Source: Pistricoccus aurantiacus | GTDB lineage: Bacteria; Pseudomonadota; Gammaproteobacteria; Pseudomonadales; Halomonadaceae | Assembly (NCBI RefSeq): GCF_007954585.1 | Contig: NZ_CP042382.1 | Location: 1,860,001 to 1,924,000 of the forward strand | DNA: 64,000 nt | Direction: 5' to 3' | In this document: in pieces, positions 1 to 64,000 of the stretch | Layout: the number at the start of each line of letters is the position of its first letter | Numbering within the stretch: position 1 is the first letter of the stretch | The notes under the pieces: model-generated | The model's database searches: none | What the model was told of the DNA's origin: nothing | What the model saw: the letters and a program-made list of their open reading frames with translations, nothing else | Position numbers and translations under genes: made by a program

Positions 1-173
1 CCATGCTCCTGTATCAGGAACTCGGCGGCTATCGCTGGCAGAGTGCCGCCGCCACCGCCCTGGTGCTGCTGATCTGCGTGGTAGCGGTATTTGGTCTTGT
101 CTCGGCGCTGACTCGCCGTTCGCCGCGCTACCTCTGGAAACGCCGACCGGAACCCGCCCATGCTTCAATGTGA
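1..173 (+). CDS. thiP: ThiP, thiamine/TPP ABC transporter permease (3' end only)
   Basis: Only the last 57 codons or so are in the window, read in frame 3 and stopping at TGA 171-173. The fragment has one hydrophobic segment (ALVLLICVVAVFGLVSAL) followed by a short basic cytoplasmic tail, as expected for the last membrane helix of a binding-protein-dependent permease. The call rests mainly on the next gene, thiQ, whose ATG at 160 overlaps this frame by 14 bp. ThiB-ThiP-ThiQ together import thiamine and thiamine phosphates. The fragment alone would not identify the substrate; the overlap and the short spacing to thiQ make the assignment likely. The start and most of the protein lie upstream of the window. 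Confidence 0.65.
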   Translation, partial: MLLYQELGGYRWQSAAATALVLLICVVAVFGLVSALTRRSPRYLWKRRPEPAHASM

Positions 174-813
174 TGACTTGACTTTTCACTACGACCGCCA
201 GGATCCGGGCGAGACGCCGGATTTCAGCTTCACCTTCGAGCTGGCGCCAGGCCAGTGCTTGTCCATCCAAGGGCCTTCCGGCTCCGGCAAGAGTACCCTG
301 CTCAATATGCTGGCGGGCTTTCTCGAACCCAGCGGCGGCACGCTCGCCTGGAGCGAGGAAAGCCTGCTGACCAAGCCGCCCTGGGAGCGGGGCATGACCA
401 CGGTGTTCCAGGAACACAACCTCTTCGAGCATCTGCCGGTCTGGGCCAATATCGGCCTTGGGCTGGCCGCCAATCTGCGCTTGAGTGAGGCCCAACGCGA
501 ACGGATTCGTCAGGGGCTTGAGGAAGTCGGCCTGGGCGGACTGCAGGACCGGCTGCCCGGAGAACTTTCCGGCGGGCAGCGCCGGCGGGTGGCGCTGCTC
601 CGCGCGCTGCTGCGCAAGCCAAGAGTGCTGCTGCTGGACGAACCTTTCAGCGGTTTGGACTACGCCAACCGGGAAGTATTGTGGGGTCTGGTCAAGCGCC
701 AGCAGCAGGAAGGCGTGGCGGTACTGCTGGTCAGCCACGATCCGGAGGATATTCAGGCCCTCGCGGACCGCTGTTATCAGCTCGAGGAAGGGCGGTTGGT
801 AGCCAGCGGCTGA
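160..813 (+). CDS. thiQ: ThiQ, thiamine ABC transporter ATP-binding protein
   Basis: This is a 217-residue ABC ATPase. It has a Walker A motif (GPSGSGKST, near residues 39-47), a Q-loop (VFQEHNLFEHL), the signature LSGGQRRRVALLRALL, a Walker B (VLLLDEPFSGLD) and the switch histidine in LLVSHDPED. The short length, close to a bare nucleotide-binding domain, and the N-terminal pattern CDDLTFHYD are typical of ThiQ. The subunit energises thiamine/TPP uptake on the cytoplasmic face of the membrane. It overlaps the permease frame upstream by 14 bp, so translation is probably coupled. The next gene is convergent. No TPP riboswitch can be seen because the operon start lies outside the window. Confidence 0.88.
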   Translation: MLQCDDLTFHYDRQDPGETPDFSFTFELAPGQCLSIQGPSGSGKSTLLNMLAGFLEPSGGTLAWSEESLLTKPPWERGMTTVFQEHNLFEHLPVWANIGLGLAANLRLSEAQRERIRQGLEEVGLGGLQDRLPGELSGGQRRRVALLRALLRKPRVLLLDEPFSGLDYANREVLWGLVKRQQQEGVAVLLVSHDPEDIQALADRCYQLEEGRLVASG

Positions 814-868
814 GGCGCCACTCTGCGAAGAAACTATTCAGCAGCTTGATCATTGAAGAAAAAGAGGC

Positions 869-1402
869 TTAGCGTGCCAGCCAGGACGCCAGCAGCCGTG
901 TGATGCTAGGCATGAACACATAGGTCAGCAGTGATATTTGCACGACGACTCGGGCCAGCAGCAATAGCCAATCGGGAACGAAGGGCAATGCCGTATTCAG
1001 CAGTGAAAAAAGCGGACCCAGAACAAGCGACAACAAAAAAACGACGATGGTCAGCACAAATACCATCTTGTGGGCTTTCGGATGGAGCTGATCCCGAAAC
1101 AGGAACTCGATTCCGGTCAGGCGGTCCACACGCGGCTCGCCCTCGACGATACCCTCCAGTTTCCCGAGCCAATGTTTGCGCTCCTTCGATTCCTCCCAGT
1201 CTTGTAAATGTTCAACCGTATCGAAGCGAAAAATGACATGACACTCGTTGCCTTCCCCTGGAACCTTGTAGGTGACCCCCTGGTGCCCGGGGAACTGTTT
1301 GACGACTTGTCCCACATCGTGCACCCAGGTTCGATAGTCTTGTTCGCGGCCCGGAACAACACAACGCGTAATCACCGCGGTTACGGAGTTGCTTTCGTTC
1401 AT
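869..1402 (-). CDS. Membrane-anchored antibiotic biosynthesis monooxygenase (ABM) family protein
   Basis: This 177-residue protein has two parts. Residues 1-100 or so form a ferredoxin-like ABM (dimeric alpha-beta barrel) domain, with TAVITRCVVPGREQDYRTW at the start and CHVIFRFDTVEHLQDWEES in the middle. Residues 110-175 contain two hydrophobic helices (MVFVLTIVVFLLSLVLGPL and a second near WLLLLARVVVQISLLTYVF). ABM domains include heme-degrading and quinol monooxygenases as well as proteins without known activity, so the biochemical role is unknown. The ATG at 1402 was chosen because the ABM fold begins there. The frame stays open upstream to 1753 but enters low-quality basic sequence. The gene is convergent with thiQ and divergent from ilvD. 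Confidence 0.75.
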   Translation of the reverse strand: MNESNSVTAVITRCVVPGREQDYRTWVHDVGQVVKQFPGHQGVTYKVPGEGNECHVIFRFDTVEHLQDWEESKERKHWLGKLEGIVEGEPRVDRLTGIEFLFRDQLHPKAHKMVFVLTIVVFLLSLVLGPLFSLLNTALPFVPDWLLLLARVVVQISLLTYVFMPSITRLLASWLAR

Positions 1403-1622
1403 AGGCTGGGGTGGTCTCCGGATTTCGCACCAGGCGTTCAAGCGCTGATCATCCCGACAGGAGAATCTATATAAGTGGGAAACGCAAGCAAGACAACGCC
1501 TCCGGCGTCTTCGAGGGCAAGGCGCAGAAGCTTGAGCAGGAGGTGGCGCCATCTTTATGCTTCGTGAGAATATCCGCTTATTGTATACCACCTTGCCCAA
1601 TCCCTTTCTCGACGAGGACACC

Positions 1623-3467
1623 ATGCCCGAGTATCGCTCCCGTACCACCACCAGCGGTCGCAACATGGCCGGGGCCCGCGCCCTGTGGCGCGCCACCGGC
1701 ATGACCGATGAGGATTTCCACAAACCGATCATTGCCGTGGCCAATTCCTTCACCCAGTTCGTGCCGGGTCACGTGCACCTGAAGGACATGGGCCAACTGG
1801 TGGCCCGGGAGATCGAGAAGGCCGGGGGCGTAGCCAAGGAGTTCAACACCATCGCCGTGGACGACGGCATCGCCATGGGTCACGACGGCATGCTGTATTC
1901 CCTGCCGAGCCGCGATCTGATCGCCGACAGCGTGGAGTACATGGTCAACGCCCACTGCGCGGATGCCCTGGTGTGCATCTCCAACTGCGACAAGATCACC
2001 CCGGGAATGCTGATGGCGGCGATGCGTCTCAATATTCCGGCGATCTTCGTCTCCGGTGGGCCGATGGAGGCGGGCAAGACCAAGCTCCTCGATCACGGCC
2101 TGGATCTGGTGGACGCCATGGTGATGGCCGCGGACGACAGCGTCGACGACGAGACCCTCAACGAGGTGGAGCGCAGCGCCTGCCCCACCTGCGGAAGCTG
2201 CTCCGGCATGTTCACCGCCAATTCCATGAACTGCCTGATGGAAGCGCTGGGCCTGGCACTGCCGGGCAACGGCACCGTAGTGGCGACTCATGCGGATCGC
2301 CGGCGGCTGTTCGAGACCGCGGGCTCGCGAATCGTCGAGCTGGCCAAGCGCTACTACGAAGGGGACGAGGCACACCTGCTGCCCCGGGCCATCGGTGCCA
2401 AGGCGGCCTTCAAGAATGCCATGACCCTGGATATCGCCATGGGCGGCTCCACCAATACCATCCTGCATCTGCTGGCCGCCGCCCAGGAAGCCGGTGTCGA
2501 TTTCGATATGAGCGATATCGACCGGCTCTCCCTGGAAGTGCCGCAGCTGTGCAAGGTGGCGCCCAACACCCAGCAATACCATATCGAGGATGTGCACCGA
2601 GCCGGCGGCATCATGGGGATTCTCGGCGAGCTGGATCGCGCTCGGGTGCTGGATACTTCGGTGCCCACGGTCTACGGCGACAGTCTGAAGGATGCCTTGG
2701 AAGAGTGGGATATCATGCGCTCGCCGAGCCCGGAAGTCGTGGAATTCTACCGGGCCGGCCCCGGCGGCGTGCCCACCCAGGTGGCGTTTTCCCAGAGCGC
2801 CCGCTGGCCGAGCCTGGACGGCGACCGCGCCACCGGCTGTATTCGCGATCTGGAACATGCGTTTTCCACCCAGGGCGGCCTGGCGGTGCTCTACGGCAAT
2901 ATCGCCGAAAACGGCTGCGTGGTGAAGACCGCCGGGGTCGACGATTCCATTCTGGTGTTCGAAGGTCCCGCTCACGTGGTGGAGTCCCAGGATCAGGCGG
3001 TAGAACATATTCTCGGCGGCAAAGTGAAAGAGGGCGATGTGGTCATCATCCGCTATGAGGGGCCCAAGGGCGGGCCGGGCATGCAGGAAATGCTCTACCC
3101 CACCTCCTATCTCAAGTCCAAGGGGCTGGGCAAAGCCTGCGCGCTACTGACCGATGGGCGCTTCTCCGGCGGCACCTCCGGGCTCTCCATCGGCCACGTC
3201 TCTCCGGAGGCGGCTGCCGGCGGCGCCATCGGATTAGTGGAAAGTGGCGATCTTATCCAGATCGACATTCCCAACCGGCGCATCGACGTCAAGTTGTCCG
3301 ACGATGAGCTCGCGGCCCGCCGCGAGGCCATGGAAGCGAAAGGCAGCGATGCCTGGAAGCCCGGCATCCAGCGCGATCGCAGGGTCAGCGCGGCGCTCAA
3401 GGCCTATGCGCTCCTCGCCACCTCCGCGGACAAGGGCGCGGTGCGGGATCTCACCAAACTGGACTAG
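1623..3467 (+). CDS. ilvD: Dihydroxy-acid dehydratase
   Basis: This 614-residue enzyme dehydrates 2,3-dihydroxy-isovalerate and 2,3-dihydroxy-3-methylvalerate to the 2-keto acids in valine, isoleucine and leucine synthesis. It aligns nearly end to end with E. coli IlvD as I recall it. It begins [20 protein letters not shown], keeps the Fe-S cysteines in [11 protein letters not shown] and [18 protein letters not shown], has the Mg2+ region [13 protein letters not shown], and ends [15 protein letters not shown]. Those cysteines indicate an oxygen-sensitive iron-sulfur cluster. The frame extends upstream to 1557, but ATG 1623 matches the family start. No attenuator peptide or T-box-like leader is evident in the 220 bp upstream. 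The guanylyltransferase gene follows after 36 bp and may be cotranscribed. Confidence 0.97.
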
Positions 3468-3503
3468 GATTTTGTCCAAGACGCCCAGAATCGAGGGGGT
3501 AAG

Positions 3504-4958
3504 ATGATTTTTCCCGTGATACTTTCCGGTGGAAGCGGCACGCGCCTGTGGCCGGTGTCACGGGAGCACTATCCCAAGCAGTTTCTGCGGCTCAATCATC
3601 CGGATCATAGCCTGCTCCAGGAAACGGTGCTGCGACTTGGCTCCTTGGAAGCGCATCACCCGCCCCTGGTGGTATGCAACGAAGCGCACCGTTTTCTGGT
3701 GGCGGCCCAGCTCGACGAGCTGGGAATGAGGCCCGAGCGCATCCTGCTGGAACCGGAAGGCCGCAATACGGCGCCGGCCCTGGCAGTGGCGGCGCTGGCG
3801 GCTCGGCAGCTGGCGGAAGACCCGGTGCTGCTGGTGATGCCCGCGGATCATGTCATCGACGACACCCGGGCGTTCATCGAGGCGGTCGAGCAGGGCCGAG
3901 CTCTGGTCGAACAGGGCTTTCTGGTCACCTTCGGTATCACGCCGCACTGTGCGCATACCGGCTATGGCTACATTCGGCGCGGGGAATCCGTGAGCGAGGG
4001 GTATCGCGTCGCGGCCTTCGTGGAAAAGCCGGATAGCGAGCGGGCCAGCGCCTACCTGGAAAGTGGCGACTACCTGTGGAACAGCGGCATTTTCCTGATG
4101 CGCGCCTCGCAATATCTGGCGGAACTGGCGGAGCACGCGGGGGATATCCTCGCTCACAGCGAAGCCGCCTTTGCCTGCTGCCAGGAGGATCGGGATTTCC
4201 TGCGCCTCGACAAGGGGTCGTTTCTTGCCTGTCCCGGCAATTCCATCGATTACGCGGTCATGGAACCCACCCGGGCCGCTGCGGTGGTGCCCATGGCGCC
4301 GGGCTGGAACGACCTGGGCGCCTGGGACGCGGTGGCGGAGATCCAGAGCCGCCAGGCGGACAGCGAAGGCAACGCCTGTCAGGGCGACGTCATGCTGCAC
4401 GAGGTTCGCAACAGTTTTCTGCGCAGCGAGTCCCGGCTGGTTGCCGCGGTGGGGGTGGAAAACCTGGTGATCGTCGAAACCGAGGACGCGGTGCTGGTGG
4501 CAAGGCGGGATCGGGTGCAGCAGGCCAAGCATATCGTCGATCGGCTCAAGGCGGAGAAGCGTAGCGAATGCCTCAGCCACCGGCAAGTCTATCGTCCCTG
4601 GGGACATTATCGCTGCATGGTGGAAGGCGTCGGCTTTCAGGTGAAGGAAATCCTGGTGCGACCGGGTCAGTTGCTCTCGCTGCAGATGCATTATCACCGG
4701 GCGGAACACTGGGTGGTGGTTCAGGGCACCGCCCGGGTGACCCTGAGCACGGACTGCGACAGCACCCAGGAGCTCAAGAGCTTTCTGGTCAGCGAGGACG
4801 AGTCCACCTACATCTCCCTGGGTACCGTTCATCGCCTGGAAAACCCCGGCGTCATCGATCTGCGTCTGATCGAGGTGCAGACCGGCGCCTATCTAGGCGA
4901 AGACGATATCCTGCGCTTCGACGATGTCTACGGGCGCACCACCTCGGACGACGTCTGA
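3504..4958 (+). CDS. Mannose-1-phosphate guanylyltransferase / mannose-6-phosphate isomerase (bifunctional, type II)
   Basis: The 484-residue protein has an N-terminal nucleotidyltransferase domain (about 1-330) and a C-terminal cupin isomerase domain (about 345-480). The nucleotide-binding motif LSGGSGTRLWPVSRE lies near the start, followed by EPEGRNTAPALAVAAL, MPADHVI and VEKPDSERA with DYLWNSGIF. The cupin has YRPWGHYRCM and the metal-binding set QMHYHRAEHWVVVQG. The enzyme interconverts fructose-6-P and mannose-6-P and makes GDP-mannose from mannose-1-P. It is homologous to AlgA/ManC/CpsB, which supply exopolysaccharide or O-antigen sugars. No other polysaccharide genes are nearby, so the end product is unknown. 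A strong GAGGGGG ribosome site precedes the ATG. Confidence 0.93.
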   Translation: MIFPVILSGGSGTRLWPVSREHYPKQFLRLNHPDHSLLQETVLRLGSLEAHHPPLVVCNEAHRFLVAAQLDELGMRPERILLEPEGRNTAPALAVAALAARQLAEDPVLLVMPADHVIDDTRAFIEAVEQGRALVEQGFLVTFGITPHCAHTGYGYIRRGESVSEGYRVAAFVEKPDSERASAYLESGDYLWNSGIFLMRASQYLAELAEHAGDILAHSEAAFACCQEDRDFLRLDKGSFLACPGNSIDYAVMEPTRAAAVVPMAPGWNDLGAWDAVAEIQSRQADSEGNACQGDVMLHEVRNSFLRSESRLVAAVGVENLVIVETEDAVLVARRDRVQQAKHIVDRLKAEKRSECLSHRQVYRPWGHYRCMVEGVGFQVKEILVRPGQLLSLQMHYHRAEHWVVVQGTARVTLSTDCDSTQELKSFLVSEDESTYISLGTVHRLENPGVIDLRLIEVQTGAYLGEDDILRFDDVYGRTTSDDV

Positions 4959-4987
4959 CGGTTCCGATATTGCAGCCTTGGCTTGCC

Positions 4988-6370
4988 TCAGCCGATCTGC
5001 ACCGATCCCCGCGCGTAGGTAATGCCCCGCGCCTTGCTCGCGGCGATGAAGTAGCCCAGGGAAAGCGGGCCGACCCGCCCCAGCAGCATGGTGACGATCA
5101 GCGCAAGCTGGCTGGGGATCGACAGGTCGTCGGTAATGCCTCGGCTCAGCCCCACGGTGCCGAAGGCGGAAACCGTCTCGAAGGCCAGGTCGAGAAAACT
5201 GGCATCGGACTCGCTCCAGGTCAGTACGAACAAACACAGGAAGATTAGCAGCATACCCGCCAAGGCCACCGCCACCGCCTTGATGACGATAACCTGGGGA
5301 ATCGAGCGGCCCAGAATCGCCGGTTGATTGTTGCCCTGCAAGAACGCCCGTGCCACCAGCAGCAGTACCACGAAGGTCGTGACCTTGATGCCGCTGGCGG
5401 TGGAGCCGGCGCCGGCGCCGATGAACATCAAAAGCATGGTCAGCTGTGTCATGGGCGTCGTCAGCTCGGCGATGTCCAGGGTGTTGAAACCGGCGGTGCG
5501 CGGAGTGACCGCCTGGAACCAGGCGACCTGCAGCCTGGCGCCGAAGCTGTCGAGTCCGCCCAGGGTGGCGGGATTGCGCCACTCGAGTATCAGCATGGCG
5601 GCCAGGCCCGCCAGGGCCAGCCAGAAGGTGGCCCAGAGCGTCACCCGGGTATGCAAGGACAGCAGTTTTCCCCGGCGCCACTGATACAGCTCGCCGACCA
5701 CGGCGAATCCCAGTCCGCCCAGGATGAACAGCGCGCTGATGACGATATTGATCAGCGGGTCATGCGCGTGGTCGATCAGGCTGTTCGGCCAGACGGAGAA
5801 CCCGGCGTTGTTGAAGGCGGAGATTGCATGGAACAGGCTGACCCAGAGCCCATGTTCCCATCCGTATTCCGGCACCCAGCTCAAGGCGAGCAGACCGGTG
5901 CCCAGGGCTTCGCTGAGCAAGGCGAAAAGAATTACCAGCCGCACCAGCTGCGAAAGCTCCGCAAGCGAGGTGTAGTTGAAGGTCTCCCTGATCAGCTTGC
6001 GCTGCTGTATCGGCATGCGCATGCCCAGCAGCAGCATGGTGAGGGCGGCGAAGGTCATGAAGCCCAGCCCGCCGACCTGGATCAGCCCCAGTATCACGCT
6101 CTGGCCGAAGGGTGTGAACAAGGACGTGTCCACCACCACCAGCCCGGTGACGGTAACCGCAGAGGTGGCGGTGAACAGCGCCTCATGCCAGGTGAGAGGC
6201 TCGTAGGACGCCTGGGGCAGACTCAGCAGCAGCGTTCCCACGGCGCAGAGCAGGACAAAGCCCAGCAGCAGCGCCTCCGGCGGCGACAGTACCAGCACGC
6301 CGCCGTGGGGCAGGCGTCGCCAGGGGTGCCGATAACGGGACAGATGTCGTGAGGAAACGCGCCGTCGCAT
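4988..6370 (-). CDS. ktrB: TrkH/KtrB-family potassium transporter, membrane subunit
   Basis: This 460-residue integral membrane protein has the four pore-helix/filter repeats of the Trk/Ktr/HKT superfamily. The filter-like elements are SAVTVTGLVVVDTS, FNNAGFSVWPNS, TPRTAGFNTLDI and SAFGTVGLSRGIT, each with the central glycine that forms the K+ filter. The length and the small partner with a single RCK unit fit KtrB better than classical TrkH. The ATG at 6370 shares one base with the stop of ktrA, so the two are translationally coupled. The open frame extends upstream inside ktrA but is not used. K+ uptake is the first response to osmotic upshock in halophiles; that role is inferred from family and context. 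Confidence 0.9.
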   Translation of the reverse strand: MRRRVSSRHLSRYRHPWRRLPHGGVLVLSPPEALLLGFVLLCAVGTLLLSLPQASYEPLTWHEALFTATSAVTVTGLVVVDTSLFTPFGQSVILGLIQVGGLGFMTFAALTMLLLGMRMPIQQRKLIRETFNYTSLAELSQLVRLVILFALLSEALGTGLLALSWVPEYGWEHGLWVSLFHAISAFNNAGFSVWPNSLIDHAHDPLINIVISALFILGGLGFAVVGELYQWRRGKLLSLHTRVTLWATFWLALAGLAAMLILEWRNPATLGGLDSFGARLQVAWFQAVTPRTAGFNTLDIAELTTPMTQLTMLLMFIGAGAGSTASGIKVTTFVVLLLVARAFLQGNNQPAILGRSIPQVIVIKAVAVALAGMLLIFLCLFVLTWSESDASFLDLAFETVSAFGTVGLSRGITDDLSIPSQLALIVTMLLGRVGPLSLGYFIAASKARGITYARGSVQIG

Positions 6371-7026
6371 CAGAGCTTCTTGCCCAGCTCGCGTAGATCG
6401 TCCAGATCCCCCATCAGGATCAGGTTGTCGCCCTTTTCCAGGGGAGTATCGTGATCGGGCTGTCGCAGTACCTCCTTGTCTCGGGTGATGGCGATAAGGG
6501 CAAGCTTTTCCGGATCGAGTGCCAGGTCCCCCACGCAATCGCAGGATTTCGCCAGCTCGTCCGTGGTCTGCAGCTCGACGATGAACTGATTGCCGCCCAG
6601 ACGAATGAAATCCACCATGGCCTGATAGTGCAGGCTTTCCGCGACCCGCATGCCCGAGTCATATTCCGGATAGACGATATGATCCGCCCCCAAGTGCTCG
6701 AGCAGCCGGTAATGGGTATCCGAATGGGCCTTCACCCAGATTTCCCTGGCCTCTTGCTCCCTGGCCAGCAGGGTACAGATCATGCTGGACTCGATGTCGT
6801 CGTCCGCGTCGATGACCACCGCGTCGTACTGATCCAGGGAAAGCTCCTCGAGCACCTTGGCGTTGGTGATATCGCCGACCACCGCATGATTGAAGAGCTC
6901 CGACTGGGCGTTGACCCTGGCTTCGTCCGCATCGATCCCCATGACCTGATGATGCTGGCGACGCAGTTCCTGAGCGACGATGATGCCGAAATAGCCCATT
7001 CCCAGAATGGCGAACTGTCGAGACAT
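6370..7026 (-). CDS. ktrA: TrkA/KtrA-family potassium uptake regulatory subunit (RCK)
   Basis: This is a 218-residue cytoplasmic regulator with one RCK_N Rossmann domain (about 1-125) and one RCK_C domain (about 135-218). The nucleotide-binding loop is GMGYFG at residues 9-14, followed by an acidic residue ending the second strand (GIDADE) and later VIDADDDIESSMI. A single RCK unit of about 220 residues is the KtrA form; E. coli TrkA has two in tandem. KtrA rings bind ATP/ADP and gate KtrB. The stop codon overlaps the ktrB start by one base. The gene starts 20 bp after nudE, so nudE-ktrA-ktrB is a probable operon. Confidence 0.9.
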   Translation of the reverse strand: MSRQFAILGMGYFGIIVAQELRRQHHQVMGIDADEARVNAQSELFNHAVVGDITNAKVLEELSLDQYDAVVIDADDDIESSMICTLLAREQEAREIWVKAHSDTHYRLLEHLGADHIVYPEYDSGMRVAESLHYQAMVDFIRLGGNQFIVELQTTDELAKSCDCVGDLALDPEKLALIAITRDKEVLRQPDHDTPLEKGDNLILMGDLDDLRELGKKL

Positions 7027-7046
7027 GACGTCTTCCTAGAGCGGTG

Positions 7047-7652
7047 TCACCAAAACGACGGCGGTTGAGCCGCGGTTTCCCGCAGCTTGTCCCGGGCGAT
7101 ATACAGCGCGGCGATGGCCCGGGCCTCGTGAAAATCCTCCCGGGCCAGCAGCGCCGTCAGGTCGTCGATGGCGTGAGTTTCTACCACCAGCGGCTCCGGC
7201 TCGTCCCCGGGCAGGCGCTTCTCGTAGAGATCGCTCGCCAGCATCACCTGCATGCGGTGGCGCATGTAGTTCGGCGCCAGGGAAAGCTCTATCAGAGGCT
7301 CGATATTGTTGGCGCCGAAGCCGCATTCTTCCATCAACTCCCGGTTGGCGGCGCCGACCACGTCTTCCCCCGGATCCACCAGCCCCTTGGGCAGGGTCAG
7401 CACATAATCGTCGAATCCGGCAGCGTATTCGCGGATCAGCAGCACGTGATCCGGGTCCGGCATGGCGACGATCATCACCGCGCCGATCCCCTGGCCGCCG
7501 CCGGTCAGGCGCTCGAAGGTACGCTCGGCGCCGTTGGAAAAGCGCAGCTCCAGGGATTCCACCCGGAACAATCGGCTTCTGGCGACTTCCCGACGGGACA
7601 GGACGCTAGGCTTGACGAGAGAGGAACTATCCTGTGGAGAGTGATCCGACAT
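7047..7652 (-). CDS. nudE: NudE, ADP compounds hydrolase (Nudix)
   Basis: This is a 201-residue Nudix hydrolase. The Nudix box GLVDPGEDVVGAANREL followed by MEECGFG has all the metal-binding glutamates. Flanking sequence matches E. coli NudE in several places (VARSRLFRVESLELRFSNG, EPEPL, and DFHEARAIAALY near the end). NudE cleaves ADP-ribose, Ap3A and NADH. The frame opens further upstream at 7688, but the ATG at 7652 has GGAG eight bases before it and fits the family start. It appears to be the first gene of an operon with ktrA and ktrB and is divergent from hslR, with 87 bp between the two starts for both promoters. Confidence 0.9.
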   Translation of the reverse strand: MSDHSPQDSSSLVKPSVLSRREVARSRLFRVESLELRFSNGAERTFERLTGGGQGIGAVMIVAMPDPDHVLLIREYAAGFDDYVLTLPKGLVDPGEDVVGAANRELMEECGFGANNIEPLIELSLAPNYMRHRMQVMLASDLYEKRLPGDEPEPLVVETHAIDDLTALLAREDFHEARAIAALYIARDKLRETAAQPPSFW

Positions 7653-7739
7653 GAAGAGGCTCCGTGGGAAGACAGCGTGTGAAGACAAGGTCTGGAAGGT
7701 ACAATATCACGCCGAGCAAATGGAGTGGCGAGGAGAAGA

Positions 7740-8132
7740 ATGGACACCGTAAGACTCGACAAGTGGTTATGGGCCGCGCGCTTCTTCAAGACACGGCAGC
7801 TGGCGAAAAAGGCCATCGAGGGCGGCAAGGTGGAGTACGAAGGCGCTCGCGCCAAGACCAGCAAGCAGGTGGAAGTCGGGGCCCTGATTCGCGTTCCCCA
7901 GGGTTGGGATGTCTGGGAGGTGGAGGTATTGGCGCTTTCCGATCAGCGACGCGGCGCTCCTCAGGCCCGGGAGCTTTATCAGGAAACGCCGCAAAGTCAG
8001 GCGCGTCGTGCCAGGGAAACAGAGCAGCGGCGGTTGGCCAACCAGGCAATGCAGATACCCAGGCACAAGCCGGACAAGAAGCAGCGTCGAGAGCTGCAGC
8101 GGTTGCAGCGCCAGCCCGGCGAAGAACGCTAG
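7740..8132 (+). CDS. hslR: HslR, heat-shock RNA-binding protein Hsp15 (S4 domain)
   Basis: This 130-residue basic protein has an N-terminal S4 RNA-binding domain (TVRLDKWLWAARFFKTRQLA, then AIEGGKVEYEGARAKTSKQV) and a long Arg/Gln/Lys-rich C-terminal tail. Hsp15 binds 50S subunits that carry a stalled nascent chain and helps recycle them. The start at 7740 was chosen for its AGGAG site five to six bases upstream. The frame also offers ATG 7725, which lacks one. The next gene is hslO, the usual partner, but here a 129-bp palindromic repeat lies between them, which could separate their expression. Confidence 0.92.
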   Translation: MDTVRLDKWLWAARFFKTRQLAKKAIEGGKVEYEGARAKTSKQVEVGALIRVPQGWDVWEVEVLALSDQRRGAPQARELYQETPQSQARRARETEQRRLANQAMQIPRHKPDKKQRRELQRLQRQPGEER

Positions 8133-8137
8133 GCTTT

Positions 8138-8266
8138 GTCTGAAAAGTACCTGCGCTCGTCTATACGGCGTTAAAAATTGGCTCAAAATGCTCATTTACA
8201 ACACGTAAACTCCGCTTTTTCGCCAATTTTTGCCTTGTCTAGACTTCGCTCGCTGACTTTTCAGAC
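8138..8266. repeat. 129-bp imperfect palindromic element between hslR and hslO
   Basis: The element is symmetric about position 8202. The outer arms are GTCTGAAAAGT (8138-8148) and ACTTTTCAGAC (8256-8266). Inner arms are AAAAATTGGC (8173-8182) with GCCAATTTTT (8222-8231). The core is TTTAC-AACAC-GTAAA (8195-8209). All three pairs share the same centre, so the transcript could fold into one long interrupted hairpin. It has no open frame. The layout suggests a dispersed intergenic repeat (a REP- or MITE-like element) rather than a simple terminator. Whether other copies exist in the genome cannot be seen, apart from a short similarity near 61905. Confidence 0.8.
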
Positions 8267-8294
8267 CAAACCCAGCCATCATCTAGAGACCATC

Positions 8295-9167
8295 ATGACC
8301 GATCAGATTCAACGTTTTCTATTCGACAATACCAACGTGCGAGGCGAGATCGTCTCTCTGGAGGCCGCCTACGCGCAGGTGCTCGACAAGCAGGCTTATC
8401 CGGCGCCGGTGGCGCGGCTGCTGGGTGAACTGCTGGCGGCGGCGGCGCTCTTGACGGAAACCGTCAAGCTCGACGGCACCCTGAGCCTCGAGGTGCGCGG
8501 TCAGGGAGCGCTGGCGCTCTTGATGGCGGAGTCCAATCCCGGCGGCGAACTACGAGGCATCGCGCGGCTTTCCGAGAATCAGCCCCTGCCCGCGGAGGAC
8601 GCGGGCTTCCGCGAACTGCTGGGGGAAGGCCACATCGTGATCACGCTGGACCCGCGGGAGGGAAATCGTTACCAAGGTATCGTGGAGCTGGCGGCAGACA
8701 GCCTGGCCGGGTGTCTCGAGGATTATTTTACCCGTTCCGAGCAGTTGCCTACCCGGCTGTGGCTTACCGCGGACAGCGTGCGTTCCAGCGGGTTTCTGTT
8801 ACAGCAATTACCTAAAAGTATCGATCAGGACCCGGATGCCTGGCGGCGCATCGTTCACCTGGCCAGCACCCTGCGCGACGATGAGCTGCTGACGCTTGGG
8901 CAGCGTGATCTGCTCTACCGGCTGTATCACGAAGAAACCGTGCGGGTCTTCGAACCCAAGGCGCTGCGTTTCGGCTGTACCTGTTCTCGAGCGCGTATCG
9001 CCCAGGCGCTTCATGATCTCGGAGAGCAGGAACTGCGCGATATCCTTCAGGAACAGCAAAGCATCGATACCCAGTGCCATTTCTGCCACACCCATTATCA
9101 TTTCGGTGCTGCGGAAATCGAGGCGTTGATCGAGTCGCCGGATGCGCCGGCGCCCACGCTGCATTGA
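8295..9167 (+). CDS. hslO: HslO, redox-regulated chaperone Hsp33
   Basis: This 290-residue protein is close to the 292 residues of E. coli Hsp33. The N-terminal substrate-binding domain begins [18 protein letters not shown]. The C-terminal redox switch has the four zinc-binding cysteines as CTC (FGCTCSRA) and CHFC ([12 protein letters not shown]). In the reduced state zinc holds the chaperone inactive; oxidation by HOCl or peroxide with heat unfolds this region and activates holdase function. The ATG at 8295 fits the family start; the frame runs upstream through the palindromic repeat, which is not part of the gene. No strong Shine-Dalgarno is visible, only AGAGAC at 8285-8290. Confidence 0.95.
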
Positions 9168-9341
9168 GAGAACTCTTGGACTTTAGTTTGGTTCAGAAAG
9201 CTCATATTTTCCGGACGAGGCTTTTTTGCCATACTGCCTCAGGCTTACCCTCGCCACGCATGCTGGCGCTTCTTTCCACGCCAATTCGAACATTATGTCA
9301 TCGACAGTGCCAACGATAATGTCGAAAACGATGTCGACGTA

Positions 9342-9366
9342 AAGACAGCTCCAAAAAAACTGTCTT
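9342..9366 (+). promoter_or_regulatory. Hairpin in the pckA leader
   Basis: AAGACAG (9342-9348) and CTGTCTT (9360-9366) form a 7-bp inverted repeat with an A-rich 11-base loop, 49 bp before the pckA start. Just upstream lies a second weak symmetry around GTCGAAAACGATGTCGAC. These may be operator half-sites or 5' UTR structure. There is no T-tract, so a terminator is unlikely. Confidence 0.3.
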
Positions 9367-9415
9367 GAGCGACAGCGTCAAAAGACGGTATCGGCCCAAG
9401 GACATGGACTCGCAT

Positions 9416-10993
9416 ATGACCCAAACTGCCTTCTCTTCCAAGCCTTCTTCCCGCCAACGCCATATCAATTCGAGTCCTGCCGAGCTGATCGAGCAGGCCG
9501 TGGTGCGGGGGGAGGGATGCCTTGCCGCCAACGGTGCGCTGGTGGTCAAGACCGGCAAGCGTACCGGACGCTCCCCCGCGGATCGCTATATCGTCGACGA
9601 GCCCGGTACCAGCAAGGAAATCGACTGGGGCAAGGTCAACCGTCCTTTCGATGCCAAGCGCTTCGACGCCCTGTGGGCACGGGTGGAGAATTACCTGAAC
9701 GAGCGGGAGCATTTCGTTTCCGAAGTGCACGTCGGCGCCGATCCCCGCTATTACCTGCCGGTGCGCATGATGACCCAGACCGCCTGGCAGGGATTGTTCG
9801 GCGGCAATCTCTTTATTCGTCCGGAAACCTTCAATCCCGCGGACAAGCCGGAGTGGACGATTCTCAACGCCGCGGGTTTCGTCTGCGAGCCGGAGCGGGA
9901 CGGCACCAACTCCGACGGCTGCGTGATCATCAACTTCGCCGAATGCAAGGTGCTGCTGGCGGGCATGCGCTACGCGGGTGAGATGAAGAAAGCTATGTTC
10001 TCGGTGCAGAATTTCCTGCTGCCCGCCCACGATGTCCTGCCCATGCACTGCAGCGCCAACGTGGGAGAGGAGGGCGATACCACGCTGTTCTTCGGCCTTT
10101 CCGGCACTGGCAAGACCACGCTCTCCGCGGATCCGGCGCGCTACCTGATCGGCGACGACGAGCACGGCTGGGGCGAGGGCACCGTCTTCAACATGGAAGG
10201 GGGTTGCTATGCCAAGTGCATCGACCTCTCCGCCAAGAACGAGCCGGTGATCTGGAACGCCATCCGCTTCGCCACCGTGCTGGAGAACGTGACCCTAGAC
10301 GATCAGCGCCGGCCGGACTATGCCAACGATAGCCTGACCCAGAATTCCCGGGCGGCTTATCCCCTGGAGCATATCGACAAGCGGGTCGCGGAAAATCGTG
10401 CCGGCGAACCCAACGCCATCATCTTCCTGACCTGCGACATGAGCGGCGTGCTGCCGCCGGTTTCCGTGCTGTCCAAGGAAGCCGCTGCCTATCATTTCCT
10501 TTCCGGCTACACCGCCAAGGTAGGTTCCACGGAAATGGGTTCCTCCAGCGGCATGGAAACCACCTTCTCCACCTGCTTCGGCGCGCCGTTCTTCCCGCGT
10601 CCGGCTCGGGTCTATGCGGATCTTCTGATCAAGCGGGTCGAAGCTTTCGGCTCCCGGGTCTATCTGGTCAACACCGGCTGGACCGGCGGCGCCTTCGGCG
10701 AGGGCGGCGAGCGCTTCTCGATTCCCACCACCCGAGCCATCATCAGCGCGATTCAATCCGGCGCCTTGAAAGACGTGGAAACCCGCATTATCGAAGGGCT
10801 CAACCTTCAGGTTCCCACGGCGGTGCCCGGGGTCGATTCGATCTTGCTCGATCCGCGCCAGACCTGGCAGGATCAGGACGCCTACCGGCGCCACGCGCGA
10901 GAACTGATTGGCGAGTTTGTCGAGAACTTCAAGAAGTTCGACGGCATCGACCCGGCTATCGTGCAGGCGGGCCCGCAGGCAGACGTCCTCTGA
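9416..10993 (+). CDS. pckA: Phosphoenolpyruvate carboxykinase (ATP)
   Basis: This 525-residue enzyme converts oxaloacetate and ATP to phosphoenolpyruvate, CO2 and ADP, the first committed step of gluconeogenesis. It has the kinase-1a P-loop [16 protein letters not shown], the metal/nucleotide loop [12 protein letters not shown], the substrate loop [16 protein letters not shown] and [14 protein letters not shown]. These define the ATP-dependent family, not the GTP one. The start is uncertain: ATG 9404 is in frame with AAGGA almost touching it, and ATG 9416 has only a weak GGA site. The family start favours 9416. A strong rho-independent terminator follows at 11018-11050. Confidence 0.95.
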
Positions 10994-11017
10994 ACCCAGC
11001 GGTTCTCGTGTGGTCTC

Positions 11018-11050
11018 AAAAGAGTGAATTTTCGGATTCACTCTTTTTTT
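11018..11050 (+). terminator. Rho-independent terminator after pckA
   Basis: A perfect 12-bp stem is formed by AAAAGAGTGAAT (11018-11029) and ATTCACTCTTTT (11036-11047), with a 6-base loop TTTCGG. The run of T continues to 11050. The A-tract on the left arm would also allow termination on the minus strand. The msrB start is only 18 bp downstream, so msrB needs its own promoter or read-through. Confidence 0.88.
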
Positions 11051-11067
11051 ACGACAGGGAAAAAGTG

Positions 11068-11565
11068 ATGAAACGCAGACAATTTCTTGGCTTGTTGGGT
11101 GCGGGTGGTCTGGCGGGATTGGCGCCGGGTATCGCCTTTGGCCGGCCCAAGCCGGACCTGAAACGGGCGGATGACATCGAGGTGCTGGAGCTTTCCGAAG
11201 AACAGTGGCGGGAGCGCTTGAGCGAAGAGCGTTTTCATATCCTGCGCGAAGCCGGTACCGAACCCGCAGGTTCGAGCCCCCTGGACAAGGAAACCCGCAA
11301 GGGGGAGTTCCGCTGCGCCGGTTGCGATCTGCCGCTTTTCACCAGCGAGATGAAATACGACTCCGGCACCGGCTGGCCGAGCTTCTATACCCATATCGAA
11401 GGGCATCTGTTGTCCGAACTCGATCTGGTGATGTTCATTCCGCGCACCGAATATCATTGCGCCCGCTGCGGTGGCCACCAGGGCCATGTGTTCGAGGATG
11501 GCCCCGAGCCCACCGGCCTGCGCTGGTGCAACAATGGGTTGGCGCTGACGTTCGTGCCGGCTTGA
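11068..11565 (+). CDS. msrB: MsrB, peptide-methionine (R)-S-oxide reductase with Tat-type leader
   Basis: This is a 165-residue protein. Residues 1-25 form a twin-arginine leader (KRRQFLGLLGAGGLAGLAP, ending near AFG), implying export in folded form. The mature part is a SelR/MsrB domain with two zinc CxxC pairs (CAGC and CARC), the substrate region GTGWPSFY and the catalytic cysteine in RWCNNGLAL. It reduces methionine-R-sulfoxide, here probably in the periplasm. E. coli MsrB is cytoplasmic, so the Tat leader is the distinctive point. The ATG at 11068 begins the leader; the longer frame from 11008 would read through the terminator. The nearest purine-rich site is AGGGAAAAAG. Confidence 0.9.
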   Translation: MKRRQFLGLLGAGGLAGLAPGIAFGRPKPDLKRADDIEVLELSEEQWRERLSEERFHILREAGTEPAGSSPLDKETRKGEFRCAGCDLPLFTSEMKYDSGTGWPSFYTHIEGHLLSELDLVMFIPRTEYHCARCGGHQGHVFEDGPEPTGLRWCNNGLALTFVPA

Positions 11566-11633
11566 GACCTAATGATGACGCAACGTTTATGATACCTTGT
11601 CGCGATTCGACATAGCCGAGCGTCAAGGATTGC

Positions 11634-13988
11634 ATGGAAACCCAAGCCCCTGCCCAAGTCACTATTCAAGCCACTATTACTGCCCGTCTGGCGGAAGAAC
11701 TCAGCGTTCGCCCTCAGCAGGTGGCTGCCACCGTGGAGCTGCTGGACGGTGGCGCCAGCGTGCCCTTCATCTCTCGCTATCGCAAGGAAGTCACCGGCGG
11801 GCTGGACGATAGCCAGCTGCGCCTGCTTGAAGAGCGTCTGCGCTACCTGCGCGAACTGGAGGAACGCCGCGAGGCGGTGCTGGCGGCCATCGACGAGCAG
11901 GGCAAGCTCGACGATGCCCTAGCCAAGGCGATTCGCGAGGCAGGCACCAAGCAGCGCCTGGAAGACCTCTACTTGCCTTATCGCAAGAAGCGTCGCACCA
12001 AGGCGATGATCGCCCGGGAGGCCGGGCTCGAGCCCTTGGCGGATGCCCTGCTGGCCAATCCCGATCTCGATCCCCAGGCCGAAGCCCAGTCGTATCTGCG
12101 ACCGGCGGAAGGCGACAGTCCGGCCATCGAGGATGCCAAGGCGGCGCTGGACGGCGCCAAGCAGATTCTTATGGAGCGCTTCGCGGAAGACCCGGGATTG
12201 GTGGGTGAACTGCGGGAGCGGCTGTGGCAGGAGGCGCTGCTCAGCGCTCGGGTCAACGCGGGAAAGCAGCAGGAGGGGGCCAAGTTCGCCGATTACTTCG
12301 AGCACGATGAACTCTTATCCAAGGTACCGTCTCACCGGGCACTGGCGATGTTTCGCGGTCGTAACGAAGGCGTGCTGGCGCTGACTCTCAAGCTGCCCGG
12401 CGAGGACGAAGCGCCGCGGCATCCGGCGGAACTCGCCATTGCCAGGCGCTTCGGTATCGAGGATCAAGGCAGGAAAGGGGACGCCTGGCTCAAGGAGGTG
12501 GTGCGCTGGACCTGGCGGGTCAAGCTGTACACCCATCTCGAGACGGAACTGCTGGGGCGCCTGCGGGAGCGGGCGGAACTTGAAGCCATCGAGGTGTTTG
12601 CCGCCAATCTCAAGGATCTGCTCCTGGGGGCGCCGGCGGGACCGCGAGTCACCCTGGCGCTGGACCCGGGGCTGCGCACCGGTTGCAAGGTGGCGGTAGT
12701 TGACGCCACCGGCCAGTTTCTGGAGCACGCGACAATCTATCCTCACCCGCCGCGCAATCAATGGCGGGAATCCCTGGCACTGCTGGAGCAGCTGGTGAAA
12801 AAGCACGGCGTCGAGCTGATCGCCGTGGGCAACGGCACCGCCAGCCGGGAGACGGACAAGTTGGCCCTTGATCTGATCAAGCGCCTGGCGCCACGTGCGC
12901 TCAGCAAGGTGATGGTCAGCGAAGCTGGCGCCTCGGTGTATTCCGCCTCGGAATACGCCGCCCGGGAATTCCCGGATCTCGACGTGACCATTCGCGGCGC
13001 GGTATCCATCGCCCGGCGCCTGCAGGACCCGCTGGCGGAACTGGTCAAGATCGAGCCCAAGTCCATCGGCGTCGGTCAATATCAGCACGATGTATCCCAG
13101 CTGCAGCTTTCCCGAAGTCTGGAGACGGTGATCGAGGACTGCGTCAACGCGGTGGGGGTGGATCTCAATACCGCCTCCACCGCGCTGCTGTCCCGGGTTT
13201 CCGGGCTCAACGCGAGCCTGGCGGAGAACATCGTCGCGGTGCGCAATCAGCAAGGGGCCTTTCGCAGCCGTCAGGCGCTGCGGGATGTCAAGCGCCTCGG
13301 CGCCAAGACCTTCGAGCAGTGCGCGGGGTTTCTGCGCATCAGAAACGGCGATAATCCGCTGGACGAAAGCGCCGTGCACCCGGAAGCCTATCCGCTGGTG
13401 GAGCGCATCGCCGGCCAGGCCAAGCGCCCGGTCGCCAGCCTGATTGGCGACAGCGCCTACCTCAAGACACTTTCCCCCGCCACCCTGGCGGACGAGCGCT
13501 TCGGCGTGCCGACGGTCACGGATATCCTCAAGGAGCTGGACAAGCCGGGGCGGGATCCGCGCCCGGCGTTTCATGCCGCCCAGTTCCGCGAGGGCGTCGA
13601 GACCCTGAAGGATCTCGAGCCGGGCATGCTGTTGGAAGGTAACGTGACCAATGTCACCCACTTCGGCGCTTTCGTGGACATCGGCGTGCATCAGGATGGC
13701 CTGGTGCATATCTCGGCGCTTTCCGAGCGCTTCGTCGAGGACCCGCGCAGCGTGGTCAAGGCGGGGGATATCGTCAAGGTCAAGGTGATGAGCGTGGATA
13801 TTCCGCGCGGGCGTATCGGGCTCTCCATGCGGCTGGGCGATCCGCTCGAGGCCGAAAAGGGCGCTGCATCGTCAACGCCGGCGCGACGTCAGGAAAAGCG
13901 CTCCGCCAAGAAGTCGACTTCCGCGCCAGGGGAAGCCTCCGTCGGTGCCTTGGGCGAGGCGCTTCTCAAGGCCAGGAAGGGACGCTAG
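11634..13988 (+). CDS. tex: Tex, RNA-binding transcription accessory protein
   Basis: This 784-residue cytoplasmic protein has the standard Tex order. A helical N-terminal region (about 1-320) includes [17 protein letters not shown] and [15 protein letters not shown]. It is followed by a YqgF/RuvC-like domain (about 340-460, [18 protein letters not shown]), tandem helix-hairpin-helix motifs (about 500-565, [17 protein letters not shown]) and an S1 domain (about 660-735, [19 protein letters not shown]). The tail is Lys/Ser-rich and low in complexity. Tex binds nucleic acid and the transcription machinery; its exact role is unsettled. The gene stands alone between msrB and gshA and ends with a hairpin terminator at 14069. 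Confidence 0.95.
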
Positions 13989-14068
13989 CCGGCACCTGCC
14001 TTGCCAACACTCGTGTTGCCAAATGCTTGTCTTGTCATGGGTGACGGCGCGAAAATAGGTTCAAGGAT

Positions 14069-14101
14069 GCGGCATGACGTGAATCGCCATGCCGCCTTTT
14101 T
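14069..14101 (+). terminator. Rho-independent terminator after tex
   Basis: GCGGCATG (14069-14076) pairs with CATGCCGC (14088-14095) across an 11-base loop and is followed by CTTTTTC. It lies 80 bp past the tex stop and 74 bp before the gshA start. Confidence 0.75.
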
Positions 14102-14174
14102 CATTAGCGCGAAGAAAGTCATGGTTTAAAAAAATGAAAGTTTTTGAAACCAAGGGCTTCTTCCATGATCTGGG

Positions 14175-15785
14175 GTGTTCACCTTGTCAGAACAACTCGC
14201 CAGCGTAATCGCCCGGCTCAAGAGGCCGGCCCGTCAAGGAAGGATCGGACGCCTCAATCGCGGCGTTGAAAAGGAAGGGCTGCGTGTCGAGCGCAACGGT
14301 GATATCGCCCAGACGCCGCATCCCGAGGCGCTGGGCTCCAAACTTTCACATCCGCATATCACCACGGATTACTCCGAGGCCCTGCTCGAGTTCGTCACTC
14401 CGGTGTACAGCCGGCCTCGCGATGCAATGGCTTTTCTCGAAGACGTGCATCGCTTCAGCTATCGCCACCTGGGCGGTGAGTTGATCTGGCCCGCCAGCAT
14501 GCCTTGCCGGCTCGAGGGCAACGACAGCGTTCCCATCGCGGATTACGGCAGTTCCAATTCCGGACTGATGAAGCACGTCTATCGCAAGGGGCTGGACGTC
14601 CGCTACGGACGCATCATGCAGGCCATCGCCGGCATTCATTACAACGTTTCCGTGCCGGACAAGCTCTGGGCGCTGCTGGAGCAGCTCGACCGTGAAGATG
14701 GGAAGACCCTGCCCAAGGACTACCGCTCCGCCCGCTATTTCGGCTTGATCCGCCAGTTCCGGCGCAACAGCTGGCTGCTGCTGTATCTGTTTGGCGCCTC
14801 ACCGGCGATCGATAAAAGCTTTCTCGAGGATCGCAAGGTGCCGGAGAAGCTCAAGCCTCACGGTCGCGAGACGCTGCTTTCCCGTTATGCCACCAGTCTG
14901 CGCATGTCGGACATGGGCTATCAGAACAAGGTACAGGCGCAGATCAAGATCTGCTTCAACTCCCTGTCGAACTACGTCAATACCCTGCGTAACGCCATCG
15001 CCACCCCCTGGCCGGATTATCAGGCGCTGGGGGTCAAGGAAGGGCAGGGCAACGCCAGGGAAGATTGGCAGCAGCTCAACGCCAACATCCTGCAGATCGA
15101 GAACGAGTACTACAGCGATATTCGACCCAAGCGGGTAGCGCGGCACAACGAGACGCCGAGCCAGGCGCTGGAAGCCAGAGGCGTGGAATATATCGAGGTA
15201 CGCTGCCTGGATCTGAATCCGTTCCTGCCGGTGGGCATCGACGACACTCAGATGCGCTTTCTGGATACTTTCATGCTGTGGTGTCTGCTTTCCGAAAGCC
15301 CCTGGATTTCCGACGAAGAGTGCGATCATCTCGACGACAATCGCCGTCGGGTGGTAGAGCGGGGACGTGATCCGGGGCTGGAACTGGTCATCGACGGCGA
15401 GCGCCGATCGATGCACGAGCGGGCGCGAATTATCTTCGCCGAGCTTGCCCAGGTCGCCGCGCTATTGGATGAAGTGGAAGGAGAACCGCTGCACGCCCGG
15501 GCGCTGGAAAGCCTGGCGCCGAGGCTCGAGGATCCTTCCTTGACTCCCGCCGGGGCGCTGATGAAGCGCATGGAAAGCCAGGAGGAGGAGTTCGTCGACG
15601 CCATCCTCGCCTTGGCCCGGGAGCACCGGGATCGGCTGGGTGAAGCGATCACCGATCCGGCTCGGGAAGCGTTGTTCGACCAGTTGGTGGAAACCTCCCT
15701 CCAGGAACAGCGGGATATCGAGGAAGCGGACGTGCAGGGCTTCGCCGAGTTTATCGAACAGTATTTCGCCAAGGCCAAACGGTAG
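14175..15785 (+). CDS. gshA: Glutamate-cysteine ligase
   Basis: This 536-residue enzyme catalyses ATP-dependent ligation of glutamate and cysteine, the first step of glutathione synthesis. It belongs to the gammaproteobacterial (E. coli-like) group. Supporting motifs are [18 protein letters not shown] near residue 25, [47 protein letters not shown] and [21 protein letters not shown] 14175 was taken as the start because of the TGGGG just upstream; TTG 14184 is a nearby alternative. It is followed after 23 bp by dsbB on the same strand, a plausible thiol-redox pair in one transcript. Confidence 0.93.
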
Positions 15786-15808
15786 TCGGACTGGATAAGG
15801 GTTTCTTC

Positions 15809-16345
15809 ATGTGGCAGACATTGCGTGACCAGAGCGCGCGGCGAATCGCCGGTGCAGGCCTGGCGTTTTGCATAGCGATGATGGGAGTGGCGCTCTTTCT
15901 CGAACACGGCGTGGGTCTCGAGCCGTGCCCATTGTGTATCCTGCAGCGGGTGGCGGTACTGGCGACGGCGCTGGTGCTGTTGATCGCCGCCTTGCACAAT
16001 CCCGTCGGTTGGGGAGCTCGGCTCTACGGCGGCCTGGGGCTGGTAAGCGTCGCCGCCGGCATCGGTGTCGCCGGGCGCCATGTCTGGCTGCAGCAACTTC
16101 CCGCGGATCAGGTGCCGAGCTGTGGCCCCGGGCTCGATTACATGCTGGAAATTCTGCCCTTGCAGCAGGTGCTGAGCCAGATACTCAGCGGTTCCGGCGA
16201 GTGCGCGGAAATCGGCATCCAGTTTCTGGGACTTTCGCTGCCTGTCTGGACGCTCGTCGGCTTCTTGCTGCTGGCGCTATCGCCCCTGATGCTGTGCCTG
16301 CGTCGGTCTCGAGACTCATCCGAGGCGCGTTCACAGGCTGTTTGA
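15809..16345 (+). CDS. dsbB: DsbB, disulfide bond formation protein B
   Basis: This 178-residue inner-membrane protein has four predicted helices. The first cysteine pair is in PCPLCILQR, at the first periplasmic loop. The second pair is split between [11 protein letters not shown] and GSGECAEI in the large second loop. These four cysteines pass electrons from DsbA to quinone. The pattern [18 protein letters not shown] is typical of DsbB. The ATG has AAGGG nine bases upstream. The C-terminal tail after the last helix ([16 protein letters not shown]) is a little longer and more basic than usual. It follows gshA by 23 bp. Confidence 0.94.
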
Positions 16346-16463
16346 CCTCTGGGGTCGCTCGTTCTTTCGTCTAATGCCGGGCGGAGCGACAATCATTTTA
16401 CCCCGCCGCCAGGCGCGTAGTGACGCCAGTTTCAAGCAATAGAGTCGACTAATCGCTGTTTTT

Positions 16464-16473
16464 TTGTATACAA
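16464..16473. promoter_or_regulatory. TTGTATACAA palindrome upstream of the NCS2 permease
   Basis: A perfect 10-bp palindrome, TTGTATACAA, lies 88 bp before the permease start inside a T-rich stretch. This is the kind of short symmetric site bound by GntR-family repressors. The same TGTATACA core occurs twice in the operator near the GntR gene at 25.6 kb. The regulator is not established. Confidence 0.4.
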
Positions 16474-16561
16474 CCGCTATTGTTTATTGTCGCCGAAAAA
16501 GTATAGGCTCGATTTCCGACCCTAGTACCACACCCATAACGACGATAACGCGGTGTCCTCT

Positions 16562-17917
16562 ATGAAAACGCCTCAAACGAGCAGATCCGTCTTCGACTTC
16601 TACGGCAAGCCGCCGTTCGCCAAGGCGCTACCGCTATCCTTGCAGCATATCCTGGCGATGATCATGGGTGCGGTGACCGTGCCCATCATCGTATCCGGCG
16701 CCGCCAACGTATCGCCGGAGGAAAAGATGCTGCTGATCCAGATGTCGTTGATCTTTTCCGGCGTTTCGACGCTGATTCAGCTGTATACCATCGGCAAGCT
16801 GGGCGCCAAGCTACCGGTGATCTTCGGGGTAGGCTTCGCCTATGTACCTACCCTGGTCACCGTAGGCGCACAGTATGGCGTCAGCGGGATTCTTGGCGCA
16901 CAGATCTTCGGCGGCATCGCCATGATGATCGTAGGACTTTTCACCAAGAAGATCCGTAACTTCTTCCCGCCGGTGGTCGCCGGCACCGTGGTACTTGTCA
17001 TCGGGCTCTCGCTCTATCAGATCGCCATCAACTACCTGGCCGGCGGTATCGGTGCCTCCGACTACGGCGCCACCACCAACTGGCTTATCGGCGGTATCAC
17101 CCTGATCGTGGTACTGCTAGTTTCTCAGTTCGGCAAGGGTTTCCTGAAGCTGGCCTCGATCATCTGCGGCATTCTGGCGGGCTATCTGCTCTCCATGTCC
17201 TTCGGCAAGGTGGATTTTGCTCAGGTGGGAGAAGCGCCCTGGTTCACCGCGCCGATGCCGCTGTCCTTCGGTCTCGAGTTTCATATCGCTGCGATCATTT
17301 CCATGACGGTGATCTGCGTCATCAACTCGGTGCAGACCATCGGCGATCTTTCTGCCACCACCGTGGGCGGCATGAATCGGGAACTGGAAACCAAGGAACT
17401 GTCCGGTGGCCTGCTGGGCAACGGCTTCTCCACCGCCCTCGGCTCCTTCTTCGGCGGGCTGCCCACGTCATCCTTCAGTCAGAACGTGGGTATCGTCGCC
17501 ATGACCAAGGTCATCAGCCGCTATGTGCTGGCGATCGCCGCGATCTTCATGCTGATTGCCGGCTTCATTCCCAAGTTCGGCGCGATCATGACCACCATTC
17601 CCTTTCCGGTGCTGGGCGGGGCCACCATCATCGTCTTCGGCATGATCACCCTGACCGGCATCCAGTTGCTCACCAAGGATGAGATGTCCTCCCGCAACGT
17701 GACCATCGCCAGTCTTTCCCTGGCGCTGAGCATGGGTGTCTACGCGGTGCCCGGCGCGATCGATCAGTTCCCGGCGCTGCTCAAGCAGGTGCTGGGCGGC
17801 TCGCCCATCGTCATTGCCGCCATCGTTTCCTTCACCCTGAACCTGATCCTGCCGAGAAAGACCCTGGCGGACGAGGAACAGGAAAGGAAGGAGATCGAGA
17901 TGAAGATGAATCGCTGA
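16562..17917 (+). CDS. NCS2-family nucleobase:cation symporter (uracil/xanthine permease)
   Basis: This protein of about 451 residues has 12-14 hydrophobic segments and belongs to the nucleobase-ascorbate transporter family. The family signature appears as QNVGIVAMTK in GLPTSSFSQNVGIVAMTKVI, and the N-terminal motif LPLSLQHILAMIMG is typical. The Gln that begins the signature is more often seen in purine (xanthine/urate) carriers than in uracil carriers, so a purine substrate is mildly favoured. The start is ambiguous between GTG 16553 and ATG 16562; the ATG is used here. No purine or pyrimidine catabolic genes are adjacent. Only a TTGTATACAA palindrome upstream hints at regulation. Confidence 0.88.
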   Translation: MKTPQTSRSVFDFYGKPPFAKALPLSLQHILAMIMGAVTVPIIVSGAANVSPEEKMLLIQMSLIFSGVSTLIQLYTIGKLGAKLPVIFGVGFAYVPTLVTVGAQYGVSGILGAQIFGGIAMMIVGLFTKKIRNFFPPVVAGTVVLVIGLSLYQIAINYLAGGIGASDYGATTNWLIGGITLIVVLLVSQFGKGFLKLASIICGILAGYLLSMSFGKVDFAQVGEAPWFTAPMPLSFGLEFHIAAIISMTVICVINSVQTIGDLSATTVGGMNRELETKELSGGLLGNGFSTALGSFFGGLPTSSFSQNVGIVAMTKVISRYVLAIAAIFMLIAGFIPKFGAIMTTIPFPVLGGATIIVFGMITLTGIQLLTKDEMSSRNVTIASLSLALSMGVYAVPGAIDQFPALLKQVLGGSPIVIAAIVSFTLNLILPRKTLADEEQERKEIEMKMNR

Positions 17918-17990
17918 GGATTGACAAGGACCCGACGAGCGGTGAGTCTTGTAGCGTCACGTCAGCAGTGGTTGAAAGGGAGAGGCACCG

Positions 17991-18467
17991 ATGCTGGAAC
18001 ACTGCAAGACTGCCCAGGAACGTTGGGGCGGAGTCAATCAGCTGATCGATCGCTGGCTGGAGCAGCGCCGCCAGCTGCTGGTCTCTTTCGTCGCTCTGGA
18101 AGCTGCCTGCGATGCGGATTTCGAGGAAGTGGAAAAACCGCTGATCGACGAATTCAGCCAGCTGCTGATGGACTACATCAGCGCCGGTCATTTCGAGATC
18201 TATCCCCAGCTGCGCGAAGAGGCCAGGTCTTTCAACGATCATCAGGCCCTGGCATTGGCGGATCAACTGCTGGAACGCCTGGAGATGTCCACGGAGCTGG
18301 TGCTGGGTTTCGACGCGGATTACGATACCCAGGCGCTGACGGAGCAGAATCTGCCGCGCCTGCCCGCCTGGCTGGAGAGGCTGACCAAGGGCTTGGCCGC
18401 CCGGTTCAATCTCGAGGATCAACTCATCGGCCGTATTCACGCGGATCGCGCGCCGATGAACGCCTGA
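17991..18467 (+). CDS. rsd: Rsd/AlgQ family regulator of sigma D
   Basis: This 158-residue helical protein matches Rsd/AlgQ. Conserved stretches are NQLIDRWLEQRRQLLVSF near residue 16, LIDEFSQLLMDYISAGHFEIY near 50-70 and ARFNLEDQLIGRIH near the C-terminus. In E. coli Rsd binds sigma-70 region 4 in stationary phase and frees core polymerase for other sigma factors; Pseudomonas AlgQ also influences alginate and siderophore genes. ATG 17991 is preceded by AGGGAGAGGCACCG. It lies 73 bp after the permease gene and is convergent with the stress-protein gene, with a shared hairpin between. Confidence 0.9.
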   Translation: MLEHCKTAQERWGGVNQLIDRWLEQRRQLLVSFVALEAACDADFEEVEKPLIDEFSQLLMDYISAGHFEIYPQLREEARSFNDHQALALADQLLERLEMSTELVLGFDADYDTQALTEQNLPRLPAWLERLTKGLAARFNLEDQLIGRIHADRAPMNA

Positions 18468-18505
18468 GATGAACGCACGATAAGTCAGCCGAGTTCAGCG
18501 ATAGC

Positions 18506-18534
18506 ATAAAAAGCGCACGACCGGTCGTGCGCTT
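18506..18534 (-). terminator. Terminator of the TTT/CoA-ligase operon (minus strand)
   Basis: A perfect 24-bp palindrome is built from AAGCGCACGACC (18511-18522) and GGTCGTGCGCTT (18523-18534). Read on the minus strand, the hairpin is followed by TTTATGC, so it ends the operon whose last gene is the stress-protein gene. It may also act on rsd from the other side, although there is no T-run on the plus strand. Confidence 0.82.
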
Positions 18535-18559
18535 CGATGGTAGATGCAGGAAAAACGCT

Positions 18560-19042
18560 TTAGACTGGAAACAAGAATACCGGTCTTGTCGCCTTGCGCG
18601 TCACCTTCCTGGCTACCGAGCCAATTACAATATCACTCACACCTGAATAGCGGCGCGAACCCAGGATGATGCAGTCAGCTTCGATACGATCAGCCTCGGC
18701 GAGAATGGTTCGTCCCGGCCGCCCCGTTAATATCTTGATGTCAGCTACACTTGCACATGTTGACGCTTCCGACTCCAGCGTGGATTGACTGAACTGCTTC
18801 AGACGTTCTTTTATTTTGTCCATGGCTTCTTCAAGAGTGGCGTTTCTATAGCCTCCTAGAACGGATCCCGAGATGTAGCGCTCGGCGACGTTATTTCGAA
18901 GAATGGCTGGCTCCTCGACGACATGCAGTATATGAATGGAAGCCCCGTACCGCTCAGCGATGCTGACGACGCAGCGAAAGACCTTGGGGCCATGGGGGCC
19001 GAGATCAGTCGCATAAAGAATACGTTGAATGTTGAACTGCAT
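18560..19042 (-). CDS. Universal stress protein (UspA family)
   Basis: This is a 160-residue single Usp domain. It begins QRILYATDLGPHGPKVFRC and ends with the ATP-binding motif GSRRYSGVSDIVIGSVARKV, which fits G-x2-G-x9-G-S. The ATP-binding type of Usp is therefore likely. It is the last gene of the minus-strand cluster with the CoA ligase, aldehyde dehydrogenase and TTT transporter. Usp proteins are recurrent partners of solute-binding-protein transporters in halophiles (for example TeaD with the TeaABC ectoine TRAP importer), so a role in regulating import is a reasonable inference. The AGGGG site lies eight bases before the ATG. Confidence 0.88.
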   Translation of the reverse strand: MQFNIQRILYATDLGPHGPKVFRCVVSIAERYGASIHILHVVEEPAILRNNVAERYISGSVLGGYRNATLEEAMDKIKERLKQFSQSTLESEASTCASVADIKILTGRPGRTILAEADRIEADCIILGSRRYSGVSDIVIGSVARKVTRKATRPVFLFPV

Positions 19043-19116
19043 GAAACATACCCCTGTTGTCTGGAGAGCACTGCCTCTAATAAGTTGAGCCTCGTGTCGT
19101 TAGACGAACTTCCTCG

Positions 19117-20679
19117 TCAGGCTTGGCTGGCTAACGTGCTTTGCTCCGTCATGAGTTCATCGAGCATGTCGGCAATTTTTAGTCGCTGCACCTTACCGGA
19201 TGGTCCTCTGGGTAACCACTTGACGATATGGATACCTTTCGGGGTCTTGTACTTACCTAACTCTTGCTCGCAGAGTGCCTGGAGTTCGATTTCGCTTGTC
19301 TGCTTGTCATTCTTCAGCACCACGCAGGCCATTACCTCTTGTCCATAATGCTTGTCTACTTCAGCATAGGCAGCGGCCTCAAGCACGGCGGCATGTTTTA
19401 ACAGCACGTCATCGATCTCGCGGGGAGCGATATTCTCGCCGCCCTTGATGATGAGTTCCTTGAGCCGTCCAGTAATAAAGAAGAAACCTTCTTCGTCCTG
19501 ATAGCCGAGATCACCCGTATGCAGCCAGCCATCTTGTGTCAAGGTGTCCTCTGTCGCTTTGGGATTCTTGTAATATTCCTTCATTACATTATCACCACGT
19601 ACCATAAGTTCGCCGGTCTCGTTTCGTGGCGCTTCCTGCCCATTGCTGGTTATTACCCTGACCTCATTACGGTAAGCAATTCCTGGTGAGCCATATCGAG
19701 ATTGAAAGGGCGGCAGTGGATTGGACAGTATCTGGGCTGCCGTCTCGGTAAGTCCCATTGTCTCAATCAGCGGTATCCCGAACTCCTGCTCGAAAGCTTG
19801 ATGACTGGTAGCCGGTAGTGCCGAGGAAGCCGAGCGTCCGAAACGGACCTTTGCATAGTCAGAACCATGGCGTATGTTGAATTCCTGCGTATCGCCGCGC
19901 TCCAGTAGATAGGCGACGATGGTAGGCACTACACTGAACCAGGTACATTGATAGTCACGGAGTAACTCCCAAAAGGAGCGAGTACTGAAGCGGTGTGGCA
20001 TCACTACGCTGCCGCCACTGATCAATGGTGCGATTACCGTAACGATCTCCGCGTTGATGTGATAAAGCGGTAAGACGCATAGAGCGCGATCTTCCGCCGA
20101 GAGTGCGTGAGCCTCCACCGTATTCATTCCCCCCGCCACCACGTTGCGGTGGCTGAGCAATACGCCCTTGGGTTTTCCGGTAGTGCCAGAAGTATACATC
20201 AGCAGCGCATTCGTATCGGGTTCGATGGAAGAAAGCGTAGCGTCAGTAGTATCCGCGGTCGAACGCCATTGCGGACCTTGATCAGGGCAGGCAGGAATGA
20301 CCGTGATGGATCGCTCGACTTTCTCGCTCAGCCTGCGGGCTCGCTCCAAATGCTGCGGCGAGGAGAGCAGAACATTGGCGTCACAATGCTCCAGCACATA
20401 CTCGAGTTGGCCATCGCCGGCAAGCGCGTTGAGCGGAACGACAACACGACCGCTGGCCATGATGGCCAGAAGCAGGATTACCGTCCATTGGCCATTATCC
20501 ATGAACAGAGCAACGTGATCCCCCGCATGGCAGTCCATGGCATCGAGATGGGCCGACACTTGGATCGCCCGTTCCTGTAGTTGCGAGAAGGTGAGTTGCT
20601 CGCCGTTTTCCGGAGCAAGCAAAAAGGTTCTGTCCCCGCGATCGGCAGCCCACTTTTTGATGAGTGCTTGAACTGTCAT
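19117..20679 (-). CDS. AMP-forming acyl-CoA ligase (candidate sulfoacetate- or other carboxylate-CoA ligase)
   Basis: This is a 520-residue ANL-superfamily enzyme. The adenylation P-loop MYTSGTTGKPKGVLLSH lies near residues 165-182. GLTETAAQ, GWLHTGDLGYQDEEG, GRLKELIIKGGENIAPREID and the catalytic lysine in GPSGKVQRLKI follow in order. It would activate a carboxylate to the acyl-CoA with ATP. Its partner 36 bp upstream is an acylating aldehyde dehydrogenase. This pairing is that of SauT and SauS, which convert sulfoacetate to sulfoacetaldehyde in Cupriavidus necator. The substrate here is not proven: oxalate, a dicarboxylate or another short acid is possible. Membership in the ligase family is certain; specificity is not. 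Confidence 0.85.
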   Translation of the reverse strand: MTVQALIKKWAADRGDRTFLLAPENGEQLTFSQLQERAIQVSAHLDAMDCHAGDHVALFMDNGQWTVILLLAIMASGRVVVPLNALAGDGQLEYVLEHCDANVLLSSPQHLERARRLSEKVERSITVIPACPDQGPQWRSTADTTDATLSSIEPDTNALLMYTSGTTGKPKGVLLSHRNVVAGGMNTVEAHALSAEDRALCVLPLYHINAEIVTVIAPLISGGSVVMPHRFSTRSFWELLRDYQCTWFSVVPTIVAYLLERGDTQEFNIRHGSDYAKVRFGRSASSALPATSHQAFEQEFGIPLIETMGLTETAAQILSNPLPPFQSRYGSPGIAYRNEVRVITSNGQEAPRNETGELMVRGDNVMKEYYKNPKATEDTLTQDGWLHTGDLGYQDEEGFFFITGRLKELIIKGGENIAPREIDDVLLKHAAVLEAAAYAEVDKHYGQEVMACVVLKNDKQTSEIELQALCEQELGKYKTPKGIHIVKWLPRGPSGKVQRLKIADMLDELMTEQSTLASQA

Positions 20680-20715
20680 GAGGTATCGCTCCCATTTCTT
20701 GTGCTTGTCGGATTC

Positions 20716-22158
20716 TCAGGAATTTTTTAGACCGTACTGTTGCAAGTAATCACCGAACAGTTCCTCTTCGGTTGGTTCGCGCGGCGTGATCGTACGAGCG
20801 ATCCGGGTGGTATTGAGATAATGTCGATAGTTCAAATTGTCAGAAATACTGTTTTCCCCCCAGGTTCCACAACCCATGGAAAGTGAAAACGGTAAGCCAT
20901 TGTCGAAATTGCCCCCGTTGGCGAAGGCGTGGGCTTGATTGACGATGACTCGACACACCGGCATTTCCAGCCCTAGCCGCTGAACATGGGCGTCATCCTG
21001 GGTATGGATTCCGCAGGAATGTCCTTTACCCTGATAATCCAGCAGACGCCGAGTCTGCTCGAAAGCCGCGTCGAAATCCTTGACACGATAGACTGCCAGC
21101 ACCGGCGAGAGCTTCTCGCCGGAGAAGGGATACTCTTCGCCGACATGCTGCTCTTCCACCATGAAAAACGCCGCCGACTGCAACTCGGAACGCTCAAGCC
21201 CCGCGATCCTGGCGATTTCAGGAGCGGACCTGGCGATGACGTGCCGACTCAGGTTGCCGTTTTCCCACATGGCCGCTTCCAACTGCTGCTTTTCGCTATC
21301 ACTTAGCAACATGCCTCCGCTACGTTCCAATGCTTCAATGGCTTGCGTATAGATCGCATCGAGGATGACCAGGCTATTCTCCGAGGAGCAGCTGGTGGCG
21401 TTATCAAACGTCTTGGAGGCTTTGATCTTTTGCGCGGCGTCATCAAGTTCGGCTGACTCGTCGATGATGACCGGCACATTGCCCGCGCCGACGCCGATCG
21501 CCGGCGTACCGCTGGAATAAGCGGATCTGACGTTGTTTTGCGAGCCGGTGACCACCACCAGATCCGCCTGATGCATCAGCTCGTAGGTCGTCGCCTTGCT
21601 GATGGGTGCCGGCAGCTGTTGTATCAGATCTCTTGGCGCGCCGACCCTGTCGAGTTCGGCATGCATGTATTCCAGTAGCAACGTACAGGTCTGCTGGCCT
21701 TTGGGAGAAGGTGCCAGGATGATGGCATTACGCCCCTTGAGAGCGTTGATGGTTTTATTGGTCGGGGTCGCTGCGGGATTGGTCGAGGGGACTACAGCGC
21801 CTACCACACCGACCGGGCGGGCAATCTCAACCAGCCCCAGTTCGGGCAGTTCTCTAATGATGCCTACGGTCTTGGCTTGCTGTAGATCCCGCAGCAACCC
21901 CATGGTCTTGCGGCGGTTCTTGAGGATCTTGTCGTCGACGTTGCCTAGTCCGGTGGTTTCGACCGCCAATGCCGAGAGTTCGCGGTTGCGCTCGGGATGA
22001 ACCAGGGCCCAAGCGACAGCGGTCACGACTTCGTCCACCTGTGTCTGGTTGTACTGCTGATAGCGCGCCTGGGCGATACGAGCTCGTTCTACCAGCGAGG
22101 CGACGATGGCTTTGGCATCAGTCGCATCCTGTACTTGACTTGCTTGCGTGTTGCTCAT
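20716..22158 (-). CDS. Acylating aldehyde dehydrogenase, SauS/EutE-like
   Basis: This 480-residue CoA-dependent aldehyde dehydrogenase has the catalytic cysteine in NATSCSSENSLV, near residue 257. Other family motifs are PVGVVGAVVPSTNPAATPTN, GRNAIILAPSPKG and GTPAIGVGAGNVPV, and the C-terminal region contains GCGTWGENSISDNLNYRHY. These place it with acetaldehyde/sulfoacetaldehyde dehydrogenases (acylating), reducing acyl-CoA to aldehyde or the reverse with NAD(P). Resemblance to the sulfoacetaldehyde enzyme SauS is my best reading. No microcompartment shell genes or encapsulation peptide are evident, arguing against an ethanolamine-type role. The second of two adjacent ATGs (22158) was chosen because GGGAG is then five bases away. 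Confidence 0.85.
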   Translation of the reverse strand: MSNTQASQVQDATDAKAIVASLVERARIAQARYQQYNQTQVDEVVTAVAWALVHPERNRELSALAVETTGLGNVDDKILKNRRKTMGLLRDLQQAKTVGIIRELPELGLVEIARPVGVVGAVVPSTNPAATPTNKTINALKGRNAIILAPSPKGQQTCTLLLEYMHAELDRVGAPRDLIQQLPAPISKATTYELMHQADLVVVTGSQNNVRSAYSSGTPAIGVGAGNVPVIIDESAELDDAAQKIKASKTFDNATSCSSENSLVILDAIYTQAIEALERSGGMLLSDSEKQQLEAAMWENGNLSRHVIARSAPEIARIAGLERSELQSAAFFMVEEQHVGEEYPFSGEKLSPVLAVYRVKDFDAAFEQTRRLLDYQGKGHSCGIHTQDDAHVQRLGLEMPVCRVIVNQAHAFANGGNFDNGLPFSLSMGCGTWGENSISDNLNYRHYLNTTRIARTITPREPTEEELFGDYLQQYGLKNS

Positions 22159-22264
22159 CATTACTCCCGATCTATTTATTAATATAACTTATATATATGA
22201 GTTGACCCCTGCCGCCAGTATTTCTATTGTGCGATTAGCTGAACAGTGAGGCTATCGAGATTGT

Positions 22265-22293
22265 CCGGCGGCTCACTATCCATGAGCCGCCGG
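22265..22293 (-). promoter_or_regulatory. Strong intercistronic hairpin between tctC-like and dehydrogenase genes
   Basis: CCGGCGGCTCA (22265-22275) and TGAGCCGCCGG (22283-22293) form a perfect 11-bp GC-rich stem with a 7-base loop. No T-run follows on either strand. Its position just after a solute-binding-protein gene suggests an mRNA-stabilising or processing hairpin, or partial termination, which would make the binding protein more abundant than the downstream enzymes. Confidence 0.6.
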
Positions 22294-22387
22294 GTGTTCG
22301 CGTTAGTCAGTTTGCGGCGTCACATATGGCTACAACAACTACGGCAATAGCGATCTGCCTGTCACGAAGCCGGACATTACTGAATAC

Positions 22388-23395
22388 TTACTTCGCTTGT
22401 TCAAGTTCCGCACCATCGAGATTTTCGAATAGCTCCTTGAGAAAAGCCTGGCGCTGCTGCCACATCTCCTTCAATTCAGCGCGTCCCATCACACGCATGG
22501 GTGACCCGCCTTTTTCCATCTTGGTCTTGATGTCCTCATCATTGAACATCTCAACCATTTTTTCGGAGAGCATTTCGAGTCGATCTTCGGGTACACCCGA
22601 GCGTGTCATGATGCCTCGAAAATTGACACTGGAATCATCGACTTCGTAACCGGCTTCCTGGAAAGTTGGTACCTCGGGAAGAAACGCCTCATTACGCTCC
22701 AGGTCGGCCACTCCCAGTATCTTCAGGCGATCACGACTACGATAGGCATCGGATAGATTGTTGAAACCGGCCATTACCTGACCCCCTTGGACAAAGCGCA
22801 GCGCGTCCACGCCTCCGGAGGTGGGAATGTATTTGAGTGAAATATCCGCCGCCTCTTCCAATTGCAGCATGGCGATATGGTGGCCAACGAACAGGCCGGC
22901 TCCGGAAACGGTAATCTTGCCTGGATTTTCCTTGGCGTAGGCAACCAGGTCATCGATTGTATCGAACTGACTATTCTTGCCGACGATCAGCACGGCAGGG
23001 TCGGCGCCCCAGTTGGCAATTGGCTCCAGGTTATCGATATCGTAATAGGTGTCGTACATCAGTGACTGAGCGATGAAGTGCGGGACATTATAGGCTGCCA
23101 AATCATAACCTTCTTGCCCTCCATTCTGAACCAGGTAATTCCAACCAACCTGGCCGCCAGCACCAGGACGGTTAATGACGGTTACCGGTTCTCCAAGATA
23201 TTGTTCTGCCTTGGAGGTGACAATTCTAGCCTGAAAGTCCGTCGCGCCACCGGCTGAATAGGAAACGATCATGCTTAATGGATTACTGGGAAATTCTTCG
23301 GCAGACATTGACGAAGAGCTTGTCATAAAAGCAGTAATTGCTGCAAAACTTACCGCGGCTATTTTGCTTTTTAGGAGCAGACTATTGTTATTCAT
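22388..23395 (-). CDS. tctC: TctC/Bug-type periplasmic solute-binding protein of a TTT importer
   Basis: This protein of about 335 residues has a signal peptide (SKIAAVSFAAITAFMTSSSS, ending near SAEEF) and the two Bug ligand-loop signatures, SYSAGGATDFQAR and VINRPGAGGQVGWNYL. GAGLFVGHHIAM, YIPTSGGVDALRFVQGGQ and LGVADLERNEAFLPEVPTF are also typical. It captures a carboxylate in the periplasm and delivers it to the TctA/TctB membrane pair. ATG 23395 was preferred over 23401 because AAAGGAG is then six bases upstream instead of adjacent. The gap to tctB (51 bp) holds no terminator. The native ligand cannot be read from sequence. Confidence 0.9.
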   Translation of the reverse strand: MNNNSLLLKSKIAAVSFAAITAFMTSSSSMSAEEFPSNPLSMIVSYSAGGATDFQARIVTSKAEQYLGEPVTVINRPGAGGQVGWNYLVQNGGQEGYDLAAYNVPHFIAQSLMYDTYYDIDNLEPIANWGADPAVLIVGKNSQFDTIDDLVAYAKENPGKITVSGAGLFVGHHIAMLQLEEAADISLKYIPTSGGVDALRFVQGGQVMAGFNNLSDAYRSRDRLKILGVADLERNEAFLPEVPTFQEAGYEVDDSSVNFRGIMTRSGVPEDRLEMLSEKMVEMFNDEDIKTKMEKGGSPMRVMGRAELKEMWQQRQAFLKELFENLDGAELEQAK

Positions 23396-23446
23396 GTACA
23401 TCTCCTTTCCCTTTCGGGTGTGGTTTTACTACTTGCTTTCTTACTT

Positions 23447-23896
23447 TCAGATCAGGATTCCACCTGGAATCTGGACGTTAAGCAACGTTACGAAAATGAG
23501 ATATAGAACTCCCATGAAAACGGCTGTAATGACGCCACTTCTAATAGCTTGATGCCAACATAAGCGCTCCGGGGAATAAATCATGACGACCGAATAAAAA
23601 GCAATGAAAGAGGTTGCGAAGAATCCCAGCCATCCTGCAACCAATAAAAAGCCAATGAGAATCAGTAGGGCGGGCCAGATACTTCCCCAAGGTATGGATT
23701 CTTCGTCATCCGCAGTGATCGATTTCTTCGGTAGGAGTGTAAGTACAACCATAGTAATGGCGATAACAACCATGAATATTGCAACTATTTTTGGGAATTC
23801 GTAGCCCGTTCCGGCCGGTGAAAATGAGGCGGTCAACAAGCCAATAGTTACTATAAGCGTCACGATTGCGGTTAGGCCATGTTTGCTATAACTCAT
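23447..23896 (-). CDS. tctB: TctB, small membrane subunit of the TTT importer
   Basis: This 149-residue protein has four hydrophobic segments (for example TAIVTLIVTIGLLTASF and IWPALLILIGFLLVAGWLGF) separated by a short acidic loop (ITADDEESIPWG). This is the usual architecture of the poorly conserved TctB subunit. The start codon overlaps the stop of tctA by four bases (ATGA), showing translational coupling. Identification depends on position between the clear tctA and tctC genes as much as on its own sequence. Confidence 0.85.
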   Translation of the reverse strand: MSYSKHGLTAIVTLIVTIGLLTASFSPAGTGYEFPKIVAIFMVVIAITMVVLTLLPKKSITADDEESIPWGSIWPALLILIGFLLVAGWLGFFATSFIAFYSVVMIYSPERLCWHQAIRSGVITAVFMGVLYLIFVTLLNVQIPGGILI

Positions 23897-25422
23897 GGTT
23901 TTACCTCCATTCCACGATTGGCCAGCTCACGACGATGACGCGCCCGTGCCTTGAGTTCGGCAAAAATACTGTAGCCAACCGACAATACGCATATGCCAAT
24001 AAGTAGTAAATTGATGCCTCCGGTAAAGAAATACTGGAAGGTACCGCCCATGGCCTGAGCGATCATCTGGCCTTGTAGAAAATTGGTTTCAGCGATCGGC
24101 CCGAGAATGATGCCGAGTACGACGGGGCCAGGACCGAACCCAAAGCGCATGGCAAAATACATCACGCTTCCCAATGTCACCATGATGATGACGTCGGATA
24201 TACTGTTCTGCACGCTATAGGTTCCAAATACCGCAAGGATCGTTACCGCCGCCGCCATATAGTGTTTCGGCACTCGGATGACATATTTGCTGAAGCGGCT
24301 GATATACAGGCCAAAGATCACCAGCAAGATCTGGCTTACCAGTAGGGCACCCATGAAGGTCCAGGCTACCGGGGCATGCTGCGTGAATAAATCTGGTCCT
24401 GGAAACAGCCCCTGAATCAACAACCCTCCCAGCAGTACCGCCGCAGTGGGACTGCCAGGGATACCCAAGGAAAGCATGGGGACCAAGGACGCACCCACCA
24501 TTGCATTATTGGCGCTTTCGGATGCGATGACGCCTTCTGGTTCTCCCTTGCCGAAGTTATCCGGGTTTCGACTGAACTTTTTAGTTTGGTCATAAGCGAT
24601 CAGCCCAGCTATCTGCCCGCCGGCCCCCGGAATGATCCCCACCAATGTACCGACGATGCTGCCTATACTTAACGCGCGAACTTTCGATAGGTTGTAGACC
24701 AGCGATGTCATGATAGATCGATGTTCCATTCCGAAGGTTTCTCCGCCTAACCCACGTTTGGCGGTTTCGACCATTTGAAACACTTGGGGAATGGCAAACA
24801 GACCAATAAGCGCAGGGATAATGGTGACACCGCCTTGGAGGTGCTCCGAGAACACGAAACGTTCGGTGCCGGCGACCGGATTGAAGCCTATCAGCGAGAT
24901 CCAGATACCTACGGCACCGGCAAGCAGCCCTTTTAATACCGAAGAGCTACCCAAGGAGCCAATGACCGTGATACCGAGTATGGCGATCCAGAACAATTCC
25001 GACGGACCGAAACGTAAAGCGAAGCCGACCAATATCGGGGTGAAGAAAATCAGTACCAGCACACCAATTACGCCACCTATGCCTGAGCTAATGAAACAAT
25101 AATGTAATGCTTCACTGGCATGCCCTTTCTTGGCCATCGGGTGGCCGTCCAGCATCGTCGCTATATTGGCTGGCGCACCGGGTATGTTGACCAGGATGGC
25201 ACTGACTGCACCGCCAGCAACTGTCGAGGTGTAGAGCACTCCCAGCAGGATAAGGCCGGAAGTAGCGTCCATCTGGAAAGTAAAGGGAATCAGCAAGGCC
25301 ACGGCCATGGTAGGGCTCAAGCCAGGGGTCGCGCCCAGCAAGAGACCTACCACGGTACCAACGATCAAGATGACTAGATTCCAACCACTCAAGACCTGGG
25401 GTAGGTACTCTAATAGCTCCAC
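23893..25422 (-). CDS. tctA: TctA, large membrane subunit of the TTT importer
   Basis: This 509-residue membrane protein has about 12 hydrophobic segments. Family signatures are VGLLLGATPGLSPTMAVAL near residue 20-40 and GIIPGAGGQIAGLIAYDQ near 260; both are the conserved glycine/proline-rich TctA motifs. LSLGIPGSPTAAVLLGGLLI lies further on. It is the translocation subunit that works with TctB and the binding protein. It is the first gene of a minus-strand operon that continues into the dehydrogenase, CoA ligase and stress-protein genes. The divergent GntR gene and an inverted-repeat operator lie upstream. Composition is somewhat lower in GC than the housekeeping regions, which fits an accessory locus. 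Confidence 0.93.
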   Translation of the reverse strand: MELLEYLPQVLSGWNLVILIVGTVVGLLLGATPGLSPTMAVALLIPFTFQMDATSGLILLGVLYTSTVAGGAVSAILVNIPGAPANIATMLDGHPMAKKGHASEALHYCFISSGIGGVIGVLVLIFFTPILVGFALRFGPSELFWIAILGITVIGSLGSSSVLKGLLAGAVGIWISLIGFNPVAGTERFVFSEHLQGGVTIIPALIGLFAIPQVFQMVETAKRGLGGETFGMEHRSIMTSLVYNLSKVRALSIGSIVGTLVGIIPGAGGQIAGLIAYDQTKKFSRNPDNFGKGEPEGVIASESANNAMVGASLVPMLSLGIPGSPTAAVLLGGLLIQGLFPGPDLFTQHAPVAWTFMGALLVSQILLVIFGLYISRFSKYVIRVPKHYMAAAVTILAVFGTYSVQNSISDVIIMVTLGSVMYFAMRFGFGPGPVVLGIILGPIAETNFLQGQMIAQAMGGTFQYFFTGGINLLLIGICVLSVGYSIFAELKARARHRRELANRGMEVKP

Positions 25423-25640
25423 GGACTACTCCTCTCTCCAATATCTGCACTCGAACTACTGCAGAGGCGTGTGATTGTTGTTGCCTAGGGAAGTGGATGG
25501 TCTGTGTATATCTCACTTCAGGTCATGTACATAACATACTTGACTTAACCAATAGCCGAGGTTGGCCAAGGTGTCAAACGTCTCCCCTTAAGGAAGATGA
25601 AAAAATTTTGTCTCTTTTTTAGCTGGAAAGTCAGTTTTAT

Positions 25641-25667
25641 TTGTATACAGGTATATCATGTATACAA
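25641..25667. promoter_or_regulatory. Palindromic operator between tctA and the GntR regulator
   Basis: TTGTATACA (25641-25649) and TGTATACAA (25659-25667) are perfect inverted arms around a 9-bp spacer. Each arm contains the self-complementary octamer TGTATACA, so the site can be read as two half-operators 17 bp apart centre to centre, suited to a pair of GntR-family dimers. The 373-bp AT-rich region between 25423 and 25795 holds this site and the inverted repeat at 25704, and no gene. Confidence 0.7.
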
Positions 25668-25703
25668 CCATAAGCAAGGATCCATTTTCATTGTTTAATT
25701 ATA

Positions 25704-25737
25704 TAAATTTAAGCATGCTCATAAGCACGCTAATTTA
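25704..25737. repeat. Imperfect inverted repeat upstream of the GntR gene
   Basis: TAAATT (25704-25709) pairs with AATTTA (25732-25737), and inner AGC.TGCT pairs with AGCA.GCT around CATA. It lies between the TGTATACA operator and the GntR start and could be a secondary binding site or leader hairpin. Confidence 0.35.
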
Positions 25738-25795
25738 GGTGCTTTAACTTGGTCGCAATAAATAAAAGTAATATCTAATATAGTTTGGAGAAACT

Positions 25796-26569
25796 ATGAA
25801 AGCGGATGCGGATACCGATCGCCTAGAGCTATTTTATACAGCTTCTCTACAGGTGGCAGGAGACAAGCCTCTTTATCGCATGGTCGAGGATCACATAAGA
25901 ACCCTCATTACCACGGGTCATCTAATTCCCGGCGACTTGATTCCTTCCGAGGCGCAGCTGGCAAAAGCGCTGAACGTGAGCCCAGGTACCGCTAAAAAGG
26001 CCATCACCAATCTAGTCTGGGAGAAGCTGCTTTTTCGACATCAGGGCAAGGGTACCTATGTATCCAGAGTCGATTTCGAGAAAAATCTGTTCCGCTTTTT
26101 TTCCTATGGTGACGCTGAGGGCCGTTCCATACGCATCAACAAGAAAACAACCGCACGCAGCTTGCAGCAAGGGCCTAGCAATATCTGTAAACGGCTGGGT
26201 GTAGCGGAGGGCTCTGACCTGGTATATATCGAGCGATTAGGGGTTATCGGCGAGCGTCCCATCCTTGTGGAGTATTCCTGGTGGCCGGCCGCAGTCGTGC
26301 CAGGACTCGAAGACGAAAGCATTCATATCCCCGACTACTTATATGCATTGGTGCTCAACCGGTATGGCGTGCCCGTGGTTCGAGCCGGGGAAACCTTGAC
26401 CGCCGAGGCGGCGGATTCGAAAACCGCAAAGGTACTGGATATCGCTAAAGGAACCCCCGTTGTTGTTCTCAAGCGCATTGCCTACACATTGAACGATCGA
26501 ATCGTGGAAGTAAGAACAACCAAAGGCAGGGCTGACCGCTTTAGTTACAAGGCAGAAATCCGCAGGTAG
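25796..26569 (+). CDS. GntR/HutC-family transcriptional regulator (UTRA ligand domain)
   Basis: The protein has 257 residues. Residues 25-95 form the winged helix typical of GntR proteins (PLYRMVEDHIRTLITTGHLI, PGDLIPSEAQLAKALNVSPG, HQGKGTYVSR). Residues 110-250 form a UTRA domain that senses a small molecule. It has GGAG six bases before the ATG. The gene is divergent from the TTT operon and shares its control region, which holds a perfect palindromic operator. By analogy with other HutC-type repressors, it is likely a local repressor released by the imported carboxylate or its CoA/aldehyde product. Confidence 0.9.
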   Translation: MKADADTDRLELFYTASLQVAGDKPLYRMVEDHIRTLITTGHLIPGDLIPSEAQLAKALNVSPGTAKKAITNLVWEKLLFRHQGKGTYVSRVDFEKNLFRFFSYGDAEGRSIRINKKTTARSLQQGPSNICKRLGVAEGSDLVYIERLGVIGERPILVEYSWWPAAVVPGLEDESIHIPDYLYALVLNRYGVPVVRAGETLTAEAADSKTAKVLDIAKGTPVVVLKRIAYTLNDRIVEVRTTKGRADRFSYKAEIRR

Positions 26570-26613
26570 CACGATGGTCGCCCAAGATGTTTCCTTTTAT
26601 CCTCGACTGGATG

Positions 26614-29600
26614 TCAGCGCCTGCCGCCAGGCAGCTTGGCGCCCAGCACCAGCATGCAGGGCGTGAGCAGTAACGTCAGGGCGGTGGCGAAGGTCAGCCC
26701 GCCGGCGATGGCGCTGGAAAGCTGGGTCCACCACTGGGTGGAGGGGGCGTTGAACCCCAGCGCCGGTTCCAGCAGGTTGACGTTGATCCCCAGTACCATG
26801 GGCATCAGCCCCAGCACCGTGGTGATGGCGGTGAGCAGCACCGGGCGCAGGCGCAGGCCGCCGGCTTCCAGCGCCGCCGCCGCGGGTTCCAGCCCTTCTC
26901 GTCGCAGCACGTTGTAGGTATCGATCAGCACGATATTGTTGTTCACCACGATGCCCGCCAGGGCGATGATGCCCATTCCCACCATCACGATGCCGAAGGG
27001 CTGGCCGTTGACCAGCAGGCCGATCAGCACCCCAGCGGTGGAGAAGACGATGGCAGACAGCACCAGTCCCGCCTGATACAGGCTGTTGAACTGGGTGACC
27101 AGAATGATCGCCATCAGGAACAGCGCGATCAGGAAAGCCGAGCCCAGGAAACGCGAAGTTTCCTGCTGGTCCTCCTGCTCACCGGCGATATCCACCCGGA
27201 CGCCTTCCGGCAGCGGCTGGATTTCCTCCTGCAGGGCTTTCAGGCGTTCCGTGGACTGATAGCCTTCCGCCACGTCCGCCTCCAGGGTAATGGCGCGGCG
27301 TCCATCCACTCGTCGCAGGTTGCCGACCTTAGGCGCCGGAGTCAGGGTCACGAACTGGCTGATCGGCACCTGGCCGCGGCTGGTGTTGATGGTCAGCCGG
27401 CCCAGCTGGTCCAGGCTTCGCCAGTCTTTGGGCAGACGCACGCGAATGTCCACCTCATCCGTGGCTTCCACCGGGCGATAGGTGGCTACCTGCAAACCGG
27501 TGGTGATCAGCTGTACCGCGCTGCCGATACTCGCCACGTCGGTACCGAAGCGCGCCGCAGCCTCCCGGTCCACCTGGATGCGCCATTCCACGCCGGGCAC
27601 GCTGCGGTTGTCCTCGATATCCTCGAAGCCCCCCAGGCGACGCATGGTGGCGCGCAGCGTATCCACCATTCGATTCACCTTGTCCGGATCCTGGGCGCTG
27701 ATTTCCAGCTCGATCGGCTTGCCCTCGCTTGGGCCTTGCTCCTGCTGCCGAAATTCCAGCTGGATGCCGGGAATGTCTTGCGTACGTTCGCGCATGTCCG
27801 CGAGGATCCTGGCGACCGGGCGGCGTTTGGACCAGTCGATCAGCTGAAAGCTCAGTTGGCCGATGACGTCGACGCCAAGCTGTTCGTTAGGGGTGGCGAA
27901 GGAGCGGGCGTAAAGCGCCTGGACTTCCGGCATGTTGCGCAGCCGCGACTCGACCCGCTGGACCACCGCGTCCTTCTCGGAAACGGAAAGGTCGCCGCGC
28001 AGATGCACCATGGCCTGGGCCCGGTCCGGCTCCACGCTGGGAAAGAACTCGACGCCATGATTGAAGCGCGCGTAAGCGGTATAGACCAGCGCCATGCCCA
28101 GCATCGCCGCCAGCAGCGTCTTGCCGGGATGCCGGATCAGCTTGCCCAGCAGCTGGCGATAGCCGCGTCCGCCGCGGGTGATGTGGTCCGAGCCACGCGC
28201 CTTGCCGGGACTGAAAGCGCCTCCCAGGGTCGGCAGGAAGATCAGCGCCATGGCCAGTGACGCCAGCAGACACACCACTACCGTGGCGGGCAGGTACTTC
28301 ATGAACTGTCCCACCACCCCGGGCCAAAAAAGTAGCGGCATGAACACCACCACCGTGGTGGCGGTGGAGGCGATCACCGGCCAGGCCATGCGAGTGGCGG
28401 CGTTCGCCCAGGCTTCCTTGCGCGGCTGGCCCTGAGCGAGATGGCGATCCGCCAGTTCACTGACCACGATGGCCCCGTCCACCAGCATGCCTGCCACCAG
28501 GATCAGTGCGAACAGCACGACGATGTTCAGGGTGAAGCCGATGGCCCAGATCATCAGAATGCCGCTCAGGAAGGCGCCGGGAATGGTCAGTCCCACCATC
28601 ATCGCGGCGCTGGCCCCCATGCTGGCGAGAATCACTATCAAGACCATGACCACCGCCGCCATCACGTTGTTGAGCAGCTCCGAGAGCAGATCTTCCACGG
28701 TCTGGGACTGGTCCATGATGATGTCCGTCTCGAGTCCCTCGGGAAACAGCGGCTCCGCCTCCTTCAAAAGCTCTCGCACCGCGCTGGCGGTGGCAATGAT
28801 GTTGGCCCCGGCGCGCTTGGAGATTTCCAGCACCAGCGCCGGCTGGCCGTCGATGCGGGCAAAGCCCTCCGGATCCTTGAAGGTGGGGCGAATCTGCGCC
28901 ACGTCGCCGAAGGTCACTACCTGATCGCCGTCCACCTTGACCGGTATCTCAAGCACGTCCTCGATGTCTTCGATGACCCCGGGCACCTTCAAGGACAGGC
29001 GTCCAGCGCCGGTATCCAGGCTTCCCGCCGCCACCAGCCGGTTGTTGCGGGAGACCCGGTTGAACAGGGTATCGAAATCCACGCCGTAGCTTTCCAGCAC
29101 CAGCGGATCGACGACGATCTCCATCAACTCCTCCCGCTCGCCGCCGATGTCCACTTCCAGCACCTGAGGAATACCTTCGATAGCTTCCTTGAGGCGCCTT
29201 GCCGCGGTAAGCAGCTGGCGCTGATCCAGCGGCCCCGAAAGGCCGATGGACATCACCGGGAACAGCCCCACGTTGATCTCCATGACTCGAGGTTCCTCCG
29301 CTTCGGTAGGCAGGGAACTCTTGGCGATATCCACCTGCTCCCGCACGTCCATCAGCGCCTGGCGGGCGTCGAAGCCGGCGTCGAACTCGAGGATCACCGA
29401 GGCGAAGCCCTCCCCGGTCTGGAAGGTCATCTTGTCGAGCCCTTCGATGCTGCGCAGCTCCTGCTCCAGCGGCCGAGCCAGCAGGCGCTCGCCGTCCTCC
29501 GGACTGACCCCTTCCAGCACCACGGAGACGTAGATCATCGGAATGGCCACGTCCGGGTTGGCTTCCTTGGGAATCGCTCGGTAGGCCATGACTCCGGCCA

Positions 29601-29670
29601 CCAGCAGAAAGATCAGCAGCATCAGCGTCGTGCGGGTGCGATCGATGGCCGCCTGAATCAGCGCGCGCAT
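26614..29670 (-). CDS. RND-family efflux transporter, permease subunit (HAE-type)
   Basis: This 1018-residue inner-membrane pump has the RND layout. TM1 is at the N-terminus (TLMLLIFLLVAGVMAYRAIP), followed by a large periplasmic loop, TM2-6 around residues 330-500, TM7 (about 520-540), a second periplasmic loop and TM8-12. Characteristic sequences are VSPEDGERLLARPLEQELR, LVAGMLVDGAIVVSELADRH (TM4 proton-relay region) and MGIIALAGIVVNNNIVLID. It is closer to the broad AcrB-like efflux group than to metal pumps: a CusA-type methionine relay is not seen. It starts two bases after the adaptor gene. No outer-membrane channel gene is next to it, so it must borrow one. Substrate unknown. Confidence 0.9.
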   Translation of the reverse strand: MRALIQAAIDRTRTTLMLLIFLLVAGVMAYRAIPKEANPDVAIPMIYVSVVLEGVSPEDGERLLARPLEQELRSIEGLDKMTFQTGEGFASVILEFDAGFDARQALMDVREQVDIAKSSLPTEAEEPRVMEINVGLFPVMSIGLSGPLDQRQLLTAARRLKEAIEGIPQVLEVDIGGEREELMEIVVDPLVLESYGVDFDTLFNRVSRNNRLVAAGSLDTGAGRLSLKVPGVIEDIEDVLEIPVKVDGDQVVTFGDVAQIRPTFKDPEGFARIDGQPALVLEISKRAGANIIATASAVRELLKEAEPLFPEGLETDIIMDQSQTVEDLLSELLNNVMAAVVMVLIVILASMGASAAMMVGLTIPGAFLSGILMIWAIGFTLNIVVLFALILVAGMLVDGAIVVSELADRHLAQGQPRKEAWANAATRMAWPVIASTATTVVVFMPLLFWPGVVGQFMKYLPATVVVCLLASLAMALIFLPTLGGAFSPGKARGSDHITRGGRGYRQLLGKLIRHPGKTLLAAMLGMALVYTAYARFNHGVEFFPSVEPDRAQAMVHLRGDLSVSEKDAVVQRVESRLRNMPEVQALYARSFATPNEQLGVDVIGQLSFQLIDWSKRRPVARILADMRERTQDIPGIQLEFRQQEQGPSEGKPIELEISAQDPDKVNRMVDTLRATMRRLGGFEDIEDNRSVPGVEWRIQVDREAAARFGTDVASIGSAVQLITTGLQVATYRPVEATDEVDIRVRLPKDWRSLDQLGRLTINTSRGQVPISQFVTLTPAPKVGNLRRVDGRRAITLEADVAEGYQSTERLKALQEEIQPLPEGVRVDIAGEQEDQQETSRFLGSAFLIALFLMAIILVTQFNSLYQAGLVLSAIVFSTAGVLIGLLVNGQPFGIVMVGMGIIALAGIVVNNNIVLIDTYNVLRREGLEPAAAALEAGGLRLRPVLLTAITTVLGLMPMVLGINVNLLEPALGFNAPSTQWWTQLSSAIAGGLTFATALTLLLTPCMLVLGAKLPGGRR

Positions 29671-29672
29671 GC

Positions 29673-30764
29673 TCAGGACTCTCGGGGCAAAGCGGCGTCC
29701 ACCACCTCGACCCGTTCGCCCGGCTCGACGAAACCGCCGCCTAGCGTGATCAGGCGCAATTTTTCCGGGATGCCGCTGACCCAAGCGCGCTCGCTGGTGG
29801 CGGAAAGCAGGGTCACCGGATGAAAGACCACCTGCTGCTGGTCGTCTACCGCCTTGACCCCGAGCCGGCCCTTGTCGTCGAGTACCAGCAGCGCCGGCGA
29901 CAGCGCATGGGCCTGACGGCTGGGTCTGGCGATACGCAGCGTCGCGCTGGCGCCGGCCAGGCGCAGGCTGTCCGGATTGTCGATCAGCGCCTCCACGGCA
30001 AAACTTCGAGTCTGAGGATTCGCCTGGTTTGCTACATGGGTCAGCTCACCCTCCAGGGTGCGACCGTCCAGCAGGGTCACCTCCACCTCGAGCCCGGGCT
30101 CGAGCCCCTGGGCGTCCCGCTGCGGGATCTGGGCCTCCGCCTTCAGCTGGCTGGGGTCGATCAGCAGGCCGTAGCTCTCGCCCACTTGCAGGCTATCGCC
30201 AGGATCCACGTCCAGACGATCCAGAATGCCGGCGAAAGGCGCCTGGGGGCGGGTCTTGGCCAAGGCTTCCCGCAGACTGGCGGCTTCCGCCTGGGCCTGG
30301 GCCAGTTCCGTGGTGAATTTCAATAGTTCCGTGCGGGAAATCAGATCGCGCTTTTCCAGACTCCTGGCGCCTTCGTATTCCGCCCGGGCGGACTCGAGTT
30401 CTGCCTGAGCCCGGGCCAGCTGCTGCGGCAGATCCTCCTGATCGAGTTCGAGCAGTACGGTACCTTCTTTCACACGGGCACCTTGCTTGACCGGCAGCCG
30501 CTGGACGCGACCCTCGATGCGCGCCCGCAGGTCGATGGCCTGTCGCGCGGTGAGACTGCCTTGGGCGAGCAGCGTCGGCTGGTAGTCCTGCGCCTCGTCC
30601 AGGCGGACTTCGACCCGCGCCAGCCCCGCCGAGTCGTCTTCCTGTGCTGCGCTTTCCGGCGCCTCGTCGCGAAACGCCTGAAGATTGCCGAACGCCAGCC
30701 ATAGCAGCAGCAATAGTGTCAGAACGACGGCGAGCAGGTAGGAGACGGTGGAGCGACGCGGCAT
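29673..30764 (-). CDS. RND efflux periplasmic adaptor (membrane fusion protein)
   Basis: This 363-residue adaptor has an N-terminal membrane anchor (VSYLLAVVLTLLLLLWLAFG). A lipoyl/biotinyl-like split domain (IEGRVQRLPVKQGARVKEGT and later APFAGILDRLDVDPGDSLQVG) flanks an alpha-helical hairpin (about 110-165, rich in Ala, Glu and Gln). A beta-barrel domain follows. It links the RND pump in the inner membrane to an outer-membrane channel. The hairpin is short, as in adaptors of AcrA-like pumps. It is the first gene of a two-gene operon and is divergent from mdh. Confidence 0.9.
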   Translation of the reverse strand: MPRRSTVSYLLAVVLTLLLLLWLAFGNLQAFRDEAPESAAQEDDSAGLARVEVRLDEAQDYQPTLLAQGSLTARQAIDLRARIEGRVQRLPVKQGARVKEGTVLLELDQEDLPQQLARAQAELESARAEYEGARSLEKRDLISRTELLKFTTELAQAQAEAASLREALAKTRPQAPFAGILDRLDVDPGDSLQVGESYGLLIDPSQLKAEAQIPQRDAQGLEPGLEVEVTLLDGRTLEGELTHVANQANPQTRSFAVEALIDNPDSLRLAGASATLRIARPSRQAHALSPALLVLDDKGRLGVKAVDDQQQVVFHPVTLLSATSERAWVSGIPEKLRLITLGGGFVEPGERVEVVDAALPRES

Positions 30765-30994
30765 TCAGACATCCTTAGCGATAAAAAGAAGGTGCGATGA
30801 TAAAGCAAGAAGCGCCACAGAATAGCCCAGCCCCGGGCCTGGATACGACACCAGCACAAGGTCCGTTTGTCGCGGCAAGGTCAAACGCGGCTTGTTGGAC
30901 CACTCGATGGGCTCAGTGTTTCCACCACCTTTGGCGGCATTGAGTTTTGTGCACTGCAGGCATACTATCGAAACGCATTGCACTACCTACTAGA

Positions 30995-31022
30995 TAGACC
31001 GCTTTACCCACTAGACCGCTTT
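30995..31022. repeat. Direct repeat TAGACCGCTTT in the mdh upstream region
   Basis: The 11-mer TAGACCGCTTT occurs at 30995-31005 and again at 31012-31022, 17 bp apart, about 85 bp before mdh. Spacing of roughly one and a half helical turns is compatible with a tandem activator site. The rest of the 340-bp gap between the adaptor gene and mdh (30765-31104) shows no gene. Confidence 0.35.
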
Positions 31023-31104
31023 GTTTGCGCCTGTGGCGGTTCGTACTTGCCTCCCGGGCCAACGCTTCGCGATCGACATCCCGCGCTATTTCAAGGAGCC
31101 AATG

Positions 31105-32085
31105 ATGAAGGAACCCGTACGTATTGCCATTACCGGCGCCGCCGGGCAGATCAGCTATTCGCTTATCTTCCGAATTGCCGCCGGCGACCTGCTGGGTCCC
31201 AAGCAACCGGTCATCCTGCATTTGCTCGAGATTCCCCAGGCCATGGACGCCCTCGAGGGCGTGGTGATGGAAGTCAACGACTGCGCCTTCCCGCTGGTTC
31301 GTGACATCGTCGCCACGGATGATCCCAACGTGGCTTTCAAGGACATCGACTACGGCCTGCTGGTCGGTTCCCGGCCCCGCGGCCCGGGCATGGAGCGCAA
31401 GGACCTGCTGGAAGCCAACGCGGAAATCTTCTCCGTGCAGGGCAAGGCGCTCAACGACAACGCCAAGCGCGACGTCAAGGTGCTGGTGGTCGGCAACCCG
31501 GCAAATACCAACGCGCTGATCGCCGCGGAAAACGCACCGGACATTCCCTCCGGTCAGATCACCGCCATGGTGCGTCTGGATCACAACCGCGCCAAGAGCC
31601 AGCTGGCCCAGAAGCTCGGCAAGCATGCCAACGATGTGAAGACCGTGATCGTCTGGGGCAACCATAGTTCCACCCAGTTCCCGGATCTCTCTCACTGCAA
31701 GGTGGACGACAAGCCCGCCCTGGATCAGGTGGATCAGGACTGGTACGAGAACGACTTCATCCCCACGGTGCAGCAGCGTGGCGCCGCCATCATCAAGGCC
31801 CGGGGCGCCTCCAGCGCCGCCTCCGCCGCTTCCGCCGCTATCGACCATATGCGCGACTGGGCGCTGGGTACCGAAGGCTACGTGGTGAGCATGGCGGTAC
31901 CTTCCGACGGCAGCTACGGCATCGAGCCCGGCATCATGTACGGCTACCCGGTGACCTGCGACGGCGGCAAGTACAAGATCGTCGAGGGTCTGGAAATCGA
32001 CGACTTCAGCCGCTCTCGCATGAAGGCCACGGAAGACGAGCTGCGTGAAGAGCGAGAAGCCGTGAAGCACCTGTTCGGCAAATAA
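31105..32085 (+). CDS. mdh: Malate dehydrogenase (NAD-dependent)
   Basis: This 326-residue enzyme interconverts malate and oxaloacetate. It is the cytosolic-type (LDH-like fold) form used by many proteobacteria: the N-terminal nucleotide loop is [17 protein letters not shown], then ARPRG-type substrate loop sequence [26 protein letters not shown] and the catalytic pair in MVRLDHNR and [15 protein letters not shown] lies six bases before ATG 31105 and three before the neighbouring ATG 31102, so the second ATG is taken. A strong terminator follows. It works with PckA, elsewhere in the window, to connect the TCA cycle to gluconeogenesis. Confidence 0.95.
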
Positions 32086-32104
32086 TCTCGCCGTAAAAGC
32101 ATGA

Positions 32105-32142
32105 AAAAAGCCTCGCCGGTATCCGCCGGCGAGGCTTTTTAT
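32105..32142 (+). terminator. Rho-independent terminator after mdh
   Basis: AAAAAGCCTCGCCGG (32105-32119) pairs perfectly with CCGGCGAGGCTTTTT (32126-32140) across a 6-base loop. The U-tract follows directly. The symmetric A and T tracts would allow bidirectional use. Confidence 0.92.
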
Positions 32143-32224
32143 TAACCCTGCAAGCATTTATGTCGGGTTAATTGCGGCACAGGGAAGTGCCGCCGCCGGC
32201 CGGTAGGTCGGCGCGAGCCCGCGT

Positions 32225-32258
32225 CACACCAGCAGATTCACTGATCTGCGCCAGTGTG
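32225..32258. repeat. Imperfect hairpin downstream of mdh
   Basis: CACAC..CAGAT on the left and ATCTG..GTGTG on the right form an imperfect inverted repeat around TCACTG. It lies in the 231-bp gap between mdh and the convergent HAD phosphatase gene. No T-tract follows; function unclear. Confidence 0.3.
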
Positions 32259-32316
32259 GCGGGGGCGACAATCAAAGAGGTCAGGATGACCTATTTGATT
32301 GCCAGGTTAATAGTGT

Positions 32317-32973
32317 TCAGTCCCGCAGCGTGATGATCCGCCAGCCGCGATTTTCGGCTTCCCGACGCAATATTTCGTCCGGGTCCACCGCCACCGGGTT
32401 GTCCACCCGTTCCAGCAGCGGCAGGTCGTTGTGGGAATCGCTGTAGAACCAGGCGCCGTCGAGGGTGATGTCCTGATGTTCCAGCCACTGCTCCAGCCGC
32501 TCGATCTTGCCTTCTCGATAGCTGGGTGTGCCGCTGATTCGGGTGGTATAGCGCCCGTCGATCACTTCCGGTTCCACGGCGATCAAGTCGTCCACCCCGA
32601 GACGTTCGGCGATCGGCCCGGCGATGAAGCGGTTGGTGGCGGTGATGATCAAAAGATGATCGCCCTTGGCGCGATGGCGTGCCAGCAGTTCCTCGCCCTT
32701 GATCAGAATATGCGGCTCGATCTTGCCCGCCATGAACTGCTGATGCCAGGCGGCCAGCTGCTCCGGGGTGTTGTTCGCCAGCGGCTGCAAGGCGAAGGCC
32801 AGGTAGGCGTGGATATCCAGGGAGCCCTGCTGATATTGGCGATAGAAGCGTTCATTGGTTTCTCGATAGTTCACCGGGTCCACGGCGCCTTGTTCCAGCA
32901 GGAATTCTCCCCAGGCGTGATCGCTGTCGGTACCCAGCAAGGTATTATCGAGATCGAAGATGGCCAGGCTCAA
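32317..32973 (-). CDS. HAD-family phosphatase, subfamily IB (SerB-like)
   Basis: This 218-residue hydrolase has the HAD motif I with the nucleophile aspartate (FDLDNTLLGTDSDHAW), motif II threonine in LLIITATNRF, motif III lysine in YREGKIERL and motif IV in WFYSDSHNDLPLLE. Subfamily IB includes phosphoserine and histidinol phosphatases, so a small phosphorylated metabolite is the likely substrate. In Pseudomonas an equivalent HAD gene also sits next to rppH-ptsP (established gene order). Here it is divergent from rppH, with 267 bp between the starts. Confidence 0.88.
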   Translation of the reverse strand: MSLAIFDLDNTLLGTDSDHAWGEFLLEQGAVDPVNYRETNERFYRQYQQGSLDIHAYLAFALQPLANNTPEQLAAWHQQFMAGKIEPHILIKGEELLARHRAKGDHLLIITATNRFIAGPIAERLGVDDLIAVEPEVIDGRYTTRISGTPSYREGKIERLEQWLEHQDITLDGAWFYSDSHNDLPLLERVDNPVAVDPDEILRREAENRGWRIITLRD

Positions 32974-33240
32974 GGCAGGCTCCTTGGTGACGAATGATCG
33001 ATAGCCGCCGCGCTGCGGAGCTATTCATGCCAATATAAAAAGTAACGGGAAAGCGTCGAGAATTATTGCAGACCGTAGCGCATTTTTATATACGCTGCAC
33101 CGCACCCTGCGGCAATACCGCCCACGGCGTCGTCGGTAAACGCATCAAGGCTCATGGGCAATGCCACGCTTAAGTTGTTGATGCGCTTTCGAGCTTTATG
33201 GAAGAATGGTTCCAATACTAGACTTATCAAGGTGAAGTCC

Positions 33241-33735
33241 GTGATCGACGCTGACGGCTTTCGCCCTAACGTTGGCATTATCATAGCCAACCGGCAAGGG
33301 CAGCTGCTTTGGGCGCGTCGGGTAGGGCAGAACGCATGGCAATTCCCCCAGGGAGGCATCAAGGCAAACGAGACGCCCCATCAAGCTCTGTATCGAGAGC
33401 TGGAAGAGGAAATCGGCTTGACCGCCGCTGATGTGGAAATGCTTGCCTGTACTCGCGGTTGGCTACGTTACCGCCTGCCCCGACGCATGATTAGAACGCA
33501 TTCAAGGCCGGTATGTATCGGCCAGAAGCAAAAATGGTTCCTGCTGAAGATTCGTTGTCAGGATAGCCGGGTATGTGTGGATACCACGGCCAAGCCGGAG
33601 TTCGATGGCTGGCGCTGGGTGAGCTACTGGTATCCGCTGGGGCAGGTGGTGTCCTTCAAGCGGGAAGTCTATCGCCGCGCGCTGCGCGAGTTGGCCCCGC
33701 GGGCGCAGCGCCTGGCCCTGGGGGACGGTGACTGA
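33241..33735 (+). CDS. rppH: RppH, RNA pyrophosphohydrolase
   Basis: This 164-residue Nudix enzyme removes pyrophosphate from the 5' end of triphosphorylated mRNA and so triggers RNase E decay. It starts with [19 protein letters not shown] and has [18 protein letters not shown]. The Nudix box glutamates follow in [10 protein letters not shown], with [11 protein letters not shown] and [13 protein letters not shown] further on, all as in E. coli RppH. GTG 33241 is the start by family comparison, with AAGGTGA upstream. The stop is immediately followed by the ptsP ATG with no gap, so the two genes are cotranscribed and probably coupled. Confidence 0.95.
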
Positions 33736-36003
33736 ATGGCCATGCTCGACGTGCTACGCCGTATCGTCCAGGAAGTCAACGGGGCTCGCACCCTGGAAGC
33801 GGCCCTGTCGACCATGGTGCGGCGTACCCGCAAGGCCATGCAGACCGACGTCTGTTCCTTCTATTTATACGATACGGAGCTGGAGCGCCTGGTGCTGATG
33901 GAAACCATCGGCCTCAAGCCTCAGGCGGTGGGACGGGTGTCCCTGCGATTGGGCGACGGACTGGTGGGATGGGTCGCCGAGCGCGAGGAACCCTTGAACC
34001 TGGAGGACGCCACCGCCCATCCCAGTTTTCGCTATTTCCCGGAAACCGGCGAGGAACGCTATTCGAGCTTTCTCGGCGTGCCCATCATTCATCAGCGCCA
34101 CATGCTCGGCGTGCTGGTGGTGCAGCAGCAGGACAACCGTCGCTACGACGAAGGCGACGAAGCGTTCCTGGTGACCATGGCCGCGCAGCTCGGTGGGGTG
34201 CTGGCGCATGCCCTGGCCACCGGCGCCTTGAATTGCCCTACGGATCCTTCCGGCCAGGCGGTGTTTCGCGGCGTGGCGGCGTCGCCGGGCCGGGTGATCG
34301 GCACAGCGGTGGTTATCTCGCCGCCGGCGGACCTGGACGGCGTACCGGATCTGGTGCCGACGGATATCGCCGACGAAGTCCGGCGTCTGAGAAACGCCAT
34401 TCGCCAGGTCAGCGATGAGCTCCAGGCCACCGCTGCACGGCTGATCGGGCGTATCAGTTCCCAGGAGCTGGCGCTGTTCGACGTCTATCAGCAGATACTC
34501 AGCGACGCCTCGCTGGGCCAGGAAGTGGAAAAACGCATTGAGGAAGGCCAGTGGGCCCCCGGCGCGCTGGCGGACGTGGTACGCCGTCACGTGCAGTATC
34601 TGGAGCGGGTCGACGACGACTACCTGCGGGAGCGGGCGGCGGATATCCGCGATCTGGGGAGGCGGGTACTGGCACATCTTCAGGAAGACAATCCGCAGAC
34701 GCCGGAATCCTTCCCGGAGCAGTCGATTCTGGTGGGAGACGAGATCAGTGCGGCGATCCTGGGGGAAGTGCCGCGACACAAGCTGGCGGGTCTGGTGGCC
34801 TTGCGTGGCTCGAGCAATTCCCACGTGGCGATTCTGGCCCGGGCCATGGGGATCCCCACGGTGCTGGGCATGGTGGATCTGCCGCTGCCCCGGCTCAACG
34901 AAGCCCCGGTGATTCTGGACGGCCATCGCGGCCGGCTGATCGTCAGGCCCAGCGCCGACATGCAGCGCCACTATCAAAGTCTGATCGCCGAGGAGCAGGC
35001 AGTGAATCGGCTGCTGGAAAACGAGCAGGATCTGCCTTGCGTGACCCCGGACGGCCATGCGTTGCCGCTGCTGGTCAATACCGGCCTGGCCACGGAGCTG
35101 ATGGCTGCGCTCAAGACGCGCATCGCCGGGGTCGGTCTCTATCGCACCGAAGTGCCTTTCATGACCACCGAGCGCTTTCCCGGCGAGCAGGAGCAGACCA
35201 CCCTGTATCGTGAGCAGCTGGCGGGATTCGCGCCGCTGCCGGTGGTCATGCGTACCCTGGATATCGGCGGCGACAAGGACCTGCCGTATTTCCCCATCGA
35301 CGAGACCAACCCTTTCCTGGGCTGGCGGGGCATTCGCGTCACTCTCGATCATCCGGAGGTGCTGATGGTGCAGCTGCGGGCCATGCTGCGCGCCTCCCAG
35401 GGGCTGGGTAACCTGCGCATTCTGCTGCCGATGATCACCAGCATCGACGAGGTGGATACGACCCTGCGTTTGATCGAGCGCGCTCAGCGGGAGCTGAACG
35501 AAGACGGTATTACCGTCGAGAGGCCCAGAATTGGCGTCATGCTCGAGGTGCCGGCGACGCTCTATCAGCTGCCGGCGCTGGCGGAACGGGTGGATTTCTT
35601 CTCCGTGGGCAGCAACGACCTGACCCAGTATCTGCTGGCGGTGGATCGCAACAACCCTCGGGTCGCCGGGCTTTACGACGCCTGTCATCCGGCGGTGCTG
35701 ACGGCCTTGGCCCGAGCCTCCAGGGAGGCGGCGGCGCTCGAGATGCCCATCGCGGTTTGCGGCGAGCTGGCCGGCGATCCCGCCGGCGCCTTGCTGTTGA
35801 TGGGAATGGGCTTCGATGCGCTTTCCATGAACACGCCGAATCTGCCTCGAGTGCGTGCCGCCATTCGGCGAGTCTCTCTGGCCAATGCTCGGGCGCTGGT
35901 GGATGAAGTGCTGCAACTGACGACCTGCTCGGAGGTCTGGCAACATCTGGAAGCGCGCCTTGCCGAGTGGCAGCTGGCGCATCTGCTTCCCCCCAAGGAC
36001 TAG
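33736..36003 (+). CDS. ptsP: PtsP, phosphoenolpyruvate-protein phosphotransferase of the nitrogen PTS (EI-Ntr)
   Basis: The protein has 755 residues. A GAF domain covers about 1-160 (DVCSFYLYDTELERLVLM, FLGVPIIHQRHMLGVLVV). The PEP-utiliser N-terminal domain follows, with the phosphorylated histidine at about residue 363 (GSSNSHVAILARAMG). The PEP-binding TIM barrel has MRTLDIGGDKDLPYF, GWRGIR and the active cysteine in AVCGELAGDP. It transfers phosphate from PEP to NPr in the regulatory nitrogen PTS, which links nitrogen status to K+ transport and storage-polymer control in proteobacteria. NPr and EIIA-Ntr are not in the window. Confidence 0.95.
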   Translation: MAMLDVLRRIVQEVNGARTLEAALSTMVRRTRKAMQTDVCSFYLYDTELERLVLMETIGLKPQAVGRVSLRLGDGLVGWVAEREEPLNLEDATAHPSFRYFPETGEERYSSFLGVPIIHQRHMLGVLVVQQQDNRRYDEGDEAFLVTMAAQLGGVLAHALATGALNCPTDPSGQAVFRGVAASPGRVIGTAVVISPPADLDGVPDLVPTDIADEVRRLRNAIRQVSDELQATAARLIGRISSQELALFDVYQQILSDASLGQEVEKRIEEGQWAPGALADVVRRHVQYLERVDDDYLRERAADIRDLGRRVLAHLQEDNPQTPESFPEQSILVGDEISAAILGEVPRHKLAGLVALRGSSNSHVAILARAMGIPTVLGMVDLPLPRLNEAPVILDGHRGRLIVRPSADMQRHYQSLIAEEQAVNRLLENEQDLPCVTPDGHALPLLVNTGLATELMAALKTRIAGVGLYRTEVPFMTTERFPGEQEQTTLYREQLAGFAPLPVVMRTLDIGGDKDLPYFPIDETNPFLGWRGIRVTLDHPEVLMVQLRAMLRASQGLGNLRILLPMITSIDEVDTTLRLIERAQRELNEDGITVERPRIGVMLEVPATLYQLPALAERVDFFSVGSNDLTQYLLAVDRNNPRVAGLYDACHPAVLTALARASREAAALEMPIAVCGELAGDPAGALLLMGMGFDALSMNTPNLPRVRAAIRRVSLANARALVDEVLQLTTCSEVWQHLEARLAEWQLAHLLPPKD

Positions 36004-36013
36004 CCGACTTGCT

Positions 36014-36799
36014 TCAGCGGGTTTGCATGCATTGTCGGGTTTCGCCCAGGAAAACGCCTTCCGGAGCGAAACGCCGCTCGCCGATCTCGATCTCGCCGTT
36101 CGCGTGCCAGGAAACCCAGGTAGTGGCTCGGGTACCGTAGACGTCACCGAGAATGAACGGGGGTGAGAGCCGGCGCTCCAGGGCAAGGCCGACGCCGGTA
36201 TCCGGCAGCCGCGTGGCGTCTTCGATGATGCGATCGTCCCGCATCGTTTCCAGCGCAGCATCTGGCCAGGCGTTTCCGACAAGGCTGGTTTCCAGCCCCT
36301 GACAGGCCTTGAGCAGCTTGGGCCAGGCGGTATCCAGGCTCGCGTTGGAAATCCCGTGCAGCCCCGGGGTGATCCGGCCCAACGCGATTTCTCGATATCC
36401 TCGGTGCAGATGCCAGAGGGCGAGGCCGTTCGCGTCCAGCCGTCCTGCCAACAGATTGAAACCCGCGTAGCGCCGCGCCTCGCTCGCCGCCAGTTCTTCC
36501 AGCCATGTCTCGAGGTCCGCGCATTCAAGCGCGTCGTGTACCAGCTCGCCTCGGCTGGGCGCGTCTGGCGCCACCTCGATACGCGGATCGCGTACGTTGG
36601 TCACCGCCGCCAGGCGACCGCTTCGATGCACCGCCAGCCAGCTGCCGCCGGCCTGCAGATCGCGGCCCCCGAGAATGTCCGGGACGTCCCCCCAGAAATC
36701 CAGCGCCGCCGCGGGCCGAGCATGCTGCTCGTCTCGATTGGCGATCAGGCGCAAAGGCGTGGCGGCACGAGGCCGATAATCGAAAGCGATAAGACACAT
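36014..36799 (-). CDS. NRDE family protein (TANGO2-like)
   Basis: This 261-residue protein begins with the family signature MCLIAFDYRP and contains the name-giving NRDE tetrad in RLIANRDEQHARP. WLAVHRSGRLAAVTNVRDP, GFNLLAGRLDANGLALWH, GISNASLDTAWPKL and the C-terminal ATTWVSWHANG all fit the NRDE/TANGO2 family. The conserved N-terminal Cys2 suggests an Ntn-hydrolase-like fold, but the activity is unknown; eukaryotic TANGO2 affects heme and lipid handling. It is convergent with ptsP, 10 bp apart. The IS element begins about 100 bp upstream of its start codon. Confidence 0.85.
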   Translation of the reverse strand: MCLIAFDYRPRAATPLRLIANRDEQHARPAAALDFWGDVPDILGGRDLQAGGSWLAVHRSGRLAAVTNVRDPRIEVAPDAPSRGELVHDALECADLETWLEELAASEARRYAGFNLLAGRLDANGLALWHLHRGYREIALGRITPGLHGISNASLDTAWPKLLKACQGLETSLVGNAWPDAALETMRDDRIIEDATRLPDTGVGLALERRLSPPFILGDVYGTRATTWVSWHANGEIEIGERRFAPEGVFLGETRQCMQTR

Positions 36800-36915
36800 G
36801 CGCTTACCATACCCAACGGAGCGCGATGTGCAAGAAAGGATGACGCTTCAGATTGACCCTTGGCGCGTTACAGATTACAGTCGGAGCAAGTGACATTATC
36901 GAACATCGCGAAAAA

Positions 36916-36936
36916 CCTCGTACTTCTAGTGCGAGG
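36916..36936. repeat. Left-end subterminal hairpin of the IS element
   Basis: CCTCGTAC and GTGCGAGG pair with one wobble around TTCTA. TnpA recognises such imperfect hairpins as single-stranded DNA. A second, perfect hairpin, GGAGCGC-GAGA-GCGCTCC (36948-36965), abuts the tnpA stop codon and may end tnpA transcription. Confidence 0.6.
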
Positions 36937-36965
36937 ATGGATAGCGAGGAGCGCGAGAGCGCTCC

Positions 36966-37382
36966 CTAGTCCGGCCTCGATTGCTGCTCAATGTATTGTT
37001 TGACCATGCTCAAGGGTGCGCCTCCGACACTTCCCCCAAAGTAGCTTGGGCTCCACAGCGAGTTCTTCCGGTAGGCGAGCTGCACCAGTTCAGGGTGTAG
37101 CAACTTCATCCGTCGGCTGGATACTCCCTTCAAGCTATTCACCAGCTTGGATACCGCCACCTTGGGCGGAAAGTTGACGAGCAGGTGGACGTGGTCGGTT
37201 TCACCGTTGAACTCCTTTAGCTCTGCCTCGAAGTCTCGACACACTCGGTCGAAAAGCAATTCGAGGGATTTGAGATGCGCGCCGGTGAACACCTTGCCCC
37301 GATACTTGGTGACAAAGACCAAGTGGGCATGGAGTTTAAAAACGCAGTGTCTGCCTGTTCTGATAGATTGTTTCGTGTTCAT
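36966..37382 (-). CDS. tnpA: TnpA, IS200/IS605-family Y1 HUH transposase
   Basis: This 138-residue transposase has the HUH motif at residues 64-66 (TDHVHLLV) and the catalytic tyrosine at about residue 130 (MVKQYIEQQ). It begins in the family style with KLHAHLVFVTKYRGKVF. Such enzymes excise and insert single-stranded DNA without target duplication. The ATG at 37382 is the family start; upstream sequence in frame overlaps tnpB. It is full length, with no frameshift visible, so the element may still be mobile. Confidence 0.92.
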   Translation of the reverse strand: MNTKQSIRTGRHCVFKLHAHLVFVTKYRGKVFTGAHLKSLELLFDRVCRDFEAELKEFNGETDHVHLLVNFPPKVAVSKLVNSLKGVSSRRMKLLHPELVQLAYRKNSLWSPSYFGGSVGGAPLSMVKQYIEQQSRPD

Positions 37383-37403
37383 GGACCAAGTATATTCGAA
37401 GGC

Positions 37404-38465
37404 ATGAAACAGACCAAGACCCTCAAGGTTCGAGTGAAGGACAAGCACGCCGCCGAGCTTAACCGCATGGCTCGCGGCGTGAATTTTGTCTGGAACTACC
37501 TCAACGAACTGTCTTCCCGAGCCATGCGGGAGAAAGGGCTGTTTCTGTCTGCCTACGACATGCACCCCTATACCCAGGGGGCCGGCAAGGCCCTCGGCCT
37601 GCACAGCCAGACCTTGCAGTGTGTTGCCGCCGAATACGTCACCCGTCGCAAGCAGTTCAAGAAGACTCGCCTACAGTGGCGCAAGTCCCGGGGCGTGCGT
37701 CGCTCTCTCGGCTGGGTGCCGGTCAATACCGGCGCGGCCAAGTGGAAGAACGGGCAGGTATTCCACAACGGCAGCCATTTCACGGTTTGGGATAGCTACG
37801 GCCTGTCGAAATACAAGTTCCGTGCTGGCAGTTTCAGCGAAGACAGCCGAGGCCGCTGGTACTTCAACGTGGCTGTCGAGGTCGATGTACAGCCATCCGC
37901 GGGACAGGGCGCCGTTGGCATCGACCTGGGCCTGAAGGACGTGGCCACTTGCAGCGACGGCGGAAAGCTGGAAAACAGCCGCTTCTACCGTCGCATGGAA
38001 GACAAGTTGGCGACAGCCCAACGTGCTGGCAACAAGCGCCGGGTCAAGGCGATCCACGCCAAGATCAAGAACCGGCGCAAGGACGCGCAGCACAAGTTTT
38101 CCCGGAAGCTCGTCAGCCAGTACGGCGAAATCGTCGTGGGCGATGTTTCCTCAACCAAACTTGCGAAGACCAAGATGGCCAAAAGCGTCTACGACGCCGG
38201 CTGGTCGCAATTGAAAACGATGCTGGCATATAAATGCGCTCACGCAGGCATCGTCTTCAAGGTCGTTCGCGAAACCAACACCACCCGCGCTTGTTCGTCG
38301 TGCGGCTCGCTTAGTGGGCCGCAGGGCGTCAACGGGTTGCGAGTAAGAGACTGGGAGTGCGGGGAGTGTGGTGTACTCCACGACCGGGACGTGAATGCGG
38401 CCCGGAATATCCTCAGTCTCGGGGCAGGACGTTGCCCTCAAGAAGTTGGAATCCCCGTCCTTTAG
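37404..38465 (+). CDS. tnpB: TnpB, RNA-guided nuclease-like protein with non-canonical RuvC motif
   Basis: This 353-residue protein has an N-terminal helix-turn-helix/WED-like region, a RuvC fold and a zinc ribbon with C297, C300, C319 and C322 (CSSC and CGEC). RuvC-I aspartate is D174 (GIDLGLKD) and RuvC-III is in HDRDVNAARNI (D327/D329). The RuvC-II glutamate, normally in a VxED motif, is glycine here: VVGD at residues 244-247. A glutamate at E290 (VVRETNTT), just before the zinc ribbon, is a candidate replacement; TnpB proteins with relocated RuvC-II glutamates have been reported. The 3' end and right end of the element should also encode the guide (omega) RNA. Confidence 0.9.
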   Translation: MKQTKTLKVRVKDKHAAELNRMARGVNFVWNYLNELSSRAMREKGLFLSAYDMHPYTQGAGKALGLHSQTLQCVAAEYVTRRKQFKKTRLQWRKSRGVRRSLGWVPVNTGAAKWKNGQVFHNGSHFTVWDSYGLSKYKFRAGSFSEDSRGRWYFNVAVEVDVQPSAGQGAVGIDLGLKDVATCSDGGKLENSRFYRRMEDKLATAQRAGNKRRVKAIHAKIKNRRKDAQHKFSRKLVSQYGEIVVGDVSSTKLAKTKMAKSVYDAGWSQLKTMLAYKCAHAGIVFKVVRETNTTRACSSCGSLSGPQGVNGLRVRDWECGECGVLHDRDVNAARNILSLGAGRCPQEVGIPVL

Positions 38466-38485
38466 GGCGGGGAGGACGTCAAAGG
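38430..38485 (+). ncRNA. Predicted 3' part of the TnpB guide (omega) RNA / IS right end
   Basis: In IS200/IS605 elements the guide RNA scaffold covers the tnpB 3' end and the right end, and the guide is the flanking DNA. Here the right-end hairpin (CCCCG...CGGGG around TCCTTTAGGG) directly overlaps the tnpB stop. It is followed by GAGGACGTCAA and then genomic sequence leading into higB. Position is by analogy; the 5' limit is unknown. Confidence 0.4.
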
Positions 38486-38500
38486 AATTGGAACCATGTA

Positions 38501-38779
38501 ATGATCAAAAAAATAAAGCATAAAGGCTTGAAGCGTCTTTATGAGAAGGGACAGCGTCAAGGTGTGCAACCCAACCACGTTGAAGATTTGGAAGACATTC
38601 TGGCAGCGCTGGATGCGGCATCAAATCCTCGGCAAATGAACCTGCCGGGTAACGACTTTCACGAGTTGACAGGCAATCGCAAGGGCTACTATTCGGTGCA
38701 TGTCAATGGCAACTGGGTTGTGACTTTCACGTTCGATGGAGAAGACGCAGATCAAGTCGATTACGAAGATTATCATTGA
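38501..38779 (+). CDS. higB: HigB-like type II toxin (RelE superfamily mRNA interferase)
   Basis: This 92-residue protein fits the HigB/PemK-killer branch of the RelE superfamily. It begins IKKIKHKGLKRLYEKGQRQG, has DILAALDAASNPRQMNLPG and GNRKGYYSVHVNGNWVVTF in the core, and ends DQVDYEDYH. HigB toxins cleave mRNA on the ribosome. The ATG at 38501 is only about 16 bp from the IS right end, so the native promoter has been displaced or replaced. The antitoxin gene follows after an unusually long 113-bp AT-rich gap. Only GGAATTGGAA is available as a ribosome site. Confidence 0.85.
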   Translation: MIKKIKHKGLKRLYEKGQRQGVQPNHVEDLEDILAALDAASNPRQMNLPGNDFHELTGNRKGYYSVHVNGNWVVTFTFDGEDADQVDYEDYH

Positions 38780-38892
38780 TTGAAAGATGTTGCTTGGGGA
38801 GATATCGCAATACGTATATCAAAGCTAACTTCTTTGTTTTAAAAAGAATTTAAACAAGAATTATCAGTTTAAAAATTTAGGAGACTTTAGCC

Positions 38893-39186
38893 ATGGCGAT
38901 GAGAAACCCGCCGCATCCGGGTCGTATACTGCGCCGCCGTATCGTGCCGGCGCTGGGGCTTTCCGTTACGGAATTTTCCAAGAAGCTTGGTATGTCGCGT
39001 AATGCGGTTTCTCGCATTCTGCATGAACATGCCGGCATATCCTCGGACTTCGCCGTTCGGCTCGAGCATGGCGGTATCGGCGAAGCGCGACACTGGCTGG
39101 TCATGCAGGCCAACTACGATCTTTGTCGAGCGCAAAGCCGAGAGCAAAACCATATTCCCAAATTCGCCGCTGCCGATCACGCTTGA
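38893..39186 (+). CDS. higA: HigA-like antitoxin (XRE-family HTH)
   Basis: This 97-residue HTH protein begins NPPHPGRILRRRIVPALGL and has the helix-turn-helix SVTEFSKKLGMSRNAVSRIL with the HigA hallmark HEHAGISSDFAVRLEHGG and MQANYDL. It should bind HigB and repress its own promoter. The ribosome site is AGGAG (38879-38883), nine bases before the ATG. Gene order toxin-antitoxin is normal for higBA. The intact HTH suggests a working antitoxin, now probably also driven by its own AT-rich upstream gap. Confidence 0.88.
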   Translation: MAMRNPPHPGRILRRRIVPALGLSVTEFSKKLGMSRNAVSRILHEHAGISSDFAVRLEHGGIGEARHWLVMQANYDLCRAQSREQNHIPKFAAADHA

Positions 39187-39273
39187 AAGACATGGGACAA
39201 GTCCCGCGCGATGACTTTCCCCGCCTCGCCGCGTAAACTCGTCCCCCGATACGATTTCCGGGAGAGGGCGGGT

Positions 39274-40071
39274 GTGATAACCCTGTTGACCACCTTGGCG
39301 GGTTACCTGCTGTTGGGAGCGATCGCCGGCACCATGGCGGGGATTTTCGGCGTGGGGGGCGGTTTGATCATCGTGCCGGCTCTGGTGTTCGCCTTCGGGA
39401 TACAGGGGGTCGCGCCGGAAGTGACGATGCATCTGGCCATCGGCACCTCCCTGGCGACCATCGTGATCACCAGCGCCTCTTCCGCCTGGGGCCATTTTCA
39501 GCGCGGCAGCGTGCGCCGGGACTGGTTCCTGGCCATGCTGCCGGGGCTGATGCTTGGGGCCATTCTCGGGGTGTTCATCGCCGGCAGCCTGTCCGGCGGC
39601 GTGCTGGGGACGCTTTTCGGCGTTTTCGTCATCGCGGTGGCTCTCAAGATGGCCACGGGAATGGCGCCCAAACCCGGCAGCGTGGAGCCTTCGCGTCCTG
39701 TGATGGGCGTGGCCGGGGGCGTGATCGGCGCGGTATCCGCGCTGTTCGGCATCGGCGGCGGCACCTTGAGCGTGCCCTGGTTTTCCCGCTGCGGCGCGCC
39801 GATGCCCCAGGCGGTGGGCACCTCGTCATCCTGCGGGCTGCCCATCGCGCTGTTCGGCGCTCTGACCTTCATCATCACCGGCTGGGGTGAGCCGCTGTTG
39901 CCGCCCTGGTCCACGGGTTTCGTTTTATGGCCGGCCTTTCTGGGTATCGTGCTGGCCAGCGTGCCTTTCGCCAGGCTTGGCGTGCATCTGGCCCACGTGC
40001 TGTCGGCCCGGGTGCTGCGCCTGGCATTCGCCGCGCTGCTGCTGATCGTCGGGCTGCGGTTCCTTTTGTGA
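39274..40071 (+). CDS. TSUP-family permease (TauE/SafE-like)
   Basis: This protein of 265 residues has seven to eight hydrophobic segments and belongs to the TauE/SafE (DUF81) family. Two homologous halves each carry the glycine-rich motif: GTMAGIFGVGGGLIIVPAL and GAVSALFGIGGGTLSVPWF. Family members export or import small sulfur-containing or organic anions; the substrate here is unknown. GTG 39274 was selected because GGGAGAGGG precedes it; the frame remains open to 39211 without a good ribosome site. In Pseudomonas a TSUP gene also precedes lgt-thyA, supporting orthology. Confidence 0.88.
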   Translation: MITLLTTLAGYLLLGAIAGTMAGIFGVGGGLIIVPALVFAFGIQGVAPEVTMHLAIGTSLATIVITSASSAWGHFQRGSVRRDWFLAMLPGLMLGAILGVFIAGSLSGGVLGTLFGVFVIAVALKMATGMAPKPGSVEPSRPVMGVAGGVIGAVSALFGIGGGTLSVPWFSRCGAPMPQAVGTSSSCGLPIALFGALTFIITGWGEPLLPPWSTGFVLWPAFLGIVLASVPFARLGVHLAHVLSARVLRLAFAALLLIVGLRFLL

Positions 40072-40134
40072 ATCGCTCTTGCAGGCCGCCCGTTTCGCCA
40101 ATCAAGAGTATTAGTCAAGAATCAAGGCTTTCGC

Positions 40135-40944
40135 ATGTTGACCTACCCGAATATCGATCCCGTCGCTATCGCTCTTGGACCCATCAAGGTCCACTGGTAC
40201 GGGCTGATGTACGTGATCAGCTTTATCGTTGCCTGGTGGCTGGGGCGTCGGCGCGCCTGGCGCGTCGGGCTGAGCAATGACGATATCGGCGACCTGATCT
40301 TCTATGTCGCCCTGGGGGTGGTGCTGGGGGGTCGCGCCGGCTACGCCCTGTTCTACGGCACCGAACAGCTGCTGGCCAATCCGCTCTGGCTCTTCATGAT
40401 CTGGGATGGCGGCATGAGCTTTCACGGCGGCCTGATCGGCGTACTGATCGCCGTTTGGCTATTCGCCCGCCGCCGTCGTCTGGGCTTCTTCCAGCTGACG
40501 GATTTCATCGCCCCCATGGTGCCGGTCGGCCTGGGCGCCGGGCGCATCGGCAACTTCATCAATCACGAGCTGCCGGGCCGGGTGACCGAGCTGCCCTGGG
40601 GCATGGTGTTCCCGCAGCTTGGCGGACCGCCGCGCCATCCGTCATCGCTTTACGAGGCGCTACTGGAAGGCCTGGTGCTGTTCATCATCCTGTGGTGGGT
40701 CTCCAGCCGGCCGCGCCGTCGCGGTCTGGTTTCCGGCCTGTTTCTGCTGCTTTACGGCGTGTTTCGCTTCGGCGTGGAGTTCGTCCGCCTGCCGGACCCG
40801 CAGCTGGGTTTCATCGCCTTCGACTGGCTGACCATGGGTATGTTGCTGACATTGCCGATGATGATCGCCGGAATTGCGCTGATTGTCTGGTCTCGTCGCC
40901 AGTCGGTGGATTATCCTCCTGCCAGTGAGCCGCAGCCGGCCTGA
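40135..40944 (+). CDS. lgt: Lgt, prolipoprotein diacylglyceryl transferase
   Basis: This 269-residue inner-membrane enzyme transfers diacylglycerol from phosphatidylglycerol to the lipobox cysteine of prolipoproteins. Signature elements are [45 protein letters not shown] and the Lgt signature [20 protein letters not shown] with the conserved arginine and histidine. The ATG is 135 in line 40135 and matches the family start. The gene is followed by thyA after a short gap; lgt-thyA adjacency is widely conserved in proteobacteria. Confidence 0.96.
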
Positions 40945-40990
40945 AAGCCTGAAACCTTCGTCAAGGCACTCTTTCGTCAAGGTATCCTGT

Positions 40991-41845
40991 ATGACTTCCG
41001 CCCCCGCTATTTCCGATCCCGCCGATGGCGAGAAGCGCAGGCCGGCCCTGGAGCAGCCCTATCTGGATCTGATGCGTCAGGTGCTGGATCACGGTGTGGT
41101 CAAGCACGATCGCACCGGGGTCGGCACCCGCAGCCTGTTCGGCCATCAGATGCGCTTCGATCTGTCCCGGGGCTTCCCGCTGGTGACCACCAAGAAGCTG
41201 CACCTGCGCTCGATCATCCACGAGCTTCTGTGGTTTCTGGGCGGCGACACCAATATCGCCTATCTTCAGGAAAACGGCGTCAGCATCTGGGACGAGTGGG
41301 CGGACGAGCAGGGAGAGCTGGGGCCCGTCTACGGCTATCAATGGCGCAGCTGGCCGGACCCCCGGGGCGGCCATGTCGATCAGATCGCTCGGGTGGTGGA
41401 GCAGATTCACGACAACCCGGACTCCCGCCGTCTGCTGGTTTCCGCCTGGAACCCGGCCCAGGTGGAAGAGATGGCGCTGCCGCCCTGTCACTGCCTGTTT
41501 CAGTTCTACGTCGCCGAAGGGCGGCTTTCCTGTCAGCTCTATCAGCGCAGCGCGGATATCTTTCTCGGCGTGCCCTTCAATATCGCAAGCTATGCGCTGC
41601 TGACCTGCATGGTGGCCCAGGTCTGCGATCTGGCGCCGGGGGAGTTCGTTCACACTCTGGGGGACGCCCATCTCTATCTCAATCATCTGGAACAGGCGCA
41701 GCGGCAGCTTTCCCGCTCGCCGCTCGGCGAGCCGCAGCTGAGATTGAATCCGGACGTTCGCGATCTGTTCGCCTTTCGCTTCGAGGATATCGCCATCGAA
41801 GGCTACGAATCGCATCCGGCGATCAAGGCGGAGGTGGCGGTATGA
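40991..41845 (+). CDS. thyA: Thymidylate synthase
   Basis: This 284-residue enzyme methylates dUMP to dTMP using methylene-tetrahydrofolate. It has [39 protein letters not shown], the catalytic cysteine in [32 protein letters not shown] and [16 protein letters not shown]. About 20 residues at the N-terminus ([20 protein letters not shown]) extend beyond the E. coli start. ATG 40991 is chosen; the open frame begins inside lgt. Its stop overlaps the folA start (ATGA), coupling production of the dihydrofolate-generating and dihydrofolate-reducing enzymes. Confidence 0.96.
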
Positions 41846-42360
41846 GCCAGCTACGCACGCCGGTGGCGATGATCGCCGCGCGCTCCCGCAACGGCGTGAT
41901 CGGCGTCGACAATCAAATGCCCTGGCATCTGCCGGAAGACCTCAGGTTTTTCAAGCGCAAGACCCAGGGCAAGCCTCTGGTGATGGGGCGAAAGACCTTC
42001 GATTCCATCGGCAGGCCGCTTCCCGGTCGCCTGAATATCGTGGTGACCCGCAGCGAAACCTTTCATCCGTCCGGTGTCGAGGTATGTCACGATCTGGAAG
42101 ACGCCCTGGCCCTGGCGGACCAAAGGGCGCTGGAGAGCGGAGCGGAAGAAATCATGGTGATAGGCGGCGCGCAAATCTACACTCAGGCGCTGAGCCTGGC
42201 GCAGCGGCTATATTTGACGGAAATCGCCCTGGAACTCGACGGCGACGCCTGCTTCCCCGCCGTGGATGCCGCCGCCTGGCAAGAAGTGGAGCGCGTGCCC
42301 GGCACCCCGGTCGACGGCCAGCCGGATTACGCCTTCGTGACCTACCGGCGCCGTACCTGA
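41842..42360 (+). CDS. folA: Dihydrofolate reductase
   Basis: This 172-residue enzyme regenerates tetrahydrofolate for ThyA. It has the DHFR motifs [19 protein letters not shown] (with the Met20-loop Trp), [13 protein letters not shown] including the catalytic acid, [17 protein letters not shown] and [12 protein letters not shown]. The start overlaps the thyA stop by four bases. Composition and spacing indicate one transcript with thyA. Nothing in the sequence suggests a plasmid-type trimethoprim-resistant enzyme. Confidence 0.95.
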
Positions 42361-42430
42361 CGAGAGATTGCTCCGTGATACTTGACCGACCTATCGACAT
42401 GGAAAGAACTACCTGCAAGGAGGGCATGCC

Positions 42431-43351
42431 TTGGCCAACGAACGCATGAATGCACTCTTCACTTCCCTGGAGCGGCATGCGCGAGATCGTAGCCTCGAGC
42501 TGCTCGAGGCCCGCCGGCGAATCGCCAGGCTGGAGGCTCGCAACCAGGAACTGGAACGCCACAGCCGCGAGCTGCTGGCACAGATGACTCAACTGGCAGA
42601 GCAGGCCAGAACCACGCGGGCCTCCCTGGCCCCGGCCCGCAGCAAGGGCTTCGCCGCGCTGATGGAGCGCCGCCCGCGCCGCGATCTGCCTTCGGAAACC
42701 TCATCGGCCCCGGAAACGACGACGGAAGACAAGGCGACCTCTGTGGACGAAAGCCAGGCCGCTGCGCCGGTGGCGCCGCTGGCCGAACCGACGCCGCAGT
42801 CACAGCCGGAGGCCATGACCCCGGAAACCGCCACTCAAGACGCGCCGTCTCCCCAGGCGCTGCTGAGTCAGTGGTACCGGCGCTACACGCAAACCTTCTT
42901 CAAGGGCCACACCCGGCCATTGAAGATCGGTATTCATGAAGAGCTGCTGGCCCGGGAACCCTGGCCGGAAAAGCTCGTGCGTCGGGCGCTGGCCTGCTAC
43001 GTGCATCTGCCGCGCTATCTCAAGGCGGTGCGGGAAGGGGCCGAGCGGGTCGGGCTGGACGGCGAGGCCGCCGGCCTGGTCGGCGCCGGGGAAGCGGAGC
43101 ACGCCCGCAAGAAGCTCGAGGAACTGCGCGCCAAGCGCAATGACGCTCAAAAAGCGGCGAAACAGACGGACGCGGCGCCTGCAAGGGCGGCGAAAAGCGA
43201 GCCAGCCGCCCAGCAGCACGAGCCGGTTGGCGCGACGAAGAAATCCCGTCACAGGACCCGCCGGCAAACGAGCAAACCCGAAGCTAAACCCCCGGAGCCG
43301 CAAAGTTTCGAGCAGAAGCTCAGCGCCTTGATCGCCAAGCACCAGAAGTAG
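42431..43351 (+). CDS. ProQ/FinO-domain RNA-binding protein with N-terminal coiled coil
   Basis: The protein has 306 residues in four parts. Residues 5-60 form a charged coiled coil (RDRSLELLEARRRIARLEAR). Residues 65-140 are a Pro/Ala/Glu linker. Residues 145-225 are a ProQ/FinO domain (FFKGHTRPLKIGIHEELL, RRALACYVHLPRYLKAV). The tail is Lys/Arg-rich and ends EQKLSALIAKHQK. ProQ-domain proteins are RNA chaperones for small RNAs. In E. coli ProQ the domain is N-terminal, so the coiled-coil front end is unlike it. The TTG at 42431 is a real start: AAGGAGGG lies about seven bases upstream and no in-frame ATG is as well placed. Confidence 0.85.
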   Translation: MANERMNALFTSLERHARDRSLELLEARRRIARLEARNQELERHSRELLAQMTQLAEQARTTRASLAPARSKGFAALMERRPRRDLPSETSSAPETTTEDKATSVDESQAAAPVAPLAEPTPQSQPEAMTPETATQDAPSPQALLSQWYRRYTQTFFKGHTRPLKIGIHEELLAREPWPEKLVRRALACYVHLPRYLKAVREGAERVGLDGEAAGLVGAGEAEHARKKLEELRAKRNDAQKAAKQTDAAPARAAKSEPAAQQHEPVGATKKSRHRTRRQTSKPEAKPPEPQSFEQKLSALIAKHQK

Positions 43352-43484
43352 CAATTTTTTCGCGGGACGTCGCAAACCACGGTTAAATCAAGGTTTTTTC
43401 GTTCAAACCGGGCTTTGATGGCGTTTTGGTGAAAGGGTTCCAAAAAAAAATTCAAAATAATTTGGAAACAGTGTTTTTTTCTTG

Positions 43485-43513
43485 TTGCGTTCTTAAAAAT
43501 CCCGGTATATGGT
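43485..43513 (+). promoter_or_regulatory. Candidate sigma-70 promoter of the porin gene
   Basis: TTGCGT (43485-43490) and TATGGT (43508-43513) are separated by exactly 17 bp, 124 bp before the porin ATG. The region from 43380 to 43500 is markedly AT-rich, with A and T tracts, consistent with an UP-like element and a long leader. No gene is seen in 43352-43636. Confidence 0.5.
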
Positions 43514-43636
43514 TTCCCTGCGAGCAACGAAAACAACAAGGCCGAGAACCATTACCAAGATACCGGCCGACCCGAAACTGCAGAAAAAACGCAGTAAAAA
43601 CGATCGAAACAGCAAGCTAGTGAAAGGATTACAGCA

Positions 43637-44836
43637 ATGAAAAAGACACTATTGGTGACTGCTATCGCCGGCGCCTTGGCCGCTTCCGCCGGAGCCGCCT
43701 CCGCCGCTACTGTCTACAACCAGGACGGCACCAAGCTCGACCTGTACGGCAACATCCAGTTGGCTTACAAGTCCATCGAAACCGCCCAGTTTGAAGACGT
43801 TCCAGGCGTAGGTAATGATATCTATCAGGGAACCGAAGCGGAAGACGAAATCTTCGATAACGGCTCCACCATCGGCGTGACCGGCGAGCACGTGATCATG
43901 AATGGCCTGACCGGCTACTTCAAGGCGGAGTGGGAATTCGACGCGGACCAAGCCAAGGGCGCCCCCGGCGGTATCAACACCGGCGACCAGGCCTACCTGG
44001 GCTTGAAGGGCAACTTCGGTGACGCGCGCCTGGGTTCTTGGGACCCGCTGATCGACGACTGGATTCAGGACCCGATCTCCAACAACGAATACTTCGACGT
44101 CTCCGACTCCAATGGTCGTATCTTGGGTGTCGAGAATCGCGAAGGCGACAAGCTGCAGTACATGTCACCGTCCTTGGGCGGTCTGCAATTCGCCGTGGGT
44201 ACCCAGTACAAAGGGGACGCGGAATTCGATGGCGATGATACAGTCACTGGAACTAACTCACTTGGCGACGAGATTACGGTCACTGGTGAGGATAGCAGCA
44301 ATGCTTCCTTCTTCGGCGGCTTGAAGTACGAAGTGGGCAACTTCTCCATCGCCGCAGTCTACGACAACCTGGATAATAACGACGGTAGCTACTCTGCCGT
44401 AGATAGCGATGGGAATGATATTGGCAGCGGTGATTTCGAAGCCGGTGAGCAGTACGGTATCACCGGTCAGTATACCTGGGATACCCTGCGCGTTGCGTTG
44501 AAGGCAGAGCGTTTCAAGTCCGATAACGATACCTTGGCGGATACTAACTATTACGCCTTGGGTGCCCGCTACGGCTACGGCAACGGCATGGGCGATCTCT
44601 ACGGCTCCTACCAGTATGTCGACGTAGGTGGCGGAGACTTCCTCGATACCGCAGACGATGCGTTGACCAGCGGCGACTGGCCGAGCGAGCGCGAGGACGA
44701 GAGCTACAACGAGATCATCCTGGGTGCCACCTACAATATCTCCGACGCCATGTACACTTTCGTTGAAGGTGCGCTCTACGATCGTACGGACGACGAAGGT
44801 GACGGTGTCGCCGTGGGTGCCGTCTATCTGTTCTAA
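43637..44836 (+). CDS. Gram-negative general porin (OmpC/OmpF-like)
   Basis: This 399-residue outer-membrane beta-barrel has a signal peptide (KKTLLVTAIAGALAASAGAA, cleaved after SAA) and the porin N-terminal strand TKLDLYGNIQLAYKS. Acidic loops, repeated aromatic girdles and a last strand ending AVGAVYLF with terminal phenylalanine are all as required for BAM assembly. Asp/Glu are very abundant, as expected for a halophile surface protein. It likely forms a trimeric diffusion channel and is probably among the most expressed genes. A strong ribosome site (AAAGGA) and a terminator at 44890 flank it. Confidence 0.93.
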   Translation: MKKTLLVTAIAGALAASAGAASAATVYNQDGTKLDLYGNIQLAYKSIETAQFEDVPGVGNDIYQGTEAEDEIFDNGSTIGVTGEHVIMNGLTGYFKAEWEFDADQAKGAPGGINTGDQAYLGLKGNFGDARLGSWDPLIDDWIQDPISNNEYFDVSDSNGRILGVENREGDKLQYMSPSLGGLQFAVGTQYKGDAEFDGDDTVTGTNSLGDEITVTGEDSSNASFFGGLKYEVGNFSIAAVYDNLDNNDGSYSAVDSDGNDIGSGDFEAGEQYGITGQYTWDTLRVALKAERFKSDNDTLADTNYYALGARYGYGNGMGDLYGSYQYVDVGGGDFLDTADDALTSGDWPSEREDESYNEIILGATYNISDAMYTFVEGALYDRTDDEGDGVAVGAVYLF

Positions 44837-44889
44837 TCCCGCTTGATGCAGGGGTATCATCCGACCCTGCCCCGAGTTGGACTGATATC

Positions 44890-44920
44890 GAAAGCCGATC
44901 CCTTGGGGTCGGCTTTTTTC
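44890..44920 (+). terminator. Rho-independent terminator after the porin
   Basis: AAAGCCGA with TCCC pairs with GGGG and TCGGCTTT around a 2-base TT loop (one G-U pair), followed by TTTTT. It lies 54 bp after the porin stop and 13 bp before the next start codon, so the following gene relies on read-through or on a promoter within this region. Confidence 0.85.
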
Positions 44921-44932
44921 ATGAGGTGATCG

Positions 44933-46099
44933 ATGAAACGCAAATTTCCCACCACGTTTGTTTCCACCAAGACGGCCACTGCGGTGCTGCTGGCGCTGAG
45001 CCTGAGCCACGCCGGCGCGGTACTGGCGGAAAGCGACAGCGCCGCGGCGGAGAAACGCCGCGCGTCCATGGAACCGCTGGATCTGACCGGCTTTCTGAAA
45101 TCCGAAAACGACGCCCGCAGCCGGGATTTCCTCTACGGCCGCTGGAACCGGCATGACTTTCAGGTGAAAACCCCCGGCGTCTATACCTTCGAAAGTCACG
45201 TGCCGGCGGGAGAAAACCCGGACAACCGTATCGAGGCCAGGCTGCTGGACAGCCAGGGCCAGGTGATCGCGGAAGGCCAGGGGCTGGGGCGCCAGGGCGG
45301 GCTGGAAATGAGCCAGCGCCTGGAACCCGGCGACTACGTGCTGGAGGTGCAGGGCTACAAGTTCGGCGCCAAGAGCAACCGCGGCGACGGCTTCTTTGTC
45401 ACTGTGTCCGGCCAGGATGCCCAGGGCCGGCAACTGGCGGAAGGTATCGACGACGGCGGCGGCATCGTCTTCGGCGGCCCGGGCAAGGATGGCCGCAGCA
45501 CCGCTTTCGTGAGAAGCAGCGAATCCGTGGTGCCCCTGGCCGCCGGCGGTGCGGTGGCAGCGAGTGCCAAGGCGTCAAGCGATAATGCCCCTGTCGAGCG
45601 CGAGCCGATCGAGCAAGCCTCAACTGATCCCAGGCCCGGTGATGTCGCGATCAGCGAGCAAGCTTCGTCTTCCGCCGAATCCCCGGCTGAACCATCCGGC
45701 TTGTCACAAGGCATGCCTGCCGCCGCTTCCTCTCAAGCTTCGGAAACCGGCGAAGCGGCGACGCCGGAGCGTGGCTTCGACGAGATCGTCACGGACGTCA
45801 AGATTCGCGCCAAGGGCGAGGTGCTGACCTTCGAGGTGGCTCAGGCGGGCACCGTTGCCATCACCACTTCGACCTTCGCCGACGACGAGAGCAACTATCG
45901 CATCGAGGCGCGGGTGCTCAACGAGCAGGATGAAGTGGTCGCCAAGGACAAGGGCGAAGGCTTCAACGGCGATGTGGATATCAAGACCGTGCTCGAGCCC
46001 GGCCGGTATCGGGTCTGGGTACAAGGGCAGAAGTTCGGCTCGGCGATGAGCGGCGTCAATAACTACGAACTGAGAGTCAAGCAGCTCGATATTCAATAA
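44933..46099 (+). CDS. Secreted protein with two PPC-like beta-sandwich repeats, function unknown
   Basis: The protein has 388 residues. A signal peptide (TKTATAVLLALSLSHAGAVLA) covers roughly 12-32. Two related domains follow, about 50-165 and about 275-385. Each contains the same core: NRIEARLLDSQGQVIAEG ... LEPGDYVLEVQGYKFG in the first and YRIEARVLNEQDEVVAKD ... LEPGRYRVWVQGQKFG in the second. The pattern resembles bacterial pre-peptidase C-terminal (PPC) domains. A Ser/Ala/Pro/Glu linker of about 80 residues joins them. No catalytic motif is seen. It lies directly behind the porin terminator, so a cell-surface or periplasmic role is inferred. GAGGTG precedes the ATG. Confidence 0.75.
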   Translation: MKRKFPTTFVSTKTATAVLLALSLSHAGAVLAESDSAAAEKRRASMEPLDLTGFLKSENDARSRDFLYGRWNRHDFQVKTPGVYTFESHVPAGENPDNRIEARLLDSQGQVIAEGQGLGRQGGLEMSQRLEPGDYVLEVQGYKFGAKSNRGDGFFVTVSGQDAQGRQLAEGIDDGGGIVFGGPGKDGRSTAFVRSSESVVPLAAGGAVAASAKASSDNAPVEREPIEQASTDPRPGDVAISEQASSSAESPAEPSGLSQGMPAAASSQASETGEAATPERGFDEIVTDVKIRAKGEVLTFEVAQAGTVAITTSTFADDESNYRIEARVLNEQDEVVAKDKGEGFNGDVDIKTVLEPGRYRVWVQGQKFGSAMSGVNNYELRVKQLDIQ

Positions 46100-46146
46100 A
46101 TGTTCACTGCTTGAAAGTCGATTTACTTTACCTGGTAGCTGTAGCT

Positions 46147-46169
46147 GACCCCGCCGTTTCGGCGGAGTC
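46147..46169. terminator. GC hairpin between convergent genes
   Basis: GAC-CCCGCCG and CGGCGGA-GTC pair around TTT, 50 bp after the repeat-protein stop and 53 bp from the end of the convergent channel gene. No strong T-run follows, so termination may be Rho-assisted or weak. Confidence 0.4.
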
Positions 46170-46221
46170 GGCTTGGGCGTGACGTCTTTTCAGCCGGATG
46201 ACTGAAATAGTTGATTCTTTG

Positions 46222-47031
46222 TCACTTGTCGCTGCGAATCTGGGCATGACTGATCAGGGCAAAGATGAAGGTGCCGCCCACCACGTTGCCCGACAGCACC
46301 GGCAGTACGAAGTCGAGCAGATAGACGCCGAAACTCACCTTGCCGTCGAACACCAGATAGAGCACCTCCGTGGAGCCGACGATGATGTGGGTGAAACCGC
46401 CGATCGCCACCAGATAGGTGATGATCAGGATCACCCCGATCTTGGCCTGCCCGGCGGCGGGGAGCAGCCACACCATGGTGGCGATCAGCCAGCCCGCGAA
46501 CACGCCCTTGGCGAACATCATGCCGCCATCGTTTTCCAGCAGATGCTTGCCGATGCCGAGAAATACCTGGTGTGTCTCGCTGTCGAAGACCGGCATGGTG
46601 ATGATCGCGTAGGCAGCGATGGCGGTACCCAGCAGGTTGCCGATCAGCACCGTGCCCCACAGCCGTAGAAGGCACAGCAGCTTGGAAAAACGCGGCTCGC
46701 TCATCAAGGGCAGGACCGCGGTCACCGTGTTTTCGGTAAAAAGCTGCTGCCTGGCGAGGATCACGATCAGAAAGCCGATGGTGTAGCCCAGGGACGCCAC
46801 GAGATAGCCGATGCTGCTGTCCGGCAGATGAAAGGTCAGCAAGCCCTTGGCCAGCATCGAGAAGCTCATCGACATCCCGGCGGCCAGCGCCGACCAGAAC
46901 AAGGCGGAAACGGTGCGCGACAGCTCCTTCTCGCCTTCGCTGCGAATGGTCTTGTGTACGCCCGCCGCTTGAGTGGGCATGCGACCGTCGTCAAAATCTT
47001 CGCTTTTTGAAGTGTTGGATTCGTTCGACAA
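46222..47031 (-). CDS. Formate/nitrite transporter (FNT) family protein, YfdC-like
   Basis: This 269-residue membrane protein has six helices after a charged N-terminal tail of about 40 residues. FNT-type features are the alternating small-residue helices (FWSALAAGMSMSFSMLAKGL), LVASLGYTIGFLIVILARQQ with LFTENTVTAVLPL, and the C-terminal GGFTHIIVGSTEVLYLVF with GNVVGGTFIFALISH. FocA/NirC channels carry formate, nitrite or hydrosulfide; the YfdC branch is uncharacterised and the substrate is not readable here. The gene stands alone, convergent with the repeat protein. Confidence 0.85.
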   Translation of the reverse strand: MSNESNTSKSEDFDDGRMPTQAAGVHKTIRSEGEKELSRTVSALFWSALAAGMSMSFSMLAKGLLTFHLPDSSIGYLVASLGYTIGFLIVILARQQLFTENTVTAVLPLMSEPRFSKLLCLLRLWGTVLIGNLLGTAIAAYAIITMPVFDSETHQVFLGIGKHLLENDGGMMFAKGVFAGWLIATMVWLLPAAGQAKIGVILIITYLVAIGGFTHIIVGSTEVLYLVFDGKVSFGVYLLDFVLPVLSGNVVGGTFIFALISHAQIRSDK

Positions 47032-47126
47032 TGAGGCGTCCTCGAGGTTTGAGAGCCTTCAGCGGTTTTTTATGAAAGCCTTCAGCGGTTTTTAGGTCTT
47101 GAGTCGCTTATCGATTTATCTTGCGA

Positions 47127-48497
47127 TTATTTTCTCCCTGATGATACGTCTTTCGGGTGCGTCAGGAAAAAGCGCAGCATCTCCTTGCTGGCATCCGGGC
47201 CCCTGGGGTCGGTATAGGAGCCGCGAGAGGTGCCGCCGGCCCAGGCATGGCCCGCGCCGTGAATCGACCACTGCTCCAGAATGGCCTGACCCTTCGCATC
47301 ATGATGCGTCGTCCAGGTATAGGCATGACCATTGGGTACCTGACCGCGCTCGCTTTGCATGCCCATGTTGCTTTTCGCGTGTTTTCCTGTGCCGGCGGAA
47401 GGCAGATATTGCGCCGCGACCCGATCGCCGTTGCTGGGATGCACCGTGGCGTCCCGATCGCCGTGGAAGATGATCGCGGGAATGGTCCGAGCCGATGAGG
47501 ATTTCGCGCGGATATCCGCCTGCTTGTCGAGGCTCGCCAGCGGCCCGTTGCCGCCTTGCATTGCCGCGAGAGCGGATGGCAGATCCTGGGCGGCGCCGTG
47601 AGGAAGCCCGGAGTGAACGCCCACCGCCGCGAACAGATCCGGGTAGGTCATGGCCAGCGTCGTTGCCATGGCGCCGCCGGCGGACAGTCCCGCCACATAG
47701 ACGCGGGCTTCGTCCAGGTGATACTCCTCGATGATCCGGCGCGTCATGCCGGCAATGATCGCCGGTTCGCCGCGTTCGCGCTGCTGATCGCTTGCCTTGA
47801 ACCAGTTCCAGCACCTGGAATGATTGGCGGAGGCAGGCTGGGCGGGGTAGAGCACCAGGCAGGGCTGCGTTTCCGCCAGGGTGTTCATGCCGGTGCCGGC
47901 GGCGAAATCATCCGGATTTTGGGTGCAGCCGTGCAGCATGACCACCAGCGGCAGGGACTGGCCATGATAGCCGCTGGGAACATACAGCTTGTAATCCCGG
48001 CTGCCCGCCTGATTGGCGAAGGTGCCGCCGGTAAAGGTTGCACCTTCCGGCAGCGCTTCCGTGGGGGTGGCGAACCCTGTGTTCAGCCCTTGCAACCCGC
48101 CTTGCCAACCCTCTTGCAAGCCTCCTTGCAATCCCGCCAGCTTGCCGCGCAGCAGATCGCCCAGACCGCCGGCGTTAAGGCCGCCGATATTCGGACTGAC
48201 AGCGAAAGGTTGGCGTGGCGCAGGGGACTGCACTCGATCTTGCTGAGCGGTTCTTGAATGGGCGGCACTGTCGCGAGAGCGAGAGACAGTATCGGGTTTT
48301 GCCTCGTCCACCACCCGATAGCTTCCTTCGATGGTCTCGCCTCGAGCGTCCGCGGGCTCGCCGTTTTCGTTCGAACCCGACTCGCCGTTCAGCGCCCGCT
48401 GTATCATCGCGGTGGCTTCCTGCAGTTGGCCCGCCTGGGTCAAGCGAGTGGCTTCCTGCAGGTTGGCCATGATCGTTTCATTGATGGAAAGGTTCAT
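47127..48497 (-). CDS. PHB-depolymerase-family esterase (esterase_phb/LpqC type), cytoplasmic
   Basis: The protein has 456 residues. The C-terminal alpha/beta-hydrolase domain (about 165-450) has the oxyanion region VVMLHGCTQNPDDFAAGTGM, the nucleophile serine in VAGLSAGGAMATTLA, the acid in FHGDRDATVHPSNGD and the histidine in HGAGHAWAGG. The N-terminal 150 residues are unusual: a short helical start (NETIMANLQEATRLTQAGQL), a charged linker and a Gly-Leu-rich segment (GGLNAGGLGDLLRGKLAGLQ). There is no signal peptide, so it acts inside the cell, perhaps on native polyhydroxyalkanoate granules or another ester. It is cotranscribed with the RHH regulator 32 bp upstream. Confidence 0.88.
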   Translation of the reverse strand: MNLSINETIMANLQEATRLTQAGQLQEATAMIQRALNGESGSNENGEPADARGETIEGSYRVVDEAKPDTVSRSRDSAAHSRTAQQDRVQSPAPRQPFAVSPNIGGLNAGGLGDLLRGKLAGLQGGLQEGWQGGLQGLNTGFATPTEALPEGATFTGGTFANQAGSRDYKLYVPSGYHGQSLPLVVMLHGCTQNPDDFAAGTGMNTLAETQPCLVLYPAQPASANHSRCWNWFKASDQQRERGEPAIIAGMTRRIIEEYHLDEARVYVAGLSAGGAMATTLAMTYPDLFAAVGVHSGLPHGAAQDLPSALAAMQGGNGPLASLDKQADIRAKSSSARTIPAIIFHGDRDATVHPSNGDRVAAQYLPSAGTGKHAKSNMGMQSERGQVPNGHAYTWTTHHDAKGQAILEQWSIHGAGHAWAGGTSRGSYTDPRGPDASKEMLRFFLTHPKDVSSGRK

Positions 48498-48529
48498 TGA
48501 AATGCTCCTCGGCGTGGATTGCCCCGCCG

Positions 48530-48946
48530 TCAGTGGATTCTGTCCGCCAGGGCGGCCTTGACCGCCTTGCTGGCTTGCAGGGCGCCGAGTACGGCGATGG
48601 ATTCGATGGTGGCCAGGGCAAGTTCCGGGGAGACATCCTCGGCGATACTCGCAAGCCCCAGTACCTGAATCTGCAGTGCCTCTCCCCGGGCCTGTACCGC
48701 CTCGAGATCGGCACGGCTGTAATGTTGCAGGCCCAGCACGTAGGTCTTGCGGGCGACGGTTTCCTTGACCACTTCCGCGTGAGTCGCCAGCTGGTTGCGA
48801 ATCGCCGTACGGATCAGGTCGCTGCGGTTGGAATAGAAGCCTTCCTGTACCAGCAGATCGATCTGTCCCAGGTCGATCACCCCCAGATTGATAGTGAGCT
48901 TCTCGGTGGTGTCGCTCGGTTTGCGTCTTAGCTCATGCACGCTCAT
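48530..48946 (-). CDS. Ribbon-helix-helix (CopG-like) regulator of the esterase operon
   Basis: This 138-residue protein has an N-terminal ribbon-helix-helix (about 15-55): strand EKLTINLGVIDLGQIDLL, then YSNRSDLIRTAIRNQLATH. A C-terminal region of about 80 residues probably mediates oligomerisation or ligand sensing. A direct esterase partner and a perfect inverted-repeat operator just upstream point to autoregulation. GAGGAAA lies seven bases before the ATG. The sensed signal is unknown; PHA/fatty-acid status is an inference from the esterase. Confidence 0.82.
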   Translation of the reverse strand: MSVHELRRKPSDTTEKLTINLGVIDLGQIDLLVQEGFYSNRSDLIRTAIRNQLATHAEVVKETVARKTYVLGLQHYSRADLEAVQARGEALQIQVLGLASIAEDVSPELALATIESIAVLGALQASKAVKAALADRIH

Positions 48947-48988
48947 CGTGGCTTTCCTCGTTATTCAGCATCTATAGGGATTCCGCTT

Positions 48989-49034
48989 GGATTCTATATA
49001 CCATCCAATTAGAATCCATATGGATGGTATATAG
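48989..49034. promoter_or_regulatory. Compound inverted-repeat operator upstream of the RHH regulator
   Basis: CTATATACCATCC (48994-49006) and GGATGGTATATAG (49022-49034) are perfect 13-bp inverted arms. An overlapping pair, GGATTCTA (48989-48996) and TAGAATCC (49010-49017), and the octamer CCATATGG (49016-49023) add symmetry. Such stacked palindromes are typical for cooperative RHH dimers. The site lies 43-88 bp upstream of the regulator start and probably covers its promoter. Confidence 0.75.
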
Positions 49035-49222
49035 CGTATCCGAGTCTCTGTCAAGGAAAGACAGCCGTCAAGAAAACAAGCGCGTCAATCATGACAAGGG
49101 CGCAAGGCCGGGCGCCGGGTCATCAAGAGAAGAAAAACCGAGGAAGGAACTATCAAGTAAGTCAGTATCAAGGGAGGAACTGGCAGGATAAGAAGGGCGG
49201 GAGGTTATCCCGCAAAGCCGGT

Positions 49223-50386
49223 TTATCTTTCGGGATAAACGCACCGGCCGCCCACGAAGGTCCGCCGTGGCTGAAGCTGGCTGTCCAGCAGCGTGATGTC
49301 CGCGTCGAATCCGACGGCCAGGCGTCCCTTGCGGTGGTGCAGCCCGAGCACCCGGGCCACGTTCCCGGAAATCACGCCCAGGGCGTCCTCGAGGGGCAGC
49401 ACCTTTTCATTCACCAGACGCTGCCAGTCCGCGACCAGGGCGGTGTTGCGCGCCACCCGCATGCCCAGGTAAGCGCCTTGAGCGTCGAATTCCGGCAGGC
49501 TGCCGTTGCAATCGGAACTCATGGTGATGCGCTCCACCGGAACGCCGCGATCGAGCAACAGGCAAACCGCGTCGAAGCCGGAAGGATCGTCCTCACCAAG
49601 CTCATCGAAGGCGGTCACATCCACGCAGGCGGCGAAGGTCAGCGCATAGTCCGCAGCCTCCTCGAGCAGGGCGCGATGGCGGTTGACGTGGGTGGGGATC
49701 ACCTGGTCCGCGGGGATCTCCGTTTCGGCCAGCAGGCGACGCAGCGGTTCCAGTCCGCGCTTGCCGTCGCCGAGGTGGAAATGGCAGATACCGCGCTTGC
49801 CCGCCAGCATGGCGCCGACCCGCACCTCGCTGACCAGCCGTTCGATCTCGTCCTGGCGCGGCTGGCTCGAACGGTGGTCCGAAATGGCCAGCTCCCCCAG
49901 GCCGATCACCTCGGGAATCCAGGCCAGATCACGCTGCAGGTCACCGGTGAGGGTCGGCGGCGGCACCCGATAGGCGCCGGTATACATGTAGGCGTCAATG
50001 CCCTCCGCCTTGAGGTCGCGCACCTTGGCGAGCAGGTCCGCCGGGGAGCGGCTGATGCTGTCGGTGCCCAGTACGCCGACTACCGTGGCGATTCCCATGG
50101 CGGCGATTTCCCGAGCGGTGATCGCCGGGCAACGGCTGCCACCACCCCCTTCGCCGCCGCCACCGGTGACATGCACATGCTGATCGATGAAGGCCGGCAC
50201 GGCGATCAGATCCGGTGCTTCCACCCGATGCACCGGCCAGCCTTGGGGAATATCAAGATCGCGCCCCAGGGCGGCGATTCGTCCATCGGCGATCAGGATA
50301 TCGGTGGCTTCGAGCGGTTCCGGCGCATGGATACGACCCACCCGCAGCAGGGTCATCAAGGGAAGATCCGGATCATGTCGCTTCAT
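49223..50386 (-). CDS. iadA: IadA-type isoaspartyl dipeptidase (beta-aspartyl-peptidase), cyanophycin operon
   Basis: This is a 387-residue amidohydrolase (E. coli IadA is 390). Metal ligands H70 and H72 lie in FIDQHVHVTGGGGEGG. The lysine that bridges the metals in E. coli IadA appears to be replaced by E165 in GLGELAISDHRSS. Other family motifs are LLGTDSISRSP, YTGAYRVPPPT, VIPTHVNRH and the catalytic aspartate in MSSDCNGS. It hydrolyses beta-aspartyl dipeptides. Its start overlaps the cphA stop by four bases, so here it is dedicated to beta-Asp-Arg released from cyanophycin. Confidence 0.92.
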   Translation of the reverse strand: MKRHDPDLPLMTLLRVGRIHAPEPLEATDILIADGRIAALGRDLDIPQGWPVHRVEAPDLIAVPAFIDQHVHVTGGGGEGGGGSRCPAITAREIAAMGIATVVGVLGTDSISRSPADLLAKVRDLKAEGIDAYMYTGAYRVPPPTLTGDLQRDLAWIPEVIGLGELAISDHRSSQPRQDEIERLVSEVRVGAMLAGKRGICHFHLGDGKRGLEPLRRLLAETEIPADQVIPTHVNRHRALLEEAADYALTFAACVDVTAFDELGEDDPSGFDAVCLLLDRGVPVERITMSSDCNGSLPEFDAQGAYLGMRVARNTALVADWQRLVNEKVLPLEDALGVISGNVARVLGLHHRKGRLAVGFDADITLLDSQLQPRRTFVGGRCVYPER

Positions 50387-53007
50387 GTCGGATCTCCGCT
50401 CGCATCCGGGGCGAAGCGGCGTCCCCGGAGACGTTCGATAGCGCTTTCCGTGTCGTCTATCAACAGCACCAGCAAATCGCCTTCGCTTGCCTGATCGAAC
50501 GCCTTTGCGACCGCCTGGCGCTCTTCCATGAAAACCTCCACCTGGCAGTTGTCTTCTATTGAATCCGCACCGCTGCGTATCAGCGCACTGGTTTCACCGG
50601 GGGCGCGTCCGCGCGGGTCGCTATCGAAGATAAACAAGCTGTCGTGCATTCTGGCGAGCTGGGCACCCAGGGCCACGAGGTCCTCGTCACGGCGATTGCC
50701 CGGCGCGCCGGCGACACAGAGGCGTCGATGCGCCGGAATACAGCTGACCAGTTCACCGAGGGCCTCGAGGGCCGCCACGTTGTGCCCATAATCGATCAGC
50801 ACCTTCATGCCCGCCGCTTCGATGAAATTGGTGCGCCCGGGGTTCTGGCCCGGCGTGGGATGAAACGTCTGCAGGCCCCGTTGGATATCCGCGATGGAAA
50901 GTCCCAGCGCATAGGCGGCGGCGCTGGCGGCCAGGGCATTGGCGACGTTGAAGCGTGCATGTCCCTCGAAGGTAAGCGGCACTTCAAAGACCGGAACCAC
51001 CTCGGCCTCCACCTTGCCCTGGCGCATCACGATACGCTCGTTGTGCACGGTGAAGGCCACGCCGTGTTCGTTGACATGCTCGCGGATCGTCGGCGAGTCG
51101 GGGTCCAGGGTGAAGAAGACGATATTGCCCCGGGCCCATTGCCGACTGTCGAGCACCCGTGGGTCGTCCGCGTTGAGTACTGCCGTGCCGCCTTGGCGCA
51201 CCGCATCGATCACCACGGATTTGCAGCGAGCCAGTTCCTCCAGGGTATGGATATCGTGTTCGCCCAGGTGGTCGCTGGCGATATTGAGCAATACGCCGAC
51301 ATCGCACTCGTCGAAACCGAGCCCGCGACGCATGATGCCGCCCCGGGCAACCTCGAGTACCGCGTACTCCACCGTGGGCTCCCGCAGCACGATGGCGGCG
51401 GCCTGAGGGCCGCTATAGTCGCCGCGCATGATCACATGGTTATTGATCTCGATGGTGCCGGTACAGGCCATGCCGACGCTGCGGCGCGCATGACGCAGCA
51501 GGTGTGCGAGCAGGCGTACCGTCGTGGTCTTGCCGTTGGTGCCGGTGACGGCCGCGATGGGAACGCGGCCGTTGTCGTCGCTGTCCGGAAACAGCATGTC
51601 CACTACCGGCCGACCCACGTTGCGGCCCAGCCCATGGGTGGGAGACAGGTGCATGCGAAAACCGGGGCCGGCGTTGACCTCCACCACCGCGGCGGACTGG
51701 TCCTCCAGGGGCCGAGTCAGGGTTTCCGACAGCAGATCGATACCGATGATATCGAGCCCGATCAATCGTGCGATACGTTCCGCAGCGTATTTGACTTCCG
51801 GGTGAACGTCGTCGGTCACGTCCGTGGCGGTGCCCCCGGTACTCAGGTTTGCCGTGGACTTCAAGTAGACGATTTCATCCTTGGCGATCACGCTTTGCAG
51901 GGTCAGGTTCTGCTGATCGAGCAAGCGCAGCGACTGCTCGTCTATTTGAATCTGCGTCAGCAGGTTTTCATGGCCGACACCGCGGCGCGGGTCGCCATTT
52001 TCCACGTCCACCAGCGCTTGAATGGAGGATTCACCGTCGCCGATCACATGAGCGGGACGTCGTCTGGCGGCGGCAACAAGCTGACCGTTGATTACCAGCA
52101 GGCGATGATCCTCGCCTTTGACGTATTTCTCGACGATGACCGAAGGGTAGCGGTTAGCCGCGATATCGAAGGCCTCTCGCAGTGCCTGGTCGTCATCGAT
52201 ATCCGTGCTGATACCACGACCGTGATTGCCGATCAGCGGTTTCGTTACGACGGGATAGCCGATGTCTCGAGCGATGTCGAGTGCTTCACTATAGGACTCG
52301 CAAACTCGTCCCTGGGGTACCGGGATGCCTGCGTCGTCAAGTATCTGCTTGGTCCAGTTCTTGTCGTCGGCGATGCCGGCGCCGATCAGATTCGTGCGCC
52401 AGGTCACCGTCGCCTGGATGCGCTGCTGGCGATGGCCCTGGCCTAGTTGTACATAGCTGCTGTCTTCACTCAGACGCGTGCTGGGAATACCACGGTTCCC
52501 GGCGGCCTCGACGATAGCGGCGGTGGATGGCCCCAGCATGTTGTCGTCGCGCACATTCTTGAGCCGCGTGATGATGGCGGGCATGTCGATGGCGTCGCCG
52601 CTGAACAGCCGTTCGACGAAATCCACGGCTTCCACCCCTGCGGCGAGACCACAGGCCTCGTCCCGATAGCGATAGATGACGTTGTAGATACCGCTGTCAT
52701 AGGCGTCGATGGTCTTGCCGTAGCCGACGGAGAAGCCGATCAGATTCTGCAGTTCGATGGCCACGTGCTCGACAATATGGCCGGCCCAGGTACCGCGAGC
52801 CAGCCGCTCCAGAAACCCGCCGGGGCGGCCCACGGAGCAGCGGTGTTCCTGCAGCGTGGGAATGAGTTCGCTGATGCGCTGGACGATATCCGGGGCGGTA
52901 TCGCTCGGTCGCTGTTCCAGCTCGCCGATGTCCAGGCGCAGAAAAATGGCCTGATAGCGGCTGTAATAGTTCGGGCCGCGCAGGGCGCGGTGTTCCAGGA
53001 TGTTCAT
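50383..53007 (-). CDS. cphA: CphA, cyanophycin synthetase (CphA1 type)
   Basis: This 874-residue enzyme has three parts. An N-terminal domain (about 1-160) contains HIVEH at residues 77-81 within GTWAGHIVEHVAIELQ; this motif lies in the domain reported to act as a primer-generating metallopeptidase in some CphA1 enzymes. An ATP-grasp domain (about 170-480) adds aspartate to the backbone (VEKYVKGEDHRLLVINGQLV, VVEVNAGPGFRMHL). A Mur-ligase-like domain (about 485-870) with P-loop AVTGTNGKTTT adds arginine. The product is multi-L-arginyl-poly-L-aspartate, an insoluble nitrogen, carbon and energy store. Both ends overlap neighbouring genes by four bases. Confidence 0.95.
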   Translation of the reverse strand: MNILEHRALRGPNYYSRYQAIFLRLDIGELEQRPSDTAPDIVQRISELIPTLQEHRCSVGRPGGFLERLARGTWAGHIVEHVAIELQNLIGFSVGYGKTIDAYDSGIYNVIYRYRDEACGLAAGVEAVDFVERLFSGDAIDMPAIITRLKNVRDDNMLGPSTAAIVEAAGNRGIPSTRLSEDSSYVQLGQGHRQQRIQATVTWRTNLIGAGIADDKNWTKQILDDAGIPVPQGRVCESYSEALDIARDIGYPVVTKPLIGNHGRGISTDIDDDQALREAFDIAANRYPSVIVEKYVKGEDHRLLVINGQLVAAARRRPAHVIGDGESSIQALVDVENGDPRRGVGHENLLTQIQIDEQSLRLLDQQNLTLQSVIAKDEIVYLKSTANLSTGGTATDVTDDVHPEVKYAAERIARLIGLDIIGIDLLSETLTRPLEDQSAAVVEVNAGPGFRMHLSPTHGLGRNVGRPVVDMLFPDSDDNGRVPIAAVTGTNGKTTTVRLLAHLLRHARRSVGMACTGTIEINNHVIMRGDYSGPQAAAIVLREPTVEYAVLEVARGGIMRRGLGFDECDVGVLLNIASDHLGEHDIHTLEELARCKSVVIDAVRQGGTAVLNADDPRVLDSRQWARGNIVFFTLDPDSPTIREHVNEHGVAFTVHNERIVMRQGKVEAEVVPVFEVPLTFEGHARFNVANALAASAAAYALGLSIADIQRGLQTFHPTPGQNPGRTNFIEAAGMKVLIDYGHNVAALEALGELVSCIPAHRRLCVAGAPGNRRDEDLVALGAQLARMHDSLFIFDSDPRGRAPGETSALIRSGADSIEDNCQVEVFMEERQAVAKAFDQASEGDLLVLLIDDTESAIERLRGRRFAPDASGDPT

Positions 53008-53903
53008 GGGATTTCCTTTTCCTTGAGAACAGCAGTGAGCTCGTCGGCGACGAGGTAACGGCGTGCATCGATGTCGAACCCATGTCCGCTGATCAAGGCA
53101 TGTACGATCGTGTTCTCGATGGCCACGGGTTCTCCCATCGACAGGGCGGCGATGTTCGAGCTTGCCAGCTTCTGGCTGTCGATGATGATCACATGTCCAG
53201 AACCGATGACTTCAAGAACCCGATTTGGGTGAATGATCACCGCCGCGTCCTCGCCGATTCCCACGCCCAACTGTCCCGGATTGGACGCGCCGGCTTCCAT
53301 CAAGCGGGTAAATCGCCCCCGGTTGAGAAAGTGGCTGTCGATCATCAGGCCGCTGACCAGCCCGAGACCTGACGCCATATGGACCGCGCCCTTGCGCAAG
53401 GCATCCTCGGCGGCGCCGCCGTAGATCATGGTGCTCGGCAGCGCCGCGGCGCCGGCGCTGGTGCCGGCCACCACCGCACCCGCCCCGGAGCGTTGACGGA
53501 TGGCTTCCAGCACCGGGGAGCCGCCTATGGCGCTGGTCAGATGAAGCTGGTCACCACCGGTAAAGAAAATAACCCCGCTTCGCTCGATCAGGCGCACTGC
53601 CTCCGGGTCGGCGGCTTGACGGCGATCCTGCATCGCCAGCGTATGGACTCGACTCGCACCCAGGCGTTCGAAGGCTGCTCTATAGACGGGAAGTATCTGA
53701 CCCGGGATGGAGCTTGCGGCAGCGATGACCACGACTTCGCTGTTGCCTTCCGGGGCGAGGGCAAAGACCTGTTTCAGGATGGCAAGATCGGAGGTTCTGT
53801 CCTCCGCGCCGCCGATGGCCACGAGAAGGCCCGGTGAGCCGGGGCTTGATGAGACGGCGTTTGATGAAATAGCGCTTGATGAAATAGGGCGATGTATTGT
53901 CAT
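53004..53903 (-). CDS. cphB: CphB, cyanophycinase
   Basis: This 299-residue S51-type serine peptidase has the nucleophile S149 in VVAGTSAGAAALPSTMI, GGAEDRTSDLAIL near residue 31 and FTGGDQLHL; YGG and SHFLNRGRFTRL complete the fold. It cuts cyanophycin to beta-Asp-Arg dipeptides. It opens the operon, with AAGGA and five further bases before the ATG, and its stop overlaps the cphA start. The first 22 residues are a Ser-rich five-residue repeat (PISSS, AISSN, AVSSS) encoded by three 15-bp tandem repeats and are not part of the conserved domain. No signal peptide is evident, so it acts in the cytoplasm. Confidence 0.94.
   Translation of the reverse strand: MTIHRPISSSAISSNAVSSSPGSPGLLVAIGGAEDRTSDLAILKQVFALAPEGNSEVVVIAAASSIPGQILPVYRAAFERLGASRVHTLAMQDRRQAADPEAVRLIERSGVIFFTGGDQLHLTSAIGGSPVLEAIRQRSGAGAVVAGTSAGAAALPSTMIYGGAAEDALRKGAVHMASGLGLVSGLMIDSHFLNRGRFTRLMEAGASNPGQLGVGIGEDAAVIIHPNRVLEVIGSGHVIIIDSQKLASSNIAALSMGEPVAIENTIVHALISGHGFDIDARRYLVADELTAVLKEKEIP
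53846..53890. repeat. Three 15-bp tandem repeats inside the cphB 5' end
   Basis: Units TTGATGAGACGGCGT, TTGATGAAATAGCGC and TTGATGAAATAGGGC follow head to tail. They are in frame with cphB and encode the Ser-rich pentapeptide repeat at its N-terminus. Units are whole multiples of three, so copy-number change would keep the reading frame. Confidence 0.75.
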
Positions 53904-54033
53904 TCTTTTCCTTCGCGACTAAACGATACGGCCAGGGAAATGCCTAAGCAATACCCTGAGTATACGGCGCTTTTACTCACATAACGGCGTTTTCGTTTTC
54001 GTTGTATGGTTAAAAAAACACAAGGTAAATCCC

Positions 54034-54552
54034 ATGGCTTACCGCTTCTTGTACTTGTCGGCTGGCGCTACGTTGCTGGTTTTTTCCGCGATTTCTCCTG
54101 CCGATAGCGCGCAGCCTCCCTCCTGCTCGCCGAGCGAAACCCACCAGGCCTGGCTCGAGCGGGTCAACCAGGCCAGAAGTCAGCCCCGCCAGTGCGGTGA
54201 CGAATCCTTTCAGGCCGTCGAGTCGCTGACCTGGAGCTGCGCCCTGGAGGCAGCCGCCAAGGACTACGCAAAGAACATGGCGGAAAACGATTTCTTCAGT
54301 CATACCAGCCCTTCCGGTAAAGATGTTGGAGAGCGGGTGCGGGATCAAGGCTACGACTGGTGGGCGGTGGGGGAGAACATCGCCGCGGGACAGGATTCCA
54401 TCGAGGCGGTGATCGAAGGCTGGCTTTCGAGCCCGGGCCACTGCGCCAATCTCATGAGCGAGAAATTTAGCGAGATGGGCATGGCCAGGGCACAAGCGCC
54501 GGGTTCCGTGTACTCGCCTTACTGGACGCAGATCTTCGCCAGGCCGAAGTAG
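54034..54552 (+). CDS. Secreted CAP-domain (SCP/PR-1) protein
   Basis: The protein has 172 residues. The signal peptide is LYLSAGATLLVFSAISPADS, cleaved near residue 25. The CAP domain has the hallmarks HQAWLERVNQARSQPRQCG, LEAAAKDYAKNMAENDFFSH, VGENIAAGQDSIEAVIEGWL and SSPGHCANLM with the His/Glu set of the family. Bacterial CAP proteins of the YkwD type are secreted and of uncertain function. Four cysteines could form two disulfides. It is divergent from the cyanophycin operon, sharing 130 bp. Confidence 0.88.
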   Translation: MAYRFLYLSAGATLLVFSAISPADSAQPPSCSPSETHQAWLERVNQARSQPRQCGDESFQAVESLTWSCALEAAAKDYAKNMAENDFFSHTSPSGKDVGERVRDQGYDWWAVGENIAAGQDSIEAVIEGWLSSPGHCANLMSEKFSEMGMARAQAPGSVYSPYWTQIFARPK

Positions 54553-54802
54553 AGAGGCAGCAGAACTCGATTTTCGTGCTTCTTTTCAACGCCTGTGACG
54601 GCTGCCTGGCTGAGCGATGACTCGCTCCAGGGCCAAAGCCCCTCGCTCAAAGGCCTGTTTTTGCTTTTCCAAAATACTGCTACGCTGATAGCGAGTGAAT
54701 GGAAAATAGAAATAGTAAAAGGCATTCCAGTTCAATCGCTGACCCATGGTGTCAGTAGAATCAAGTAGACAATCGCGTAGGACACTACTCAGGAGAGAGA
54801 CG

Positions 54803-55012
54803 ATGAAGGATTCCAAGACGGACAAGTCCGAAGGCATGATCGACAAGGCGGCAGGCAAGATCAAGGAGGCGCTGGGCAAGGCCAGTGATGACAAGAGTAC
54901 CGAAGCCGAAGGCAAGGCGCAGGCCTCCAAGGGAGACGCCAAGCGAGCCAAGGGCAACGTGAAGGATGCTCTCGATCCAGGAAGCGATTCTCAAAAGACC
55001 AATAATCCGTAG
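54803..55012 (+). CDS. CsbD-family stress protein
   Basis: This 69-residue hydrophilic protein is rich in Lys, Asp, Ala and Gly, with the CsbD pattern SEGMIDKAAGKIKEALGKA followed by AEGKAQASKGDAKRAKG. Members are small general-stress proteins, often controlled by stationary-phase or stress sigma factors; the molecular function is unknown. AGGAGAGAG precedes ATG 54803. The frame extends to 54746 without a ribosome site. The 250 bp upstream hold no other gene. Confidence 0.88.
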   Translation: MKDSKTDKSEGMIDKAAGKIKEALGKASDDKSTEAEGKAQASKGDAKRAKGNVKDALDPGSDSQKTNNP

Positions 55013-55081
55013 CACTGATTCCCAGCTTGCATCGAACCATCGCCGGGCCGTGAAAGCGGTCCGGCGATGGCGTTTTTTTAC

Positions 55082-55158
55082 TGGCGCCCCCATCAGGATT
55101 CGAACCTGAGACCTTCCCCTTAGGAGGGGGACGCTCTATCCAGCTGAGCTATGGGGGC
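55082..55158 (-). tRNA. tRNA-Arg (anticodon CCU)
   Basis: Read on the minus strand, the 77-base gene starts GCCCCCATAGCTCAG and ends TGGGGGC-G-CCA. The acceptor stem is GCCCCCA/TGGGGGC. The anticodon loop CTCCTAA between TCCCC and GGGGA gives anticodon CCU, decoding AGG. The T arm GGTTCGAATCC is standard and CCA is encoded. AGG is a rare codon in this GC-rich genome, so this is probably a low-copy tRNA. Confidence 0.93.
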
Positions 55159-55311
55159 TAAAAAGGCGAGACATCCTGTATACCAGGAACTGTGTCGCGG
55201 GCGGGGCACAGTATAAAGCGCGTGCCGGGCAAGTTAAACCCGATTCGGTCCGGGCGGTGATCGATGCTAGAGTAGCCTCCTCATTGCCCGATGATGCCGC
55301 CTGCGATTTTC

Positions 55312-56127
55312 ATGTCAGCTTCTTCTTCAAGTGATATCTCACCACTTTCTCCTTTGGGCGATCGTCATTTCGACGGCCTGGCGGACAAGTTCGCCACCAG
55401 CCTTTACGCCACTTCTCGAGGCGAGATTCGCTTGCGCCTGTTGAATGCGCTGCTGCCGCGCCAGCTTGATCTACGAGGACAAAGGGTACTGGACGTGGGT
55501 GGTGGGCTAGGGCAAATGGCGGCCTGGTTCGCGGAGCGCGGCCATAGGGTGACCCTGGCGGAGCCGGCGGCGGAAATGCTGGCCCGAGCGCGGGAGGCGC
55601 TTGAAGGTCAGCCTGTGGAATTGATTCAGACGACGCTACAGGCGTTGCCGGAAAAAGCGCCAGGGCCTTGGTCGCTGGTGGTTTGCCATGCGGTGCTGGA
55701 ATGGCTGGCGGATCCGCGAGAGGCGCTGCGGATTCTCGCTTCGCTGGTAGCACCCGGTGGCCAGCTATCGCTGATGGTGTTCAACCGTGACGCGCTGCGG
55801 CTCTCCAATATCGTCAAGGGCAATCTGGACAAGGTGCTGGACGATCGTCTGGCGGGTACCGGCAAGCGTCAACGACTGACGCCGATCTCACCGCTGACCC
55901 ATGCGGATATCGAGGCTTGGGCGACGGAAAATGATCTGGTGATGGAAGCGGTGGCGGGCGTTCGAGTCTTTTATGATTATCTTCGCGAGCGTGATCCCCA
56001 AGGAGATACCCTGACCAAGCTGATCGAGCTGGAACACCGCTACTGCGAAGCGGAGCCTTACTGGCGACTGGGGCGCTATCTGTTGTATACCCTGCGCAAG
56101 CCGACCATCCAGGAGAAAGATTCATGA
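55312..56127 (+). CDS. cmoM: CmoM, tRNA 5-carboxymethoxyuridine methyltransferase
   Basis: This 271-residue SAM-dependent methyltransferase matches E. coli CmoM (SmtA). FDGLADKFATSLYATSRGEI aligns with the conserved N-terminus, and SAM motif I is RVLDVGGGLGQMAAWFAERG. VVCHAVLEWLADPREAL, VRVFYDYLRERD and LIELEHRYCEAEPYWRLGRY are family-specific. It methylates cmo5U34 in certain tRNAs, widening wobble decoding. ATG 55312 is taken; ATG 55291/55294 are in frame and neither has a clear ribosome site. Its last four bases overlap the rsmC start. Confidence 0.9.
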   Translation: MSASSSSDISPLSPLGDRHFDGLADKFATSLYATSRGEIRLRLLNALLPRQLDLRGQRVLDVGGGLGQMAAWFAERGHRVTLAEPAAEMLARAREALEGQPVELIQTTLQALPEKAPGPWSLVVCHAVLEWLADPREALRILASLVAPGGQLSLMVFNRDALRLSNIVKGNLDKVLDDRLAGTGKRQRLTPISPLTHADIEAWATENDLVMEAVAGVRVFYDYLRERDPQGDTLTKLIELEHRYCEAEPYWRLGRYLLYTLRKPTIQEKDS

Positions 56128-57116
56128 GCGCGCAAACGCCGGTCTGCCAGCTACTGCAACGCCAGGACATGGATTACCGCGACTGGCTGTGGGTAGCGCC
56201 GCCTCGGGATACCTGGCTGGAAGCGGGGCAGGGCCGTTTGCTGAGCGCCGATCACTCGATTCTCGAGGCCTGGCGCGAGCAAGGCCGACCCGTGCATTCG
56301 GCGCTGGATAGCGATCTGGGCTCGCCCCCGGGAGCGGTACTATTCTGGCCCAAGACCCATGCCCTGGGGGAGTGGTGGCTGCTCAAGCTGTGCCAGGATC
56401 TGCCGGAGGGCACGCCGCTTCAGGTGGTGGGAGAAAACCAGGGCGGCATCAAGCGAGTGCTCAAGGTGCTTGCGGCCCTGGGGCTCGGCTGTCGCAAGCT
56501 CGATAGCGCTCGGCGCTGCAGTCTGTTCGATACCAAGCTGCGCCGAGTGGGTATCGACCCGGAACTGGCCTGGACCCGCTTCGAGGCCCAGGAACTGACC
56601 CTGATCAGCCATCCCGGGGTGTTCGGCCACGGCAAGCTGGACGAGGGCACCCAACTATTGCTGGAGGCACTGCCGGAGCTGCTGCCGAAAGGCGATTGTC
56701 GTGTGCTGGACATGGGCTGTGGCGATGGGGTGATCGCCGCCTGGCTGGCGCGACGTGGCGCCCGGGTGAGCGCGGTTGACAGCAATCTCTTTGCGGTGGA
56801 AGCCACCCGGCGCACCCTGGCGACCAATCGGCTCGAGGGTCGAGCGCTATCGAGCGATGTGTATTCGGCACTGAATGATGAGCGCTTCGATGTGATCGTC
56901 AGCAATCCGCCGTTTCATCAGGAGCGCAGCATCGATTATGGCCCGGCAGCGCGGCTGATCGAGCAGGCTCCAGCGCATCTCGAAAAAGGCGGACGTTTGG
57001 TCCTGGTCGCCAATACCTTCCTGCCTTATGCGGATCGACTCGAAGCTGCCTTCGGAAGTTTTCGTGTCATCGCCGATGATCGGCGTTTTCGGGTGTACGA
57101 AGTACAAAAAAATTAA
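56124..57116 (+). CDS. rsmC: RsmC, 16S rRNA (guanine-1207-N2) methyltransferase
   Basis: This 330-residue protein has two methyltransferase-like halves. The N-terminal half is degenerate and aids folding; the C-terminal half has SAM motif I CRVLDMGCGDGVIAAWLAR and the N2-guanine catalytic motif VSNPPFHQ. RsmC methylates G1207 in helix 34 of assembled 30S subunits. ATG 56124 overlaps the stop of cmoM, making a two-gene RNA-modification operon. HPGVFGHGKLDEGTQLL between the halves is characteristic. Confidence 0.92.
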   Translation: MSAQTPVCQLLQRQDMDYRDWLWVAPPRDTWLEAGQGRLLSADHSILEAWREQGRPVHSALDSDLGSPPGAVLFWPKTHALGEWWLLKLCQDLPEGTPLQVVGENQGGIKRVLKVLAALGLGCRKLDSARRCSLFDTKLRRVGIDPELAWTRFEAQELTLISHPGVFGHGKLDEGTQLLLEALPELLPKGDCRVLDMGCGDGVIAAWLARRGARVSAVDSNLFAVEATRRTLATNRLEGRALSSDVYSALNDERFDVIVSNPPFHQERSIDYGPAARLIEQAPAHLEKGGRLVLVANTFLPYADRLEAAFGSFRVIADDRRFRVYEVQKN

Positions 57117-57146
57117 TCTAATGAATTGCTTGAAAGGGGATAAGGA

Positions 57147-57860
57147 ATGGCAGTGGATCGAACCCTGCAGGGGCTGGTATTGGGTGGCCTGGTGGCGATC
57201 GGCCTGGTGTGGGGCGGCAGCTATATCAAGGATGCCGCCCAGGTGTGGCGGGATGCCAATCGCAGCGTCACCGTCAAGGGGCTTGCCGAGCGAGAAGTGG
57301 CGGCCAACGTGGCGCTTTGGCCGCTGCACTATAGCGTGGCCGGAAACGAACTGAGCGGCTTGCAGGCAGAGCTTGCTCAAGATGAAGCGACGATTCGGGA
57401 GTTCCTGGAGGCACAGGGCTTCGATGCGAGCAATATCAGCGTCACGCCGCCCCAGGTACAGGATCGCTATGCCAATAATTACGGCAATTCACAGCCGGAA
57501 GAGCGCTATTCCGGCGAGGCCACGGTGCTCTTGCGCACGCCCAAGGTCAGCGCGGTCAAGGCCGCCCTGCCGAAGACCTCGCAGCTGGTGCGCGAAGGGG
57601 TGCTGCTGTCGCCCAACTACGAATACCGTACCGAATTCCTGTTTACCGATCTGGAGCGGATCAAGCCGGAGATGATCGCCGAAGCCACCGCGGACGCCCG
57701 CCGCGCCGCCCAGCAGTTTGCCGAGGATTCCGGCAGCCGGGTAGGCGCGATCAAGCGCGCCAGCCAAGGGTATTTCTCCATCGAGGACCTGGACAGCTAT
57801 ACCCCGGACCTCAAGAAGGTCCGGGTGGTGACCACCATCGATTACGCCTTGGAAGACTGA
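57147..57860 (+). CDS. SIMPL-domain (DUF541) protein
   Basis: This 237-residue protein has an N-terminal membrane anchor or signal (LQGLVLGGLVAIGLVWGGSY). The SIMPL/DUF541 domain starts RSVTVKGLAEREVAANVALW and continues with GFDASNISVTPPQVQDRYAN, FLFTDLERIKPEMIAEATAD and ARRAAQQFAEDSGSRVGAIK. Such proteins are periplasmic or membrane-attached. Relatives include BP26/OMP28, which forms channel-like assemblies, and YggE, linked to oxidative stress; the function here is unknown. AAGGGGATAAGG precedes the ATG. Confidence 0.87.
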   Translation: MAVDRTLQGLVLGGLVAIGLVWGGSYIKDAAQVWRDANRSVTVKGLAEREVAANVALWPLHYSVAGNELSGLQAELAQDEATIREFLEAQGFDASNISVTPPQVQDRYANNYGNSQPEERYSGEATVLLRTPKVSAVKAALPKTSQLVREGVLLSPNYEYRTEFLFTDLERIKPEMIAEATADARRAAQQFAEDSGSRVGAIKRASQGYFSIEDLDSYTPDLKKVRVVTTIDYALED

Positions 57861-57871
57861 GCGCTTTGGAC

Positions 57872-58426
57872 CTAGGCCTGAGGGTCTCGATAGTGAATCT
57901 CGGTGATCAGGTAGGTAGTGCTGCCCCCCGGGGCGGCCACCGTGGCTTCGTCGTCGAGCGACTTGCCGAGCAGCGCCCGGGCTAGCGGCGCGTCGACGCT
58001 GATCCAGCGCTTCTGGGTATCCGTCTCGTCGTGACCGACGATGCGGATCTCGAGTTCTTCGCCGGCTTCGTCTTCCGGGGTGATAAGAGCCAGAGTGACG
58101 AAGGCACCGAAATATACCTTGCCCCTATCCGCCGGCAGACGATCCACCACCTGCACCTCCTCCAGGCGCTTGGTCAGGTAGCGAATCCGCGCGATGACCC
58201 GGTTGAGTTCCTTCTTGTTGTAGGTGTAATCCGCATTCTCGCTGCGATCGCCGAGCGCCGCCGCTTCTCCCACCTTGGCGGAAAGCGCCGGGCGCTTGAC
58301 CCGGGAAAGGTGCTCGAGAATACCCTGCAGTCGCGCCTGGCCCTCTGCGGTGATCAAGGGGCTCTTGGGTTCCTGGCGCGGGTCCTTGGCCGGGTCCCGC
58401 CAGCGGGTCATGTTGCGGCCTTGCAT
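57872..58426 (-). CDS. greB: GreB, transcription elongation factor
   Basis: This 184-residue protein has the N-terminal antiparallel coiled coil (LSRVKRPALSAKVGEAAALG, then ENADYTYNKKELNRVIARI), ending in the acidic tip GDRSENADY that enters the RNA polymerase channel. The C-terminal FKBP-like domain has RIVGHDETDTQKRWISVDAP and ARALLGKSLDDEATV. YTYNKKELN and the basic patch favour GreB over GreA. Two starts are possible: 58426 (AAGGAA upstream) and 58411, where homology to the conserved N-terminus begins. Convergent with the SIMPL gene. Confidence 0.9.
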   Translation of the reverse strand: MQGRNMTRWRDPAKDPRQEPKSPLITAEGQARLQGILEHLSRVKRPALSAKVGEAAALGDRSENADYTYNKKELNRVIARIRYLTKRLEEVQVVDRLPADRGKVYFGAFVTLALITPEDEAGEELEIRIVGHDETDTQKRWISVDAPLARALLGKSLDDEATVAAPGGSTTYLITEIHYRDPQA

Positions 58427-58593
58427 GTTTTTTCCTTGAAATGTCGGGGCATTTGATCGGCGATTCTACAAGTCGAGGAGGTCGGAGGCTAAGATCGGTG
58501 GCGATAATAGAGCGCTGCATCGAAAGCAGCGTTCAAGCATGTCCGAGAATATGCGATAAAACCTTTGATCGAATACAAGAAAAGGATGCCGTC

Positions 58594-59226
58594 ATGAAAG
58601 GGTTTGTCGCCGTATTATGGGGAATGCTGCTCGTCTTGATGCCATTCGCTGCCTGCCATGCTCAGGACAGCGAGCTTTTTGCCTTGAAAAACCGCTGGGA
58701 ATATATCACCACCCAGACGCCTGAGAACAAGCGCGCCGATGCCTTGGGCGAACTGGCGGAGGATGCCAAGGCGCTGGCGAAAACCTATCCGAACAACGCT
58801 CGAGTGCTGGTCTGGCAGGGCATCGTGCTGGCGTCCCAGGCGCGGGCCAAGGGCGGCGTCGGGGCGCTGGGCTTGGCCAAGGAAGCCCGAGCATCGCTGG
58901 AACAGGCCATCCGTCTCGACCCGCAAGGTAACGCGGGTTCTGCCTATGTCACGCTGGGGGCGCTCTATGACCGGGTGCCGGGCTGGCCGCTGGGTTTCGG
59001 CGACGCCGATCAGGCGGAGCGCATGTTCGAGAAGGCATTGCGGATTCGTCCCGCAGGGATCGACGTCAACTATTATTATGCGGTGTTCCTGCAAGACGAG
59101 GGTCGTCTTGCGGAGGCGCGCCAGCATGCCCGTCGCGCCGTGGAAGGCGAGGCGAGAGCTGGGCGGGAGACCTCCGATGAAGCGCTACGCCAGGAGGCCA
59201 GACGACTGCTGCGCGAGCTCGAATGA
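58594..59226 (+). CDS. Periplasmic TPR-repeat protein
   Basis: This 210-residue protein has a signal peptide (VLWGMLLVLMPFAACHA) and three or so TPR-like helical pairs. One is ARASLEQAIRLDPQGNAGSA; a second is DADQAERMFEKALRIRPAG; a third is RLAEARQHARRAVEGEARAG. Homologous small TPR proteins of Halomonas-type genomes are uncharacterised; they probably mediate protein contacts in the periplasm. ATG 58594 follows AAAAGGA. The PhoD-like gene starts 37 bp downstream and may be cotranscribed. Confidence 0.8.
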   Translation: MKGFVAVLWGMLLVLMPFAACHAQDSELFALKNRWEYITTQTPENKRADALGELAEDAKALAKTYPNNARVLVWQGIVLASQARAKGGVGALGLAKEARASLEQAIRLDPQGNAGSAYVTLGALYDRVPGWPLGFGDADQAERMFEKALRIRPAGIDVNYYYAVFLQDEGRLAEARQHARRAVEGEARAGRETSDEALRQEARRLLRELE

Positions 59227-59263
59227 ATGACGTCCTGCGCCGGGCTGGAGTAACCTGGCGCTT

Positions 59264-61246
59264 ATGAGCTTCGATCATGCTTCCTTGCCCGCGGTGCTGG
59301 CGGGCCCTATCCTGCGCCGGAGCGACCCGGAAAGAATCCTGCTGTGGCTGGTGGGCTCGCGGCCGCTGAGCCTCGAGCTTGTGCTATCACCGCAGGATGA
59401 CTCGATGCCGCGCCATCATGTCTTGAGCGCGGACAACTGCCGGGTACTGCCGCTGGGTAAGCACGCTTATCTGCATCTGATCGATGTGCAGTTCGATAGA
59501 CCTCTGCCGCAAGATGTGCGTATCGACTACGACCTGCGTCTGAAGGGGGAAACGGATCAGGGTATCGCCGACTGGGCGCCGCATCTGCTTTATGAAGGCG
59601 CAGCGCTTCCCGGTTTCGTGATTGCCTCCCGCCTGCACAGCCTGCTGCATGGCTCCTGTCGCAAGCCGCATCATCCGGGCAGGGACGGCCTGGTGCGGGC
59701 GGATAGCTGGCTGGCGGAACGTTGGGCGGAACCCGACAAGCGCCCCGCCTGGCTGCTGATGACCGGGGATCAGATCTACGCGGACGACGTGGCTGGGCCG
59801 ATGCTGGTGGCGATTCACGCGCTGATTCGCCGTCTGGGGCTGTTCGACGAGATCCTCGAGGACGCCATGGTGGCGGATAGCCAGGCGCTGTTCGCCTCCT
59901 CGGACACCTATTACCACCGGGAGCGATTGCTGCCGGACATCGTCTCCAACGAGGCGCTGCGAGAGCGGCTGTTCGGCGGGGTCAGAAAGCCCATCTTCAC
60001 TACCGCCAGCGCCCAGAATCACCTGATTACCTTCGCCGAAGTGCTGGCCATGTATCTGCTGGTCTGGTCGCCGGTGCCCTGGCGACTGATCGAGGTGAAG
60101 CCGCCGGATCTGGATGAAAAACACGCCAAGCGCTTCGATGAAGAAGCCGTCATTATCGAAGACTTCGTCAAAAATCTGCCGCAAGTAGCCCGCTTGCTGG
60201 CCAATCAGCCCAGCCTGATGATCTTCGATGATCACGATGTTACCGACGACTGGAATCTCAACGCTGCCTGGGAAGAAGTGGCCTACGAACATCCGTTCTC
60301 CCGGCGCATCCTGGGCAACGCCTTGCTGGCCTATCTGCTCTGCCAGGGCTGGGGCAACGACCCGGATCGCCTGGCAATGCCCATGAGCGAGATTACGTCG
60401 TTGCTGAGCGCGGCCCACGCCCAGGATGCGCTGCCCGATCTTGAGCAGGACGCCGCCATTCGAGAACTGCTGCGCTTTCAGGGGTGGGAATACGTGGTGC
60501 CCGGCCATCCCAAGCTGGTGGTGCTGGATACCCGCACCCGGCGCTGGCGCAGCGAGCGGAAACGTCACCGACCCTCGGGATTGATGGATTGGGAGGCGCT
60601 TTCCGATCTGCAGCAGGAGTTGCTCGACGAGCCGGCGGTAGTGGTGGTGTCGCCGACGCCCATGTTCGGGGTCAAGCTGATCGAGAGCGTGCAGAAGCTC
60701 TTCGCCCTGGCGGGCAAACCCCTGATGGTGGATGCGGAGAACTGGATGGCCCATCGTGGCGCGGCCAGCGTGATGCTGAATATCTTTCGCCATTCTCGCA
60801 CGCCGGCCAATTACGTGATCCTTTCCGGGGACGTGCACTATTCTTTTGTCTATCGCATTCGTATTCGCGATCGCCGACATGGCCCCAACATCTGGCAGAT
60901 CACCAGCAGCGGCGTGAAAAACGCCTTTCCGGATACGCTGCTGGACTGGTTCGATCGACTCAACCGCTGGCTTTACGCACCCTGGTCGCCGTTGAACTTT
61001 TTTACCAAGCGCCGGGAGATGTACGTCACGCCCAGTACGCCGGATCGCGGCAAGGCCGGAGAGCGGCTGTGGAACGGTTCCGGCATCGGCTACGTGACGC
61101 TTGATGGGGAAGGGCGCCCGCAAGCCATTACCGAACTGGACGCTCGGAACCTGGACGTTCATTTTCCCCTTGAAGAGCCCGGAGAAGAGCGCCTGGAAAT
61201 TTCGTCTGACAAGAAGCGGGGTTGGCATCCCCGGGGCGGGCCGTGA
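59264..61246 (+). CDS. PhoD-like metallophosphatase family protein
   Basis: This 660-residue protein contains PhoD/metallophosphoesterase motifs in order: GSCRKPHH near residue 130, the metal site MTGDQIYADDVAGP near 163, FDDHDVTDDWNLNAAWEEV near 322 and the C-terminal SGDVHYSFVYRIRI near 522. The N-terminal 120 residues form a beta-rich domain as in PhoD proteins. Unlike secreted PhoD of Bacillus there is no signal peptide or twin-arginine leader, so a cytoplasmic substrate is likely. Activity (phosphodiester or other) is not known. Its stop is 29 bp before nudF. Confidence 0.85.
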   Translation: MSFDHASLPAVLAGPILRRSDPERILLWLVGSRPLSLELVLSPQDDSMPRHHVLSADNCRVLPLGKHAYLHLIDVQFDRPLPQDVRIDYDLRLKGETDQGIADWAPHLLYEGAALPGFVIASRLHSLLHGSCRKPHHPGRDGLVRADSWLAERWAEPDKRPAWLLMTGDQIYADDVAGPMLVAIHALIRRLGLFDEILEDAMVADSQALFASSDTYYHRERLLPDIVSNEALRERLFGGVRKPIFTTASAQNHLITFAEVLAMYLLVWSPVPWRLIEVKPPDLDEKHAKRFDEEAVIIEDFVKNLPQVARLLANQPSLMIFDDHDVTDDWNLNAAWEEVAYEHPFSRRILGNALLAYLLCQGWGNDPDRLAMPMSEITSLLSAAHAQDALPDLEQDAAIRELLRFQGWEYVVPGHPKLVVLDTRTRRWRSERKRHRPSGLMDWEALSDLQQELLDEPAVVVVSPTPMFGVKLIESVQKLFALAGKPLMVDAENWMAHRGAASVMLNIFRHSRTPANYVILSGDVHYSFVYRIRIRDRRHGPNIWQITSSGVKNAFPDTLLDWFDRLNRWLYAPWSPLNFFTKRREMYVTPSTPDRGKAGERLWNGSGIGYVTLDGEGRPQAITELDARNLDVHFPLEEPGEERLEISSDKKRGWHPRGGP

Positions 61247-61275
61247 TAATAACCCCTTTGCGTTGAGGAGGGTTC

Positions 61276-61902
61276 ATGGCCGACTGCTTCGGTGAAGGCC
61301 CGCGTTTCGATAGCAAGGACGTTGAGCGGCTCGAGGACGAATGCCTGTATCAAGGCTTTTTTCGCCTTGAGAAGCGCCATCTTCGCCATCGCCTGTTCGA
61401 GGGCGGCTGGAGCGAGAAGATTCAGCGCGAGGTGCATGTTCGTCACGACGCGGTGGGCGTGCTGCTCTACGACGTGGAACGTGACGCGGTGGTGATGGTC
61501 GAACAACTTCGTGCCGGCGCCCTGAGTGATCCCGTCAGTCCCTGGAAACTCGAGCCGGTGGCGGGCCTGGTCGAGAAAGGCGAAACCCCTGCGGATGTCG
61601 CCAGACGCGAAACTCTGGAAGAAGCCGGCTGCGAAATTGGCGAGCTGATCGAGCTGCACGCCTACTATCCAAGCCCCGGCGCCTGCGACGAGCGGGTCAC
61701 GCTGTTCTGCGGACTGGTGGACAGCCGGGGGATCGGCGGCGTGCACGGAGTAGAAACCGAACACGAGGATATCAAGGTGCATGTGCTACCGTATGGTCGT
61801 GCCTGGGAACTTCTCGAAGCCGGCCGGCTCGATAACGCCATGTCCCTCATCACATTGTATTGGCTGGCGCGGGAGCGTGCTTCGCTACGCGCCAGACGCT
61901 AG
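61276..61902 (+). CDS. nudF: NudF, ADP-ribose pyrophosphatase
   Basis: This 208-residue Nudix hydrolase has the box GLVEKGETPADVARRETL with EEAGCE, and the NudF-specific YYPSPGACDERVTLFCG about 16 residues past the box. QREVHVRHDAVGVLLYD and WKLEPVAGLV also match. It cleaves ADP-ribose to AMP and ribose-5-phosphate. The order nudF, yqiB-like, cpdA is conserved in gammaproteobacteria and is kept here. GAGGAGG lies upstream of the ATG. Confidence 0.93.
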   Translation: MADCFGEGPRFDSKDVERLEDECLYQGFFRLEKRHLRHRLFEGGWSEKIQREVHVRHDAVGVLLYDVERDAVVMVEQLRAGALSDPVSPWKLEPVAGLVEKGETPADVARRETLEEAGCEIGELIELHAYYPSPGACDERVTLFCGLVDSRGIGGVHGVETEHEDIKVHVLPYGRAWELLEAGRLDNAMSLITLYWLARERASLRARR

Positions 61903-61904
61903 AA

Positions 61905-61950
61905 TTTGTCTGAAAAAGTGTTTGTCTTAAAAGAGTTGTCTGAAAGGAGT
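61905..61950. repeat. Three imperfect 15-16-bp tandem repeats between nudF and the YqiB-like gene
   Basis: Units TTTGTCTGAAAAAGTG (61905-61920), TTTGTCTTAAAAGAG (61921-61935) and TTGTCTGAAAGGAGT (61936-61950) lie head to tail. The last supplies the ribosome site of the next gene. The first unit matches the outer arm (CTTTGTCTGAAAAGT) of the palindromic element at 8138. Confidence 0.6.
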
Positions 61951-61956
61951 TTGCCT

Positions 61957-62397
61957 GTGCCCAGAGCCGCCTATGTCACCGATCTCAAGACCCTGCAGGG
62001 AGAGTGCAGCGCCAACTACTGGCGTCTGTCTCGACTGCTGGGTGAGCTCGAGATCGGCGAGGTGCGCGAGGTGAATCTGGGTGACCACGACAAGCGATTC
62101 GGCGCCCTGTGGCTGGAAGTATTGGAAGTCGCTCCTTACACCACCACCGTGAGTATCAGCCAGAGCGGCGCGCTGGATTCCTTTGTCGAGACGCCACGCA
62201 TGCGGGTTCAGCTCTATCACGATGTGCGCATGGCAGAAGTGGTGGATTTCCAGCGTCAGCGTCACTTCGATGGCCGCTATCGCTATCCCAACCCCCGCAT
62301 GCATCAACCGGACGAAAAGCTGCAGCTCAATCGTTTTCTCGGCGAATGGCTGGAACATGGCCTGGCTCACGGCCATTCCCTGGATCTGATTCGCTAG
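61957..62397 (+). CDS. yqiB: YqiB-like DUF1249 protein
   Basis: This 146-residue protein is close to the 140 residues of E. coli YqiB. It has YVTDLKTLQGECSANYWRLS at the N-terminus, then FGALWLEVLEVAPYTTTVSI, LYHDVRMAEVVDFQRQRHFD and RYRYPNPRMHQPDEKLQLN. The function is unknown; the family always appears near nudF and cpdA. GTG 61957 is the start, with AAAGGAG seven bases upstream. An upstream TTG at 61906 would add 17 residues made from the tandem repeats and is unlikely. Confidence 0.87.
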   Translation: MPRAAYVTDLKTLQGECSANYWRLSRLLGELEIGEVREVNLGDHDKRFGALWLEVLEVAPYTTTVSISQSGALDSFVETPRMRVQLYHDVRMAEVVDFQRQRHFDGRYRYPNPRMHQPDEKLQLNRFLGEWLEHGLAHGHSLDLIR

Positions 62398-62413
62398 CTT
62401 CTCGCTCCTTCCC

Positions 62414-63163
62414 ATGGCACGTCTGATCCAGATCACCGACTCCCACCTGCAAGCGGATCCGAAAGCCCGTTGTCGAACCGGCCATCCGCTGTCTCGGTTC
62501 GAACAAGTCCTGGAATACGCCCGCCGGCAGCAGCCGGACGCAGTCATCCTGACCGGGGATATCGGCGAGAACGGTTCGCCGGGTGCCTATCGTCTGGCCG
62601 TTGAACGATTGGACCAGTTGACGTGCCCCTGGTACTGGCTGGCGGGCAATCACGACGACCCTGAGGTCATGGCGCGGTACCGGAGCGTCGTCGACGAGAT
62701 CGAGCTGGACCGGTGGCGGCTGCTGATGCTGAACACCCAAGTCTTTGGCGAGCCCTTCGGCAAGCTGGGAGAGGCGCAGCTGGAGCGCCTGGCGGTGCGG
62801 TTACGCCAGGACGAGCGGCCTACCTGGCTTGTCATGCACCACCCGCCGGTGACGATCGGCTCCGCCTGGATGGATGCGATCGGCCTTCAGGATCGCCAAG
62901 CCCTGTGGCAATGCCTGGAACGTTTTCCTCAGGTGCGAGGTATTCTCTGCGGGCATATTCATCAGGCTTTTACACAGACCGTTGTCTGCGGCGGAGGAAA
63001 AATCGCGGTCCATGGCTGCCCGGCCACCTCGGATCAGTTCCTGCCTCGGTCCGACGCCTTCGCCGTGGACGAGCAGGCGATGCCGGGCTATCGCGTGGTC
63101 GAGTTAGAGGACGCCGGCTTTACGACCTGGGTGGAGCGCGTCGAAACGCAGAAGAAGCAATAG
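62414..63163 (+). CDS. cpdA: CpdA, 3',5'-cyclic AMP phosphodiesterase
   Basis: This 249-residue metallophosphoesterase has the metal-binding motifs ITDSHLQ, LTGDIGENG, LAGNHDDPEVM, VMHHPPVTIGSAW and CGHIHQAF in the order of class III cAMP phosphodiesterases. It lowers cAMP and so modulates CRP-dependent genes. The position after nudF and the yqiB-like gene is conserved. The motif I aspartate is followed by SH, as in E. coli CpdA (DxH). A large hairpin terminator follows at 63207. Confidence 0.93.
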   Translation: MARLIQITDSHLQADPKARCRTGHPLSRFEQVLEYARRQQPDAVILTGDIGENGSPGAYRLAVERLDQLTCPWYWLAGNHDDPEVMARYRSVVDEIELDRWRLLMLNTQVFGEPFGKLGEAQLERLAVRLRQDERPTWLVMHHPPVTIGSAWMDAIGLQDRQALWQCLERFPQVRGILCGHIHQAFTQTVVCGGGKIAVHGCPATSDQFLPRSDAFAVDEQAMPGYRVVELEDAGFTTWVERVETQKKQ

Positions 63164-63206
63164 GTTATAAAAAGATAGTGATTTATTCTTTTGGGTTATT
63201 TATTTG

Positions 63207-63259
63207 AGCCGGTAGGCTGAAGCCATGACGGATTCATGGTCTCGGCTTCCGGCTTTTTT
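63207..63259 (+). terminator. Rho-independent terminator after cpdA
   Basis: Outer arms AGCCGG (63207-63212) and CCGGCT (63249-63254) enclose an inner stem with CCATGA and TCATGG around CGGAT. The run TTTTT follows directly. The total hairpin of 48 bases is long, but the GC outer stem and T-tract are typical. Confidence 0.8.
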
Positions 63260-63347
63260 AATACGTTTCATCTTAGCTTCGCGCTGGCGTTCCGCAGGCC
63301 ATGACCTTTCGTTTTTTTCCGGTTCACCTTACGAGGTCTCAAGCGCC

Positions 63348-64000
63348 ATGCTGTCTCCCGAGCGTCAAACCCACCTGAAACAGCTCGAAGCCGAATCCAT
63401 TCATATTCTGCGGGAAGTCGCCGCGGAGTTTCGCCGCCCGGTCATGCTGTATTCCATCGGCAAGGATTCCTCGGTGATGCTGCATCTGGCGCGCAAGGCC
63501 TTCTATCCTGGCAGGCCGCCGTTTCCCCTGATGCATGTCAACACTACCTGGAAGTTTCGCGAAATGATCGCCTTTCGCGACACCATGGCGCGGGAAACCG
63601 GCATGGAGCTGATCGAGCACATCAACGAAGAGGGCCGGGCGGCCAACATCAATCCCTTCGATCACGGCAGCGCCAAGTACACGGACGTGATGAAGACCGC
63701 TTCCCTCAAGCAGGCCCTGGACAAGTACGGCTTCGACGCGGCCTTCGGCGGCGCTCGGCGGGACGAGGAGGCCAGCCGTGCCAAGGAACGGGTCTATTCG
63801 TTCCGGGACAGGCATCATCGCTGGGATCCCAAGAATCAGCGTCCGGAGCTGTGGAATCTGTACAACGCCCGCATCAATCCCGGCGAATCGATTCGCGTCT
63901 TTCCGCTCTCCAACTGGACGGAACTCGACATCTGGCAGTACATCTACCTGGAGTCGATTCCCATCGTGCCGCTTTATTACGCCGCACCCCGCCCGGTGGT
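63348..64000 (+). CDS. cysD: CysD, sulfate adenylyltransferase subunit 2 (5' part, cut by window end)
   Basis: The first 217 codons are present. The PP-loop for ATP is [20 protein letters not shown] near residue 37. [39 protein letters not shown] and [20 protein letters not shown] match CysD closely, as does [20 protein letters not shown]. With CysN it makes adenosine phosphosulfate from sulfate and ATP at the head of assimilatory sulfate reduction. ATG 63348 starts the family alignment. CysN presumably follows outside the window. The gene sits behind a terminator, so it has its own promoter. Confidence 0.95.

Follow-up and report, generated by a model that had tools for sequence, protein, structure and literature searches.

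Organization of the cyanophycin locus

The window analyzed here is a 64,000-nucleotide stretch of the Pistricoccus aurantiacus genome (contig NZ_CP042382.1, positions 1,860,001 to 1,924,000), to which all coordinates refer. Three intact open reading frames occupy positions 49223-53903 on the minus strand and, read from right to left, encode a cyanophycinase, CphB, a cyanophycin synthetase 1, CphA, and an isoaspartyl dipeptidase, IadA (Table 1). The genes are joined by two 4-bp overlaps, both of the sequence ATGA, as the original prediction had described, and its gene assignments are upheld by the scores of the three proteins, each of which exceeds the cut-off of a curated NCBIfam equivalog model. 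Shine-Dalgarno-like stretches lie 5' of all three starts (AAGGAAAAGA, AAGGAAAAGGAAA, and GCGGAG). Together with the overlaps, these stretches make translational coupling of cphB, cphA, and iadA plausible, and independent initiation is also compatible with the arrangement.

Table 1. Features of the cyanophycin locus, in window coordinates and in the direction of reading
Feature	Positions	Strand	Description
region between cphB and divergent CAP-domain gene	53904..54033	-	130 bp; presumed location of the operon promoter
cphB	53004..53903	-	cyanophycinase, peptidase family S51, 299 aa
cphB stop/cphA start overlap	53004..53007	-	4 bp, ATGA
cphA	50383..53007	-	cyanophycin synthetase 1, 874 aa; N, ATP-grasp (G), and Mur-ligase-like (M) domains
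cphA stop/iadA start overlap	50383..50386	-	4 bp, ATGA
iadA	49223..50386	-	isoaspartyl dipeptidase, 387 aa
terminator hairpin candidate	49197..49213	-	10 bp after iadA; weak

Conservation of the operon in Halomonadaceae

Three family models were searched against 201 Halomonadaceae genomes, drawn evenly from a larger group, and adjacency was checked on 55 fetched stretches and the locus described here. A match to cphA above the cut-off is present in 56 genomes. The cyanophycinase gene lies directly upstream of cphA in all 56, and iadA lies directly downstream in 55; the distribution in relatives, which the original prediction had named as a check on its proposal, is thus that of an adjacent trio. 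The one exception, G018, has cphB-cphA without an iadA match, and the open reading frames 3' of its cphA show no dipeptidase by eye. Similar to the locus described here, cphB and cphA overlap by 4 bp in 48 of the 55 readable family operons; in the other seven they overlap by 1 or 14 bp or lie 1-5 bp apart. The cphA/iadA junction is an overlap (1, 4, or 7 bp) in 46 of 55 operons and a gap of 11-61 bp in the remaining nine (for junction lengths, the start codon closest to the homologous position was taken). As the gene order is held in nearly all cphA-positive genomes and the junction overlaps recur, the locus is more than a chance arrangement, and the cyanophycin gene set is real and well conserved among relatives. 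Pairwise distances of the three proteins are correlated across 54 operons (Mantel r 0.65-0.78, with 0 of 500 permutations as high), a pattern that would fit joint inheritance of the three genes.

Outside these operons, three further cphA matches (G027, G139, and G173) fall below the cut-off and are ∼31% identical to CphA. Genome G107 contains a lone fragment of an operon-type iadA (L134:5378-6175; 80% identity over 267 residues), and no cphA or cphB match was found in the 14-kb stretch around it; the fragment is the relic of an operon that has been lost. G132, G139, and G173 contain cyanophycinase-like genes with longer open frames (433-510 codons) and have no cphA above the cut-off. In G191, also a genome without cphA above the cut-off, a partial cyanophycinase-like match has an internal stop.

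Catalytic residues of CphA and CphB

CphA matches TIGR02068 (cyanophycin synthetase) with 1154.4 bits against a cut-off of 850, residues 2-861 aligning with positions 1-859 of 862, and it contains the Pfam domains PF18921, PF08443, PF08245, and PF02875. The best relative of known structure is 7lg5, which aligns end to end (E 2.3e-241), and 7wac is also among the best; both are cyanophycin synthases. His262, Arg302, Asp579, and His580 of CphA align with H267, R309, D585, and H586 of SuCphA1. The changes H267A and D585A/H586A serve to inactivate the G and M domains (PMC9262961), and R309A almost abolishes activity (PMC9427784). The Cx19HxxEH motif of the N domain, which has been tied to primer-independent synthesis (PMC9262961), is intact in CphA at C57/H77/E80/H81, and the same four residues are found in 55 of the 56 operon loci. 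By this motif, CphA is predicted to belong to the primer-independent type and to carry out primer-free synthesis. The 56th locus is unreadable at these positions: in this draft Halomonas cphA (L097 (G117)/L020), the match does not start until residue 134 and the N-terminal part is out of frame, reflecting either a broken gene or an error in the draft sequence.

The position of SuCphA1 E215 is occupied by Gly211 in CphA. In SuCphA1 and TeCphA1, E215 is in contact with the side chain of Arg in the polymer. On changing this residue to Ala, SuCphA1 keeps nearly half of its activity, whereas the cyanobacterial TeCphA1 loses most of it (PMC9427784). Since the residue is a substrate contact and its weight differs between enzymes, its presence was not treated as defining CphA1.

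CphB matches TIGR02069 (cyanophycinase) with 232.4 bits (cut-off 126.6) as well as PF03575, and its best relatives of known structure are the cyanophycinases 7uqv and then 3en0. Ser149, which lies within GTSAG, and His191 and Glu218, which we take to be its catalytic partners, are kept in all 56 operon loci; the position of the nucleophilic Ser reads Ala in 7uqw. The protein is short, its TIGR02069-matched core starts at residue 27, and inspection by eye of the N-terminal stretch revealed no hydrophobic segment.

IadA of the operon and its stand-alone homologs

IadA matches TIGR01975 (beta-aspartyl peptidase) with 377.7 bits (cut-off 331.25), and its best relative of known structure is the isoaspartyl dipeptidase 8dqn, which we take to be the LmIadA of PMC10206079. 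The metal ligands His70, His72, Glu165, His204, His233, and Asp292 are intact. Asp292, Tyr135, and Arg172 are among the metal-ligand and substrate positions of such enzymes. H70, H72, E165, H204, H233, E79, T108, and R236 match positions given in PMC10206079, and all eleven tested positions are kept in the 55 operon copies. LmIadA, which comes from a cphA1/cyanophycinase/iadA cluster, has a Glu where the E. coli enzyme has a carboxylated Lys and shows no preference for beta-Asp-Arg (PMC10206079). The IadA described here shares the metal-site Glu.

A quick tree of 91 IadA rows was built from the 55 family operon copies, 29 stand-alone family matches, five copies from operons of other families, the G107 fragment, and LmIadA. 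The family operon copies group together with the five from other families and with the G107 fragment, and the 29 stand-alone matches make up a separate group, with long branches (SH-aLRT 99) between the two. LmIadA falls between the groups and outside the operon clade, on a very long branch that makes its placement unsure. The stand-alone proteins (L098-L126) all exceed the TIGR01975 cut-off and are only 37-43% identical to IadA. In all 28 that are readable at this position, Leu stands in place of the first His of HxH, the metal motif (VDPLVH in the four inspected), and these genes may thus encode an amidohydrolase with a different metal site or task. Descriptions of the operon IadA as its own clade, or of stand-alone copies without the first HxH His, were not found among open-access titles and the beginnings of abstracts.

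Operon-type IadA is present in 55 of the 56 cphA-positive genomes and in one of the 145 cphA-negative genomes, the latter as a fragment (Fisher p 3e-47, a value that ignores kinship), whereas stand-alone IadA is present in four and 25 genomes of these two sets, respectively (p 0.08). Taken with the tree, this distribution shows that, in Halomonadaceae, it is the canonical IadA that accompanies the polymer genes. It is conceivable, though we consider it doubtful, that the operon captured an IadA lineage of its own that became tuned to beta-Asp-Arg and was co-inherited, with the stand-alone gene shifting from HxH to LxH and taking on another task. If true, a general enzyme would have become a dedicated cyanophycin enzyme, contrary to the published promiscuous picture. 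Because one IadA clade is tied almost perfectly to cphA, such a specialization can be tested directly. Over the stretch that aligns with IadA residues 258-270, net charge averages -4.0 in the 55 operon copies and -1.9 in the 29 stand-alone copies, a rough comparison between stretches of differing length. The charge of this Arg-binding loop was rejected as evidence of specificity, as LmIadA, which has no Arg preference, also has a value of -4.

Gene order outside the family

A comparison with CphA yielded 34 loci in named genomes, 27 of which lie outside the family by their record titles. In 22 of these 27, cphB is directly upstream of cphA on the same strand, and the 22 span Alpha- and Gammaproteobacteria, Clostridium, Bacteroidetes, Acidobacteria, Nitrospirota, and archaeal bins. 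Of the remaining five, L026 and L038 have no cphB match within the stretch examined, and L028, L029, and L042 have cphB on the opposite strand. In Synechocystis (slr2001-slr2002) and Anabaena (cphB1-cphA1), cphB is likewise directly upstream of cphA, an order like that of the operon described here. The original prediction had called the placement of cphB ahead of cphA an unusual logic for a storage operon; since 22 of the 27 outside loci and all 56 family loci share this order, it is the usual one.

A search with IadA places iadA after cphA in at least five of the 27 outside loci (four Salinisphaeraceae and one Ectothiorhodospiraceae bin), a lower bound because the stretches of L021, L035, and L042 end inside cphA. 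In the survey of PMC10206079, cphA1 and a cyanophycinase gene are clustered in 535 of 658 genomes carrying both, and in 37 of the 231 genomes that have all three genes (16%), iadA is part of the cluster as well. The trio is thus together far more often in the cphA-positive Halomonadaceae than in that survey, a difference of which no description was found among open-access titles and the beginnings of abstracts.

Four bins labeled Thermoplasmata or Euryarchaeota (L024, L025, L030, and L037) also contain adjacent cphB-cphA, three of them with the same 4-bp overlap; they represent either archaeal cyanophycin genes or mis-binned contigs.

Upstream and downstream sequences

No promoter or regulator site was recognized upstream of cphB at the locus described here. 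No sigma-70-like site was found in the 130 bp that separate cphB from the divergent CAP-domain gene, and strict sigma-54, ArgR, and NtrC patterns were each absent from the 300 bases before cphB in all 56 upstream regions. With relaxed patterns, sigma-54-like sites appear in 12 of the 56 regions, that of the present locus not being among them, and a half-specified NtrC pattern appears in 48, being too loose to carry meaning. A motif search, in which kinship was uncontrolled, returned GGCTGTTATAAGTGAAG-like or CTGTTATAAG-like sites with ≤5 mismatches in 39 of the 56 regions, often with ATTAATCTGGC before them. These motifs read as a putative extended -10 promoter element; neither is present upstream of cphB here at ≤5 mismatches. 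Downstream of iadA, the terminator candidate is favored by its position alone, with one hairpin in 48900-54300 against a mean of 4.3 in shuffled sequence. An Rfam search of 48000-55500 returned only a tRNA, outside the operon.

Host genome and surroundings

The 3.78-Mb genome, a single contig, contains one cphA above the cut-off, one cyanophycinase gene (E ≤ 1e-10), which is cphB, and one iadA (E ≤ 1e-50). Among dipeptidase families the search covered IadA and IaaA, and no IaaA-family match was found in the genome. Ectoine synthase is present above the cut-off, nifH has only a weak match below it, and the closest named cphA loci are from Modicisalibacter, Vreelandella, and Halomonas (76-80% identity). 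These observations bear out the earlier description of the host as a halophilic heterotroph, and it is probably one that does not fix nitrogen, judging from its gene content.

On the iadA side, the operon is adjoined by an RHH_8 ribbon-helix-helix gene and then a PHB-depolymerase-family gene (47127-48946). The same two genes stand beside the operon in four of 55 relatives (L062, L083, L085, and L097), where they come before it. As these are the only neighbors that recur, the position of the operon is not fixed. Two PHA synthases are present in the genome above the cut-off, and a storage-polymer neighborhood around the operon is possible. A tRNA-Arg (CCT) gene lies at 55082-55158 on the same strand, ∼1.2 kb upstream of the operon. 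Recent import of the operon is not supported; its GC content of 0.633 is not exceptional, 4681-base stretches of the window having a mean of 0.603 and an sd of 0.031.

Functional interpretation

The locus is very probably a complete operon for cyanophycin storage and retrieval, read CphB, CphA, IadA, the activities being predicted from characterized relatives. Its three enzyme genes cover synthesis, cleavage of the polymer, and cleavage of the dipeptide, which agrees with the completeness originally proposed, and storage is the natural reading of such a set. CphA would use ATP to add Asp to the backbone and Arg to the Asp side chain, and the metal site of its N domain would cut chains to give new primers; with this site intact, no outside primer should be needed. 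CphB would convert the polymer to beta-Asp-Arg dipeptides, from which IadA, within the same cell, would release Asp and Arg. The three enzymes are probably made together, and CphA would polymerize when Asp, Arg, and ATP are plentiful. Given this probable joint expression, the balance between storage and release would depend chiefly on how much Arg, Asp, and ATP is supplied and on how active the enzymes are. Translational coupling of the genes, accumulation of the polymer, and its role as a nitrogen reserve are predicted. The Gly at the E215 position, the lack of beta-Asp-Arg preference in LmIadA, the G018 operon without iadA, and the absence of a recognized promoter or regulator site upstream of cphB were counted against the storage-and-retrieval reading.

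An alternative that partly overlaps with storage, such that the probabilities of the two need not sum to one, is constant turnover, in which joint translation pairs CphB with CphA and the polymer cycles continuously under post-translational control, perhaps with CphB acting on arginine metabolism. The conserved overlaps, which suggest that the enzymes are made together, agree with this alternative, as does a report from a cyanobacterium that what matters for arginine biosynthesis and growth under heterotrophic conditions is that CphB is present, and not that polymer is made or turned over (PMC12661447). The original prediction had read constant turnover from the gene order, an argument that fails because the cphB-cphA order is usual inside and outside the family and the two genes are generally clustered in the survey (PMC10206079); it is nothing special to this locus, and we regard constant turnover as improbable.

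That the cell instead scavenges cyanophycin released by cyanobacteria, with CphA a bystander, is highly improbable: utilization loci with a cyanophycinase, iadA, and a transporter have been described (PMC10206079, citing Ben Hania et al.), and three family genomes without cphA above the cut-off (G132, G139, and G173) do hold a different, longer cyanophycinase-like gene, but such utilization loci lack cphA1, whereas here CphA spans its full length and retains its three active sites, CphB is short and by eye has no N-terminal hydrophobic segment, and the operon contains no transporter, the nearest, of the formate/nitrite family (46222-47031), being separated from it by two other genes.

Comparison with known systems

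A gene cluster of this kind has already been described, and one IadA from such a cluster has been characterized (PMC10206079). The clustered cphA1, cyanophycinase, and iadA loci, for example that of Leucothrix mucor (Sharon and Schmeing 2023, PMC10206079), have the same trio, in one gammaproteobacterial cluster, and the same Glu-containing IadA metal site. The operon alone changes no current idea and is a solid but ordinary finding. What the family offers is a clean test system, a group of culturable halophiles that inherits synthesis, polymer cleavage, and dipeptide cleavage as one unit. No measurement of cyanophycin in Halomonadaceae was found in the open literature by titles and the beginnings of abstracts. 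Cyanobacteria differ from the present system in that the dipeptide is left to IaaA in almost all of their CphA1-containing genomes (PMC10206079). Congregibacter litoralis is likewise a gammaproteobacterium with cphAB, a marine one in which cyanophycin is a characteristic storage compound, but it is a photoheterotroph of another lineage, and the polymer has been observed there and is only predicted here (PMC3679898). In Chromohalobacter, also a member of Halomonadaceae, cyanophycin biosynthesis is listed among the genus-specific genes, without analysis of the operon in the passage that lists it (PMC5518125).
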